A stretch of 64,000 bases of DNA. Origin: Zanthoxylum bungeanum (Eukaryota; Streptophyta; Magnoliopsida; Sapindales; Rutaceae). Where the stretch lies: contig SKCR01035594.1 of NCBI GenBank assembly GCA_019454045.1, positions 1 to 64,000 on the forward strand, given 5' to 3'. Under the pieces are notes generated by a model. It did not search any database and was not told the DNA's origin. It saw only the letters and a program-made list of their open reading frames with translations. The number at the start of each line of letters is the position of its first letter. The stretch's first letter is position 1. A program made the position numbers and the translations under genes. Shown here piece after piece: positions 1 through 64,000 of the stretch.

Positions 1-401
1 TTTTCCAAATTTGTCTAAAGTTGTTTCCTTGCACCAAAAGTCCTCCAAATTCGTGGCTTCCATGTATAAAGGCATAATGATGTGTCATAAAGTCCAATAA
101 GTCTTGTCTTGGCCGAATATTTAATGTCGGGCTTGAATCGGCTTGATCTTTAAAAATATACTCGGCTTCAAGATTGCTGGTGTGTTACTGGTATGACTTG
201 GGTCAAGTGAAATAGCTTTGGACCCACTCCATTGAAGCCCTCATGTGATGCCAATATGCCCCGGAGTTGTCTGTCACACTCGACCATGGCATTCTGCGCT
301 AGCCCCGCCATTGCGTCTCTAATCTTCTTAGCTCTTTGGCGTGTGATTGGCCCTGTTGGCAATTGCAGAGGATCTAATGTTCCATGAGTTGTTGGATTCA
401 T
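1..401 (-). pseudogene. Ty3/gypsy polyprotein 3' end and downstream sequence (fragment)
   Basis: An open frame at 168-401 (minus) reads into a C-terminal tail with the motif LPTGPITRQRAKKI and then LFHLTQ before its stop. The same motif order ends the polyprotein of gypsy element G at about 35570-35757, so this is the last ~75 residues of a related gypsy polyprotein. No catalytic domain is present. Bases 1-167 would be its 3' untranslated/LTR sequence, but they do not match the tail of G by eye. The fragment stops abruptly at about 402 against a copia LTR, so it is a truncated remnant or the edge of a rearrangement. Confidence 0.75.
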
Positions 402-1449
402 GTCACATACGTCATCGGTGAATCTTTGGGAAGCGACCCATGAGATCCCCGGATATGTTGGCAGTCAAATCGGTCGTCGGACTATCCGAACACGTAAGTA
501 CCAAGTACTACGTTTTACCGATTTACAAGACAAGGTTGGCTTCTAGCAAGCACCATGCCTACCCAATTCTCCGAAAATATCCTTACAGGAATAAGGATCT
601 ATATCAAGCGTAGTATACCGTAGTATTGCGTATTTCTATCCAGTATCAGATGATCACATGCAAGGCCTGGGGCTGGTACAGTGTCTGCCCCGTACGATGC
701 ATATATCGGATAACGAGCAACTAGTCTCTTTAGAATCAGATAATCATGACCAAGTCATATTATCCCGACGGTTGCAACCTTACATAGAGAACGAGTTCTG
801 TATCCCTGCGTGATCATCAACTCCATATGACTGGAGTGACACTTCCGTCTTGACATCACACCCAACACACTACGATTCTCGATATACCCAGAATTGGCGT
901 ACACAGGTACCGGTTAAAGCCCTGGACGCCCTCAACCAAAGTATATTGATTGTCGTATGTATTAGCGGTGCAAGTCTCAGGTTAATACCAAATACACCTA
1001 CCCTGATTTCGGACTTCCATAGACACGTAGTCATACTACCAATGGAACTCCGAGGGGGTCTATCCAGAGCGAAGCTGTTTCCCGTACCATCGGAGAAACA
1101 CAACCTCCTATTACACTTGCATGAGTATCCTATACCTAAACATTTGAGAACTATGCCATTGTGCTCCCACAACACGCACAAGTGTAATACTAGTCTTTTA
1201 CGTATTCATCGATGTCCAATCTCGATAATACTCTGACTAGGGATATTTAATGATTCTGCCTTGGTGGATTGATACTGTCTCATATCATTCTCAATCCAGG
1301 CACAAATCATAAGGACCTCTCATCATTTATATATCTAGGTGATCTAATCACAAATGATAAGAGTGCAATCTCTTTGTCACATAGTTAATTTGTACAACAA
1401 CACCGTGTTCTGTACAAATAGTGACGCTATGGGTCATAATTGTCCAACA
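402..1449 (-). repeat. Element A 3' LTR, truncated
   Basis: Closely matches 14692-15737, the outer half of the complete right LTR, and ends in ...gtccaaca, the complement of the TGTTGGAC LTR start. The inner ~1.02 kb present in the complete copy is missing. The break at about 402 joins the LTR directly to a gypsy fragment. Confidence 0.85.
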
Positions 1450-1464
1450 ATCTCCCACTTGGCC
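1450..1464 (-). other. Element A polypurine tract
   Basis: Read on the minus strand this is GGCCAAGTGGGAGAT directly before the LTR start TGTTGG. It is the expected plus-strand primer site of an LTR retrotransposon. The same sequence flanks the LTRs of B (45318) and D (55921), which fixes the orientation of all three. Confidence 0.75.
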
Positions 1465-4230
1465 TATAGCCAGTCACTCGAGTGTCTAACACCCGAACTA
1501 TGTACGGTTTGGCTCAATTGCTGAGAAAGGAATTTCGTCAGTGGATTTTCATGATTATCGTCTGACGTGATTTATACGATCATCACATCGCCACGATGTA
1601 TGATCCGAACGAATCAGATGAATATCGAATTATCTGGATCATTGATAAGACCATTAATTCTTTAGCCTGTGTTCAAGCCTAGCTCAGCTGCTAGCAGAAT
1701 TACATCTAATCTAATTAGATTTATTTATGAACCCAGAAGGTTTCTATTGCTGCCTCATCTGCTGCAATAACCCGCGTTTGTTGTTTATACGGTAACAGAA
1801 TCTTGCTTGGATGATTCCAGCTCACTGTACCGTTATTCAAACTGTATAGTACCGTTTTTATCGGTTAGGAAACTTGCAGTAGTGATCCCAGTCACTTCAA
1901 GTTCTCCTTCTCCAGAATCCAGTGACTATCACTCAGATTCAGAGAGTTTTCTCGAAAGCCAAGCTTTCGCCGATAGTTATTTATTGGGAATATCATTTCC
2001 AAGAAATGACATATTTTATCATTATTTATTTAGGACATCCATTGTCAGTGCGCTCCCACTAACCTCCTTATATACACAAGAATCATTTTCGTTTTGAATT
2101 AAATCATAAACCATTATGATTACATCAAAACGATAATTCCAAGAACCTATGCTTGCTTCAATCCAAACATGGATCGAATAACCCGCAAACCTTGTTTGTT
2201 AGTGTTGGTACGACAAAACCGACAGGATGTTGAAAACATCCTCCAAAAGGTTTCCTTTTCAGGAAAGCGATTTTCCCGTTTAGCTGACATATTTCATCTA
2301 TGAAACATGCAGCATTAGCAAGCATTATCCAAATGGATTTACAATGGCAACAGTTAAAAGGTTGAATCGAAATCAACATAATGTTGATAACGATACCTTT
2401 CCGCTAAAAGCCTAGCTTTATACGTTGGTATGTTGCCATCCATGTATGTCTTCCTTGAAGACTTATAAGTACCATTAGGCACAATGCCTTGTGGTACATC
2501 AACTAGTATCCAAACTTGTTGATATACATGTAATCCATTTCGGACTCATGACACTTTGTCATGATAGGGAGTCGATACCTTGTATCACTTACTCATACGT
2601 AGTCAGTTGGTATACCTCAAAAGATAGACATCTTTACGAGGTGAGATCAGAAACCCATACCCCAGGTTGTTTTCTGACTCTCTCCGACTACGCGGTTCTT
2701 GTGTATTCGAAGATTAATGGTTTAGTTTCATCCTTGATGAACTATTTGTGTTCCATTAGGATTCGGTGCCTGGAATAGTATTACACCGATTTTCATCGAG
2801 TTTTACTATCCTCCCACTTACCACTGCATATCGGTATTCCCCTTAGAAAAATCGCATGGTGAGCAACAATCTAATTGTTCTGAGGTGAGATGTATAAGTA
2901 CAATACTTATGGTATCCCTAGGATAACCTATATTTGGTACTTATCCAATTTGGGTTTTAGTTTGGTATCATCCAAACATATGCCTAGCATACCCAAATTA
3001 TCAGGAATGTGAAACCCGGTTTCTTTCCCGTTCATATCTAATATGAAACCTGTCAAACAGATTTTAATGGAGCCTTATTCTAAATAAGTTCTGCACTGTT
3101 AAATGCTTATCCGTTGAAGAAATGGTAGCTCAGAGCGACTCATGATTAACCTTATCATGTCCAACAAAATTCGGTTACTCGGTTTCGGACACACCGCCAA
3201 TTTGACGTGTTCCGGGAGGAGTCCTCTTTTGAAAGAATACTATACTCTTTCAAGTATATTAGAAACTTATTGCTTAAGTATTTTCCATTACGGTCTTACC
3301 GTCACGGTATAATACTATAGCCGATCTATATGTCTATTTCGTGTCGAAACTATAAAAGTTTCCGATTTGTGTTCTTCAAAAGAAACACATAACCATAACA
3401 CGATGCCACATCCTTATAGGTCATGAAATATTCATATCCACTTCTAGCCTAGCTAGACATGGGCCCACTTGCTTCACTATGAACGAGGGCTAACAGGTCG
3501 GTGGCATTTACACTTTTACCAAGTAAATAGTGTTTTGGGCACTTTGCCCAATAAACTAGATTCATAGACTTTATTTGATTTGAATCAAAACAGTCCTAGT
3601 ACCCACTCTTCAAAAGTGTGGATATACGATTCTTGTTTAATTGTGTCCCAGACAACAATGCCACAATTAGTTTCTCCTGATCAAATCAGTTGAGCTATTA
3701 TTTGTCATTTTATATATTTGAGATTTTATTTATATTCAAAATATAAATTCTGTTATTCACATCTAATGTGTTTTATCTCAATATCATCTTTATATAATGA
3801 AACACTTTAGTGTTCTAAAATATAAAGGTATATCAGCAACAGATTATACACTGATATAAAGATAATGTATCTAGTCAACTAGTTACATTATAACAGTTTC
3901 CTAATTTAGGTACACACCCGAGGGTAGTTCCTAAACTTAGGTATCTACGGTTAAAACAGCGACTTACGTCCCGTTTCCAATCCGCAGATTAATCTCAACT
4001 GAGGTCAGTATCCTGTTCAAAACAGATTCTGAACATCAGTATATATATATATATATATTATGTATCACACTAAGTATTTAAAATCTAATTTCAATACTAG
4101 TAGTGAACATAATTTTACTAACATATTTGAAGACAGAGCCTTGCTCGTCTTCAATTCCTTCATGTCTGCTTTGTCCAAACGGTAGTCACGCTTCCGCGAT
4201 CCCGTTTGCCACATTTAGGCAGACATTTTG
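1465..4230 (-). pseudogene. Element A degenerate copia gag-pol
   Basis: No long frame survives, but family landmarks appear in the correct order on the minus strand. A decayed zinc-knuckle region lies at about 4180-4221. An integrase stretch near 3130-3230 resembles the usual copia motif ending in LLDMIRLIMSH. A reverse-transcriptase stretch lies at 2158-2379 and contains GFVVPTLTNKVC. Frames are broken by stops and indels throughout. The region cannot make a functional polyprotein. The coding part is much shorter than the roughly 4 kb normal for copia, so deletions are likely. Confidence 0.7.
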
Positions 4231-5824
4231 GGATATGTCTTTTATCTTCCTAGAAGATTATAATGATTTTGCCTTTGCCCATTTCAACACTCCAGAAGCC
4301 TTTGGCCAAGCCTTGGGTTTCTAGAATATCGAAGTAAGGTGCGCCTTGCGCTACAAGCTTAATTGCAAAGTTTGACTTTATCTCCTTGAGAATAGTCATT
4401 AACCCTCCAAGAGTTATCAATTGCAATTTCAGTACTTCTAAAATCTAAGGATCTAATCCTTAGTTCTGATTCAGAAATTAAGGAGTATAGTACGACAAAT
4501 ATAATGGATTAAGCACTAAAGTTATCATCACATAATCTTCCAAAGATTATGCTCTACTGTTTGCTTAACTCCGGGCTTAGGCTTAATATATTATTTTATC
4601 AAATAAAATAACATATTAATTTCCAGGACCATCCTGAAATTATTCCCAATTATGAAAATCAAACCATTTAAATACATTTTCCCTAGGATTATGTATGAAA
4701 CGTCAATCTTTCAATTATCAATCTTGATTTTAATAGTCCAACTATTTAATCAATTATTTAGGTACCTTTTATTATAATGATTACAATAGTCCAACTATTT
4801 AATCAACTATAATTTAATAGATTAAATTCAATTATTTTGATTTCTATAATCCAATTATAAAATCAACCATAATTAAATTGTTTGAATATAATAGTCCAAC
4901 TATTTCTAAAACAACAATTTAAATATTAGTCCAACTAACATTTAATTGACGGAATTTATGACGTGATATTCGATTGAGCGCGTATGGCAAATAATTGAAC
5001 GAATATTGCAAATTCAATTCTTGCCTCCCACTATTTTTCGGCGAGCCTCTAACCCTCTGTCGAGTACTCGGGAAACTGTGTTTCCTAGTGGGCTAGGATC
5101 CCGTTAAATATCACACAATCTTGACTTTGGCCAACAAATTGTATGATAATTAACTAGGTAGATCTCTAAGATCGATTGGATCCAATCCAATTCCTAGATC
5201 CGTTAGGGGGACATCCAAGTCCGAAACATATATCAAATATATGCCAATACATCCAATGTATTACCTAACCTTTTTCCTCTGAATCAACTAAGCCTTGGCT
5301 TTGGCACAACAAACTTAGTGATCCTAGTCAAGCGCGACCCATTGACCATGGAAAGCTTCGTAATCAATGTCGATGGACAAGAAGTGGTCTTGACTTTGGC
5401 CAACAAACCACAACTTGGACAAGACACTGACAGGTAACAAAGCCTTCGTGATTCAAACACATCTTCGACATACAAAGGCCTTGACTTTGGCCAACAAACC
5501 AATGTCGTCTTAGATCTTGAGTAAGAATCACTCAATGGAAGGAAAAACGCTTAATATTAAACGAGGGTTTTTCGCGTGCAAATTGGCAACCAATTTATTA
5601 TCTTTATTAAGGTCTCATCATCAAACACCCTTAAGCATGCATTCTAAACACATAATAAAGCGCGTATGTAAAAGTAATAATGATATGCGGATGGATACTT
5701 TACACAATGATCCTAGATCAAATCTCTCACTTTCTCTCTCCTGCTAGCATAAACATATCTTCTACCCGTTACACTACACTTCTAAAGAAACCTCATTTAC
5801 ATTGAGGGGAATAGGTGAGAAGAA
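4231..5824 (-). other. Element A gag/leader remnant, no gene
   Basis: AT-rich internal sequence of element A with no credible gene. It corresponds to roughly 51855-53470 of element C in opposite orientation. It contains three copies of a 20-bp motif (tcttgactttggccaacaaa) at 5119-5138, 5388-5407 and 5479-5498; the spacing is the same in element C. Confidence 0.55.
5811..5824. repeat. LINE target-site duplication, left copy
   Basis: aataggtgagaaga is repeated exactly at 12411-12424. The uninterrupted target, in opposite orientation, is seen in element C near 51855 and carries only one copy. This proves the intervening sequence is an insertion. Confidence 0.9.
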
Positions 5825-6194
5825 TAGTCCAACTGCATAATATCTCTGGTCTTCTTCCAATTTGTTAACTCTCGGTTTTTTTACCTCTCCACGGCTTGTC
5901 TTTTCCCCTCTTTTTTCAGTTTTTTTCAGTTGCCTTCTCAGATCTACTTTTAGATCTTCCCTTTGCTTTTCAGACCGGTATTTATTTTCTTCTCGCCTTA
6001 GCCCTTGTAATCCCTTCTTCTCAGATCTACCCTCAGATCGACTTGGTTTCGCCTGGTGTCTTTCTTGTCTAGCCTTTCTTTCTTTTTTTTTTCTCAGATC
6101 TACTCTCAGATCGACCTTTTCCGTCTACCCCCCTCGTTTATTTCCCTCTGTTTCCCCTGCTTTTGCTCTTTCCCCTACCCTCTAGTCTTACCAC
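5825..6194 (+). promoter_or_regulatory. LINE 5' UTR
   Basis: Pyrimidine-rich leader before the first ATG of ORF1. The short motif cagatctac and variants (cagatcgac) recur several times between 5938 and 6115. L1-type elements carry internal promoters in this region. Promoter activity here is inferred from position only. Confidence 0.5.
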
Positions 6195-8614
6195 ATGCCT
6201 CTGTCTGGTGTTCCTCTTGTGGGGCCTCGCCTCCCTGGAGTCGGCCGTAAGGCTGTTAGGGCTGTCTCGGCGGCCGCTTCTGCCTCGCCTCCTTTGAAGC
6301 CTGGTTATGTTCCCGTCTCGGCGCCGGCATTAATGTTCAATTCAGTTGGTGGTCCTACTAGTGTGGCTTCTCGTCAGCATGATTTTGGTATTTCCTCTGT
6401 GGCCGTCAGTGATGAGGATTGTTCTGGAATTGGCGCTATGGGTACCTCTTTGGGCTGTGTGGTCGAAGGTGATGTGAATTGCTTGATTGAGGAGAAGTTG
6501 GTTTCGGGTCCTGGGGTTAAATGTGTCGCTATTTGTGAGCCGAGTCTAGTAGGTGCAAGTGGTCTTGCTGGTTGTCTGGGGAGTAGTCAGACTGGTATTG
6601 GCATTAACCTATGTCAGTTAGTGGTTCTGGTCTTGAGGTTGATGAGGGTACTGTTGTTTCTGGTTCTGTCCTTGGCGTTGTTGGAGGAGCTGCTGTGGCT
6701 TGAATTTTTGTGTAACCTCTGGGTCTGATAGTGTGTGTGAGTCTGGATTTGGTGTTGCAGGGGGGTCTGCGGGCAGTTTGGATTCTGGTGCAGTGGATGT
6801 GAAGAATGGATTGAAGTTTGGTGTGTCTGGCAGGTTGGGTGAAGCGAGTCTGATTGGTTCTGCTTGTAGTGCCTTGATGGATTCTGTTTGTTATTGTGGA
6901 TGATGGTGTTGTGGGGCAGAATGCTGCCATATTGACCGGTAGAAGAGTGACTGGTGAGGGTACTGTTGGTTCTGGCTCTGTTCTTGGCGCTATTGGAGGA
7001 GCTGCTGGTGGCCTGAATTTATGTGTGACCGCTGGGTCTGATAAGTTGTTGTTGTGAGTCTGGATTTGGTGCTACAGGGGGGTCTACTGTGGCAGGTTGA
7101 ATCTGGTGTAGTGGATGTAAAGAATGGATTGAAGTTTGGTGAGGCTGGCAGGTGGGTGAAGCGAGTCTGATTGGTTCTGCTTGTAGTACTTTGAAGGATT
7201 CTGTTTTTGTGAATGATGGTGTTGTGGGGCAGAATGCTGCCAAATTGACCGTAGTAGAAGAGTGACTGGTGATGACTTGGGTGTGTGTCAGGATGCTATG
7301 CCTGCGGCTCCTGTAGTAGTAGGTGGGGGTTATTCTGGTGGTCCTAAGAGTTATGCCACTGCATTGAATGGTTCTTTGGGAGTTGACCATCTCGATTCGA
7401 CTTATGCGTCTACTGCTTTACATTATGTCCAACCTAACATTATAGATGGTAAGGTTGTCGTGTGCCCATCTGCTGAAGTAATTGAAGAGGGAAGTGTGTA
7501 CTGGAGGAATACCTTAGTAGGTTACTTTGTGGGAAAACGTCTCCCCTTCCAAACTGTCAATTCTATTGCTCACAAGTTATGGGGAAGGATGGGTTTGCTA
7601 GAAGTTCTTACCTCCGAGAATGGTTTCTTTTTGTTTAGATTCAATAGCCTTCAAGAGGCTAGTGTGGTTTTGGATGGAGCCCCTTGGCATATGGCTAATA
7701 GACCTTTGGTTCTAAAACTTTGGCATCCAAATTTATCTTTGACTAAGGAGGATTTGTTCAAGGTCCCGGTCTGGATTAGACTTTTTGACCTACCTATTCC
7801 TTTATGGACGGCGAAAGGGATTAGTTGTGTAGCCAGTGCTGTTGGGAGACCTCTCAATGCTGACCATATTACCCTGTCCAGGAAACGACTCAGTTTTGCT
7901 CGTGTTTGTGTTGAGATTGATGCCCGGAATTCCCTTGCTGAGGAGATTGTCTTCCAATACCCTAATGGCACTAGGGTCCCTATTAGGGTTGAGTTTGAAT
8001 GGGGGTGTCCCGTGAAATGTTCAACTGTGAAGTTTTTGGTCACTCAGTAAATTCTTGCCCTAAAAAGGCTCCTAGTAAGGAGGTTAAGAAACCTTCTCCG
8101 CCCGTTATTCACAAGCCTATCCGTCTACAGATAAGGACTCTACGGTTGATCCTTCTAAGGATCAGGAGGGGACCTGGATCCCGGTCACCAAAACAAGAAA
8201 AGTAGGGGTACTTCTTTGACCCCTGTAAGTTCAGGTGGAGTTTTACCTCTGAATGCTGACAATAATCTTGGTTTGGGAGTGTGTTCTGCTAATGAGTTGG
8301 ACTCTACTGTGGTTATTCCTTCTTTGCCTGTGGTTTCTTCTGAGACAGTTTCTGTGGAGATAGATGGTATTTTGAAAGGAGAGTGTTCCCTTGATTCTTC
8401 ACATCTTGGTGAGGAAATCCCAAATTCTGAGTTATTGGAGGGCTCGCCTTCTGCAGCTTTTGATTCGCCCATTCCTATGGTTAACAATTTGGCTATTAAG
8501 GCTATTGACTCGCTGGATTCTAAGAAATTGGCTTATGGTAACAAATCTAGAAAGAATTCTGGTGGTAAAAGGAGTCAGAAGAGGAAGTCCCCTAATGGGG
8601 GTCGTCGACGCTGA
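6195..8614 (+). pseudogene. LINE ORF1, RNA-binding protein, frameshifted
   Basis: Start taken at 6195, the first good ATG after the leader. The best-preserved part, 7262-8050, is a DUF4283-like domain containing WRNTLVGYFVGKRLPFQ and a region ending in LWHPN. These are typical of plant L1 ORF1 proteins, which bind the element RNA. A CCHC knuckle (C-x2-C-x4-H-x4-C) follows at about 8019-8062, but it lies in another frame because one T appears lost near 8020. A basic tail with KSRKNSGGKRSQKRK ends at 8614. At least three frame changes, including one around an internal tandem duplication, mean no full protein is made. Confidence 0.85.
6635..7265 (+). repeat. Tandem duplication (~310 bp) inside LINE ORF1
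   Basis: The stretch from about gagggtactgttg at 6648 to agaatgctgccatattgacc at 6920 recurs from 6957 to 7250 with small differences. Both copies carry the gctgggtctgata-type and ggattgaagtttggtg segments. It falls in the low-complexity N-terminal part of ORF1 and contributes to the broken frame. Confidence 0.8.
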
Positions 8615-8646
8615 GTTGTGGGTTTGGTTTGTTTGTATATATTTGA

Positions 8647-11600
8647 ATGATTTTTGGTTGTTGGAATATTAGGGGTCTAAATGACCCATTAAAACATGCT
8701 GAAGTTAGGAGGTTTCTTAGTGATGAGAAGCTCTCTTTGTGTGGTTTAGTTGAAACCAAGGTTAAGGAGGTTAATTTTATGAATGTCTCTCGTGATGAAT
8801 CCTTCATGGAAGTTTTTTTGCCACCCTGATATTAGCCCTTTTGGTCGTATCTGGGTCTGTTGGAACCCTAGTGACGTTGTTGTTAGCATCATTCAGTCCT
8901 CAGCTCAAGTTATTCATTGTCGTGTGACTCATATTTCTGGGATGTGGAATTGTGTAGTTTCAGTGGTTTATGGGGAGTGTGACTACGAGAAGCGGCGGGA
9001 GCTTTGGGCTGACCTGATTACTAGTGGTAGTACTTTTGATGATTCCCCGTGGCTTGTTTTGGGTGATTTCAATGCCATCCGGTCTCCGATTGAGCATTGT
9101 GGTGGTTCTGTGGCTTGGCCAGCTTGGAAAGATGATTTGGGTTGTTGTTTGGGTCAGGCTGGGTTGGATGATCTTCAGTTCTCTGGTTGTAAGTTTACTT
9201 GGTTTAATAAGCAGATTCAGTCTCCTATTTGGCGCAAGTTAGACCGTGTTCTTGTTAACTCTTCTTGGGAGTGTCGCTTCCCGGGCTCTTCTGCCCGTTT
9301 TCTTCCTCCCCGTATTTCTGATCACTCTCCTATGGTTGTTAAGCTTGCAGATCTCCCTAAGAGGGTTATCCCCTTTAAGTTCTTTCAGTTTTGGGTGGAT
9401 CATCCTGATTTTCTCTCTGTTGTGGATAGGGCTTGGGATATTGATGTTCATGGTACTCCGATGTTCCGTTTATGTTGTAAGCTGAAGAATGTTAAGTTGG
9501 CTTTGAAAAAATTTAATGTTGAGCATTTCTCTAAGATTTCGTGTCGAGTCCTGGAGATTAGGAATGATCTGGACAGAGTGCAGTGTGCTTTACAGGACCA
9601 CCCTAGTGACCCTGCTCTGCTAGCTGAAGAAGCTCGTCTTTCGTTAAGTTATGGTGTTTTGAGTCGTGCTGAAGAAGGTTTCAATAGACAGAAATCTCGT
9701 GTCCAGTGGCTTAACCTTGGGGATCAGAATACTAAATTCTTTTTTACGGCTATGAAGAGTTTTCACGGTCGTAGTAAGATTACTTCTATTAATAAGGAGG
9801 ATGGGACCCATGTGGAGGAAGATGTCTTGGTTAGAGATGAGATTGTTTCTTTTTATGAGACCCTTTTTGGTCCTCAGCATGGTCAGCATGTTTTGATAGG
9901 GCGGTCCTTCGTTCTGCTATTACTAGACATGTGACTGCTGAGCAGAGTTTGGCTCTTTCTCAGGAGGTTTCGGATGAGGAGATTAAGGCTGTCTTATTCG
10001 GGTTGAAGGATAATAAAGCTCCAGGTCCAGATGGGTTTAATTCGGGCTTCTTTAAGCAGTGTTGGAATATTGTGGGGAATGATGTCATATGTGCTATTCA
10101 CTCATTCTTTTCTTCTGGGCGTCTTTTGAGGCAGGTTAATGCTACTTCCATTGCTCTTATTCCTAAGATTCCTAATCCTTCCCAGGTCAAGGATTTCAGG
10201 CCTATTTCTTGTTGTAATACTATTTACAAGTCCATTGCTAAGCTGATTGCGAATAGAATCAAGATTATCCTCCCTTCTGTAATCAGTCATAATCAATCTG
10301 CTTTTGTCACGGGAAGGCGCATTAGCGACAATATTCTTTTGTGTCAGGAATTGGTTCGGAATTATCACCGGAATGGCAGTTCTCCGAGATGTGCTCTTAA
10401 GATTGACTTGATGAAAGCTTATGACACTGTTCGTTGGGATTTCCTGGTTGAGGTTTTGCGGACAGTTGGTATTCCAGAGAGGATGGTGGGTTGGATTCAG
10501 GAGTGTATGACTACTACTAGATTCTCTGTCTCTATTAATGGTGAGCTGCATGGTTTTTTCCCTGGGGGTCGGGGATTACGACAAGGTGATCCCATGTCTC
10601 CTTATCTATTTGTTTTGGCTATGGAAGTGTTGTCAGGCCTTCTTCGTAATATGGCTACTAATCCGGGTTTCCAGTTCCACTGGCGGTGTTCTAAGGACCG
10701 TCTTACTCATCTTTGCTTTGCGGATGACCTTATGATTTTTGTAAAGCCGAAGCATCCTCTGTCTCCTTGATCAAGGAATGCCTTGGGCAGTTCAGTGGTT
10801 TATCAGGTCTAACCCCGAACCCAGATAAAAGTCAATTCTTCTCTTCTGGTATCTCTCCTACCCTTCTAGGCCACTTGTGTCACGTTTTGGGTTTCCAAGT
10901 TGGGAATCTTCCAGTGAGGTATCTGGGAGTCCCGTTGATCTCTACTAGATTCAGGGCCTCTGATTGTGCTTCTCTTGTGGATCGTATCATTCTGCGTGCC
11001 AAGAGTTGGAGTAGTAAGTTTCTCTCTTATGCAGGTCGGCTTCAGCTTATTAAGTCAGTTTTGTTCTCCATTCAAGTTTATTGGTCTTCTTTATTTATTC
11101 TTCCTAAATCTGTTGTGAGGAAGGTGGAGACGATTCTTCGCTCTTTCCTTTGGAAGGGTGTACTGCGCTCACCTCTTCGGGCGAGAGTGGCTTGGAGCAA
11201 AGTTTGTTTACCTCTTCAGGAGGGTGGGCTGGGGATAAAGAGTTTGGATTCTTGGAATAGAGCGGCTATTGTTAAACATATTTGGTTTCTTTGTTCTGGC
11301 CAGGTTTCCTCATGGTCGAGTTGGGTTCACTCTTATTTGTTGCGGGGAAGAAGTTTTTGGGAGGTCCCTTGTCCTTCAGATTGCTCTTGGAGTTGGCGTA
11401 AGATCTTGGAGCTTCGTTCTTGGTCCCGTAGGCGGATGAGAATGAGGATTGGTAATGGTGAGAAGACGTTACTGTGGTTTGATTATTGGCATCCTGTTGG
11501 CCCGATTGTGGACACATTGGGCGAGAGAGTGATTTATGATTCTGGCTTGGATAGAATGGCTACAGTTGCATCCATTATCGCTGATTCTGCTTGGCAATGG

Positions 11601-12205
11601 CCCCCATCTAGATCTGCTGCTCTTATTGATTTGGCTCAGTCTCATCTTCCGTCTCCTTCTAGTTTGAGGGAGGATATGCTGGTTTGGGAGGAGGATACAA
11701 ACGGAAGATTCTCTGTGGATAGTGCCTGGAACGCTATGAGGTCAAGGAAACCCCAGTTGCATTGGTCTCGAGTTGTTTGGTTCCGGAAGGCAATCCCCCG
11801 TCATTCCTTTCTTCTTTGGATGTCTATTCAGGGTGGCCTTTGTACTCAGGACAGTCTGATGAGATTTGGCATCTCTGCTTGCTCTCGGTGTATTCTCTGT
11901 GGTTGTTCGAGTGAGGATATTGATCATCTTTTCTTCCAGTGCCTCTATTCTTCTAGGGTCTGGTCGTCTGTGCTGGCCATGTGTGGGTTAGATTGGAGTC
12001 GCCGAGATTGGTGTCAGACTGTTGGGTGGGTTTCTCTGTTCTCCGGGGCCCTTTATGTCATCTTCTGGTTCGTCTGTCTTTTGCAGCGTCAGTCTACCAT
12101 ATTTGGAGGGAGAGGAATGCTCGCACTCATGATATGCCTCTTCGGCCTGTTTCTGTTCTTCTTATGATATTGCTTTTGATGTTCGGAATCGTGTTAGCTC
12201 CTTAA
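8647..12205 (+). pseudogene. LINE ORF2, endonuclease-reverse transcriptase, frameshifted
   Basis: Begins MIFGCWNIRGLNDP, the usual start of plant L1 ORF2. An apurinic-type endonuclease domain follows, with GDFNAI (about 9061) and SDHSPM (about 9320) as catalytic landmarks. The RT domain contains NKAPGPDG, KIDLMKAYD and the active-site FADD at 10717-10728. A zinc-binding RT tail with C-x2-C and H-x4-C spacing lies near 11880-11945. The protein would nick target DNA and copy the element RNA at the nick. Frame changes near 8815, 9900, 10750 and 12080 break it, but all catalytic residues seen are intact, so inactivation looks fairly recent. Confidence 0.92.
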
Positions 12206-12410
12206 GAAAGGTAAATCCATCTTATGACAATAAATGGCTTCACCTTTCGTGGCACCTTCCCGATGACATCTTTTGTTGATTCTGTTGTGCTTTTGGCTTT
12301 GTAGCCTTTTGGCTTTCTTCTAGGAGGGCCTGTCCTCTCTAGTGCCTGGGGTATGCCCCTTTGCTCTTTGTATAGTTCTTTTGTTATAATACTTACCTTA
12401 TCAAAAAAAA
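12206..12410 (+). other. LINE 3' UTR and A tail
   Basis: Short 3' UTR ending ttatc plus an A run. The block from tttgtagcc to cttaccttatc is repeated at 58391-58507, which marks it as the 3' end recognised during reverse transcription of this family. Confidence 0.85.
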
Positions 12411-12424
12411 AATAGGTGAGAAGA
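12411..12424. repeat. LINE target-site duplication, right copy
   Basis: aataggtgagaaga, identical to 5811-5824. Element A resumes immediately after it. Confidence 0.9.
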
Positions 12425-13655
12425 GAATACAAAGAAATGAGAGGTGATAAGGCTGGACACGCAGGTCCAATTTAATAAATCGAATTTATTACAACAATTT
12501 CTAAAATTGTCTCACCCATCTAATATCCATCCGATATACATTATTCATGCATCGCAACCATGTATTCACACAAGCATGTTATCAATCAATCTAATCAAAT
12601 TAATTAATCTGATAATTAGTGATCATCCAATGTTCAAACAACAATTTGATTTTGTGCGAGTCAAACTCGTCTTTGCGAATAAGTACATAAAGTACGAATT
12701 CTCGAATTAAATTAAACTACATAATCAAATCCAATTCAACATGCATTTAATTCTAATTCACTATTTAATCCCAAATTAAATAACACACTTTATTTAACGA
12801 ACCATTACGACTTAAATTCCAAATTTAATCGCTACGGGTCTCAAAGCCCGATTAACGTCCAACGTCAATTTAATTAAAGACCAATGGGCTTTTAATTAAT
12901 TTCTTAAGGCGTGGACTTTTGGTCAACTCGGGTCAAATCGATAACCAAAGTCCAATCCGGGAATTACCCCATAAGCCTAAAATTAATTTTGGCCCATTAG
13001 GCCCAATTAAATTACAAAGGTCCATTAAGTCGCATTTGGGCTTTATGGAAGCGGTTTTGGGCCTAATTGGATCTAATCCAATTTGCCTTAACCCAACTTT
13101 GTACAACAAAGCCCATTAAGCCCAATAACAACATTAAAGGCCCAAATCCAATTTAAGCCCAATTTAATTAAATACAAAAATTCCAAATTTCCCATTTAAT
13201 TAACCTAAAGTGCATTACACAATTAACCACCCAATTAACATTTCTAAAATATTAATTTACACAATTAATCATGCCATTAACATTAAAACATGTCCAACAC
13301 ATTTTAACAAAAAACCCATACATGCTTATAGTTCTCGGCAATGGAAGGGAAAATTATGTATGATTCGGTTTCAATCTGATTAAATCCACAATCGACATTA
13401 AATCACATTCCTAATCGTTTCCAACTCATCCAATGAATCAAAAAACAAAAAATCACCAAGATCAAATATAGGACATCATTCGGCCAAGCCAAGAAATTTG
13501 GGCAAATTTGTTCCAAACAATTTTTAATAAAATTGATCCAATCAATATTAAATTAAACATGTTATAAGCATACTCAAACATCCAATTAATTCAAATCATG
13601 CTCAAAAAACATTTACCCAAATTTTAAGTCCTATTCGTATTTCATGATTTTACTC
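12425..13655 (-). other. Element A leader between PBS and LINE insertion
   Basis: AT-rich, non-coding on inspection. It matches about 50649-51853 of element C in reverse orientation, for example ggctggacacgcaggtcc. This confirms that A continues through the LINE. No gene is supported. Confidence 0.75.
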
Positions 13656-13667
13656 GCTCTGATACCA
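13656..13667 (-). other. Element A primer-binding site
   Basis: gctctgatacca; on the minus strand TGGTATCAGAGC, the complement of the initiator-Met tRNA 3' end used by plant copia elements. It lies one base from the LTR end at 13669. Confidence 0.9.
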
Positions 13668-13668
13668 T

Positions 13669-15737
13669 TGTTGGGTTTTCTAGGTCCCAATGATCGAATA
13701 CAAGCAATGAAATATGTGCGAATACTAATCGAGAAAGTTGCGGAATACTTACATCGATCGGTTGAGCAACGCGGAGGCCACGAAGACACCAAAACTGCTC
13801 ACTGCCTCACTACAATGTGCGCACACTGCTGCAGATTAGGTTTCTGTTTTGCGCCATTTGGAGGTCCTCGAACAAGCTCCAAGCTTCGTCGAACGATTCC
13901 CGGCTCATAGGTGAGCTTCCCTATCACCTTCGCATGTCTCTCGGAGTACTAGCTCTCTTGATTTTTGCCACAAAAACCAAGCACTTTGCTTCCCTCACTC
14001 ACTATTTTGGCGAACCAGAAAACAGAAAATGTTCAGCCCTTTGGGCGTGAGAAGATGAAGAGAATGGAGAGAGAGAGAGATAAAATGTGTGTTAATGAAT
14101 TGAAAAAAATGGTAAATGATTTCCAAAACCTATACACATATTTCCCTCCAAAAACAAAGCCATTAATGGCTTGTCAACCACACACATCAACTTCCCATCA
14201 ATCATGAATAGTGACTGGCGTCAATCACTCAAAGTGAAAGACATCCATCACTTGATTAACAGATGATGTGACGCTAGAAGCGACTAGCGATTTGACGCTT
14301 GATTTGATTTGCCGCACTCGAATTCGAAATATGAATGCGCTCGCAAATAATCTCGGGCTCGGGTTCGCTAATTCCAAATTAACGAACTTTCCGTTGCGAC
14401 GCAATTAAATCTAATTTAATTAAATAATCATGCCAAGCATAATTACTATTCACGTCGCTAACGAATTAATTCTAAATTAATTCGCTTGCCCGAATTAAAA
14501 TCTAATTTTAATTCCGCGTCGAAATCCAATTTCGTTTAATATATCGAATATATTAATTCTTCGATTAATTCCAAATTAATCGTTCTCTCTCTTTAAATGA
14601 TATTTTATCCCAGATAAAATATCTCCGCAATTAATCCCAGATCAATTTTCTCTCTCATCTTATTAATCCCAGATTAATTAAAAGTGCGAGTCATACGTCA
14701 TCGGTGAATCTTTGGGAAGCGACCCATGAGATCCCCGGATATGTTTGGCAGTCAAATCGGTCGTTGGACTATCCGAACATGTAAGTACCAAGTACTACGT
14801 TTTACCGATTTACAAGACAAGGTTGGCTTCTAGCAAAGCACCATGCCTACCCAATTCTCCGGAAATATCCTTACAGTAATAAGGATCTATATCAAGCGTA
14901 GTATACCGTAGTATTGCGTATTTCTATCCAGTATCAGATGATCACATGCAAGGCCTAAGGCTGGTACAGTGTCTGCCCCGTACGATGCATATATCGGATA
15001 ACGAGCAACTAGTCTCTTTAGAATCGGATAATCATGACCAAGTCATATTATCCTGACGGTTGCAACCTTATATAGAGAACGAGTTCTGTATCCCTGCGTG
15101 ATCATCAACTCCATATGACTGGAGTGACACTTCCGTCTTGACATCACACCCAACACACTACGATTCTCGATATACCCAAAATTGGCGTACACAGGTACTG
15201 GTTAAAGCCCTGGACGACCTCAACCAAAGTATATTGATTGTCGTATGTATTAGCGGTGCAAGTCTCAGGTTAAGACCAAATACACCTACCCTGATTTCGG
15301 ACTTCCATAGACACGTAGTCATACTACCAATGGAACTCCGAGGGGGTCTATCCAGAGCGAAGCTGTTTCCCGTACCATCGGAGAAACACAACCTCATATT
15401 ACACTTGCATGAGTGTCCTATACCCAAACATATGAGAACTATGCCATTGTGCTCCCACAACACGCACAAGTGTATTACTAGTCTTTTACGTATTCATCGA
15501 TGTCCAATCTCGATAATACTCTGACTAGGGATATTTAATGATTCTGCCTTGGTGGATTGATACTGTCTCATATCATTCTCAATCCAGGCACAAATCATAA
15601 GGACCTCTCATCATTTATATATCTAGGTGATCTAATCACAAATGATAAGAGTGCAATCTCTTTGTCACATAGTTAATTTGTACAACAACACCGTGTTCTG
15701 TACAAATAGTGAAGCTATGGGTCATAATTGTCCAACA
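13669..15737 (-). repeat. Element A 5' LTR (complete)
   Basis: 2069 bp. Minus-strand ends are TGTTGG...CCCAACA. The outer half matches 402-1449. The full length matches the LTRs of B (43387-45317), C (48660-50634) and D (53859-55920). A PBS lies directly inside it. Confidence 0.92.
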
Positions 15738-16810
15738 TATCTACCATTCGATTGATTTAAATCAATTATGTATGTATATATATATATATGTATGTATTTA
15801 TATATAGCTAGTCTTTTGTATGCTTGTGTGGTGTGTAATATCTAAACATTCTTAATATTTATGACTAAGAGTAGAAATTTAATGCTGCATCTAGAGCCTC
15901 TATACTAGAGGATGAAATATACTCTACACATTGACACTATTTTTGGACTGATCGAAGAGAATGAAATAAAGTGGAATGTAACTTAAAATTTTCAAAATTT
16001 ATTGTATGGTGGATGTTAGGAGATGGAATGAAGTGAAAGAGAATGAGATAAGTGTAACTTTCAAATTTTTATTTTTTTTATTTCATTTATGGAACTCGCT
16101 ACACATATATCAAATTATCATAATCTATTACAGTAAACATTTAGGAACATATTGATAAAATAGTTACCCATGGATTCTTTTGAAATAGTCTCTAAAATTC
16201 ATAGTTAAAATGTACAAAGATGCACCGTTGATCACATCCTTTAATTGTGAATGCAACATAGACAGAGAGAATCATTATTATACAAGAGTTTAGATTTAAT
16301 TATTATACCATATTTAGTTTCATCACTCAAACCCTTGATTGATTTAGTTTGTTTCTGGCTTGCATACTTTCTTGAATCTTGTCCAAACTTCCATATTTAA
16401 ACTCCCATAGAAGCCTAAAACTCTTTGGGTTAATTAATATGATCTGTCACACATAGACAGAGAGAATCATTGAGACCAATGGGATAAGGATGTGAACAGA
16501 AGCCTAATCAATGGCCATAAAATAATAAATTTATAAATAATAATATCATATTAAAATTTATAAATCTAACTCAATACAAAAACTAACTTGACAATAAGGG
16601 TATAGTTCAATCATTATATTTTAAATTCATTTATTCATTCATTTCAGTCGATGTGAGATATTTTCCTTAATACTAATTTCCTTACATTCGAACCAATATT
16701 TTACATGATCTATTCTATATCACGTCGATTGATAGTATGAATTCATTTATACAAGAGTCTAGCTCTAATACCCAAATTTAACGGTTCGCTAGGCTTTTTC
16801 AATAACCCAT
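15738..16810. other. AT-rich spacer, no gene
   Basis: Sequence between element A and the next recognisable repeat. It includes a TA-rich microsatellite at about 15770-15800. I see no open frame, element end or RNA gene. Confidence 0.6.
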
Positions 16811-16964
16811 TGATAAGTGTATATTTACATATTATTTTAATACCTTCTAATTTAATTTTATGCTAATTTTATATTTTATTTTACATATTTCTATCTTAAT
16901 TTATTATTTTCTATTTATGTAGGAAAGTTTTGAATTATTCAGGAAAGAGAACAATAGAAGGCAT
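16811..16964 (+). repeat. Possible left part of an older LTR, split by the LARD
   Basis: tgataagtgtatatttacat at 16811 resembles the start of plant gypsy LTRs, and the sequence runs directly into the LARD insertion at 16965. The continuation would be 28117 onward. No partner LTR is visible, so this rests on general appearance only. Confidence 0.3.
16960..16964. repeat. LARD target-site duplication, left copy
   Basis: ggcat directly before the LTR start tgtagg; repeated at 28117-28121 directly after the second LTR. Confidence 0.85.
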
Positions 16965-17652
16965 TGTAGGCATTGCATTTTTGCATATTAGCCCGATGAT
17001 GAGTCTCGTATGGAGACACTACCTCTTTAGTTGTGAAAGCCGCAGGAAACAGACGTTGGAAGGGTAAAGTTGGGAATTAGTATTTTGTCAGATTTAACTT
17101 GCTTGTTTCGCTTCGGGTTCGCTTGTTGGACCTCTGTTTTAAAACACACCAAACCCATTAAATCACATCAAAAAATAATTAAAACATTTAAAACACATCT
17201 CACAAATTAAATAATTAAAACAAATTAAATTAAATTAAATCACATTAAAAAATTAAACGTAAATTAAATTAAATTAAAACAAATTAAATTAACTTAAATT
17301 AAATTAAATTAAAACACATGTCACAAATTAAATCGCCTTCCTAAATTGAATTAAATCCCTTTCCTAAAATACATAAATCAATTCCACTAATTAAAGATTT
17401 TCCCTATCACATAATAATTAAAAATATCTCCCAATTAATACACAAATCATATTCCTTCTCCAACAAGGTAAACCCCCTCCCTTGGCCAATAAAAAGAACC
17501 CTTAACCCACACATTCAACCATGGCTGATTCTCACAAAAAAACACTTCAAATAAACCCTAATATTCTAAGCTCATTCTCCCTCGGCAACACACATGCTTC
17601 CCTTCACTGTTCAGCCAAATCTCAAGCTCACGCATAAGCCACGCTGATAGCC

Positions 17653-17659
17653 TATATAA
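17653..17659 (+). promoter_or_regulatory. Candidate LTR TATA box
   Basis: tatataa in gatagcctatataacgc; the same sequence is kept in the second LTR at 26631-26637. An upstream candidate differs between LTRs: cctataaaaag near 26462, but ccaataaaaag near 17484. The shared downstream site is therefore the better candidate. Confidence 0.45.
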
Positions 17660-18494
17660 CGCACCTAGCCACTTGTCCCCTTTCACCAAAAACACCACGT
17701 AGCCATCAGCCACACAACAGTGCCATTGCCTCATTCAAGCATCCACGCCCATAACAGCCTGCCTCCACGCACATCACACGCCCAGCCTCCACAAATTCAC
17801 GCCACAAGCGTATCACTTAGCCTTCACGCGAGCAGCCTCAGCCCACGCACAACGTTGCACCACCAACCTTCAACAGCCACGTCCCCACACATAAGCCCCT
17901 CAAATACTTCACGTAACAGCCCACTGCCTTCAACATAGACCAGCCCACTGCCTTCAACGTAGACCAGTCCCTTGACCACACAAGCCCTTCACAGCCCTCA
18001 ACCTCACTTACGTAACTGGTCCTCTGTCCACGCAACACGTCCCCAAAAAGCCTTTCACAGCAGCCAATACCCCTTAAAACAGTCCAGAAAATACCCTAAA
18101 ACTGTACTAAAAAACTACACAAAACCCTACTCAAAACCGCCTAAAAACAGCAACCGATACCCCTTAAAAAACTCCCAAAACAGTCCCTTAAACAACAAAA
18201 ATAGTGGCTTAAAAATATCAGCAAAACAGTAGCGAAACGGAGTGAAAACAGCAGCCCGAACAGCAAAACAGCGAGGAAAGACATTGAGTTAGTAAACCAG
18301 AAGAGTTTCAGATCATCCACCCTTCCAACGGACGTGTAACGCCCTTTCGTGAGACGAAAAAAGAGGTTAGACCTGAGGGCACCCTTTTATTTATTATCTT
18401 TCATTTATTTTGTTTATTTTAAAAATATTATCGCATGAGAGACGTTTGAGGCATGATGTGATTGTTGGATGGGTGGAATGTGCGTCCCCTTTTG

Positions 18495-18590
18495 TGGTAT
18501 ATAGGATGGAAACCGGGACGTAAATTTCGTACCCGAATCCGAATGGACGGTAGTGCGGTTTGTACTCGAGATACAACGCCACATACCACT
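18495..18590 (+). repeat. ~90-bp module shared with copia element H
   Basis: The block from tggtatataggatgg to acgccacataccac recurs in the second LTR (about 27471-27566). A diverged form is found in unrelated element H at 39369-39463, with ggacggtagt and gatacaac kept. Confidence 0.7.
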
Positions 18591-19181
18591 TAAGAGACAC
18601 GTATTTCGTCTCATCCAAACTTGTGTTTGAGCATGTTGTAGTTCGTAGGTTATTTATTTGTCATTAAAGCATGATTAGGTTGTTAGCATGTTATTTGTCT
18701 TAAGTATGATTTAGTCGATAGAAGGTTATTTCTTTATGCATGATTAGGTTGTTTTTTACATTAGGGATTTAATTTATATTTATGCTTAGATTCTTATTTA
18801 TTTTCCGCATTAGATAATTGAGCATGCTTGTGTGATAATTGTATGTTATTGCGTGTTTGCCGTTATGACAACTTACTTTGAAGTATGCGAACTTAGATAT
18901 AGGTTCTCATTGTTATTATTATGCATGCGGACTTAGGCGTAGATTACCCTTGAGCATGAATGTTGAATAGATTCGGTTAGTTTATTGCACAAATCATATC
19001 ATCACAGGTGACAAAAGTAAGGGACCATTCCGAACCCAATGGTTTGAGGTCTTCCCTTGCGAGGGGTGAGTGCGGCCTTAATCTTTATCCCGGTTCACAC
19101 CGGGTGGCGACTCCATATTATTTCGTACTCCCAACTAGGCCGTGAGCCTAGAACAGCGTCGTCAAGTTCTGTGTCCTACAG

Positions 19182-19200
19182 TCTGGCGACTCCACTGAGA
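19182..19200 (+). other. LARD primer-binding site (putative)
   Basis: tctggcgactccactgaga one base after the LTR end. The position and form (TGGCGACTCCACT) fit a plant gypsy PBS. I do not assign the tRNA. Confidence 0.6.
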
Positions 19201-21290
19201 TAGAGAATTGGCCTCGAAATAATGTCTTGTAGTGATTGTAATTTGTGCTTTAAGTTAACTGTGTCTACCGTAGGTTGAAAGGGGTTTAAGCAAAGGCACT
19301 TTTAAGGCTAGGTAATGGTTTGGTATCTTCCTTCATTCACTTCCTTTCTATAAGGAAAAGCTGTGAAGACACCTGGATAATCATGTACTAGTAGCCTACC
19401 GTGATGGACTAATTTGGATGACTCATTGTTTATTCCTGTCACCAAGCGATAAGAGCCTAAGGGGCTTGGGTAATTAAGAGAGCCTCGCTCCACCCTCCAT
19501 CTGGGGAATCTACTATGGGAAATCCATTTGACAGTCAGTCACACACCATAACTCGTTGGCACGTACCATTAGGTATAAAAAATGTGCGCTCACTTGGTCG
19601 CTCGAACCCTTGAGTGGGGAGACATAGTTGTGGGCAATCCTTCATCGACGAGAGCTTTTGTCTATACCCCTGTAAACCCACGTATGAACTATAGTTGTAG
19701 GATCAGTAGAGACTATTCCTTTATGTTTTGGACCATTGTCATTTGGATTCAGTTGGACTTGTTGTCATGAGGTATGGGCTTGTTGGGCCATTTAAACTGG
19801 GACGAGTCTGTGCTTTATGGCAATCGGGCCAAAAGTTTCTAAAATGTTGATTGGCCAACTAGTGTAAAATTCTTATGAGCTTATATATTACATGTATCGC
19901 ACGCATCTCATGCATCTCATGCATCATGTTAACTCTTGTGTCTTAAAAGCCATCATAGATATCCGTTGGGTTAGAGAAGAAAAAAAATTTGTCAAAGAAG
20001 AGTTTAGCAAACATGGATATCGTGGAAAAGGAAACCGAGGAACAGAAAACTTTACTGCAAGGATAGAAAGACCATTGGGGGACCTTAAGAAAAAGAAAGA
20101 GAAAAAGAAAAAAAAAAGAAAAAGAAAAGAAAAAGGAAAAAAAAAAGAAAAAAAAAGAAAAAATTGTTGTTTGTTTTTAGTCCTTGGTAGTTAGACATAA
20201 GTCCGGCGATGAAATTGATTGCTTTAGGATGAAATCTTAGAAACGATAAACTCTTGATGTGCTTTTATCTGATAATTTGAGTAATTGATCTATGTTAGAC
20301 TCGTAAACACTTCACTATAGGTTCTTAGCAGTGAAAACCTGAGTAGTTAGCAAAGTGGCTAGTTGAAGAAATTGTAGTTCGGTGAATGACCGTTTGCTTA
20401 GATGTCTATCTTGATTTGCTTATGTTATGATGTGTGGTATGGTTGAAAATAAAAGAAAAGTCTCTAAGGAAAGAATTGAACCACCTATAACCGATAAGCG
20501 TGAAGCTACCCTTGGGCGAGTATTAGGACCACCATGAGGAGAAATGCTACCTTAAAGGGTAGGTGTGTTGGAAAAAAAAAGAGAGAAAAAAAAAGAGAAA
20601 AATAAAAGAAAAGAAAAAACAAGTTCAAAATGAAAAGAAAAAAAAAAGACAAAAGAGAAAGAAAACCATACCACATTGAGCACAGAAAAGCAACTGCAGG
20701 CATAATTGAGACATCTAGGTTGATTTGACCCATCGATCCTGATTTTTGAAACGAAATCATTGAGTTGGCTTACCTGGGGATGAATTTGCGAAGGAACCTT
20801 CGCACTCACACACTTTAAGTCTGGCTTAGATCGTTTATTCAAAGACTTAGATTTGAGTTGCGTTGAAAGTTTTGAAGGTTCTCTGGTTTCATTACTGGAC
20901 ATTCTTTGAGGGCAATAATATGTGTAACTATTGGGACTATTTCGTAGCATGTGATACATTATGATGATATGGAATGCCACATCACGTGGTCCACCTTGAC
21001 CTAATATAAGCAGCGGAAAGCAGAAAGCTAAACCAAGACTGGGGGCGACCAGTGTACCACCCCGCAAATAAAGGATGTACCGAGAACTTGAGTCATGAGA
21101 CCAGAGAGAAGACTGAGCAATCACATAGAGAACTTGCGGAAGACCTAACCAAACGGAATATGAAATTCATTCATGCATACATGCATACATGTAACATATT
21201 TTGCATTCTTTTTTGTGTTTGTTTTGTTTTGTATTCACAGGTTTCAAAGAAGAAAAAGAGAAAGCGGCAAAGACAAGCCAACCAGAATCA
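19201..21290 (+). other. LARD leader, no recognisable gene
   Basis: No retroviral motif found. Contains two adenine/guanine runs, at about 20085-20165 and 20568-20668, which give spurious Lys-rich or (on the minus strand) Phe-rich frames. Nothing here supports a protein. Confidence 0.6.
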
Positions 21291-21299
21291 GTAACATAT

Positions 21300-24200
21300 G
21301 AGTAGTAGTTTTGGGGATGAGTCCCAGGGTTGAGGCCCACATCAGTATAAGTTTTGGGGATGAGTCCCAGGGCCGAGGCCCACATTAGTAGCAGTTTTGG
21401 GGATGAGTCCCAGGGCCGAGGCCCACATCAGCAGCAACCCAGGGCCGAGGCCCACATCAGCAGCAGTTTTAGGGATGAGTCTCAGTGTCGAGGCCCACAT
21501 TAGTATCAGTTTTGGGGATGAGTCCCAGGGCCGAGGCCCACATCAGCATCAGTTTGGGGAATGAATCCCAGGGTCGAGGCCCACATCGTCAGAGTTTCGG
21601 GAATGAATCCCAGGGGAATGAATCCCACATCACTAGAGTTTTGGAATGAATCCGGGGATGAATCCGAGGGTCGAGGCCCACCTTATCAGCAGTTTCGGGA
21701 ATGAATCCCAGGGCCGAGGCCCACACTATCAGCAGTTTGGGGAATGAATCTCAGGGTCGAGGCCCACATCGTCAGAGTTTCGGGAATGAATCCCAAGGGA
21801 ATGAATCCCAGGGCCGAGGCCCACGTCATCAGAATTTGGAATGAATCCAGGGAATGAATCCCAGGGCCGAGGCCCACGGCGTCAGAATTTGAAATGAATC
21901 CCAGGGCCGAGGCCCACGTCGTCAGAATTTGTAATGAATCCAGGGAATGAATCCCAGGACTGAGGCCCACGTCGTCAGAATTTGGAATGAATCCCAGGGC
22001 CGAGGCCCACGTCGTCAGAATTTGGAATGAATCCAGGGAATGAATCACAGGGCCGAGGCCCACGTCGTCAGAATTTGGAATGAATCCTAGGGTTGAGGCC
22101 CACATCAGTATCAGTTTCGGGGATGAGTCCCAAGGTTGAGGCCCGCATCAATATTGGTTTCGAAATGAGTCCTAGGGTCGAGGCCCACATCAGTATTAGT
22201 TCAGGGTCGAGGACCCACTACATCATCAGTTTGAGGGCGAGCCCACGTTGGCAGCGGTATTGGGATGCGTCCCAGGGTCGAGGGCCCCCATTGTCGGTTG
22301 TAGTTCCGGGATGCGTCCCAGGGTCGAGGGCCCACTGCATCATCACTTGTAGTTACGGGATGCGTCTCATGGTCGAGGACCCACTACATCATCAGTTCGA
22401 GGGCGAGACCCACATTGTCATCGGTATTGGGATGCGTCCCAGGGTCGAGGGCCCCCGTTTTCGGTTGCAGTTTCGGGATGCGTCCCAGGGTCGAGGGCCC
22501 ACTCCATCATCATCAGAATCAGTCTTGCCGGGTATGGCACTCTGAGGGCGAGGCCCACATTAGCATCAGTAACAGTCTTACCGGGAATGGCAATCTGGGG
22601 GCGAGGCCCACATTAGCATCAGTAGCAGTCTTGCAAGGTATGGCAATCTGGGGGCGAGGCCCTTATTAGCATCAGTAGCAGACTTGCCGAGAATGGCATT
22701 CTGGGGGCGAGGCCCATATTAATTCAGCATCAGTAGCAGACTTGCCGGGAATGGCATTCTAGGGGTGGGGCCCACATTAATTTAGTATCAGTTCTGTCGG
22801 TTATGGCATTCTGGGGGCGAGTCCCACATTGGTTCAGCATCGGTTCTGCCAGATATAGCATTTTGGGGGCGAGGCCCACATTGGTTTAGATCAGTTTTGC
22901 CAGGTACGACACTCCAGGTATGGAGACATCAGATCGGTCAGTCAGGTATGATACTCCGGGTATGGAGATATCAGATCAGTTTGCAAGGTACGGCACTCCG
23001 GGTATGGAGATATCAGATCGGTTTGCCAGGTACGGCACTCCGGGTATGGAGATATCAGATCAGCCAGGTACGACACTCCGGGTATGGAGACATCAGATCA
23101 ATTTGCCAAGTACGGCACTCCGGATATGGAGATATCAAATCAGCAAAGTACGGCATTCAGACCACTGCGATACCCTAGGTACGGGGTTAGCACGCCAGGT
23201 ACGACATGTGGACTATTGTGGACTACTGCGACACCCTAGGTATGAGGTTAGCATTCAGACAACAGCGGCACTCTAGGTACGGAGACGCAACTGCGACACC
23301 CTAGGTACGGGGTTAGCACGCCAGGTACGGCATTCAGACCACTACGACACCCTAGGTATGGGGTTAGCACGCCAGGTACGAAATGTGGACTATTCAGACT
23401 ACTGCCACACCCTAGGTACGGGGTTAGCATTCAGACAACAGCGACGCCCTAGGTACGGGGTTAACACGCCGGGATTGGCACAACTGCGACGCCCTAGGTA
23501 CGGGGTTTAGCACGTCGAGAATGGCACAACAACATCAACTCTGCGACACTCTAGGTATGGAGACGCAACATCGACACCCTAGGTACGGGGTTTAGCACGC
23601 TAGGAATGGCACATCATCAAATCAGTTCGGGAACAAAGCCCACATGTGGTTCGGGAACAAAGCCCAGAGGTCGAGGCACCTCGCCATCACATTCAGTTCG
23701 GGAACAAAGCCCATAGAACAAAGCCCATATGTGGTTCGGGAACAAAGCCCAGAGGTCGAGGCACCTCGCCATCACATTCAGTTCGGGAACAAAGCCCAGG
23801 GTACAAAGCCCACTCTCTACACAACTCGGAAACAAAGCCCACAGATGGTTCGGGAACAAAGCCCAGGGGTCGAAGCGCCTCGCCATCATATCAGTTCTGT
23901 TCGGTAGTGATTCCTAGAGATCGCAGCATCTTGCAGGGATGAACCTCGAGGTCGCGGAACCTCACCACATCACATCAGATCAGTTCTACCGGGAATGGCA
24001 CTCCGAAAATGGAGATATAGTCCGGGAATGGACACACCGAGAATGGTACGCCGGTAATGGCACTCCGTGAATGGAGATATAGTCCGAGAATGGACAGCTC
24101 GAGAATGAGCACGCCGAGAATGGCACGCCGGGAATGACACTCCGGGAATGGAGATATAGTCCAGGAATGGACAGCTCGAGAATGAGCACGCCGGGAATGG

Positions 24201-25800
24201 CACTCCGAGAATGGAGATATAGTCCGGGAATGGCATTCTGGGGGCGAGGCCCATATTAATTCAACATCAGTAGCAGACTTGCCGGGAATGGCATTCTAGG
24301 TGTGGGGCCCACATTAATTTAGTATCACTTCTGCCGGGTATAGCATTCTGAGGGCGAGGCCCACATTGGTTCAGCATTGGTTCTGCCGGATATAGCATTT
24401 TGGGGGCGAGGCCCACATTGGTTTAGATCAGTTTGCCAGGTACGACACTCCGGGTATGGAGACATCAGATCGGTCAGCCAGGTACGATACTCCGGGTATG
24501 GAGATATCAGATCAGTTTGCCAGGTACGGCACTCATGGTATGGATATATCAGATCAGTTTGCCAGGTACGGCACTCCGGGTTTGGAGATATCAGATCATC
24601 CAGGTACGACACTCCGGGTATGGAGACATCAGATCAGTTTGCCAAGTACGGCACTCCGGGTATGGAGATATCAGATCAGCCAAGTACGTCATTCAGACCA
24701 CTGCGACACCCTAGGTACGAGGTTAGCACGCCAGGTACGACATGTGGACTATTGTGGACTACTGCGACACCCTAGGTACGAGGTTAGCATTCAGACAACA
24801 GCGGCACTCTAGGTACGGAGACGCAACTGCGACACCCTAGGTACGGGGTTAGCACGCCAGGTACGGCATTCAGACTACTGCAACACCCTAGGTATGGGGT
24901 TAGCACGCCAGGTACGACATGTGGACTATTCAGACTACTGCCACACCCTAGGTACGGGGTTAGCATTCAGACAACCGCGACGCCCTAGGTACGGGGTTAG
25001 CACACCGGGAATGGCACAACTACGATGCACTAGGTACGGGGTTTAGCACGTCGAGAATGGCACAATAACATCAACTCTGCGACACTCTAGGTATGGAGAC
25101 GCAACACGTTACCCTAGGTACGAGGTTTAGCACGCCAGGAATGGCACATCATCAAATCAGTTCGGGAACAAAGCCCACAGGTGGTTCGGGAACAAAGCCC
25201 AGAGGTCGAGGCACCTCGCCATCACATTCAGTTCGGGAAAAAAGCCCAGGGTACAAAGCCCACTCTCTACACAACTCGGAAACAAAGCCCACAGATGGTT
25301 CGGGAACAAAGCCCAGGGGTCGAAGCGCCTCGCCATCATATCAGTTCAGTTCGGTAGTGATTCATAGAGATCGCAGCATCTTGCAGGGATGAACCTCGAG
25401 GTCGCGGAACCTCACCACATCACATCAGATCAGTTCTACCGGGAATGGCACTCCGAGAATGGAGATATAGTCCAGGAATGGACACGCCGAGAATGGTACG
25501 CCGGGAATGGCACTCCGAGAATGGAGATATAGTCCGAGAATGGACAGATCGAGAATGAGCACGCCGAGAATGGCACTCCGAGAATGGAGATATAGTCCAG
25601 GAATGGACAGCTCGAGAATGAGCACGTCGAGAATGGCACACCGGAATGGCACTCCAAGAATGGAGATACGGTTCGGGAATGGACCACATCACATCAACGG
25701 TTCGGGAATGGACCACATCACATCAACGGTTTGGGATTGGACCACATCACATCAACGGTTCGGGAATGAACCAGAGGTTGAAGCACCTCACCATCATAGC
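21300..25800 (+). repeat. Composite minisatellite array of the LARD
   Basis: Successive blocks of related 25-60 bp units. 21309-22200: units with gggatgagtcccagggccga or gggaatgaatcccaggg, followed by ggcccac. 22200-22510: gggatgcgtcccagggtcga. 22510-22890: gccgggaatggcattctggg. 22890-23160: ggtacggcactccgggtatg. 23160-23615: accctaggtacggggttagc. 23615-23905: ttcgggaacaaagccc. 23990-24226: ggaatggcactccgagaatg. 25670-25760: cgggaatggaccacatcac. All share a cggga/gaatg-type core, so the blocks probably diverged from one ancestral unit. Repeat-driven frames (for example 139 codons at 21686-22105, minus) are not credible genes. Confidence 0.92.
22690..25650 (+). repeat. 1.54-kb tandem duplication of repeat blocks
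   Basis: Copy 1 is about 22690-24226 and copy 2 starts at 24227. Markers are offset by 1535-1537 bp (22694 to 24231, 22921 to 24457, 23621 to 25156). The offset falls to 1450 bp at 23981 to 25431 because one ~85-bp subunit is missing in copy 2. The order of blocks is the same in both. Confidence 0.9.
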
Positions 25801-25911
25801 AACTCAACACAACAGGCGGACCATATGGCAGCTTGCGAGCCAGGTAAGTAAAAATACATTGCACGTACTTTGATAGGAATTGTCATTGTCACACACTGCA
25901 CAAGTCCCATC

Positions 25912-25925
25912 AAAGTGGGGGCGAC
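25912..25925 (+). other. LARD polypurine tract
   Basis: aaagtgggggcgac directly before the second LTR; purine-rich and correctly placed to prime plus-strand synthesis. Confidence 0.75.
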
Positions 25926-28116
25926 TGTAGGCATTGTATTTTTGCATATTAGCCCGATGATGAGTCTCGTATGGAGTCACTACCTCTTTAGTTGTGAAAG
26001 CCGCGGGAAACAGGCGTTGGAAGGGTAAAGTTGGGAATTAGTATTTTGTCAGATTTAACTTGCTTGTTTCGCTTCGGGTTCGCTTGTTGGACCTCTGTTT
26101 TAAAACACACCAAACCCATTAAATCACATCAAAAATAATTAAAACATTTAAAACACATCTCACTATTTAATTATTAAAACAAATTAAATTAAACTTAAAT
26201 TAAATTAAATTAAATCACATTCACAATTTAAACAAAAATTAAATTAAATTAAAACAAATTAAATTAAACTTAAATTAAATTAAATTAAAACACATGTCAC
26301 AAATTAAATCACCTTCCTAAATTGAATTAAATCCCTTTCCTAAAATACATAAATCAATTCCACTAATTAAAGATTTTCCCTATCACATAATCATTAAAAA
26401 TATCTCCCAATTAATACACAAATCATATTCCTTCTCCAACAAGGTAAACCCCCTCCATTGGCCTATAAAAAGAACCTTTAACCCACACATTCAACCCGGG
26501 CTGATTCTCACAAAAAAAAACACATCAAATAAACCATAATATTCTAAGCTCATTCTCCCTCGGCAACACACCTGCTACCCTTCACTGTTCAGCCAAATCT
26601 CAAGCTCACGCATAAGCCACGCTGATAGCCTATATAACGCACTTAGCCACTTGTCCCCTTCACCAAAAACACCACGTAGCCATCAGCCACGCAATAGTGC
26701 CATTGCCCCATTCAAGCAGCCACGCCCATAACAGCCTGCCTCCACGCACATCACACGCCCAGCCTCCACAAATTCACGCCACAAGCGTATCACCTAGCCT
26801 TCACGCGAGCAGCCTCAACCCACGCACAACGTTGCACCACCCACCTTCAACAGCCACGTCCCCACACATAAGCCCCTCAAATACTTCATGTAACAGCCCA
26901 CTGCCTTCAATGTCGACCAGCCCACTGCCTTCAACGTAGACCAGTCCCTTGACCACACAAGCCCTTCACAGCCATCAACCTCACTTACGTAACTAGTCCT
27001 CTGTCCATGCAACATGTCCCCACCAAGTCTTTCACAGCAGCCAATACCCCTTAAAACAGTCCAGAAAATACCCTAAAACTGCACTAAAAAACTGCACAAA
27101 ACCCCCCTCAAAACCGCCTAAAAACAGCAGCCGATACCCCTTAAAAAACTCCCAAAACAGTCCCTTAAACAACAAAAACAGTGGCTTAAAAATAGCAGTA
27201 AAACAGCAGTGAAACAGAGTGAAAACATCAGCCCGAACAGCAAAACAGTGAGGAAAGACATTGAGTTAGTAAACCAGAAGAGTTTCGGATCATCCACCCT
27301 TCCAACGGACGTGTAACGCCCTTTCGTGAGATGACGAAAGAGGTTAGACCTGAGGGCACCCTTTTATTTATTATCTTTCATTTATTTTTTTTATTTTAAA
27401 AATATTATCGCATGAGAGTCGTTTGAGGCATGATGTGATTGTTGGATGGGTGGAATTTGCATCCCCTTTTGTGGTATATAGGATGGAAACCCGTACGTAA
27501 ATTCCATAGCCGAATCCGAATGGACGGTAGTGAGGTTTGTACTCGGGATACAACGCCACATACCACTTAAGAGACACGTATTTCGTCTCATCCAAACTTG
27601 TGTTTGAGCATGATGTAGTTCGTAGATTATTTAGTTATTATTTAAAGCATGATGTAGTCTAGTTTATTGTTTATTTTCAAGCATGATTATGTTATTTTAT
27701 GCATGGTATTTTGTTTAGTTTATGATTATGATTATGTTTAAATAGTTATTTGTTTATTTTGGTTTAATGGCTCAATATGCTCATTGTGTGATATTGCGTG
27801 TTCGCCGTTTAAAGACTTATTTTCGAGCATGCAAACTTATATTAGGAGTTATTTTGATGAATGCATACTAGACGTAGATTACCCTTGAACATGAATGTTG
27901 AATAGATTCGGTTAGTTTATTGCACAAATCACATCATTACAAGTGACATAAGTAAGGGACCATTCCGAACCCAACGGTTTGAGGTCTTCCCTTGTGAGGG
28001 GTGAGTGCAGCCTTAAATCTTTGTCCTGGTTCACACCGGGTGGCGAATCCATGTTATTTCGTACTCCGAACTAGGTCGTGAGCCTATAACAGCGTCGTCA
28101 AGTTCTGTGTTCTACA
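25926..28116 (+). repeat. LARD 3' LTR
   Basis: 2191 bp, TGTAGG...CTACA, matching 16965-19180 with small indels except for a variable stretch at about 27600-27890. Confidence 0.93.
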
Positions 28117-28121
28117 GGCAT
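28117..28121. repeat. LARD target-site duplication, right copy
   Basis: ggcat, identical to 16960-16964. Confidence 0.85.
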
Positions 28122-28574
28122 TTAAACTGGAAAGACCCTAATATGTGAAGGAATAAATTCTTGCCTTAAGTTGGAAAGCTACTGCCACAAAATAAAAGAA
28201 GGAAAACAATTGCAAAATTGGTGTTGTGGGCCGGTGAATTAAGGAGAATGGAAGGGGAATCTGTAACTTTTTTGACTTGAGTAAGGAAAAATCATGGCTC
28301 ACATTTAAGAGAGAGTTGCAAAAGGAAATAAAAATTCTTTTCTTAAGTTAAAAGTTTATTGTCATGACTAATTGACTATTGTTTTAAAAAGAAAAGAGGT
28401 GGGCCAGTGAAACAAAAGAAAAACAATTTGGATTGTTTCATATAAAAGCCACATTAACGTGGATTACAAATGGGAGGGAGCCACAAAACTTTGAAAAAGA
28501 AAAGAAGACTAAGTAATTTTCTGTGGCTATCAGAGAAAGAAGAGTGCTGCCATGACATTGGAGGAGGATACGAG
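28122..28574 (+). other. Flank of the LARD, possible older LTR continuation
   Basis: AT-rich with tttcatataaaagccac near 28437, a TATA-like stretch. It may continue the LTR-like piece at 16811-16964. No gene seen. Confidence 0.3.
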
Positions 28575-29305
28575 TATTCTTTCATTGATCATTCCACTGC
28601 ACTTCCATTAAAAGTGATCATCGCTTTGATACACTAACATTCTTGAATTAAAGTGCACTCTGGTGCACTTCATTTCGAAGTGAACATCACAACTTCCGGT
28701 CCAGAGTGATCATCACTTCAGTGGACTATAATTTTGGAGTGATTGTAATTTTGGGGCACATTTCTTCCCGAGTGATTATCACTTTGATGCACTATCATTC
28801 CGAGTGAAAAATGCATTATAGAGTGGAGTGTGCAGGAGTGATCATCACTCAGGAATAGTTATGTACTTTAATTTTGAAATATAAGTGCACCAAAGTGATC
28901 AATCAAATGACACTGAAGTGTTGAACACTCTGCAATGAAGTACACCATAGTGATGATTACTCTGGAATGAAAGTACACCACAGTGTACTTTTCATTCTAA
29001 AATGAATGTCTACTAGAGTGATGATCACTCTGGAATGGAATACTTTGGAGTGATGATTACTTCAGATTGAAAATATAATGAAGTTATAATCATAAAATAA
29101 TAGAAGTGAACTAGAGTGATGATCAAACAGAATAGAAGTGCATCAGTGTGATGATCACTATGGATTGAAAGTTTGCTGGATTTTTAATTTTATTCAGTAA
29201 TGAAACTTCCATATAGTACACTTTCAATTCAGAATGGAATGTATCAGAGGGAGGATAATTGTTTAATGGAAGTTCACCAAAGTGGTCAATGAAATGACAT
29301 TGGAA
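28575..29305. repeat. Long imperfect inverted repeat (foldback-like)
   Basis: The left half carries agtgatcatcact-type units (28609, 28705, 28767, 28838). The right half carries their reverse complement agtgatgatcact (28945, 29000, 29049, 29148). Outer ends also match inverted: tttcattgatcattccactg with cacttccattaaaa on the left, against the complement of ttaatggaagttcaccaaag and gtcaatgaaatga on the right. The centre is near 28880. No open frame. It could be a foldback/MITE-type element or a hairpin-RNA locus. Confidence 0.65.
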
Positions 29306-29345
29306 TGTTGAACACTGTATAAAATTTGTTAGCTTCTTTTTTTAT

Positions 29346-29390
29346 TGACATGTGTCTGGGACATAACAAGTTCAAATGAGTTGTAACTTG
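29346..29390 (+). repeat. Element H 5' LTR, left piece
   Basis: tgacatgtgtctgggacata... to ...gttgtaacttg matches 40669-40714. The match stops exactly where G begins and resumes at 36350. Confidence 0.8.
29386..29390. repeat. Element G target-site duplication, left copy
   Basis: acttg; repeated at 36350-36354. The empty site at 40710-40720 has one acttg followed by tcatgaag. Confidence 0.8.
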
Positions 29391-29688
29391 TGATAAGAAC
29401 CCAAGCCCTAACTCTGCCCCAAAAGCTAGCTCATAGGGGAGGGTTGGCCCTGGCCTTATAAACCAGCCCAGGAGGCACCCCGCAACCGATGTGGGACGCA
29501 TCATCCCCACCCCCTTGAGACCCGACTGCCCTCAGTCGGCGTTTTGCCGAACCCCAAGAGACACCGGCCATTCACACGGAGTGGTGGCTCTGATACCAAC
29601 TGATAAGAACCCAAGCCCTAACTCTGCCCCAAAAGCTAGCTCATAGGGAGAGGGTTGGCCCTGGCCTTATAAACCAGCCCAGGAGGCA
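29391..29688 (-). repeat. TRIM-like unit at the 5' end of G
   Basis: Direct repeats of 87-88 bp (29391-29477 and 29601-29688), each starting tgataagaacccaagccc and ending ggaggca. Between them, on the minus strand, are a PBS (TGGTATCAGAGC, 29587-29598) and a G-rich end (ggttgcgggg) beside the other repeat. This is the architecture of a miniature terminal-repeat element (TRIM) in minus orientation. The TSD expected for an independent TRIM is not present. Confidence 0.65.
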
Positions 29689-29689
29689 C

Positions 29690-29701
29690 TGGTATCAGAG
29701 C
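29690..29701 (+). other. Element G primer-binding site
   Basis: tggtatcagagc, initiator-Met type, one base after the 88-bp repeat. It faces opposite to the PBS at 29587-29598. Confidence 0.8.
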
Positions 29702-30173
29702 TTAGGGTTCCAAGGTCTGATTTTTCTATCTTTCATTTTGTTGATTCTGTTTTGATTTTGTTCTTTGTTATTTTCGTTTCAGTCCTTGTTGGATCTTGTT
29801 TCTGGTTTTTTGTTGTGTTCATATTCTGGATCTGTTTTTGTTGTGTTCAAATTCCGGATCTGTTTTTGTTGTGTTCAAATTCTGGATCTGTTTTTGTTGT
29901 GTTCATATTCTGGATCTGTTTTGTTGTGTTTATATTTTGGATCTGGTTGTTGTTGTTCTGCATATCAGTTCATCCTTTATTATTTTTCCAGATCTGGGTT
30001 TTGTTCTGTCTTTCATATCAGTTCGTCATATTCATTCTGTTCTTTAGCATATGTTTAAGAAATAAGCATGTTCTTGGCGGCTGTGTGTTGTTGTTTCTAA
30101 ACCCAGAAAGTGTGAAACCAGAACCTTAATCAGCCTCTGGAATCAGAACCGCATTTAGCATCTGACGTTATTG

Positions 30174-30211
<38 letters not shown>

Positions 30212-30742
30212 TAAAAAAGTGAAAAAAATTGGTTGAATCTAGTTTGTTCCATATTATCATTTAGGTGCCCGTGGAGGGTATTCCATCAAAATTTCTATAG
30301 AGGTGCCAATTTTTCTCCTGAAATTGCATACGACCGTGAATCTACATGCTTATTTTTTTCCATTGTGCTAATAGTTTGCTCCTCCTTATTCCTAATTACT
30401 CTAGCTTAAGTATTATTGATTGAGTCTTCGTGATTACTATTCTCATTCATATTTCCCAACTACCCTATATACATCATTGGTTCTTTGTGTTTCTGCTAGC
30501 TTGTGGACTACATCTTAGTTGACCATTCTGGGATTGAGTTGATTTGTAATTGAATTGAGGAAGAACTCAATAGTGGTAAAAGGCAGTGAGTGTGAGCACA
30601 GTATCGGGTAAAAGCCAATAGAGTGCAAACACGAGTGGATTGAGATATAATTGAGTGTAAACACGTGAGATTGTGAGCTTGAGAGGATTTTACATATCGT
30701 ATTACTTTCTTGTTATTACTAATTTGTTTGTTGAGCTTTGAA
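29702..30742 (+). other. Element G 5' leader
   Basis: Non-coding. A ~27-bp minisatellite with core ctggatctgtttttgttgtg runs about five times at 29811-29947. A run of 35 A lies at 30174-30208. The frames through the minisatellite are repeat artefacts. Confidence 0.75.
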
Positions 30743-32010
30743 ATGGCAGGTGTTAGTTTAACCGTCGATGAGAAGCTTGCAGCTATGGATAGAAAGTTTA
30801 CAGATATGATGGAGAATATGAATGCTGCATTGGAAAGGTTGTCCAAGAGTGTAGAGAGTATTCAGTCGGGCAGTGTTCCCAGAGCACCACCACCTCATAA
30901 TGTACCACCACCTCATAATGTACTACCACCTCATAATGTACCACCACCTCATAATGTGCCACCACGTCGAGTACCACCGCAACATATACCATCAGATGAA
31001 GAAGAAGCCGAGAATGACTTTGATGATTTTGATGATCTTGATGATGTTGAGGAGAGGTTTCAGCCTAGACAAGATAGGAGGCATGGTAGGGGTTTGGTAG
31101 AGGGTGTGATAGGAGGTTTGATGGGAGACATAATAGGAGGGATAGACGATTTGATGATAGAGGTGCATTTGATGATAGGCGAGGGATTATGATCGAAGGG
31201 GTTTTGGTAGACGGGGGGACTTAGATGGAGATCTAGGTAGCATTAAAATCAAGATACCAACCTTTCAGGGGAAGAATGATCCCGAGGCTTATTTGGAATG
31301 GGAGAAGAAGATTGAGCTGATATTCATTGCCATCACTACTCAATGAGAAGAAAATCAGTCTGGCAGCTATTGAGTTTACTGATTATGCCATGATATGGTG
31401 GGATCAGCTTGTTACTACTCGGAGAAGAAACTATGAGAGACCAGTTCAGACTTGGGAAGAACTCAGAGGTCTTATGAGGAAGAGGTTCATTCCGAGCCAT
31501 TACTACCGTGAGTTATATCAGAAGCTACAACATCTGTATCAGGGTACCAAGAGTGTTGAGGATTACTACACAGAGATGGAAGTTGCCATGATCAGGGCGA
31601 ATGTAGTTGAGGATGCAGAGGCTACTATGGCACGGTTTCTTGGAGGCTTAAATAGAGAGATTGCCAACATGGTAGAGTTACATCATTATGTTGATTTGGA
31701 GGACATGCTTCACATGGCTATCAAGGTAGAAGGCAACTCAAGAAGAAGGCCACTTCCAGATTTGGTACTCAGACTACTTCTACTTGGAAGGGGAAATGGG
31801 TTCCGAATGAGAAGCGAGATGGAGGCTTTAACAAGCCTAGAGGTGATTTCAGTGGAGGCTTTAACAAGCCTAGGGCCGAACCTAGTGGTAAGGGTAAAGA
31901 GGCAGCAGAATCGAGTAAACCTAGACCTAAACCTGAGGGTACATCTACGAGAACTAAGGATGTTAAGTGTTTCAAGTGTTTGGGCATGGGACATTATGCT
32001 TCACAATGTC
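30743..32010 (+). pseudogene. Element G gag
   Basis: Start at the ATG 30743. The N-terminus has a short coiled-coil-like stretch followed by four tandem 18-bp repeats (PPPHNV, 30888-30960) and an acidic run. After a frame break near 31150 comes a retrotransposon gag domain (31327-31730) with MIWWDQL and RKRFIPSHYYRELYQKL. After another break near 31735, a Gly/Lys/Pro-rich linker with GGFNKPR twice leads to a CCHC knuckle at 31968-32009 (CFKCLGMGHYASQC). Gag packages element RNA into virus-like particles. Frame breaks prevent that here. Confidence 0.88.
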
Positions 32011-33951
32011 CCAATAAGCGCACCTTAATGATTGACAAGAGTGGAGATGTATACTCTACAGATGATGAGGTTGAGGATGAGATGCCGGAGCTAGAAGATG
32101 CTAGTGACCACGAAGGAGCTGCATACCCTTTAGATAACTTATCCCTAGTTGTTAAGCGTGCTTTGACAGCACAAGTTGTTGAGGATGAGAGTGATCAGCA
32201 GAGGGAGAACATATTCCACACCAGATGTCGTGTGAATGGTAAGGGTTGTAGTATGATCATAGATGGAGGTAGTTGTACCAATGTGGCTAGCACGACTTTG
32301 ATTGAGAGATTGGGGTTGAGTTGCTTGAAGCACCCAAAGCCTTACAAGTTGCAGTGGTTAAATGATTGTGGTGAGGTGAAGGTAACGAAGCAAGTATTAT
32401 TGAGCTTTACCATTGGGCCTTACACAGATGATGTTTTATGTGATGTGATTCCGATGCATGCGGGTCATATACTTTTAGGGAGGCCGTGGCAGTTTGATAA
32501 GAAAGTGATTCATGATGGGTTCAAGAATAAGTATTCATTTCAGCATAAAGGGAAACCCATTACACTATACCCACTTACACCGAGGCAAGTCCATGAAGAT
32601 CAGGTTAAGTTGCAACTTGAGAGGGATAAAGAGAGGGCGAGTGCAAACACTAACTTGGGGGAAACTAGTGAGAGTGTGAAAAATAAGGCCAAGGTCGAGA
32701 GTTTACCCAAGGGAAGTGAGAGTGAAAGTAAGGGGGACACCAAAGGGAGAGTGAAAAGGAGTTTCTACATAGGTGAGGGTGAAGCGAGGAGAGCTTTCAA
32801 GACTAGCAGCCTGATGCTATTATTAGTTTATAAGGAGCCCCATGTTTATTTTTCTAACTCTGACCCTTTGCTTCCTATGTCTATTTCATCTCTTTTACAG
32901 GACTACAAAGATGTACTAACTGAGGATATTCCTAGTGGGCTTCCACCCATTAGAGGTATCGAGCACCAGATAGACTTCGTACCTGGAGCAGTCATTCCCA
33001 ACAGGCCATCTTATAGAAGCAATCCTGAGGAGACAAAGGAACTTCAACGACAAGTGCGGGATTTGATGGACAAGGGGTATGTAAGGGAAAGCATGAGTCC
33101 TTGTGCAGTACCAGTGCTTCTAGTTCCTAAGAAAGATGGGACATGGCGGATGTGTGTTGATTGTCGAGCCATCAATAATATAACGGTAAAGTATCGCCAT
33201 CCTATTCCTAGGCTAGATGACATGTTAGATGAATTACATGGTTCCAAGATATTTAGTAAGATTGATTTGAAAAGTGGATACCATCAAATTCTGCATAGAG
33301 AGAGGGAGATGAATGGAAAACCGCATTTAAGACCAAATATGGATTATATGAATGGTTAGTTATGCCATTTGGCCTTACAAACGCACCTAGCACTTTTATG
33401 AGATTAATGAATCATGTTATGCGTGCATTTATAGGTAAGTTTGTTGTGGTATACTTTGATGACATCTTAATTTACAGTACATCGATTGAGGAGCATGAAT
33501 TACATTTGAGACATGTACTTGATGTGTTACGAAAAGAACAATTGTATGCTAACTCTGACAAATGCACATTTTGCATGGATAGAATTGTTTTTCTTGGCTT
33601 TGTTGTGAGTGCAGATGGCATCGAGGTAGATGTGGAAAAGTGAAGGCAATTCAGGAATGGCCTACACCAACTACAGTGACAGAAGTCCGAAGCTTTCATG
33701 GATTAGCGAGCTTCTATAGGAGATTTGTCAAGGACTTCAGTAGCATTGCTGCGCCATTGACCGAGGTAGTAAAGAAGACAGTTGGTTTTCAATGGGGCGA
33801 GGCGCAAGAGCGAGCATTCCAGGATCTTAAAGCGAAGTTATGCAGTGCGCCCATTTTGGCACTTCCCAATTTCGAGAAGACATTTGAGATTGAGTGTGAC
33901 GCATCAGGGTTAGGTATTGGAGCAGTTCTTCTGCAAAAAAAAGGCCAATAG
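32011..33951 (+). pseudogene. Element G protease, reverse transcriptase and RNase H (first part)
   Basis: Aspartic protease with DGGS at 32262-32273 (an Asp-Gly-Gly-Ser variant common in this plant gypsy group). It ends with HILLGRPWQFD. The RT follows: WRMCVDCRAINNIT, KIDLKSGYHQI, then FDD at 33455-33463 after a frame break near 33295. The RNase H domain starts with the connection [16 protein letters not shown] and [14 protein letters not shown]. Breaks at 33295, 33642 and 33949 interrupt the frame, while catalytic residues remain. Confidence 0.9.
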
Positions 33952-35757
33952 CCTATTTTAGTGAGAAGCTGAACGGAGCAGCTTTGAGGTACCCCACATA
34001 CGATAAAGAGTTATATGCGCTTGTGAGAGCACTTCAGACGTGGCAGCACTACTTGTGGCCTAAAGAATTTGTGATCCACACCGACCATGAATCATTAAAA
34101 CACTTGAAGGGTCAAGGTAAGCTGAATAAGCGACATGCAAAATGGATGGAATTTGTTGAGTCATTTCCATATATTATACGCTACAAGCAAGGTAAAGAAA
34201 ACATCGTGGCCGATGCATTATCTCGCAGGTATGTTTTTCTTACTTCAATGCATGCACGGATGTTGGGATTTGATTTGATTAAAGAACTATATGAGTGTGA
34301 TTCTGATTTTGGTGAGATTATTGTTGCTTGTGCAAAGTCATCTTTTGGAAAGTTTTACATTCATGACGGTTTCTTATTTAAAGCGAACAGGTTGTGTGTT
34401 CCTACTTGTAGTATGCGTGAGTTGCTTGTGAAAGAAGCGCATGGGGGAGGTTTGATGGGGCATTTTGGGATTACAAAGACTTTAGCTATTTTACATGAAC
34501 ACTTTTACTGGCCTAAGATGAAACGTGATGTTGAACGTATTTGTGATCAGTGTCTAACATGTAAACATGCTAAATCTAAATTAATGCCACATGGTTTGTA
34601 TACTCCTTTGCCTGTACCTAAAGAACCTTGGTTGATATATCGATGGATTTTGTGTTAGGTTTGCCTAGGACAAAGAAGGGTAGAGATTCAATCTTTGTTG
34701 TAGTTGATAGGTTTAGTAAAATGGCTCATTTCATTGCATGTCATAAAACTGATGATGCTACAAACATTGCAGATTTATTTTTCAAAGACATAGTTCGACT
34801 CCATGGTATACCTAGGAGTATTGTATCTGATAGAGATGTTAAGTTCCTTAGCCATTTTTGGAAAGTGTTGTGGGCTAAACTAGGTACCAAACTATTGTAT
34901 TCTACCACATGTCACCCACAGACTGATGGACAAACGGAGGTAGTTAATAGGACTTTATCTCAATTATTGCGCACTATAGTTGGTAAGAATTTGAAAAGTT
35001 GGGAAGATTGTTTGCCATTTATTGAGTTTGCATATAATCGTAGCATTCATTCTTCTACATCATTTTCACCTTTCGAGATTGTTTATGGTTTTCAGCCACT
35101 AACTCCATTGGACTTGTTACCATTGCCTATTGATGAGCATACAGGGTTAGATGGTAAAAGGAAGGCTGATTTGGTGAAGCATATCCATGAGAAGGTAAAA
35201 GAGCACATTCAACGAAAGAACGAGCAATACGCTTCTCATGCAAATAAGGGAAGAAAGCGTGTAGTCTTTCAACCTGGTGATTGGGTTTGGGTACACATGC
35301 GTAAAGAGAGATTTCCCGAACAGCGTAAATCCAAGCTACAATCAAGGGAGATGGACCTTTTCAAGTCTTGGAAAGGATCAATGACAATGCATATAAGCTG
35401 GATTTGCAAGGTAAGTACAATGTATCTGCTACTTTTAATGTTTCTGACTTAACTCATTTTGATGCAGGTTCAGATTCGAGGTCGAATCCTTTTCAACAAG
35501 GAGGGAATGACATGAGTCCAACCACACCAGAGACATTACAAGATGCAGCTAACAACTTGGAAGAACCCATGCAGTTGCCAACAGGTCCAATCACACGCCA
35601 AAGAGCAAAGAAGATCAAAGAGGCATTTGCGGGACTAGCTCAAAGCTATGTGACCAGTTGCAGCAAGCAACCAAGTCAAGTACACACCAGAGACACATAT
35701 GGGCATAACCAGAGAGTTCCCAAGCTATTTCATTTGACCCAGATCAGCTCAGACTGA
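33952..35757 (+). pseudogene. Element G RNase H end, integrase and C-terminal tail
   Basis: 33984 onward: RNase H end with [13 protein letters not shown] and VADALSRR. Then the integrase zinc finger (H-H-C-C, 34439-34561) and core with D at 34647, D at 34829 and E at 34937 (GQTEVVNR). A break near 34635 lies just before the core. The tail has [14 protein letters not shown], a break near 35345, then [10 protein letters not shown] and LPTGPITRQRAKKI, ending at 35757. Integrase inserts the cDNA. This copy is broken by frameshifts only. Confidence 0.9.
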
Positions 35758-36349
35758 AGCATAGCAGAGCAGCTTCAGCACCAACACCCTTTTGACCCGA
35801 TTTCACCCATTTTGGGACTTTGTTGAATTCGGCCAAATGAGGGCATTTTTGTCATTTGTGCTCGACATTTTGAATTTACTTATGATGTATTTAGGTGCAA
35901 AAGGACCTTAATGGTCGTGGTTGAGGTGCTTCACTTAGGGATTTTGGTAATTTCGCTTCAGGGACATTTTTGTCCATTCACACCTTTAGGGTTTTCCTTG
36001 TAACCTATTTAAACCTTGTTTCTTCTTCTTTGAAGACAATTCACGAAATTTTCAGTAAAACTTGAAGCTTTTAAGCTTTGGCTATGGCTAAATTTCTTGT
36101 GAGGGAGGGATTCCCCTTTTCAAGTTCAAATTGACTTATCTAAGCTTGGCAACTTAGTGGCGTCTCCAATTGCTAGCAAAATACAATCTGATTTCATACT
36201 TGTGGTTATCATGGACGTGAGTTTCATGGTGGTTAGGGTCTGATATTGGTTGGGTTTTGTTCCTACAAAATCAGTATTCAAAGTTCTTGGGGTTTTGAGA
36301 AAGATGCTTGGGGTTTGCTTGGTTTCTAACCCAAGTGAGTTTCTTGTCA
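35758..36349 (+). repeat. Element G 3' UTR and putative 3' LTR
   Basis: Sequence after the polyprotein stop, with features common in plant LTRs (tatttaaacc near 36006, a transcript-like tail), ending ttcttgtca at the target-site duplication. No matching 5' LTR exists in this copy, so the LTR start cannot be placed. Confidence 0.5.
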
Positions 36350-37371
36350 ACTTGTCATGAAGATCTTTAAGTAATTGGACTGGTTTCTGGCTACAGTACA
36401 TCAGACATGCGTTCGTGGTATGTTCGTGTAAGCGTTCGAACATTGATGTTAGTGCTGCGTTCGTTATTTGGTTCGAACGTGTGGCATTAGTGGCACATTA
36501 TTCATTGTGTTTGAATGAGAGCATGCCAGAGAGCAAACATTCGAGGCACGTTCTTGTTGGGTTAGAACAAGATCATTCCAGAGAGCATTTATTCGCTGTG
36601 TTTTTAAGTGGCGTTCAAACGACTCTTTCCAGTTGGCGAGTGTTCATGGTGCGTTCGAGTAACCGTTCGAATGTGACTGCGATCTGAACGTGTTTTTATG
36701 CCTTTTCACTTTTCAAAACCCAAGCTTTTCAGCATACATATAATTATAACATGTAGCCGCCATGCCCAGTAGTTGAAACAGATTTCCCTTGAGCCAAAAC
36801 TTCTCAAAGATTTCAACTTATCTTGAATCAACCGTTGAAGACTTCTTATATTCTTCTCTTCTTCATTAATGGTGAGATTCATTCTTTGATAAACCTTCCA
36901 CACAACCAAACCCAAAATTCCCAATCCTTCAGAGTTTTCAAGGAGGAAGTTTGGTACTCGGAGCTCCGGCGTCAGAGGTGATACAATCTACTCAGTGAAT
37001 TCAGACGTTTTAAAGAAAATTATGGGTCGCGAGCTCGAGGAGTTGCCTTGAGTTATTATAGTATTGAGGTACTTGAGTCGGTGGAGTTACCACCATAGGT
37101 CTTGACCATCGCTGTAATGTTTTCTTTATATAGTAGATTGGGCTAGTAGCCGATATACCCGGAGTGGTTTTTTACTCCCATGAGTTTTCCACTTTGTCAC
37201 CAAAATTATTGTGTTGATTTTGTGTGATTGATTTAATTTTATGTAATTTATATTATTGATTTATATTGTGGTTTACTTGTTGACTTCCATAGACACATTA
37301 ATTAGGACTTTTCTAATTAATTATGATTAATTCCGTATAGGGTCAAAACCTAAGCTAATCGCGAATTTTTA
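36350..37371 (+). repeat. Element H 5' LTR, main piece
   Basis: Continues the LTR begun at 29346; starts acttgtcatgaag as at 40710. Contains many gttcgaac-type palindromes (36410-36680), also present in the 3' LTR. Such inverted motifs are characteristic of Sirevirus LTRs (family knowledge). Ends just before the PBS. Confidence 0.75.
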
Positions 37372-37372
37372 A

Positions 37373-37386
37373 TTGATATCAGAGAC
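37373..37386 (+). other. Element H primer-binding site (diverged)
   Basis: ttgatatcagagac, two differences from the tRNA-iMet-type ttggtatcagagcc. Confidence 0.7.
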
Positions 37387-37412
37387 TGAACTTGATCTTT
37401 GACCCGTTAACT

Positions 37413-39004
37413 ATGGAACGCAGTCAACCCTTAAATTGTCTGCCATTTTTTGAAGACACCGAATATTTACTTTGGAAGGTTTGCATAAGAGTGTTCCTTA
37501 AGTCCTTAGTTGAGGTGGTCTGGATGACAGTAGAGTAAGGGTGGAAACTTTCTATTGTTAAAGTTGATGGGGTAGCAATAGGAATAACAAAGATGTTAAT
37601 GCCATAAATGGTGTTGTTTGTTCAGCTGAATTTAGGAGAATCTCTATGTGTGAGATAGCCAAGGATGCTTGGGACATCCTGCAAACTGTACATGAGGGCA
37701 CACTGTCTGTTAAAAATAATAGACTTCAGGATCTTGCTACTAGGTTTGAGGTTGCCCATATGAAAGATGATGAGACCTTTGATGAGTTCTAAGCTGAGAT
37801 TAACGATATCTTTAACTCTAGTTTTAACCTAAGAGTGACTATCCCTACCAACAAAATTGTTAGGAAAATTATGAGATCCCTGCCTGGTAAGTTCCTTCCC
37901 AAAATCATCGCCATCGAGGAAAGTAATGACGTCGATCAGCTTAATTTAGATGATCTCGTAGGAAAACTACAGGTTTGTGAGAAGAAACTTCCTGGGCATC
38001 AAAAGCCCAAAACTATAGCGATGAAGATCACGAAATAAGTTATTCATGGCTCGTCTAGTGATGAGGATACCCTCACGGACCACGATTTGGCCTTGTTAGC
38101 AAAGAATTTTAGGAAATTTCTTAAGCTGAAGAAGAGTGGCCATAGTAGTGACAAGGATAGAGAGGATTGGCCTAGACAGAGTAGACATAGTAGAAGTGAG
38201 TCTAGAGATGACAGGGGTAGTAAACCATATGGAGTTCGGTGCCATGAATGTGAAGGCTATGGGCATATTCGATCTGAGTGTCCTACATATCTTAAGGCTA
38301 AAGGTAAGCAGGCCATGTCAGCCTCTCTTAGTGATTCAGAAGGTGAGCACACTTCTGATGAGTCTCCTAAGAATATGAGTAATTATATGGCATTTACTGC
38401 TAGTGTGACTGATGAGAGAGAGATAATTGTTAATGATGCTGAGTCAGAAGTCTCTCTCGTTGAGTCTGTTGATGAAGAGAGTCTTCAGGTAGCTTATATT
38501 GAATCGTTTAATGAGAGTTTAGCTATTAAGAAGACTAATATAGAGGTCAATAAGAGGCTGAAAAGAGTAGAGCTAGAGAAGAATGAAGCTCAAGCCAAAT
38601 TTGAGCAAAGCCTTTTGATTGTAGATGACCTGGAGGAGAGAAATAGAGGCCTAATTGATAGGGTCCAAACTTTAGAGACCGAACTTGAAAATGAAAGAAC
38701 TCAATTGTATGTTTTTTCTAGTGGGAATAAGAAAGTGGATCTCATGTTAGGTATTAGTTTTGAACCTAACTGTGATAAGGCTTCAACATCGAAGGCTGTG
38801 ACTAAATCTCCTAAACGTGACTTAGGTAAGAAACCTGTTGAGTTTAGTCATGTGATTCCTCCATTTGTTCCTCGTCCAATTCCCCAACCTCGTACTAGAG
38901 GTGTTGTGGGTAAACCTCGCTCTCATATGAGGTTTTTGCATGTGTGCTATCACTGTGGCAAGACAGGACACATCAGGCCTAAGTGCTTCATGTTGCACAA
39001 GTAA
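37413..39004 (+). pseudogene. Element H copia gag with two CCHC knuckles
   Basis: Begins at ATG 37413; LPFFEDTEYLLWKVCIRVF is the usual N-terminal copia gag motif. Stops occur at about 37536 and 37791, and a frame shift lies between 37540 and 37835. The UBN2-like segment with RKIMRSLPGKF (37859) and an in-frame stop at 38036 follow. The last 305 codons (38087-39004) are open. They hold one knuckle at 38240-38281 (CHECEGYGHIRSEC), a coiled-coil-like Glu/Lys stretch (38540-38700) and a second knuckle at 38945-38986 (CYHCGKTGHIRPKC). After the stop a further frame to 39247 resembles the gag-pol linker (PRKVWVRK). Confidence 0.85.
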
Positions 39005-39368
39005 AATAAGAGGCCTAATAGCGTGTCTCATAGATTTGGTTCGTCAAATCTAATGTCTCAAGTTTTTGCACTAACCAAACAAGCTCAATTCCTGAGTGAG
39101 AAACTTGCTTTGTTTTCTAGGAATACTCATGTGGAAGGAGTTCCTAGAAAGGTTTGGGTGAGGAAGCAAGATGACTTCACATATACTTCTGAATGCCTTG
39201 ATCCTGACATGCATGATGAGAGTGCACTTCGGTGTAACATTTCTTAGAAGTTGCATATGTATTTCTCATTGCATGTTTGTGTGCGTGTTTTTTTTCTTCT
39301 TTTGCCCGTTTATTTTTATTTTCACTTCATATGGGTGTGTGTGTGTTTTGTTTTTATTTCATCTCTCT

Positions 39369-39463
39369 TGGTATATAGGATGGTAACCCGGACATAAATT
39401 TCATAGCTGATATCGAATGGACGGTAGTATGATCTGTACTCAGGATACAACTCCATGTACCTT
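39369..39463 (+). repeat. Module shared with the LARD LTRs
   Basis: ggtatataggatgg, then atggacggtagt and tactcaggatacaac, aligned with 18495-18590 and 27471-27566 at roughly three-quarters identity by eye. It lies in non-coding sequence where pol should be. Confidence 0.7.
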
Positions 39464-40121
39464 TGGATTTTGTCAAGCCGTTTCGTGTTTTTATTTTTTA
39501 TGTGTTAAAACCCAAAAAAAAATAATTTGAAAAAGACCAAAAATATTTTTATTGCTTGTTAGAGCATGAATAGCATGTGCATGTGATCCTGGTATGTAGG
39601 ATATATGATTATACATGTATAATATGCTTTTATTTTTATTGATGCTCTATATGCATATATGTGTGTGTGATAGAAACCCTATGTATATCTTGTGCTTGCA
39701 CCTCACATACATGATTTTATTTTGTCAAGGCTTGGTCGCATGTATGAGTTTTTGGAATGACAATCTAATTTCTATCATACTTTGTTCACTAAATAGTGTG
39801 ACCTTTGACTAGATGACCTTGCCATCCCTTTATAAAAGCAAAAAGATATATATATATATATATATATATATGAGACTCAAGTGCAAAAGAGCCAATATGC
39901 CAAATTTAAAGATAAGGGCAAAAACCTTTCACTCGAAAGAGTTATTATTTAAAGCTCATGATATTTATGGGAATATAATATTGCATGCAACCAATGTTGC
40001 GCATTTTCAGGTCCTAGTAGTGTTGGGTTTGAACACATATTTTGTGAACTTGGTTTGTTAAGAAATGGATTTCTTTAGCTGTGTCCAGCTCATAAAATAA
40101 GATCTTGAGCCTTGATTCATT
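39464..40121 (+). other. Element H internal non-coding region
   Basis: AT-rich, with a (ta)n microsatellite at 39846-39870. No protease, integrase or RT trace. Confidence 0.6.
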
Positions 40122-40457
40122 GTGCACTTACTTTTCACGCAAGTACTTGTTATTTCTTGGTGTTTATGTCATACTGCTCCTGCTCCAGCGGCTGGTCCTG
40201 ATCCTGCTCATGCTGTTACTCCTCCAGCCTCGGATTCTACCTCATCATCTTCCGCTGGTCCTCCATCAGATTTTTACCAGCGCATTTTAGACTCTCAGGC
40301 GACTATCCTGGCAGAGCTTGATCTGGTTTCCGAAGGCCTATCAGAGGTCTGTACTTATATTCGCCGCTTAGAGGATCAGTTTGCACGGCATCTTACGGAC
40401 ACTCATGCTGGCTCTGTTGACGAGAGTTCATCTGCCGATTTGGAGTCAGACTTATAG
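40122..40457 (+). pseudogene. Element H 3' ORF remnant, coiled-coil
   Basis: An open frame of about 110 codons without a clear start. A Pro/Ala/Ser-rich segment (TPPASDSTSSSSAGPP) is followed by a heptad-like helix with AELDLVSEGLSEVCTYI and an acidic end. Sireviruses often carry an extra ORF between RNase H and the 3' LTR with such coiled coils. This is probably its C-terminal part. Function unknown. Confidence 0.5.
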
Positions 40458-40487
40458 CCTTGTTTTGTTTTTTGAGGACTTATTAGT

Positions 40488-40499
40488 GTTAGGGGGAGT
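40488..40499 (+). other. Candidate element H polypurine tract
   Basis: gtgttaggggga, about 170 bp before the 3' LTR start. Sireviruses can have several such tracts, but this is further from the LTR than usual. Confidence 0.4.
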
Positions 40500-40668
40500 C
40501 AGTCCGTCTAAAGATCATTTTAGTAGCCTGTTATGTTGTAGTTTCTCTCTTTTGATTGCTTTTGCGATGTATTAAAAACTTGATGTATTTTAGTGATAAT
40601 GATCTATTTTGAATGACAGTGACTAATGAATGTTCCTACTTGCATGCTTTTGGATACAGCCTTTTAAT

Positions 40669-40880
40669 TGGCATGTGTCCGTGACAAAATAAGTTCAATT
40701 GAGTTGTAACTTGTCATGAAGAACTTTGTTCAATTGGACTGGTTCTTGGTTGTTGTACATCAGACATGCGTTCGTGGTACATTTGTGTAAGCATTCGAAT
40801 GTTGACGTTAGAGCTGCGTTCGTTATTTGGTTCGAACATGTAGCGTTAGTGGCACGTTCTTCATTGGGTTCGAACGGTTC
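40669..40880 (+). repeat. Element H 3' LTR, truncated
   Basis: tggcatgtgtccgtgaca... matches 29346-29390 joined to 36355 onward. It is the empty-site reference for the insertion of G. The match fades near 40870-40880, where gypsy F integrase sequence begins. Confidence 0.8.
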
Positions 40881-43386
40881 TTTCCAAAATTCTTTTGATT
40901 TCCCTATTTCAAACCTCAACTTCCCATTTGACTGTGGATGGTAAGTTGTTGCAATTTTGTGAGTGACTCCGTATTTGGAAAGAAGTGCATCGAAATATTT
41001 TTGTAAAAATGTGAGCCACCATCGCTGATAATTGCCTGAGGTGTTCCAAAGAGAGTGAAAATGCTCTTTTTCAGGAATTTGATCACCACTTTTGAATCGT
41101 TGGAAGGCAGTGCAATTACTTCAACCTATTTGGAGACGTAGTCAACCGCAACCAGTATGTACATGTTTCTGAATGATAGAATAAAGGGTCCCATGAAGTC
41201 AATACCCCATACATCAAAAATTTCTACTTCCAGAATGTTTTGTAACGGTCCTTCATTTCTCCTCGAAATATTTCCCGTTCTCTGACACCTGTCACATTGA
41301 AGAGCAAACAGATAAGCATCTTTAAAAAGAGTGGGCCATTACAAACTTGATTGAAGGACTTTGGCTGCAGTTTTATTCACACTGAAGTGTCCGCCGTATG
41401 GTGATGAATGACAGTGTTGCAGAACACTATCGACCACCTCCTGTGGAACACACCGTCTTAGTAGTTGATCAGCACTCTGTTTGAACAGGTACGGCTCATC
41501 CTAGACATAATGCTTGACATCTTTGAAGAAATTCTTTCGTTGCTGAGTTGTCCATTCCAATGGCCCTTTTCCTGATACAATGAAGTTGACATAGTCAGCA
41601 TACCAATGAGCATCTTGTTGTTTCATGGCAAACAGCTGTTCATCTGGAAAAGTTTATTTGATTGTCAGTTCTGTGCCAGTTGTTTCTCCATTCTCGAGCG
41701 TCGATAAATGATCTGCCACCTGGTTTTCTGTCCCTTTCATGTCTCAAATCTTCACGTCAAATTCTTTTAGTAGAAGTATCCAACGGATCAATCTGGGCTT
41801 GGCATCTTTCTTGCGATCAAAGTATTTGATTGCTGAATGATCTGTGTAGACCACCATTTTGGGACCCAGCATATAAGAGCGAAATTTGTCAAAAGCGAAT
41901 ACAACTGCAAGCAACTCCTTTTCAGTGGTTGTGTAGTTGAGTTGAGATTCATTCAGAGTTATGCTGGAGTAGTAAATGGCATGGAAAATATTTTCTTTGC
42001 GTTGTCCCAAAACTGCACCTACAGCAAAATGACTAGCATCATACATCACCTCAAATGGAAGGGTCCAATCTGGTGCTACAATAATATGAGCAGAAACCAG
42101 CTTCTATTTTAGGATTTCAAAAGCTTTCTGCCATTCTTTGGTGAAGTTGAAAGGCACATCCTTCTCCAGAAGATTGCACAGAGGTTTAGCAATCGTGGAA
42201 AAGTCTTTGATAAATCTAATTGTAAAATCCTGCATGTCCGAGAAAGCTCTGAATCCCTTTGATAGTTGTTGGTGGAGGTGGTTTTTCAATTGTTTCAATC
42301 TTTACTTTGTCTACCTTGATTCCCTTTTGTGAGATCCGATGTCCCAAAACGATGTCTTCATGCACCATGAAGTGGCATTTTCCCAATTGAGTACTAGGTT
42401 TGTATCTTCACACCTTTGTAACACCTGTTTCAGATTTTATAAGCAGTGGTCAAAAGAATCTCCAAACACAGAGAAGTCATCCATGAAAACCTCCATACTC
42501 TACTCCAACATATCTGAGAAGATGGCCATCATGCAATACTGAAATGTGGCAAGGGCATTACATAATCCAAATGGCATCCTGCGGAAAGCAAAAGTACCAT
42601 AACGACATGTAAAGGTAGTTTTCTCCTGGTCTTCTGGGGCGATGGCAATTTGATTGTATCCCGAATATCCATCCAGAAAGCAGTAGAATTCATGTCCCGC
42701 CAGTCTGTTTAGCATCTGATCAATTAATGGTAGCGGAAAATGGTCTTTCCGTGTTGCGCTTTTCAGCTTCCGGTAGTCCATACATACTCTCCATCCAGTC
42801 ACCATTCTGGTGGAATCAGCTCGTTCTTTTCATTTGTGACCACAGTAATTTCGCCTTTATTCGGCACACACTGCATAGGACTCACCCAAGTACTGTCTGA
42901 GATTGGGTAAATGATGACAGCATCCAACCATTTGATGATTTCTTTCTTGACGACCTCCTTCATGATTGGATTGAGTCTCCGTTAATACTCCACTATGGGT
43001 TTATACTCATCGTTCATCAGGATCTTGTGTATGCAAAATGATGGACTAATGCCTCGAATGTCTGTTATAGTCCAGCCAATGGCTCTCTTATGTTCTCGTA
43101 AAACTCTCAGCAATTTTTCTTCCTGCTCAAATGTTAGCGAGGAAGAAATAATCACAGGTAATTCAGAAGAGTTTCCAAGAAAAACATACACGAGATGCCT
43201 CGGAAGAATTTTCAGCTCCAGCTGCGGTGGATTTTCAATTGAGGGCTTGATTCGCTCATTCTTTGGTAATTCCAAACTTTCAATTGGTGGTGTTGACTTG
43301 AAACGAAACGGCTTGTCAAGGTAGTTGATACACTCAATGATTTCAGCATCTAACACGATGTCAGTCATATTGGTGATGCAAGCTTC
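40880..43386 (-). pseudogene. Gypsy element F pol fragment (Athila/Tat type)
   Basis: Minus strand, in order from high to low coordinate. The spacer before RT (42982-43368) has LPRHLVYVFLGNSSELPVI. The RT (42500-42805) has WRVCMDYRKLKSATRKDHFP and RMPFGLCNALATFQ. The RT/RNase H junction (42104-42298) has IKDFSTIAKPLCNLL. RNase H (41744-42049) has [15 protein letters not shown] and [17 protein letters not shown]. The integrase zinc finger and core run to about 40880. Stops and shifts interrupt it. The 5' part is cut by element B at 43387 and must lie beyond 64000 if the nesting model is right. Confidence 0.85.
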
Positions 43387-45317
43387 TGTTGGGTTTTCTA
43401 GGTCAAACCAAGATCAAATTAAGCGATGAAAAGTGCGAATACAACAAAGTAAAGTACCGAAAATACTCACTTTGATCGGCTTTTGCGATGCGAAGAAAAC
43501 AAAAATTCAGCTCCAAGCTTTTCTTCTTGTTGGTTTCGGCCAAGGTCCCCTTTTGTGCTCCTCAAGCTCCAAGCTTTGTGAATGGATTCCATGCTCATGA
43601 ATGGGTTTCCCTGTCACCTTTGTATGACCTCTTTGAGTGCTAGCTCTTGAGATTTTGAAACAAAATCATGAAGAAAAATGAGCCCAAGGCTCACGGTATT
43701 TTGAGAGAAAATTGGCACCATTGCTTTGTGAGGGAGAAAGAGAGGAAGAAGATGAAGTTGTGTTTTTTTTTTGTGTTTTGATTTCAAAAATCAAAAACAA
43801 GATATACCAAAAATTTGGTAATTAAAACTTCCATCATTACCAACTTGGAGTGTATATAAAGCAACCACCAACTTCTATCAACATAAAGTAACAAGTTGAC
43901 TAGTTGATGTGACTTGTGGGCCCCACTTGATTCAAAATCTGAGTGGGCCCGCAAACACTCCCGGGCTCGGGTTCGCTAATTCCGAATTAACGAATTTTCT
44001 GTTGCGACGTAATTAAATCAAATTTAATTAAATAATTATGCCTAGCAAAATTACTATTCATGTCGCTAGCGAATTAATTCTAAATTAACTCGTTTGCCCG
44101 AATTAAAATCTAATTTTAATTCCGCGTCGAAATGTAATTTCATATAATATATCGAATATATTATTTTATCGATTAATTCTAAATTAATCGTTCTCTCTCT
44201 TTAAATAGTATTTTATCCCAGATAAAATATCTCTGTAATTAATCTCTCTCTAATAATTAAACCCAGATTAATTATATCTGAGTCATACATCATCGGTGAA
44301 TCTTCGGGAAGCGACCCATGAGATCCCCGGATATGTTGGCAGTAAATCCGATCATCGGACTATCCGAACACGTACATACCTAGTACTACGTTTTTTACCA
44401 ATTTACAAGACATGGTTGGCTTCTAGCAAAGCACCGTGCCTACCCAATTCTCCAGAAATATTCTTAAAGGAATATGTAATCTGTATCAGGCGTAATATAC
44501 GTAGTATTGCGTATTGCGATCCAGTATCGAATGTCACATGCAAGGCCTGGGGCTGGAATTGTGTCTGCCCCGTACGAAGCATATGTCGGATCTCTAGTAA
44601 CTAGTCTCTATAATCGGATAAACATGACCTAGTCATATTATCCCGATAGCTACAGCATACAAGAGTACCAGTTCCGTATCCTACGTGACCATCATCTCCA
44701 TATGACTGGAGTGATACATCCATCTCGACATTACACCCAATACATTACGATTCTCAATATACCCAGAAGAGGCATACACAGAACCTGTTAAAGCCCTGGA
44801 CGATAAAAACCAAAGTATATTGATTGTCGCAAGTATTAGCGATGTAAGTCTCAGGTTAAGACCAAATACACCTACCCTGATTCGGACTTCCATAGACACA
44901 TAGTCATACTACCAATGGAATTCCGAGGGGTCTATCCAAAGTGAAGTTGTTTCCGTACCATCGGTAAACACAACCTCCTATTACACTTGCATAAGTATCC
45001 AATACTTAAATATATGAGAACTATGGTGTTATGCTCTCACAACGCGCACAAGTGCAATACTTGTCTATTCCGCATTATCGATGTCTGATCTCGATAATAC
45101 TACGACTAGGGATATTTTAATGATTAAACCTTAGTGGATTAATACTGTCTTATATCTTATTGATCCGGAACTAATCATATGGACTTTTATCATTTATATA
45201 TCTCGATAATCCAATTAAAAATGATAAAAGAGCAATTTCATTTGTCAAATAGTTAATTTGTACAACAACACCATGTTCTGTACAAATAGTGATGTTATGG
45301 GTCATAATTGTCCAACA
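43387..45317 (-). repeat. Element B 3' LTR
   Basis: 1931 bp, tgttggg...gtccaaca; matches 13669-15737. A purine tract (complement of atctcgcacttggcc) follows at 45318. Confidence 0.9.
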
Positions 45318-48300
45318 ATCTCGCACTTGGCCTATAGCCAATCACTCAAGTGTCCTACACTTGAGCTATGTACGGTTCCCTCAAACTTCTGCTGAGAAAC
45401 AGCTTTCGTCAACGGACTTGCAATGTTATCATCTGATGCGATTTATTCGATCATCACATCGCCACGATGTATGATCCGACGAATCAGATGAAATATTTGA
45501 AGTATATATTTAGATCGTTGATGAGACCATTAATTCTTTAGCCTATGATGTAGCCTATCTCAGCTCCTAAAAGAACTACTCCTAATCTGATTAGGATTAT
45601 TATAGATCCAAATCGCTTCTATTGCTGCCTCAGCTGCAGCAATATTCTGCTTTTGTTGTTTATTCGGTAACATTATCTTGCTCGGAATATTTCCAGCTTA
45701 ATGTTCCGTTATTCAAACTATATAGTACCGTTATTACGACTTATAGTCGTTGTTGTCGGTTTGAAAACTTGCAGCAGTGAACCTAGTCACTTCAAGTTCT
45801 CCTTCTCCATAGCATAAGAAAACATCCTTAGTTTGTCTAAGATACTTAAGGATGTTCAACATCAATCTAGTGACTATCACTTGGATTGGCCTGATTGTGA
45901 CTCCATATGCTCAAAGCATATGAGACATCAGTCGCGTACATATATTTCAATGTACGAGTTCTCGGAGAGCTCCAACAACTTTTAGATCTATCTCAGTAGA
46001 TCCTTATTCCTAGAATAAAGGTTGTCTCTCCCAAGTATTCTATGGAGAGTTTTCATGAAAGCCAAGCTTTCACCGATTGTATTATGGGAATTTCATTTCC
46101 AAGAAATTATATATCATCATTATTTAGGATATTCACTGTCAGTGCGCTCCCACTAATCTCCTAATATACACAAGAATCATTTTCATTTTGAATTAAATCA
46201 TATACCATGATGATTACATCAAAATGATAGTTCCAAGAACACAATGCTTGCTTCAATCCATAAATGGATCGATTTAACTTGCAAACCTTGTTTGCTTGTT
46301 TTGGTACGACAAAACCGTCAGGATGTTATAAACATCCTCCAAAATTTTATGTTTAAGGAAAATGATTTTGACGTTCATCTGCCATATTTCATAAATGAAA
46401 CATGCAGCATTAGCAAGCATTATCCAAATGGATTTAACCATGGCAACGAGTAAAAGGTTTCATTTTAATCGACACAATGTTGATAACGATACCTTTTCGC
46501 TACAAGCCTAGCTTTGTACGTTGGTTTGTTGCCATCCATGTATGTCTTCCTTGAAGACTTATATAGTACCAAGAGGCACAATGCCTTTCGGTACATCAAC
46601 CAGTGTCCAAACTTGGTTGGTATACATGGAATCCATTTCGGACATCATGGCACTTTTCCATAATATGGAGTCGATACCTTGTATCACTTCCTCATACGTA
46701 TTCAGTTCGTCTTCCTCAATAAGATAGACATCTTCAAGAGGTGAGATCAGAAACCCATACCTACCAGGTTATTTTCTGACTCTCTTCGACTAACACGGTT
46801 CTTGTGTATTTGAAGATTATGGTACAGTTTCATCCCTGATGAACTGTTTGTGTTCCATTAAGTAATCGGTGCATGTAACAGTATTACTCTGATTTTCATC
46901 GAATTTTACTTTCCTCCCATTTACCACTGCATATAGGTATTCCTCTTAGGAAAACCGTATGGTGAGCAACAATTACATTGTTCTCTTGTGAGTTATATAA
47001 GTACTATACTTTTGGTTACCCTAGGATAACCTACAAATTAGGCAGTTATCCGATTTGGGTTCTAGTTTGGTATCATCCAAACAAATGCCTAGCATTCCCA
47101 AATCTTCAGGAATGAGAAACCCGGTTTCTTTCCTGTTCATATCTAATATGAAGTCTGTCAAACAGATTTTTATGGAACCTTATTCAAAATAAGTTTTACA
47201 CTGTTTAATGCGTATCCCTAGAAAGAAAATGGTAGCTCAGAGTGACTCATGATTAACCTTATCATGTCTAACAAAATTTGATTTCTCCGTTCGGACACAC
47301 CGTCAGATTGAGGTGTTTCAGGAAGAGTCCATATTGAAAGAATACTATACTCTTTCAAGTAATCGATAAACTTATTGCTTAAGTATTTTCCATCATAGTA
47401 CAATCGTGATGTTTTAATACTTTTGCCGATCTATTTTTATACTTCGAGTCGAAACTTTCTGAAAGTTTCTGATTTGTGTTTCTAAAGAAACACATAACCG
47501 TAATGCGATACCACATTCGTGAAGGTTACGAAGTATTCATATCCACCTCTAGCCTAGCTAGACATGGGCCCACTTACGTAACTATGAATGAGGGCTAACA
47601 GATCAGTGGCACTTGCACTTTTACCAAGTAAAAACTATTTTAGGCACTTTGCCCAATAAACTAGATTCGTAGACATCATTTGAATAGAATCAAATCCGTC
47701 ATAGTACCCATTCTTTGAAAGTGTGGATATACGAGTCTTGTTTAATGTGTCCCAGACAACAATGCCACAAATAAATCTCATCTGATTAATTATGTTTGAG
47801 CTATTGTTTGTCATGTTATACGTTTGAGATTTATTTATATTCAAAATATAAATACTGTTATTCACATCTAATGTGTTTATCTCAATATCATCTTTATAAA
47901 ATAAAATATTTTAGCGTTCTAGAATATAAAGGTATACCCGCAACGGGTTAAACTAGATATAGATGTAATGTTTCTAGTCAAACTAGGTACATCATAACAG
48001 TTTCCTAATTCAAGTACACTCCCGAAGGGTAGTTCCTAAACTTAGGTTTCTACAGTTAAAATAGCGACTCTCGTCCCGTTTCCGACTCGTAGGTTGATCT
48101 TAACTGAAGTCAGTCTCCTGCTTATCAGCAGATTCTACACATCAGTACATATTTATGTACCATATTTAGTATCTAAAATCTAATTTTAATACTAGTAGTG
48201 AACATGTTTATGACAGACATACTTGAAGTCGGAGCCTTGCACCGCCTTCACTTCCTTCATGTATGCCTTGTCCATACGGCAGTCATGCTTCCAGTGACCC

Positions 48301-48659
48301 CGTTTGTCACAGTTTAGGCAGATATCTTGGGATATGTCCTTTATCTTCCTAGAAGACTATGACGATTTTGCCTTTGCCCCTTTAAGAAGCTCTGGCTCTG
48401 CCTCTTTGAGCATAGCCATCAACTCTCCAAGAATTTATTCTTGGTTCATAATGAACCTGCCCCAGCTATCGGGTAGAGACTACAAGATAAAATCTTTGGT
48501 AGTCTCGGCCACGTAGGTAATGCCCAACAAACCTAGCTGATTGATGTCAGCAATCATCTGCAACACCTAGTGATTGACATATGTACCCTCTGACATACAC
48601 AAGCGTAAGAGCTTCTTGTGCAATTTGTACTTCTAAGATCTAAGAATAGATCTATGAAG
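45318..48659 (-). pseudogene. Element B copia gag-pol remnant
   Basis: Best-preserved coding copy of this family. From high to low coordinate: gag core at about 48400-48650; CCHC knuckle at 48279-48320 with all four ligands (C-L-N-C...H...C); gag-pre-integrase domain at 47635-47865 (VVWDTLNKTRISTL); integrase at 47218-47403 (YLKEYSILSIWTLPETPQSD then GVSERRNQILLDMIR). An RT start lies near 46300-46420, with LEDVYN-type residues in a broken frame. Stops and indels occur throughout. Domain order with integrase before RT proves Ty1/copia. Confidence 0.85.
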
Positions 48660-50634
48660 TGTTGGACAATTATGACCCATAGCATCACTATTTGTACAGA
48701 TCATGGTGTTGTTGTACAAATTAACTATGTGACAAAGGAAATTGCTCTTTTATCATTTGTAATTAGATTACCGAGATGTATAAATGATAAAAGGTCATTA
48801 TGATTAGTTCCGGATTGAGATGATATGAGACAGTATCAATCCAAGAAGGTTTAATCATTAAATATCCCTAGTCGTAGTATTATCGAAATTGGACATCGAT
48901 AATACTGAATAGACTAGTATTACACTTATGCACGTTGTGGGAGCATAACGGCATAGTTCTCATATATTTTGGTATAGGATACTCATGCAAGTGTAATATG
49001 AAGTTGTGTTTACCGATGGTACGGAAACAGCTTCTCTCTGGATAGACCCCTAGGAATTCCATTGGTAGTATGACTATGAGTCTATGGAAATCTGAATCAG
49101 GGTAGGTGTATTTGGTCTTAACCTGACACTTGCACCGCTAATAATTGCGACAATTAATATACTTCGGTTTTGGTCATCCAGGGCTTTAACAGGTTCTGTG
49201 TATGCCTCTTCTGGTTATATTGAGAATCGTAGTGTATTGGGTGTGATGTCAAGATGGAAGTATCACTCCAGTCATAGTGGAGATGATGATCACGTAGGAT
49301 ACGGAACTGGTTCTCTTAAGTACTGCAGTCATCAGGATATTATGACTAGGTCATGTATATCCGATTATAGAGACTAGTTACCAGAGATCCGATATGTGCT
49401 TCATACGGGGCAGACACAATTCCAGCCCCAGGCCTAGCATGTGACATCCCATATTGTATCGTAATACGCAATACTACATATACTACGCCTGATAAAGATC
49501 ACATATTCCTTTAAGAATATTTCTGGAGAATTGGGTAGGCACGGTGCTTTGCTAGAAGCCAACCATGTCTTGTAAATCGGTAAAAACATAGTACTAGGTA
49601 TGTACGTGTTCGGATAGTCTGACGACCGGATTTACTGCCAACATATCTTGGGATCTCATAGGTCGCTTCCCGAAGATTCACCGATGACGTATGACTCGCA
49701 CTTTATTAATCTGGGATTAATTATAAAAGAGAGAAAATTAATCTATGATTAATTGCGGAGATATTTTATCTGGGATAAAATATTATTTAAAGAGAGAGAA
49801 CGATTAATTTGGAATTAGTCGATAAAATAATATATTCGATATATTAAACGAAATTGGATTTCGACGCAGAATTAAAATTAGATTTTAATTCGGGCAAACG
49901 AGTTAATTTAGAATTAATTCGCTAGCGACGTGAATAGTAATTTTGCTAGGCATAATTATTTAATTAAATTTGATTTAATTACATCGCAACGGAAAATTCG
50001 TTAATTCGGAATTAGGGAACCCGAGCCCGGGAGTGTTTGCGGGCCCACTCGTATTTCGAATCAAGTGGAGCCCACAAGTCACATCAAGCGTCAAATCACT
50101 AGTCAACTTTATCACTTTATTGTGATGGAAGTTGTTGGATGATGCTTGAGTGTGAAACACTCAAATGTGATGGTTGAAAGACATTTACCATTTAATTATT
50201 TTTTGGTATTTGACTTTCAAATTTTTTGCATTAGATTACACAACACAAAAACACATTTCTCTCCTCTCTCTCTCCATATTCGGCCTAGGGCCAAATTTCT
50301 CTCTTTGTTTCTCCATTGCCGAGAGATACAAGAAGCACACTAGGGGAATTTTGTTACAATTTTCTCCAATGCTAGCACATAAAGAGTCATCCAAATGTGA
50401 TAGGGAAACAAACCCTTGAGCATGGAATCCACATCCAAGCTTGGAGCTTGACCGAAACTTGGAGATCCAAAATGGAGGCCATTGCCGAGAGCTTCAAGGA
50501 TGGAAGTAAGAAATTTTTGTTATTCCTCGCATCGCAAAAGCCGATCAATGTAAGTATGATTCTGCCATACTTCTTTTTTATTCACATAATTTCAATGCTT
50601 GAATCGATCTTGGGACTATAGTAGAAACCCAACA
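48660..50634 (+). repeat. Element C 5' LTR
   Basis: 1975 bp, TGTTGGAC...GAAACCCAACA, the family LTR in plus orientation. Confidence 0.92.
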
Positions 50635-50635
50635 A

Positions 50636-50648
50636 TGGTATCAGAGCC
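50636..50648 (+). other. Element C primer-binding site
   Basis: tggtatcagagcc, an exact tRNA-iMet-type PBS one base after the LTR. Confidence 0.92.
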
Positions 50649-53199
50649 TTGTTTAAGCATGAAATTGGAATTAGGGTAAAAATTGGGTAAAATTGATTTA
50701 AGCATGTTTGAATGAATTGATTGTTATGCATGATCAATTTGATGAAAATTGAGTTGGATCAAATTTTCCCCAATATATTGGCTGGCCGAAAGTTGGACTA
50801 CCTTAAAAGTCATGGTAATTTTGTTTTTTGATAATTGGATGAGTTGGAAGACATGGGATAAATTGATTCGAGATTTAATTGGATTGAAATCGAAATCGAT
50901 TTTGAAAAACCCTAATTGCCGTGACTTTGAAGCATGGAAAATGATTGATTTTTTATTCAATTATGTTGGACATGTATTGATGATGATAAGAATAATTAAT
51001 TGTGTAAATTGATGTTTTGGAAATGTTATTTGGTTAATTAATTATGGCTATACACTGTGATTAATTTAATTGTGAAATTTGGAATTTTGTAATTTAATTA
51101 ATTAGGCCAAATTTGGAATTGGGCTTTTAAAGTTGTAATTGGGCTTAATGGGCTTGGTTGGGCCAAGTTTGGTTTAGGCTAAATTGGTTGGATCCAATTG
51201 GGCCCAAAACCATAACCATAAAGTCCAAATATAATAAAATGGACCTTTAATTTTAATTGGGCCTAATGGGCCTAAATTGGTTTCTTGGCAAATAAGGGTG
51301 ATTCCTTTAATGGGCTTTGGTATTTGGGTTTGACCCATGTTGACCAAAGTCCATGCCTTAAGAAATTAATTGAAAGCCCATTGGACTTTAATTAAATTGA
51401 CATTGGATGTTAATTGGGCTTTGAGACCCGAAAAGATTAGATTTAGAATCTAAGTCGCTAAAGGCACATTAAAAAGTGTAATTATTTAATTTGGAATTAA
51501 ATAGAGAATTAGTATTAAATACAAATTAAATGTATTTAATGTCGTAGTTTAATATAATTCAAGAATTCGTACTTTGAGTACTTATTCTTAAAACGAGTCG
51601 GACTCGCGCAAAATCAATCGTTGTTTGAACATTGGATGGTCATTAATTTCAGATTAATTAATTGGATTAGATTGATTGATAACATGCTTTATGTGAATAC
51701 ATGAATGTGATGCATGAATAATGTATATCAGATGGATATTATATGGGTGAGGGCAATTTTGGAAATTGTTGTAATAAATTTAGAATTTATTAATTGGACC
51801 TGCGTGTCCAGCCTATTACCTCTTGACTCTGTGTATTTCTCTTCTCACTTATTCCCCTCAATGTAAATGAGGTTTCTTTAGAAGTGTTATGTAATCGGGT
51901 AGAAGTAATACTTGTGCTAGCGGGAGAGAGGAAGGGGAGAGATTTGTTCTAGGAACAATGTGTTAAGTATCCATCCGCATATCATTATTATTTATTTATA
52001 CGCGCCTTATTATGTTTTTAGAATGCATGTTTAAGGGTGTATGATGATGAGACCTTAACAAAGATAATTAATTGGTTGCCAATTACGCGAAAAACCCTAT
52101 CAATATATATTAAGTGTTTTTCTTCCATTGAGTGGTTCTTACTCAAGATCCAAGATTGGCACTGGTTTGTTGGCCAAAGTCAAGACCTTTGTCCATCGCG
52201 GATGTGTTTGAATCATGAAGGTTTTGTTCCATATCCGTGTCTAGTCCAAGTTGTGATTTGTTGGCCAAAGTCAAGATCACTTCTTGTCCATCGACATCGA
52301 TTACGAAGCTTTCCAAGGTCACTGGGTTCCGCTTAACTGGGATCATTAAGTTTGTTGTGCCAAAGCCAAGGCTTAGTTGATTTAGAGGAAAAAAAGTTAT
52401 GTAATATATTGGATATATTGGCATATATAAGATATATGTTTCGGACTTGGATGTCCCCCTACTGGATCTAGGAATGGATAAGATCCAATTGATCTTAGAG
52501 ATCTACCTAGTTAATTATCATACAATTTGTTGGCCAAAGTCAAGATTGTGTGTTATTTAACGGGATCCTAGTCCACTAGGAAACAAGGTTTCCTGAGTAC
52601 TCCACAGAGGGTTAGAGGCTCGCCGAAAAATAGTGTGAGGCAAGTATTAAATTTGCAATATTCGTTTAGTTACTTGCCAATACGCGCTCATTTCAAATTT
52701 TTTCATCGTAAATTAATATATTAGTTGGACTAATATTTAATCGTTGTTTTAATAAAACAGTTGGACTGTATTCAAACTACTTCAATTATAGTTGATTATA
52801 TAATTGGATTATAGTAATCAATATATTTGAATTAACCAATAAATTATAGTTGATTATATAGTTAGACTATAGTAATCAATATATAATAAATAGTACCTAA
52901 AATCGTTGATTGGATAGTTGGACTATAGTAATCAAGATAACTGAAAGATTAACGTTTAAAACATTATCTTAGGGAAAATGTCTTTAAATGGCTTTAATTT
53001 TCAGAATGGGAATAGAACCTCAGGATAGTCCAGGGAACTGAGAAGTTACTTTATTAGATAGATCAACCTCTCAGGCCTAAGCTCGGAGTTGAGCAAATAG
53101 TAGAACTTGATATTTGGAATATTCATGTGATGATAACTTAAGTGCTTAATCCATTATGCTTGCCGCAAAGACTCCTTAATTTCTTCTTTAGAACTAAGG
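50649..53199 (+). other. Element C leader, no gene
   Basis: AT-rich leader of 2.5 kb. Contains 20-bp repeats (tttgttggccaaagtcaaga) at 52166, 52257 and 52526, at the same spacing as in element A. The uninterrupted LINE target lies near 51855. Antisense frames here are not conserved in A and are not taken as genes. Confidence 0.7.
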
Positions 53200-53858
53200 A
53201 TTATATCCTTATAGTATGATAATGAAATTGAATGATCTTCATAGATCTATCCTTAGATCTTAGAAGTACTAATTGTAATAGAAAACTCTTGGAGAGTTAT
53301 GGCTATTCTCAAGGAGACAAAGCCAGAGTTTACATAAGGGCAAGAAGCGCAAGGCGCATCTTATTTCAACATTCCAGAAGGTCAAGGCTTGGCCGAAGGC
53401 TTCTGGGGTGTGGAAATAGGCAAAGGCAAAATCATTATAGTCTTCTGGGAATACAAATGATATATCCCAAGATGTCTGCCTAAATTATGGCAAACGGGGT
53501 CACTGGAAGCGTGATTGCCATATGGACAAGGCAGACATGAAGGAAGTGAAGACGGGGAATGGCTCTGACTTCAAATATGTTTGTCATAAACATGTTCACT
53601 ACTAGTATTAAAATTGATTTTAGATATTAAATGTGGTACATAAATATGTACTGATGTGCAGAATCTGCTTATGAGCAGGATACTGACTTCAGATGAGATT
53701 AATTTGGGATTAGAAAATAGGACGACAGTCGCTGTTTTAACCGTAGATACCTAAGTTTATGAACTACCCTTCGGGTGTGTACTTAAATTATGAAACTGTT
53801 ATAATGTAACTAGTTTGACTAGAAATATTATCTCTATATCAGGGTTTAACCCCTTACG
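53200..53858 (+). pseudogene. Element C gag remnant
   Basis: Matches the gag segment of B with an internal deletion. The zinc knuckle at 53477-53518 reads C-L-N-Y-G...H...C: the second zinc-binding Cys is Tyr, so it would bind zinc poorly. The sequence continues to the start of the gag-pre-integrase region and is then cut by element D. Confidence 0.75.
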
Positions 53859-55920
53859 TGTTGGGTTTCAATCATGTCCCAAGATCAAAGATTAAGCATA
53901 AAACGAGTTGAATACATATCAAAGGAGGTGCGGAATAACTCACATTGATCGGTAGAGATGCAACGAAGATGAAGAACGAACTGCTCTCCCTTGCTTGGCA
54001 GTGGGCTGCGCAAATGGTGGACTGCAAGGTGGTGGGTGGATCTCCTCCTCCAAGAATCGGCCATTGATGTCCTTTGAAGCTCCAAGCTTCAACAATGGAT
54101 TCCTTGCTCACGCATACACTGCCCTAATACCTTGGTATGCCTCCTAGAGTGTGCTAGCACTTGGATCTTGCAACAAAATCATTTATTTTCTCCCTTGCTG
54201 CATTCGGTCTTGAACCAGAAAAGAAAGAAGGCAGCAGCCCCTTGGGCGTGAGGAAGAAGAGAGGAAAGAGAGGAGGGAAAGGTTTCCAAAACCTAATACC
54301 GTAAAAAAAATTAGTGAAAAAGAAAATATGTAAAAGGTTTATATATTTCCAAAATAAATAAATCATTTACCTTTTTTCAATTTCAAAAATCAAAACATTA
54401 AATGCTTTAATTCTTCTCACATCAACTCACATCAATCTCTCAAATGTCACATCACTCAAAGTGACATGCGATTTGACGCTTGATGTGACTAATGATTTGA
54501 CGCTTGATTTGACTTGCGTGCCACACTCGAATTTGAAATGCGAATGCGCTCGCAAACAATCACGGGCTCGGGTACGCTAATTCCAAATTAACGAATTTTC
54601 TGTTGCGTCGTAATTAAATGATTACGCCTAGCGAAATCACTATTCACGTCGCTAACGAATTAATTCTAAATTAATTCGTTCGCCCGAATTAAAATCTAAT
54701 TTTAATTCCGCGTCGAAATCCAATTTCGTATAATATATCAATATATTATTTTATCGATTAATTCCAAATTAATCGTTCTCTCTTTAATTGATATTTTATC
54801 CCAGATAAAACATCTTCGTAATTAATCCCAGATTAATTTTCTCTCTCATTAAATTAATCCCAGATTAATTAAAGTGCGAGTCATACGTCATCGGTGAATC
54901 TTTGGGAAGCGACCCATGAGATCTCCGGATATGTTGGCAGTAAATCGGGTCGTCGGACTATCCGAACACGTAAGTACCTCGTACTACGTTTACACCGATT
55001 CACAAGACAAAGTTGGCCTTTAGCAAAGCGCCATGCCTACCCAATTCTCCAGAAACATGCTTACAGGAATAAGCGATATATATCAGGCGTAGTATATGTG
55101 GTATTGCGTATTTCGATCCAGTATCGGATGATCACGTGCTAGGCCTGGGGCTGGAATCGTGTCTGCCCCGTACGAAGCACATGTCGGATCTCTAGTAACT
55201 AGTCTCTATATCGGATAAACATGACCTTGTCATTTTATCCCGATGATTGCAGTACTTAAGAGAACCAATACCGTATCCTACGTGACCATCAACTCCATAT
55301 GACTGGAGTGACACTTCTGTCTTGACATCACACCCAACACACTACGATTCTCAATATACCCAGTATTGGCGTACACAGAACCTGTTAAAGCCCTGAACGA
55401 CCTTAACCAAAGTATATTGATTGTCGCAAGTAGTAGCGGTGTAAGTCTCAGGTTAAGACCAAATACACCTACCCTGATTTCGGGCTTCCATGGACACGTA
55501 GTCATACTACCAATGGAATTCCGAAGGGGTCTATCCAGAGCGAAGCTGTTTCCCATACCATCGGTGAAACACAACCTCCTATTACACTTGCATGAGTATC
55601 TTATACCCAAATATACGAGAACTATGCCGTTGAGCCCTCACAACATGCACAAGTGCAATACTAGTCTTTTACGTATGTATCGATGTCCAATCTCGATAAT
55701 ACTCTGACTAGGGATGTTTAATGATTTATCCTTCGTGGACCGATACTGTCTCATATCATTCTCAGTCCAGGAACAAATCATAGGGACCTCCTATCATTTA
55801 TATATCTAGGTGATCTAATCACAAATGATAAGAGTGCAATCTCTTTGTCACATAGTTAATTTGTACAACAACACTATGGTCTGTACAAATAGTGACGCTA
55901 TGGGTCATAATTGTCCAACA
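53859..55920 (-). repeat. Element D 3' LTR
   Basis: tgttggg...gtccaaca; matches the A, B and C LTRs and is closest in length to the right LTR of A. Confidence 0.92.
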
Positions 55921-56213
55921 ATCTCCCACTTGGCCTATAGCCAGTCACTCGAGTGTCTTCCACCCGAACTATGTACGGTTCGCTCAAATTTCTGAGAAAG
56001 GTTTTCGTCAGCGGATTTTCATGATTATCGTCTGATGCGATTTATACGATCATCACATCGCCACGATGTATGATCCGTACGTATCAGATGAATATTGAAG
56101 TATTTATCTGGATCGTTGATGAGACCATTATTCTTTAGCATGTGTTGAAGCCTAGCTCAGATTGCTATGAGAACTATATCTAATCTAATTAGATTTTATC
56201 GACCCTAGAAGGC
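53859..56213 (-). mobile_element. Copia element D (3' LTR and 0.3 kb of body), inserted in C, cut by E
   Basis: Minus-strand member of the A family. 3' LTR 53859-55920 (2062 bp), PPT at 55921, then about 290 bp of pol-end sequence matching 1450-1739. Element E starts at 56214. The left 5-bp duplication would be ttacg (53854-53858). Confidence 0.85.
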
Positions 56214-58343
56214 TGATGAGCGGAAAATATATCAATATTTACCGCCCCTTTAACTTAATATTTTGTTTAGTTTCTCGGGTTTGATGAACGTTTTGATGTG
56301 TTTTAGTTTATTTTGCAGATAAAATAATATCGGGTCTCAATGAAATCATTTAGGATGAAATATGGGTCAAATAAGGGCAATTATTGGACTTGATATTTTA
56401 ATTTTGGAGATTGGAAACTTGAAAGGGCGTTTTGACGAAGTGCAGTTTTGGAAATTCCAGTTTTGCGCATCTGTCGTATTTTGGGCATAACTTTTTACTC
56501 AGATATCGGATTGAGCTGATTCAAGTTCCAGATTAAAGAAGACTCAAGGATCTACAACTTTGAAAGACAAAATAATTTCGAATTCTGAAGATTTCATGCC
56601 CGAAATTGATGAACCATCCAGAAGTGTGTAGTGTGTAATTATTAAAGTCACTTTCAATCATTTTCAAAGCAAAAAATAAATTAATAAATAAATAATAAAA
56701 ATTATCAAATCATCACCAAACATGATAAGAGATTAGTGGAGCAATTAATAATGGATTTGGTGGAGCAATTAGTGGAGCAATTAATAATTGATTTGGTGGA
56801 TGATTTGATGGAGGCAAAATTTTGCCTATAAATACCAAGCCATTTCATTTGTAAAATTCATACTTTCTTCTAAGGAATTCCTTAAGAATACTAAGAAGAT
56901 TATATCTTGTTTGTTTATTTACAGCTTTCAGTAATTAATTTTCATTTTCGCACTTTTTTTTCTTTACTTTTAAGTTTTTACTTTCCGCAATTTACTTATA
57001 CGCACAATACTTTTCTTTATTTAATTTTCAGTTTTTACTTTTCAGTAATGAGGAGGTAACCCCCCCTTTGCTGGGGTAAAGGTAAAACTTTTATTACTAA
57101 TATTTAGATTAATCTCCCTTAATTATAATATATAAACTAGTTAAAACCTGACTTAACGAGGATACCGCCATATTGGTCGGTTGGTAATTATTTAAATTGG
57201 TTTTAACCTGACTAAACTGGATACCGCCTGATTGGTCGGTTGGTAATTAATTATTAATTTGACTTAATCTGGATACCGCCTATATGGCTGGTTGGTAATT
57301 ATCATGCAAAGTTAATATATTATATTAAGGGATATATCTAAAATAGAAGTAATAAAAGTAGATCCTTTTACCTCAGCATTTTCTTTTATTGTAATTTTAC
57401 TTTATTTACTTTTTAGGCAATTTACTTTCAGCATTTACTTTTCAGCAATTTACTTTCAGCATTTACTTTCAGCATTTAATTTTCAGTATTTAATTCAGCA
57501 TTTACTTTCAGCATTTACTTTCAGCATTTAATTTTCAGTATTTAATTTTCAGTATTTTACTTTATGTCTTTTATTTTATTTAAGTTTTTTTTACTACCCG
57601 TAAATATGTGTTGTAACTAAATTAGTTATCTGGGGTTGTGATGAAATCCAATATCACCGGTTTATAAGGGGTTAAATTATAGCTTGGGTAATATAAAGAT
57701 TTATTTATTGAGTCTTAAACTTAATGCTTTTTCATTAACTGGCCATTAATAAAATTGATGTGGTAAATCTAAAATAAACTTGACAAAGGAATTTTAGGTT
57801 TCAGCCTTAGACTTAATAGCCCACGATCTTCCTTGAGGATAGATAACCCTTTAATAGATTTCCTTACAGGATAGGAATATACCTGTCGGGCGGGGGTAGC
57901 CATAATTGGAACTTAAACTTAATGAATCCAGATAATTTGGTTGACATAGACATATGGTTCAATTGGGTTAAACTGGGTATTTGCGTCTGACCATCGACAG
58001 AGGCTTTTGCATAATTTAGTGTTCCAGGTTAGTAAACCGATTATTACACAAACATAAAATAACCACTTCATCTTTAAAATGATATTGGAAGAAATCACAA
58101 CCCTAGATAGTTTTTAATATTGAATTTTCTTAAAACCTACTATCGAACAATTTTATTTACTTGTTTTTTTTTAAATTTAGAATCGTCACCATTTCAAATC
58201 AATCAAACAACCTGTTAGATACTAGTAATCATTTGACTTCATAAAATTAATAGATTAGATATTAAGTCCTCGTGGGATCGATATTTTTATACTACTTGAA
58301 CGATACGTGCGCTTGCGTTATACGTGTGTGTTTACGCCGGTCA
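56214..58343 (+). repeat. Element E 5' LTR
   Basis: About 2130 bp, TGATGAGCGG...CCGGTCA. Contains three ~50-bp repeats with ggataccgcc and ggttggtaatt (57142-57303) and a short repeat tttactttcagca many times (57410-57550). The 3' end is set by the CA seven bases before the PBS. Confidence 0.82.
56827..56834 (+). promoter_or_regulatory. Candidate TATA box of element E
   Basis: tataaata in ttttgcctataaataccaag, within the LTR. If active it would transcribe the element, including the LOG ORF, through about 5.4 kb of sequence. Confidence 0.5.
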
Positions 58344-58349
58344 AGTTTT

Positions 58350-58368
58350 TGGCGCCGTTGCCGGGGAC
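58350..58368 (+). other. Element E primer-binding site
   Basis: tggcgccgttgccggggac, the form used by Athila-type elements and complementary to plant tRNA-Asp (family knowledge). Confidence 0.9.
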
Positions 58369-58390
58369 TTATTTATCTTTAGTTGATCTC

Positions 58391-58507
58391 TTGTAGCCGT
58401 TTGGCTTTCTTCTAGGAGGGCCTGTCCTCTCTAGATCCTGGGGGATGCCCCTTTGCTTTTGTATAGTTTTTTTTTTTGGTTTAATACTTACCTTATCCAA
58501 AAAAAAA
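58391..58507 (+). mobile_element. 5'-truncated LINE copy (3' tail only)
   Basis: 117 bp matching 12299-12410 from ttgtagcc through ggctttcttctaggagggcc to cttaccttatc plus an A run. Short 5'-truncated insertions are typical of L1-type retrotransposition. A clear target-site duplication is not visible. It sits between the PBS and gag of E. Confidence 0.88.
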
Positions 58508-58562
58508 TTTTCTTTTTACTTATTGTTTTTGTTTTCTTGTGTTTCAGGTTCTCAGAAACTTC

Positions 58563-60224
58563 ATGAGACGAACCAGAAGCTTTGAACTTCAACCGCTTGA
58601 CCCAGAAATTGAAAGAACCATCAGACAGTTGAGAAGGAAAGGCGAGAAGGCCAAGAAGCTTTAGTCAACATGGAACCTGAACCGTTGGAGGTTGCACCAC
58701 CAATTCCCATTCGAGACAGAACCATTCCGGTGGTTGACAGACTCATTTCCTGTATTGTACTTCCTCCCTTACCAGCAAATGCGTGTGACATCAAAACGTG
58801 CATTCAGATGATTCAGCAGTCAGTTCAATTCGGGGGGAATGCAACTGAAGATCCTAATTCCCACATCAGCAACTTCCTTAAATTTTGCGGCACTTTTAAT
58901 TACAACCGAGAAGCGGAAGAAGCAATGAGACTACGAGTTTTTCCATACTCCTTGAAGGACATAGCTAAAGCTTGGCTACATTCACTACCAGCAGGTTCCA
59001 TCACAACTTGGAACACTTTAGCCACCAAATTTCTTGCAAAGTACTTTCCACCAGCCAGAACCGGAAAGCTGAGGAATGACATCACATCCTTTGTACAACA
59101 AGATTCAGAATCCCTCAGTGAAGCTTGGGAAATGTACAAAGATTTGCTCCGGAAATGTCCTCACCATGAGATTCCAAAATGGCTTCAAGTCCAAACATTC
59201 TATAATGGACTTTCTGGAATAATGAGAACCACAATCGATGCTGCTGTTGGAGGAGCTTTGATGGCAAAAAGGAGAAGATCAAGCCTGGGACCTAATCGAA
59301 GAAATGGCCAACAATAATTCTTTGTGGCCAACAGAAAGGAGCATGATCCAAAGAATTGCAGGAATTTATGAAGTTGGAGCAAACACAGCAGTGAATACCA
59401 TGCTGGATCAGATATGCAAATGTCTAGAAACACTTAGCACTCAAGTTGTGAACATCGCTGGAACCACAAGTTCACCATATGGAAGAGCACCAGAACCAAA
59501 CCAACATGAAGAGACGGTGAATTATGTCAACAATTTCAACGGACAGGGGAACAATCCATATTCCAACACCTACAACCCAGGGTGGAGGAATCATCCTAAT
59601 TTTTCATGGAGCAATAATTCAGGCCAACAGCAAAACTATCCATCACCTGAATTCCAGCAACAGAACAAAATCTAGGAGCAAGCAAATGAATCAGGAATAA
59701 CAGAAGTGTTGACCCACTTGAAAAAGATAGAAGCAAAACACGACTCTCATGCAGCAAGATATGATGCTATGTTTCAATCCCAAGCAGCATTAATTCAAAG
59801 TCAATCTACTTCTATTAAAGCACTGGAGAATCAAATGGGACAACTGGCAAATGCTCAGAGTTACAGACCGCCAGATACCCTTCCTAGCAACACAGAGCCA
59901 AATCCAATGAACATGGGGAAGGAGCAATGTCATGCCATCATGTTAAAAAGTGGTACTGAAATCAACAAAGATGTTGGAGCCAAAACAACTGCTGAGGAAG
60001 TTCCAAAAGAAACAAAGCAACAGATGGAGGAAAAAGAAGCAAAGGAAAAAGAACAGATCACTCCACCTCCACCTTTTTCTCAACGTCTTCAGAAGAACAA
60101 ATTGGACAAGCAGTTTTCTCGGTTCCTGGAAATCTTCAAAAAGCTGCATATCAACATTCCATTTGCAGAAGCGTTGGAACAAATGCCCACCTATGCCAAA
60201 TTCATGAAAGATATTCTTTCATGA
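58563..60224 (+). pseudogene. Element E gag (Athila type), broken
   Basis: Start at ATG 58563 (MRRTRSFELQPLDPEIERT). A frame shift follows near 58655 and the frame resumes at 58670. The gag core contains RVFPYSLKDIAKAWLHSLP, TTWNTLATKFLAKYFPPA and LLRKCPHHEIPKW (to about 59265). A one-base shift near 59270 moves the frame to the next segment (MANNNSLWPTERSM, 59304). A stop at 59673 is followed in frame by a Gln-rich and Lys/Glu-rich part with ALENQMGQLA and PPPPFSQRL. A stop at 60222 separates it from the protease. Athila gag motifs are unmistakable; the protein cannot be made whole. Confidence 0.88.
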
Positions 60225-60890
60225 AAGCGGAGATTGGGAGATTACGAGACAGTAGCATTATCAGAAGAATGCAGTGCTATCATTCAGAGGAAACTTCCCC
60301 CGAAGTTGAAAGATCCTGGCAGTTTCACTGTTCCTTGCGTCATAGGAGAACATAACTTTGGTAAGGCTCTGTGTGATTTAGGTGCGAGTGTTAACTTGAA
60401 GCCTTTTTCTATTTTCAGGAAATTACAGATTGGAGAAACAATGCCAACTTCAGTCTCACTACAACTTGCTGATAGAACGCTCGTATTTCCGAGAGGTGTA
60501 GTTGAGGATGTGCTGGTCAAGGTTGACAAATTCATTTTCCCAGCAGATTTTATTGTCCTTGATATGGAGGAAGACGCAGACGTGCCAATCATCCTCGGGA
60601 GACCATTCTTGGCTACAGGTCGAACCATTATTGATGTACAAAAAGGAGAATTAACCATGAGGGTACAAGACCAAGAAGTAACATTCAATGTTTTCAAAGC
60701 CATGAATTTCCCAGATGATGAAAAGAAGGAGGAATGTTTCAGACTCGATGTGATACACAGTACCATTCAGAACTCCAATGCAATGCAAAGTTCTACTGAC
60801 AAACTTAAAACATGTCAATTGCCTGTGGAGCCTAAAGATAAAGCGTCTTTTGTACTGAAGGAGCCAATTCTTGCACTACAAGCAACAGAA
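60225..60890 (+). pseudogene. Element E aspartic protease
   Basis: Open from just after the 60222 stop. ECSAIIQRKLPPKLKDPGSF leads to the active site DLGAS (60374-60388) and the flap/core with VPIILGRPFLATGRTIID. It is in the same frame as the preceding gag segment, so the original gag-pro was one polyprotein. The frame runs on into integrase-tail sequence instead of RT. Confidence 0.85.
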
Positions 60891-61251
60891 GAGAAAAAGT
60901 TCCACCAGCTCAACGAATTGGAGGAATTTCACAATCAGCCTTTTGATGATGCCAAATTGTACAAAGAAAAGGGCAAGAAGAAGACATGATGAGAAGTTAG
61001 TGCGCATACAACTAGAACCAGGGCAGAAGGTACTGTTAAACAAATCAAGGGTGAAATTCTTCCCATGGAAGCCAAAATCACGGTGGTCAGGTCCATTTGT
61101 GATCACCAAAATTTTACCAAATAGAGCCGTTGAGATACATGATCTTGACGGTAACAAAACATTCAAGGTTAAAAACAAACGTGTCAAGCACTACTGGGGA
61201 GAATCATTTGAGCGACAAAAAGAAAGTGTCACACTTTCAGATCCAGCTTAA
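60891..61251 (+). pseudogene. Element E integrase C-terminal tail fused to protease region
   Basis: LNELEEF and DAKLYKEK (to 60986) are motifs that in Athila elements come just before the integrase tail. A +1 shift then gives HDEKLV, GQKVLLNKSRVKFFPWKPKS and RWSGPFVITKI, ending at 61251. About 3 kb of RT, RNase H and integrase core are missing between protease and here. The join lies near 60850-60900. Confidence 0.85.
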
Positions 61252-61370
61252 CGTTCGAGAAGTCAAGTCTGGCTGACGACTTTAAACTTAGCGCTAGCAG
61301 GGAGGCAACCCATGCAATTTGTGTATATATTGTGATTTGGTGTGTTTTATTTTTGTGTGTTTAATTTTTG

Positions 61371-61373
61371 CAG
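61371..61373 (+). promoter_or_regulatory. Possible splice acceptor before ORF-X
   Basis: tttaatttttgcag, a pyrimidine-rich stretch plus CAG, 17 bases before the ATG at 61390. Env-like 3' ORFs of some Athila elements are expressed from spliced RNA. No donor identified. Confidence 0.35.
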
Positions 61374-61389
61374 GTTTAGTCATTTCAAT

Positions 61390-61938
61390 ATGGAAGAAGC
61401 TCTTGCAAATCTTCACAAGCAATTTCCTTCTCTCCCTCCAAAATATCTGATGAAAGTATACAAAGCTCGCTTGGAACGGATGAGGTTATTGACAATCCAT
61501 TGTATTCCTAATGATATTCATTGGGTAATTGAAGCACGAGTCCGATTGGCAGGTGAGTCTTCTGACTCTTTTATTTCACATATGCCTGGTTTTGGAAGAA
61601 GCACATATGCAAAGAAACGTAGAGCTAAGCAAATGGGTGTTTGTTTCAAATGTGCACGATTTAATTGCAACACTCGTTGTCGTTCTTTAGGAATGGTGTC
61701 TGATAATCGCGAAAACAAAATTAAATTCATTAGGGATGGCTTGAGTAAGGAGTCTGTAGATGAAATATCTTCAACTCTTGAGACGCATCCCAGTGGATAT
61801 GTTCATATAGCCATTCGCAAATTACATACACAATTTCAAAAAGAAAGACAATTGTTAAGTCTCGGGAATCTGACTCAAAAAGACCATGTTTGCCAATTTA
61901 TAAGAAAATTGGATGGGAAGCTTGTCCCTGACGCATAG
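61390..61938 (+). CDS. Uncharacterised 182-residue protein (ORF-X), intact
   Basis: I do not recognise this family. Start taken at ATG 61390 (MEEALANLHKQFPSLPPKYL); an upstream in-frame ATG at 61342 lies before the acceptor-like CAG. The protein is basic, has no signal peptide or membrane segment, and has a Cys cluster C-x2-C-x4-C-x3-C (CFKCARFNCNTRC, about residues 94-106) that could bind zinc. After it comes RSLGMVSDNRENKIKFIRDG, then a helical C-terminal half. It is open with no stop in an element whose gag-pro is broken, and it lies where some Athila elements have an env-like ORF, but nothing here looks like an envelope. It may be host-derived, like the neighbouring LOG ORF. Confidence 0.6.
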   Translation: MEEALANLHKQFPSLPPKYLMKVYKARLERMRLLTIHCIPNDIHWVIEARVRLAGESSDSFISHMPGFGRSTYAKKRRAKQMGVCFKCARFNCNTRCRSLGMVSDNRENKIKFIRDGLSKESVDEISSTLETHPSGYVHIAIRKLHTQFQKERQLLSLGNLTQKDHVCQFIRKLDGKLVPDA

Positions 61939-62027
61939 ACGTTAATCAACCGTTACTTTTCTTGTAAATATTATATCTCTTTGTCTTTTCTTAATAATTA
62001 TAATTTGTTTTGTTGTATTTTCTCCGA

Positions 62028-62030
62028 CAG
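62028..62030 (+). promoter_or_regulatory. Possible splice acceptor, upstream of LOG ORF (distal)
   Basis: ttgtattttctccgacag; a second candidate is at 62118-62120. Confidence 0.3.
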
Positions 62031-62117
62031 GATCCAAACCTTTTTGACTAACACGATATTATTTCGCTACTAATCGTCATCTGGAAGATATTTGTGCTAT
62101 TATTACTCACATTTTTT

Positions 62118-62120
62118 CAG
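62118..62120 (+). promoter_or_regulatory. Possible splice acceptor, upstream of LOG ORF (proximal)
   Basis: actcacattttttcag, 70 bases before the LOG ATG. With the similar site before ORF-X it suggests subgenomic spliced RNAs. Inference only. Confidence 0.35.
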
Positions 62121-62190
62121 GTACTATAAATTCAGCCCGTCATTGCACTTTTGAAGGCATCCAGAGTTGAAAAAGAAATACAAAAAAAAA

Positions 62191-62844
62191 ATGGAAGCCA
62201 CTTCAAGAAGACGAGTTGAAAACATCTGCGTGTTTTGCGGTAGTAGTGTTGGTACTAAGCCACAATACATAGAAGCAGCACAAGAATTGGGTCGAGTCTT
62301 AGCTGCAAGGAATATGCACTTAATATATGGCGGAGGAAATCTTGGACTTATGGGGATCGTTTCAAAGGCTGTACAGGAAGGAGGCAGTCACATTTTGGGA
62401 ATCATCCCAAAACCCTTGGCAGAGGCAAATATTATTGGATCATCAAACGGAGAGGAACTAATCGTGCCAGGTATGTCTGAACGACTGGTAGAAATGATTA
62501 ACTGTGTTGATGCTTTTATCGCTTTGCCAGGTGGCTTGGGTACATTGGAGGAAATTTTTATAGTTCTATCTTGGGCGAACCTGAACATACACCAGAAACC
62601 GCTTGGATTCCTCAATGTTGATGGATTTTATGATTTTCTTTGTGTGTTTCTTGATGATGCTCGGAGAAATGGGTTCGTGTCAAAACCTTTGAAAGAACTC
62701 CTCTTTACTGCCAGAACTGCTCCGGATCTAATAGACCAACTCATAGCCTATGAACCACAAGTTGACCCTATCCTTTCAAAGATAAATTGGTCCGAGGACG
62801 ATCGTGGTAAGAGGCGTCGAATTAATCTGGATCTTAACCTTTAA
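62191..62844 (+). CDS. LOG-like: LONELY GUY-type cytokinin riboside 5'-monophosphate phosphoribohydrolase, intronless
   Basis: 217 residues, start at ATG 62191 (an upstream in-frame run is Lys-only and lacks ATG). LOG enzymes release active cytokinin bases from their nucleotides in one step. Seen: ICVFCGSS (12-19), YGGGNLGLMG (46-55), GIIPK (70-74), the MxxRxxxM segment with R98, and PGGLGTLEE (113-121) with E121; R98 and E121 are the known catalytic positions. Departures: K99 of the usual MxxRKxxM is Leu, and the Tyr of PGGYGT is Leu. The C-terminus KRRRINLDLNL combines a basic patch with an EAR-like LDLNL. Length equals normal LOG proteins. Plant LOG genes normally have several introns and this has none, so it is probably a cDNA-derived copy carried by element E. 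Activity is uncertain because of K99L. Confidence 0.88.
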   Translation: MEATSRRRVENICVFCGSSVGTKPQYIEAAQELGRVLAARNMHLIYGGGNLGLMGIVSKAVQEGGSHILGIIPKPLAEANIIGSSNGEELIVPGMSERLVEMINCVDAFIALPGGLGTLEEIFIVLSWANLNIHQKPLGFLNVDGFYDFLCVFLDDARRNGFVSKPLKELLFTARTAPDLIDQLIAYEPQVDPILSKINWSEDDRGKRRRINLDLNL

Positions 62845-63362
62845 TTTCCTGTCGATTTTCAGTGAACCAGGTATTATCTTCTAAACTCTTCTTCTACTGT
62901 TTAAGACATTGGGGACAATGTCTCATTTAGGTTTGAGGGAGGAAATTAGTTGATTAATATCTTGTTTTTAGTTGTATGTTGTTTTTTTTATTTTTGTTCC
63001 AAAAATTTTCGAAAAATTTGAAAAATTTTCAAAAATTACAAAAATATTTTGTGTTTTTTATGTTTTTGTTTTGACTAAAAAGGTGAAATTGGTAAGAGAT
63101 AGCCGAGTAAGGAGTTTCCACTCCTGAGACGTATCTCAAACCTATTTTGAAACAAGTTAATTTTTGTTTATTTTATTTTGAATTATTTAATTTGTAAATT
63201 CTCCATAAAATTGACTAAAATGGATCTTTTTATGCTCAGTTGGCAGGTATTATCAACATACATAGTAACATACGGACATGAGCTAAAATTGAAAAGTTTG
63301 TAATATTCAGTGCTCTAGTTTAATTGGAAGAAACATCTCAAAAAGCAATGGAGTAAAAAAAA
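62845..63362 (+). other. Element E 3' non-coding region
   Basis: No gene. cattggggacaatgtctcat (62909) with gaggga shortly after resembles the 3' region of Athila/Tat elements, supporting that E continues past the LOG ORF. AT-rich stretch with many aaaatttt words at 62998-63050. Confidence 0.5.
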
Positions 63363-63640
63363 AAAAGTCTGAGATCCGAGTTATTAAGTCTGTAAGGGTG
63401 TTTTAACACCTAGTGCCCTAAAACCAACTGGTTGGGAGTCACTGGCTCAAAGCTCGTTACATGGATCGAAGATGCTGCAAAAAAATATATATATATATAT
63501 ATATATATTTATATCTGAAGTCTGGGTAATTAAGTCTGCAGGGGTGTCTTAACATCTGGTGCCCTAAAGCCAACTGGTTTGGGAGCCACCGACCCAACAC
63601 TCGTTACATAGATGGAAGATATTGTATATAAATAAAAAAT
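63363..63640 (+). repeat. Tandem duplication in the 3' region of E
   Basis: Two copies of about 120 bp (63367-63482 and 63520-63625) with attaagtctg, gccctaaa and ccaactggtt, separated by a (ta)n tract at 63486-63508. Copy 2 has small changes. Sequence of this type is found in the 3' untranslated part of gypsy elements. Confidence 0.75.
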
Positions 63641-64000
63641 AGAGAAAAATCAAAGAAAAAATCAGAAAAATGAAAAATTATTCCATTGCTGCAAAAAGGT
63701 GTGAATTCTGATAAAACTTTAGGACAAAAATATTACTCTCTTATCAACTGCACTTATGACTGTTGTGGGCAAAAATGAGTTGATTAATATTTTGTTGGCT
63801 GTGTATATGGAGAATGGTAAAAATAATCGGAGAATTTACTTATTCGGTAATTTAGAATGAAACAAAGCAACTAGTAACTTGGAGTAAAAGTTTCACTTGA
63901 TTAGTCACTAACATTTTATTCTCTTTTCGCTTGTCTTTTTGCTTTTGTGTGCATTAGTTTCACAACATTTTTACTTTTATAAAATGTTTGTGGGTATCAT
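63641..64000 (+). other. Element E 3' region, no gene
   Basis: AT-rich. No 3' LTR start (tgatgagcgg) is found before the window ends. Confidence 0.5.

Follow-up and report, generated by a model that had tools for sequence, protein, structure and literature searches.

An intact reading frame of the LOG family lies inside a complete LTR retrotransposon. The explanation that accounts best for it, to which we give slightly better than even chances, is that it represents an accessory gene of an Athila-type family which would have been remodelled into a nuclear protein that binds TOPLESS and damps the host. The accessory position of the gene, its constraint, the loss of a residue pair from the active site, the gain of a C-terminal tail and the presence of a virus-like neighbour are shown by comparison of sequences. 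A nuclear accessory protein is likely rather than a plain cytokinin-maker, and the element may use its LOG-derived protein to handle the host rather than to make hormone.

The element and its LOG-family protein

The contig is 103,497 bases long and belongs to an assembly of 3.96 Gb; the window analysed here covers its positions 1 to 64,000. The LTR element around the LOG frame is complete, with two LTRs (K2P of 0.0168 between them) and a matching AAGGC target duplication. A preliminary description of this DNA had placed the frame as cargo inside an Athila-like retrotransposon and had proposed a search for a 3' LTR starting with tgatgagcgg and for a second aaggc. The cargo position between two LTRs with an AAGGC duplication is confirmed, and both predicted parts are present directly beyond the window. 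The components are the following (window positions unless stated otherwise):

56209..56213, no strand: 5' copy of the AAGGC target-site duplication (its 3' counterpart directly follows contig position 66385, beyond the window)
56214..58343, + strand: 5' LTR, 2130 bp, TGATGAGCGG...GGTCA
58350..58367, + strand: primer binding site (PBS) TGGCGCCGTTGCCGGGGA; the same string occurs in six class B copies, with one base changed in L010
58670..60224, + strand: gag, broken (ORFs 58670-59317, 59304-59675 and 59706-60224)
60234..60772, + strand: protease-like region (RVP_2 E 0.013, under the cut-off)
60773..60877, + strand: stretch in which RT, RNase H and most of the integrase are deleted
60878..61251, + strand: C-terminal tail of the integrase, frameshifted, similar to the integrase ORF of L013
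61390..61938, + strand: NABP ORF (carlavirus-type nucleic-acid-binding / cysteine-rich protein), 182 aa, with Carla_C4 and Viral_NABP matches
62119..62120, + strand: AG of a splice-acceptor-like site TTTTTTCAG upstream of LOG
62191..62844, + strand: LOG-family ORF, 217 aa, from profile searches and structural relatives
62485..62487, + strand: codon 99, CTG (Leu), in place of the adenine-binding Lys of LOGs
62560..62562, + strand: codon 124, ATA (Ile), in place of the Glu that partners Lys99 in LOGs
62809..62841, + strand: C-terminal tail KRRRINLDLNL, basic cluster and LxLxL (EAR-type)
62905..62942, + strand: non-coding 38-mer directly 3' of LOG, which marks copies whatever the state of LOG
contig 64183-66385, beyond the window: 3' LTR, 2203 bp, partner of the 5' LTR

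From 5' to 3' the focal element consists of an LTR, the PBS, a broken gag-protease region, the pol deletion, the integrase tail, the NABP ORF, LOG, a non-coding stretch, what we take to be a polypurine tract, and the second LTR. The PBS is presumably of the tRNA-Asp type usual in Athila/Tat, and it is from PBS, LTR and gene order that we take the element to be an Athila. Pfam identifies the gag domain PF03732 on 58670-59314 (E 2.6e-22), and the protease-like region contains what we take to be a DLGAS motif. The LTR, PBS, gag and integrase tail all lie on the plus strand. The protease of the preliminary description is a weak match below the cut-off. Instead of a gag shifted three times, gag-pro has one frameshift and two in-frame stops, and a further frameshift is located at the integrase tail, as judged from the ORF frames. 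Similarity to the pol-bearing sister copy L013 ends at about 60772 and restarts at about 60878.

Splice-acceptor-like sites similar to that of LOG are also found upstream of NABP (61372) and gag (58546). Their AG is kept in 22 of 24 copies for LOG, 13 of 13 for NABP and 10 of 10 for gag. Dinucleotides of these stretches are on average conserved at 0.81, 0.89 and 0.95, respectively, and above this background the acceptor-like AGs stand out only slightly. Five related stretches of another repeat are spread over the window (406-1740, 14265-15746, 43904-45609, 48660-50105 and 54470-56212); the last one ends directly 5' of the target site of the element and the other four are 85–89% identical to it.

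The LOG ORF encodes 217 amino acids with neither stop nor intron and carries YGGGNLGLMG, R98 and PGGLGTLEE, in agreement with the preliminary description; the residues of the PGGxGTxxE motif are P113, G114, G115, G117, T118 and E121, in addition to R98. Membership of the family is given by Pfam (PF03641, E 1.3e-33; PF18306, E 1.6e-17) and TIGR00730 (E 2.9e-47), together with a LOG-type Rossmann fold; the stricter NCBIfam equivalog NF058542 scored 110.4 against a cut-off of 300, so the protein falls outside this narrower model. The closest solved relative is At2g37210 (2a33, E 1.9e-59), and the predicted model (mean pLDDT 87.5) fits chain B of this LOG3 structure with a TMt of 0.95 and 50% identity.

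The active site of LOGs is formed by an Arg-Lys pair and PGGxGTxxE (PMC5379747). In CgLOGII, activity was lost on exchange of Arg155, Lys156, Thr175 or Glu178 for alanine; Lys156 contributes to adenine binding and forms a pair with Glu181 (PMC5379747). This mutational evidence on the Lys comes from a type-II bacterial LOG and was mapped to residues 98, 99, 118, 121 and 124 by our own alignment. The focal protein has Arg98, Leu99, Thr118, Glu121 and Ile124, and the Lys-Glu pair of type-I LOGs (the Lys156 type of CgLOGII) is missing. The former label of a cytokinin-activating enzyme is therefore not upheld, the Lys being replaced by Leu99 and its partner Glu124 by Ile, a Lys-to-Ala exchange having been inactive in CgLOGII (PMC5379747). 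Among 99 relatives (the proteins of 200–260 residues out of 120 among the matches listed), K99 and E124 are kept in seven, always together, as against 120 of 120 host-type LOGs, a control set of the LOGs nearest to AtLOG3 and hence of AtLOG3 relatives only. Since Arg98, Thr118 and Glu121 are mostly retained (89, 96 and 96 of the 99), some enzymatic activity is possible. Arg98 is exchanged for Gln in eight relatives of the alignment set; a subclade of P0008, P0011, P0012 and P0015 combines this exchange with the tail end LDIDLNR, so that neither the catalytic Arg nor a strict LxLxL is left. The comparison with host LOGs that had been proposed was made with one host LOG gene read in the same genome (two near-identical loci), which is split by introns into several exons, keeps K99 and E124 and lacks the basic and LxLxL tail.

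The focal protein ends in KRRRINLDLNL. Plant EAR repression motifs, which recruit TOPLESS, have this build of a basic cluster and LxLxL; the basic cluster is, by eye, what we take to be a nuclear signal. A strict LxLxL within the last 14 residues occurs in 79 of the 99 relatives, down to about 50% identity with the focal protein, and in none of the 120 host-type LOGs; it is absent from the other 20 relatives and is accompanied by the basic cluster in 78 of the 79. With a pLDDT below 50 at residues 203–217 the tail is predicted to be disordered, and in consensus, conservation and predicted disorder it corresponds to an EAR-type motif, albeit a short one.

Sister copies, loss of pol and constraint

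The search for other copies with the same LOG, likewise proposed before, revealed many of them. The 38-base marker has 404 exact matches in the genome (reversed control 0), and the best 150 own-genome LOG matches show 93–100% identity over residues 1 or 2 to 216 or 217, with an internal stop in four; these 150 were scored out of 70,556 first-look candidates, so that the true number is at least 150 and the sample favours well-kept copies.

Twenty sister copies with long flanks, taken from the 150 best LOG matches and mostly located on large contigs, were inspected. LOG precedes the same 3' stretch in all of them, and wherever the integrase tail is present (13 of the 20) LOG follows downstream (13 of 13). 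LOG sits where the family has its accessory genes, 3' of the integrase tail. Ten of the 20 have the focal-type arrangement across the pol deletion. At the deletion site L013 and L016 contain a 3.19 kb pol stretch, 95% alike between them, and in L013 the order is RT, RNase H, integrase, NABP (Pfam) and then LOG. RT, RNase H and integrase in gag-pol order are thus found through a sister copy, the focal copy being pol-deleted. L022 has only two pieces of pol, and L018 lacks both the integrase tail and NABP. L013 contains pol as well as LOG, and the deletion is a separate one that lies 5' of the integrase tail. The supposed replacement of pol by LOG is therefore rejected; pol was lost independently, and pol-bearing copies have LOG too.

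In six further copies (L010, L014, L017, L020, L023 and L026) no match to the focal gag, protease, integrase tail or NABP was obtained; they consist of LTRs, PBS and a gag-like reading frame, followed by LOG. This frame is open over 369 (L023), 417 (L020) and 442 (L026) residues and broken in L010, L014 and L017. In all six it has what we take, by eye, to be a zinc-knuckle-like motif, and it ends in the recurring stretch KVARALNETKLFLPLYRWKRPFKSN.

Pol is lost in derivatives which are still spreading. The K2P between the LTRs, measured in five of the 20 copies, is 0.0044 (L014), 0.0051 (L018), 0.0075 (L027), 0.0158 (L011) and 0.0236 (L015), and these low values indicate that some insertions are recent. 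LOG diverges by 0.043, 0.043 and 0.044 within the classes of copies and by 0.041–0.044 between them; for the stretch after LOG the values are 0.050–0.076 within and 0.059–0.068 between classes. Over the final 700 bases of the LTR, divergence between pol-deleted copies and those of the gag-only type is 0.155, compared with 0.065 and 0.120 within the two classes. Over the 20 inspected copies LOG is without class structure, while the LTR ends are structured between these two classes. This pattern of divergence would fit an exchange of the LOG end between subfamilies by template switching, the samples being small.

The intact focal frame had been interpreted as either young or under selection. Since only two of 30 marker-picked copies (the first 30 marker places among the matches listed) are intact, the intactness of one copy proves nothing by itself and is no argument for either; the focal LOG is among the better-kept copies. 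LOG sequence, in part or whole, adjoins the marker in 30 of 30, and NABP is present in eight of the first 20 and intact in one. Selection becomes visible when changes are sorted by frequency, with neutral expectations derived from the same mutation spectrum. Among singletons of the 30 copies the missense/synonymous ratio is 0.67 of expectation with 16 stops against 11.1 expected, among doubletons 0.54 with 5 stops against 6.3, and among changes in at least three copies 0.38 with no stop against 7.8.

Pairwise pN/pS of LOG is 0.364 in the 30 marker-picked copies, three times the value in LOG-selected copies. The latter, 26 after three duplicate loci were dropped, were picked by protein similarity and hence are biased to intact ones; here pN/pS is 0.117 for LOG (n=26), 0.208 for gag (n=11), 0.222 for protease (n=14) and 0.331 for NABP (n=13). 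By class, LOG has 0.114 in pol-deleted copies (n=11), 0.133 in those without focal-type gag/pol (n=6) and 0.176 in L013, L016 and L022 (n=3). The last 11 residues are identical in 20 of the 26; five variants retain LxLxL and one reads NMDLNL, so LxLxL is kept in 25 of 26 although the tail is predicted to be disordered. Among marker-picked copies it is kept in 16 of 20, with LxLxL in the intact L038 and LDFNL in the intact L047. We read the data as a LOG that would be constrained in lineages which propagate, with copies decaying after insertion.

The NABP neighbour, relatives in other plants and the proposed role

Between integrase and LOG lies the NABP ORF (61390-61938), which the preliminary description had missed. 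It matches Carla_C4 (E 7.1e-7, 29.6 bits, cut-off 20.9) and Viral_NABP (E 1.2e-6, 29.2 bits, cut-off 23), and of 41 sequences scanned at E 0.001, 34 match Viral_NABP and 33 Carla_C4. At E 0.001 it has 256 relatives, many from plants; among the best 120 of these are proteins assigned by name to Xanthoceras, Populus, Acer, Rhamnella and Orobanche as well as one cluster of 566 sequences. Viral NABP relatives are described as silencing suppressors, and the protein of Chrysanthemum virus B as a transcription factor causing hyperplasia (PMC12172455). Against the PDB the NABP profile gave three weak matches (best E 0.14), and the predicted model is of low confidence (mean pLDDT 63.1). When viral contigs were scanned with the single LOG, the single NABP and the NABP profile, no relative was detected; the LOG profile yielded 24 distant matches with 26–50% identity in the best segment. 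P0142 (NABP) and P0105 (LOG) are each listed with a longest contig of 4511 bases, and this common size and source suggests that the NABP-LOG pair travels together elsewhere.

In a tree calculated without the tail columns from 33 of the 99 relatives and 18 host-type LOGs, thinned by identity, the retrotransposon-type LOG relatives form one clade (98/97) apart from the sampled host LOGs, whose sampling is narrow (AtLOG3 relatives, AtLOG8 and one own gene). At its base are P0031 and P0067 with K99 and E124 but no LxLxL, followed by P0038 with K99, E124 and LxLxL; the remaining 31 tree rows are without K99 and E124 (97/84). A second tree with 45 of the 99 relatives gave the same branching order, which points to one acquisition after which the tail was probably gained first and the pair lost second. 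Members named from Populus, Xanthoceras, Reevesia and Diplodiscus belong to this clade, which argues against the former idea of a recent single uptake by the focal element. From the intronless ORFs, the many cluster members and the 4511-base contig of P0105 and P0142 we infer that the relatives in other plants probably lie within retrotransposons as well. The Xanthoceras chains P0009 and P0017 have two LOG-like units each, which may be annotation joins of neighbouring elements.

The following course of events would unite these data. A processed plant LOG transcript was, most likely, taken up once and long ago into the position between integrase and 3' LTR, behind the carlavirus-like NABP gene. 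The protein would first have gained the basic cluster and the LxLxL tail and then have lost the Lys99-Glu124 pair, the fold being kept and Arg98, Thr118 and Glu121 mostly so. It would enter the nucleus and bind TOPLESS-type co-repressors through its tail, and their recruitment may lower host transcription, be it of defence, of silencing or of the cytokinin response, to the element's benefit. The LOG fold may act as a scaffold that binds nucleotides and hydrolyses them weakly or in a changed manner, and NABP may act alongside, perhaps by suppressing silencing. The 3' ORFs could be expressed through the putative splice acceptors ahead of gag, NABP and LOG. New insertions would decay, with LOG being kept in the transposing lineages including the pol-less ones. 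A bolder version, which we put forward tentatively and consider somewhat doubtful, is that retrotransposons have made a nuclear regulator out of a host hormone enzyme, a LOG fold minus its adenine-binding pair and plus a TOPLESS-recruiting tail, in tandem with a virus-type protein resembling silencing suppressors. This would be a two-gene cassette for host manipulation across several plant families, whose LOG is kept even by polymerase-less elements.

The main rival to a remodelled protein is an active LOG with a changed pocket. Such an enzyme would still activate cytokinin, and local cytokinin would keep host cells dividing or meristematic so that insertions are inherited, the tail adding nuclear location only. 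The predicted model does fit LOG structures (2a33 chain B, TMt 0.95), Arg98, Thr118 and Glu121 are kept as counted above, and the ORF is constrained; however, 92 of the 99 relatives have neither Lys99 nor Glu124, the Lys-to-Ala exchange abolished the activity of CgLOGII (PMC5379747) and some members have lost even Arg98 to Gln (eight in the alignment set), and we regard this possibility as rather unlikely.

It is improbable to a still higher degree that LOG is a transduced host cDNA hitch-hiking at high copy number and useless to the element. The changes shared by at least three copies comprise no stops and few missense exchanges, pN/pS is low in two pol-less classes of LOG-selected copies (0.114, n=11; 0.133, n=6), and the same clade exists in several plants, although most sampled copies are broken, with 2 of 30 intact, and transduced host fragments are known in plant LTR elements (PMC7264820). 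That LOG is a normal host gene which happens to adjoin or underlie the element is hardly conceivable. A host LOG gene does exist in the same genome, but it has introns, K99, E124 and no such tail, while the LOG considered here is situated between both LTRs of one element with target duplication and precedes the same 3' stretch in 20 of 20 inspected sister copies; a host gene beside the element is ruled out by the 3' LTR and the duplication.

Relation to known systems

That plant LTR elements can carry accessory genes is no recent finding, and for most of these genes a function has yet to be assigned. The one described here has a recognisable enzyme ancestor and an order of changes, tail and then pair, that can be read from a tree. 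A candidate partner in TOPLESS, a virus-like neighbour with viral relatives of known function and hundreds of copies in one genome offer further handles, and the way in which plant retrotransposons act on their hosts becomes directly testable. The annotation 'cytokinin riboside 5'-monophosphate phosphoribohydrolase LOGL10', used for example in Populus, may name transposon-type proteins with a different activity.

LOG-family domains in Gypsy elements were already known; a search of the open-licence literature found no report of the tail, the paired loss in the active site, the NABP partner or the contrast between constrained lineages and decaying copies. Ty3/Gypsy elements with a YgdH/LOG domain exist in Citrus sinensis, C. 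clementina and Populus trichocarpa, credited to Steinbauerova et al. 2011 (PMC9289625), and like the focal element they are Gypsy-type LTR elements encoding a LOG-family domain. Tail, active-site change, NABP neighbour and selection are not mentioned in the part of that source cited here (PMC9289625). Populus P0041 and P0043 (P0039-like in the tree) belong to the clade of the focal ORF and are presumably identical with the published elements.

The plant type-I LOGs AtLOG3 (2a33) and AtLOG8 (1ydh) share the fold, PGGxGTxxE, Arg98 and Glu121 with the focal protein, which differs from them by Leu99, Ile124, Ser96, the absence of introns, the basic and LxLxL tail and its carriage by a retrotransposon. 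Athila-type elements with an env-like ORF (PMC7264820) have LTR, PBS, gag-pol order and sense accessory ORFs between pol and 3' LTR in common with the focal element; its accessory ORFs, however, are NABP and LOG, and the focal copy showed no env-like ORF. Both families of carlavirus cysteine-rich/nucleic-acid-binding proteins (PF01623 and PF05515) are matched over cut-off by 61390-61938, but this NABP is located in an LTR retrotransposon and its residues before 38 and after 121 are outside the best matches. Finally, orchid Gypsy elements with an m6A RNA demethylase domain share the trait of an added host-like enzyme domain which could act on the host; they differ in the enzyme and in their RT, which is placed beside Ogre within Tat (PMC9289625).
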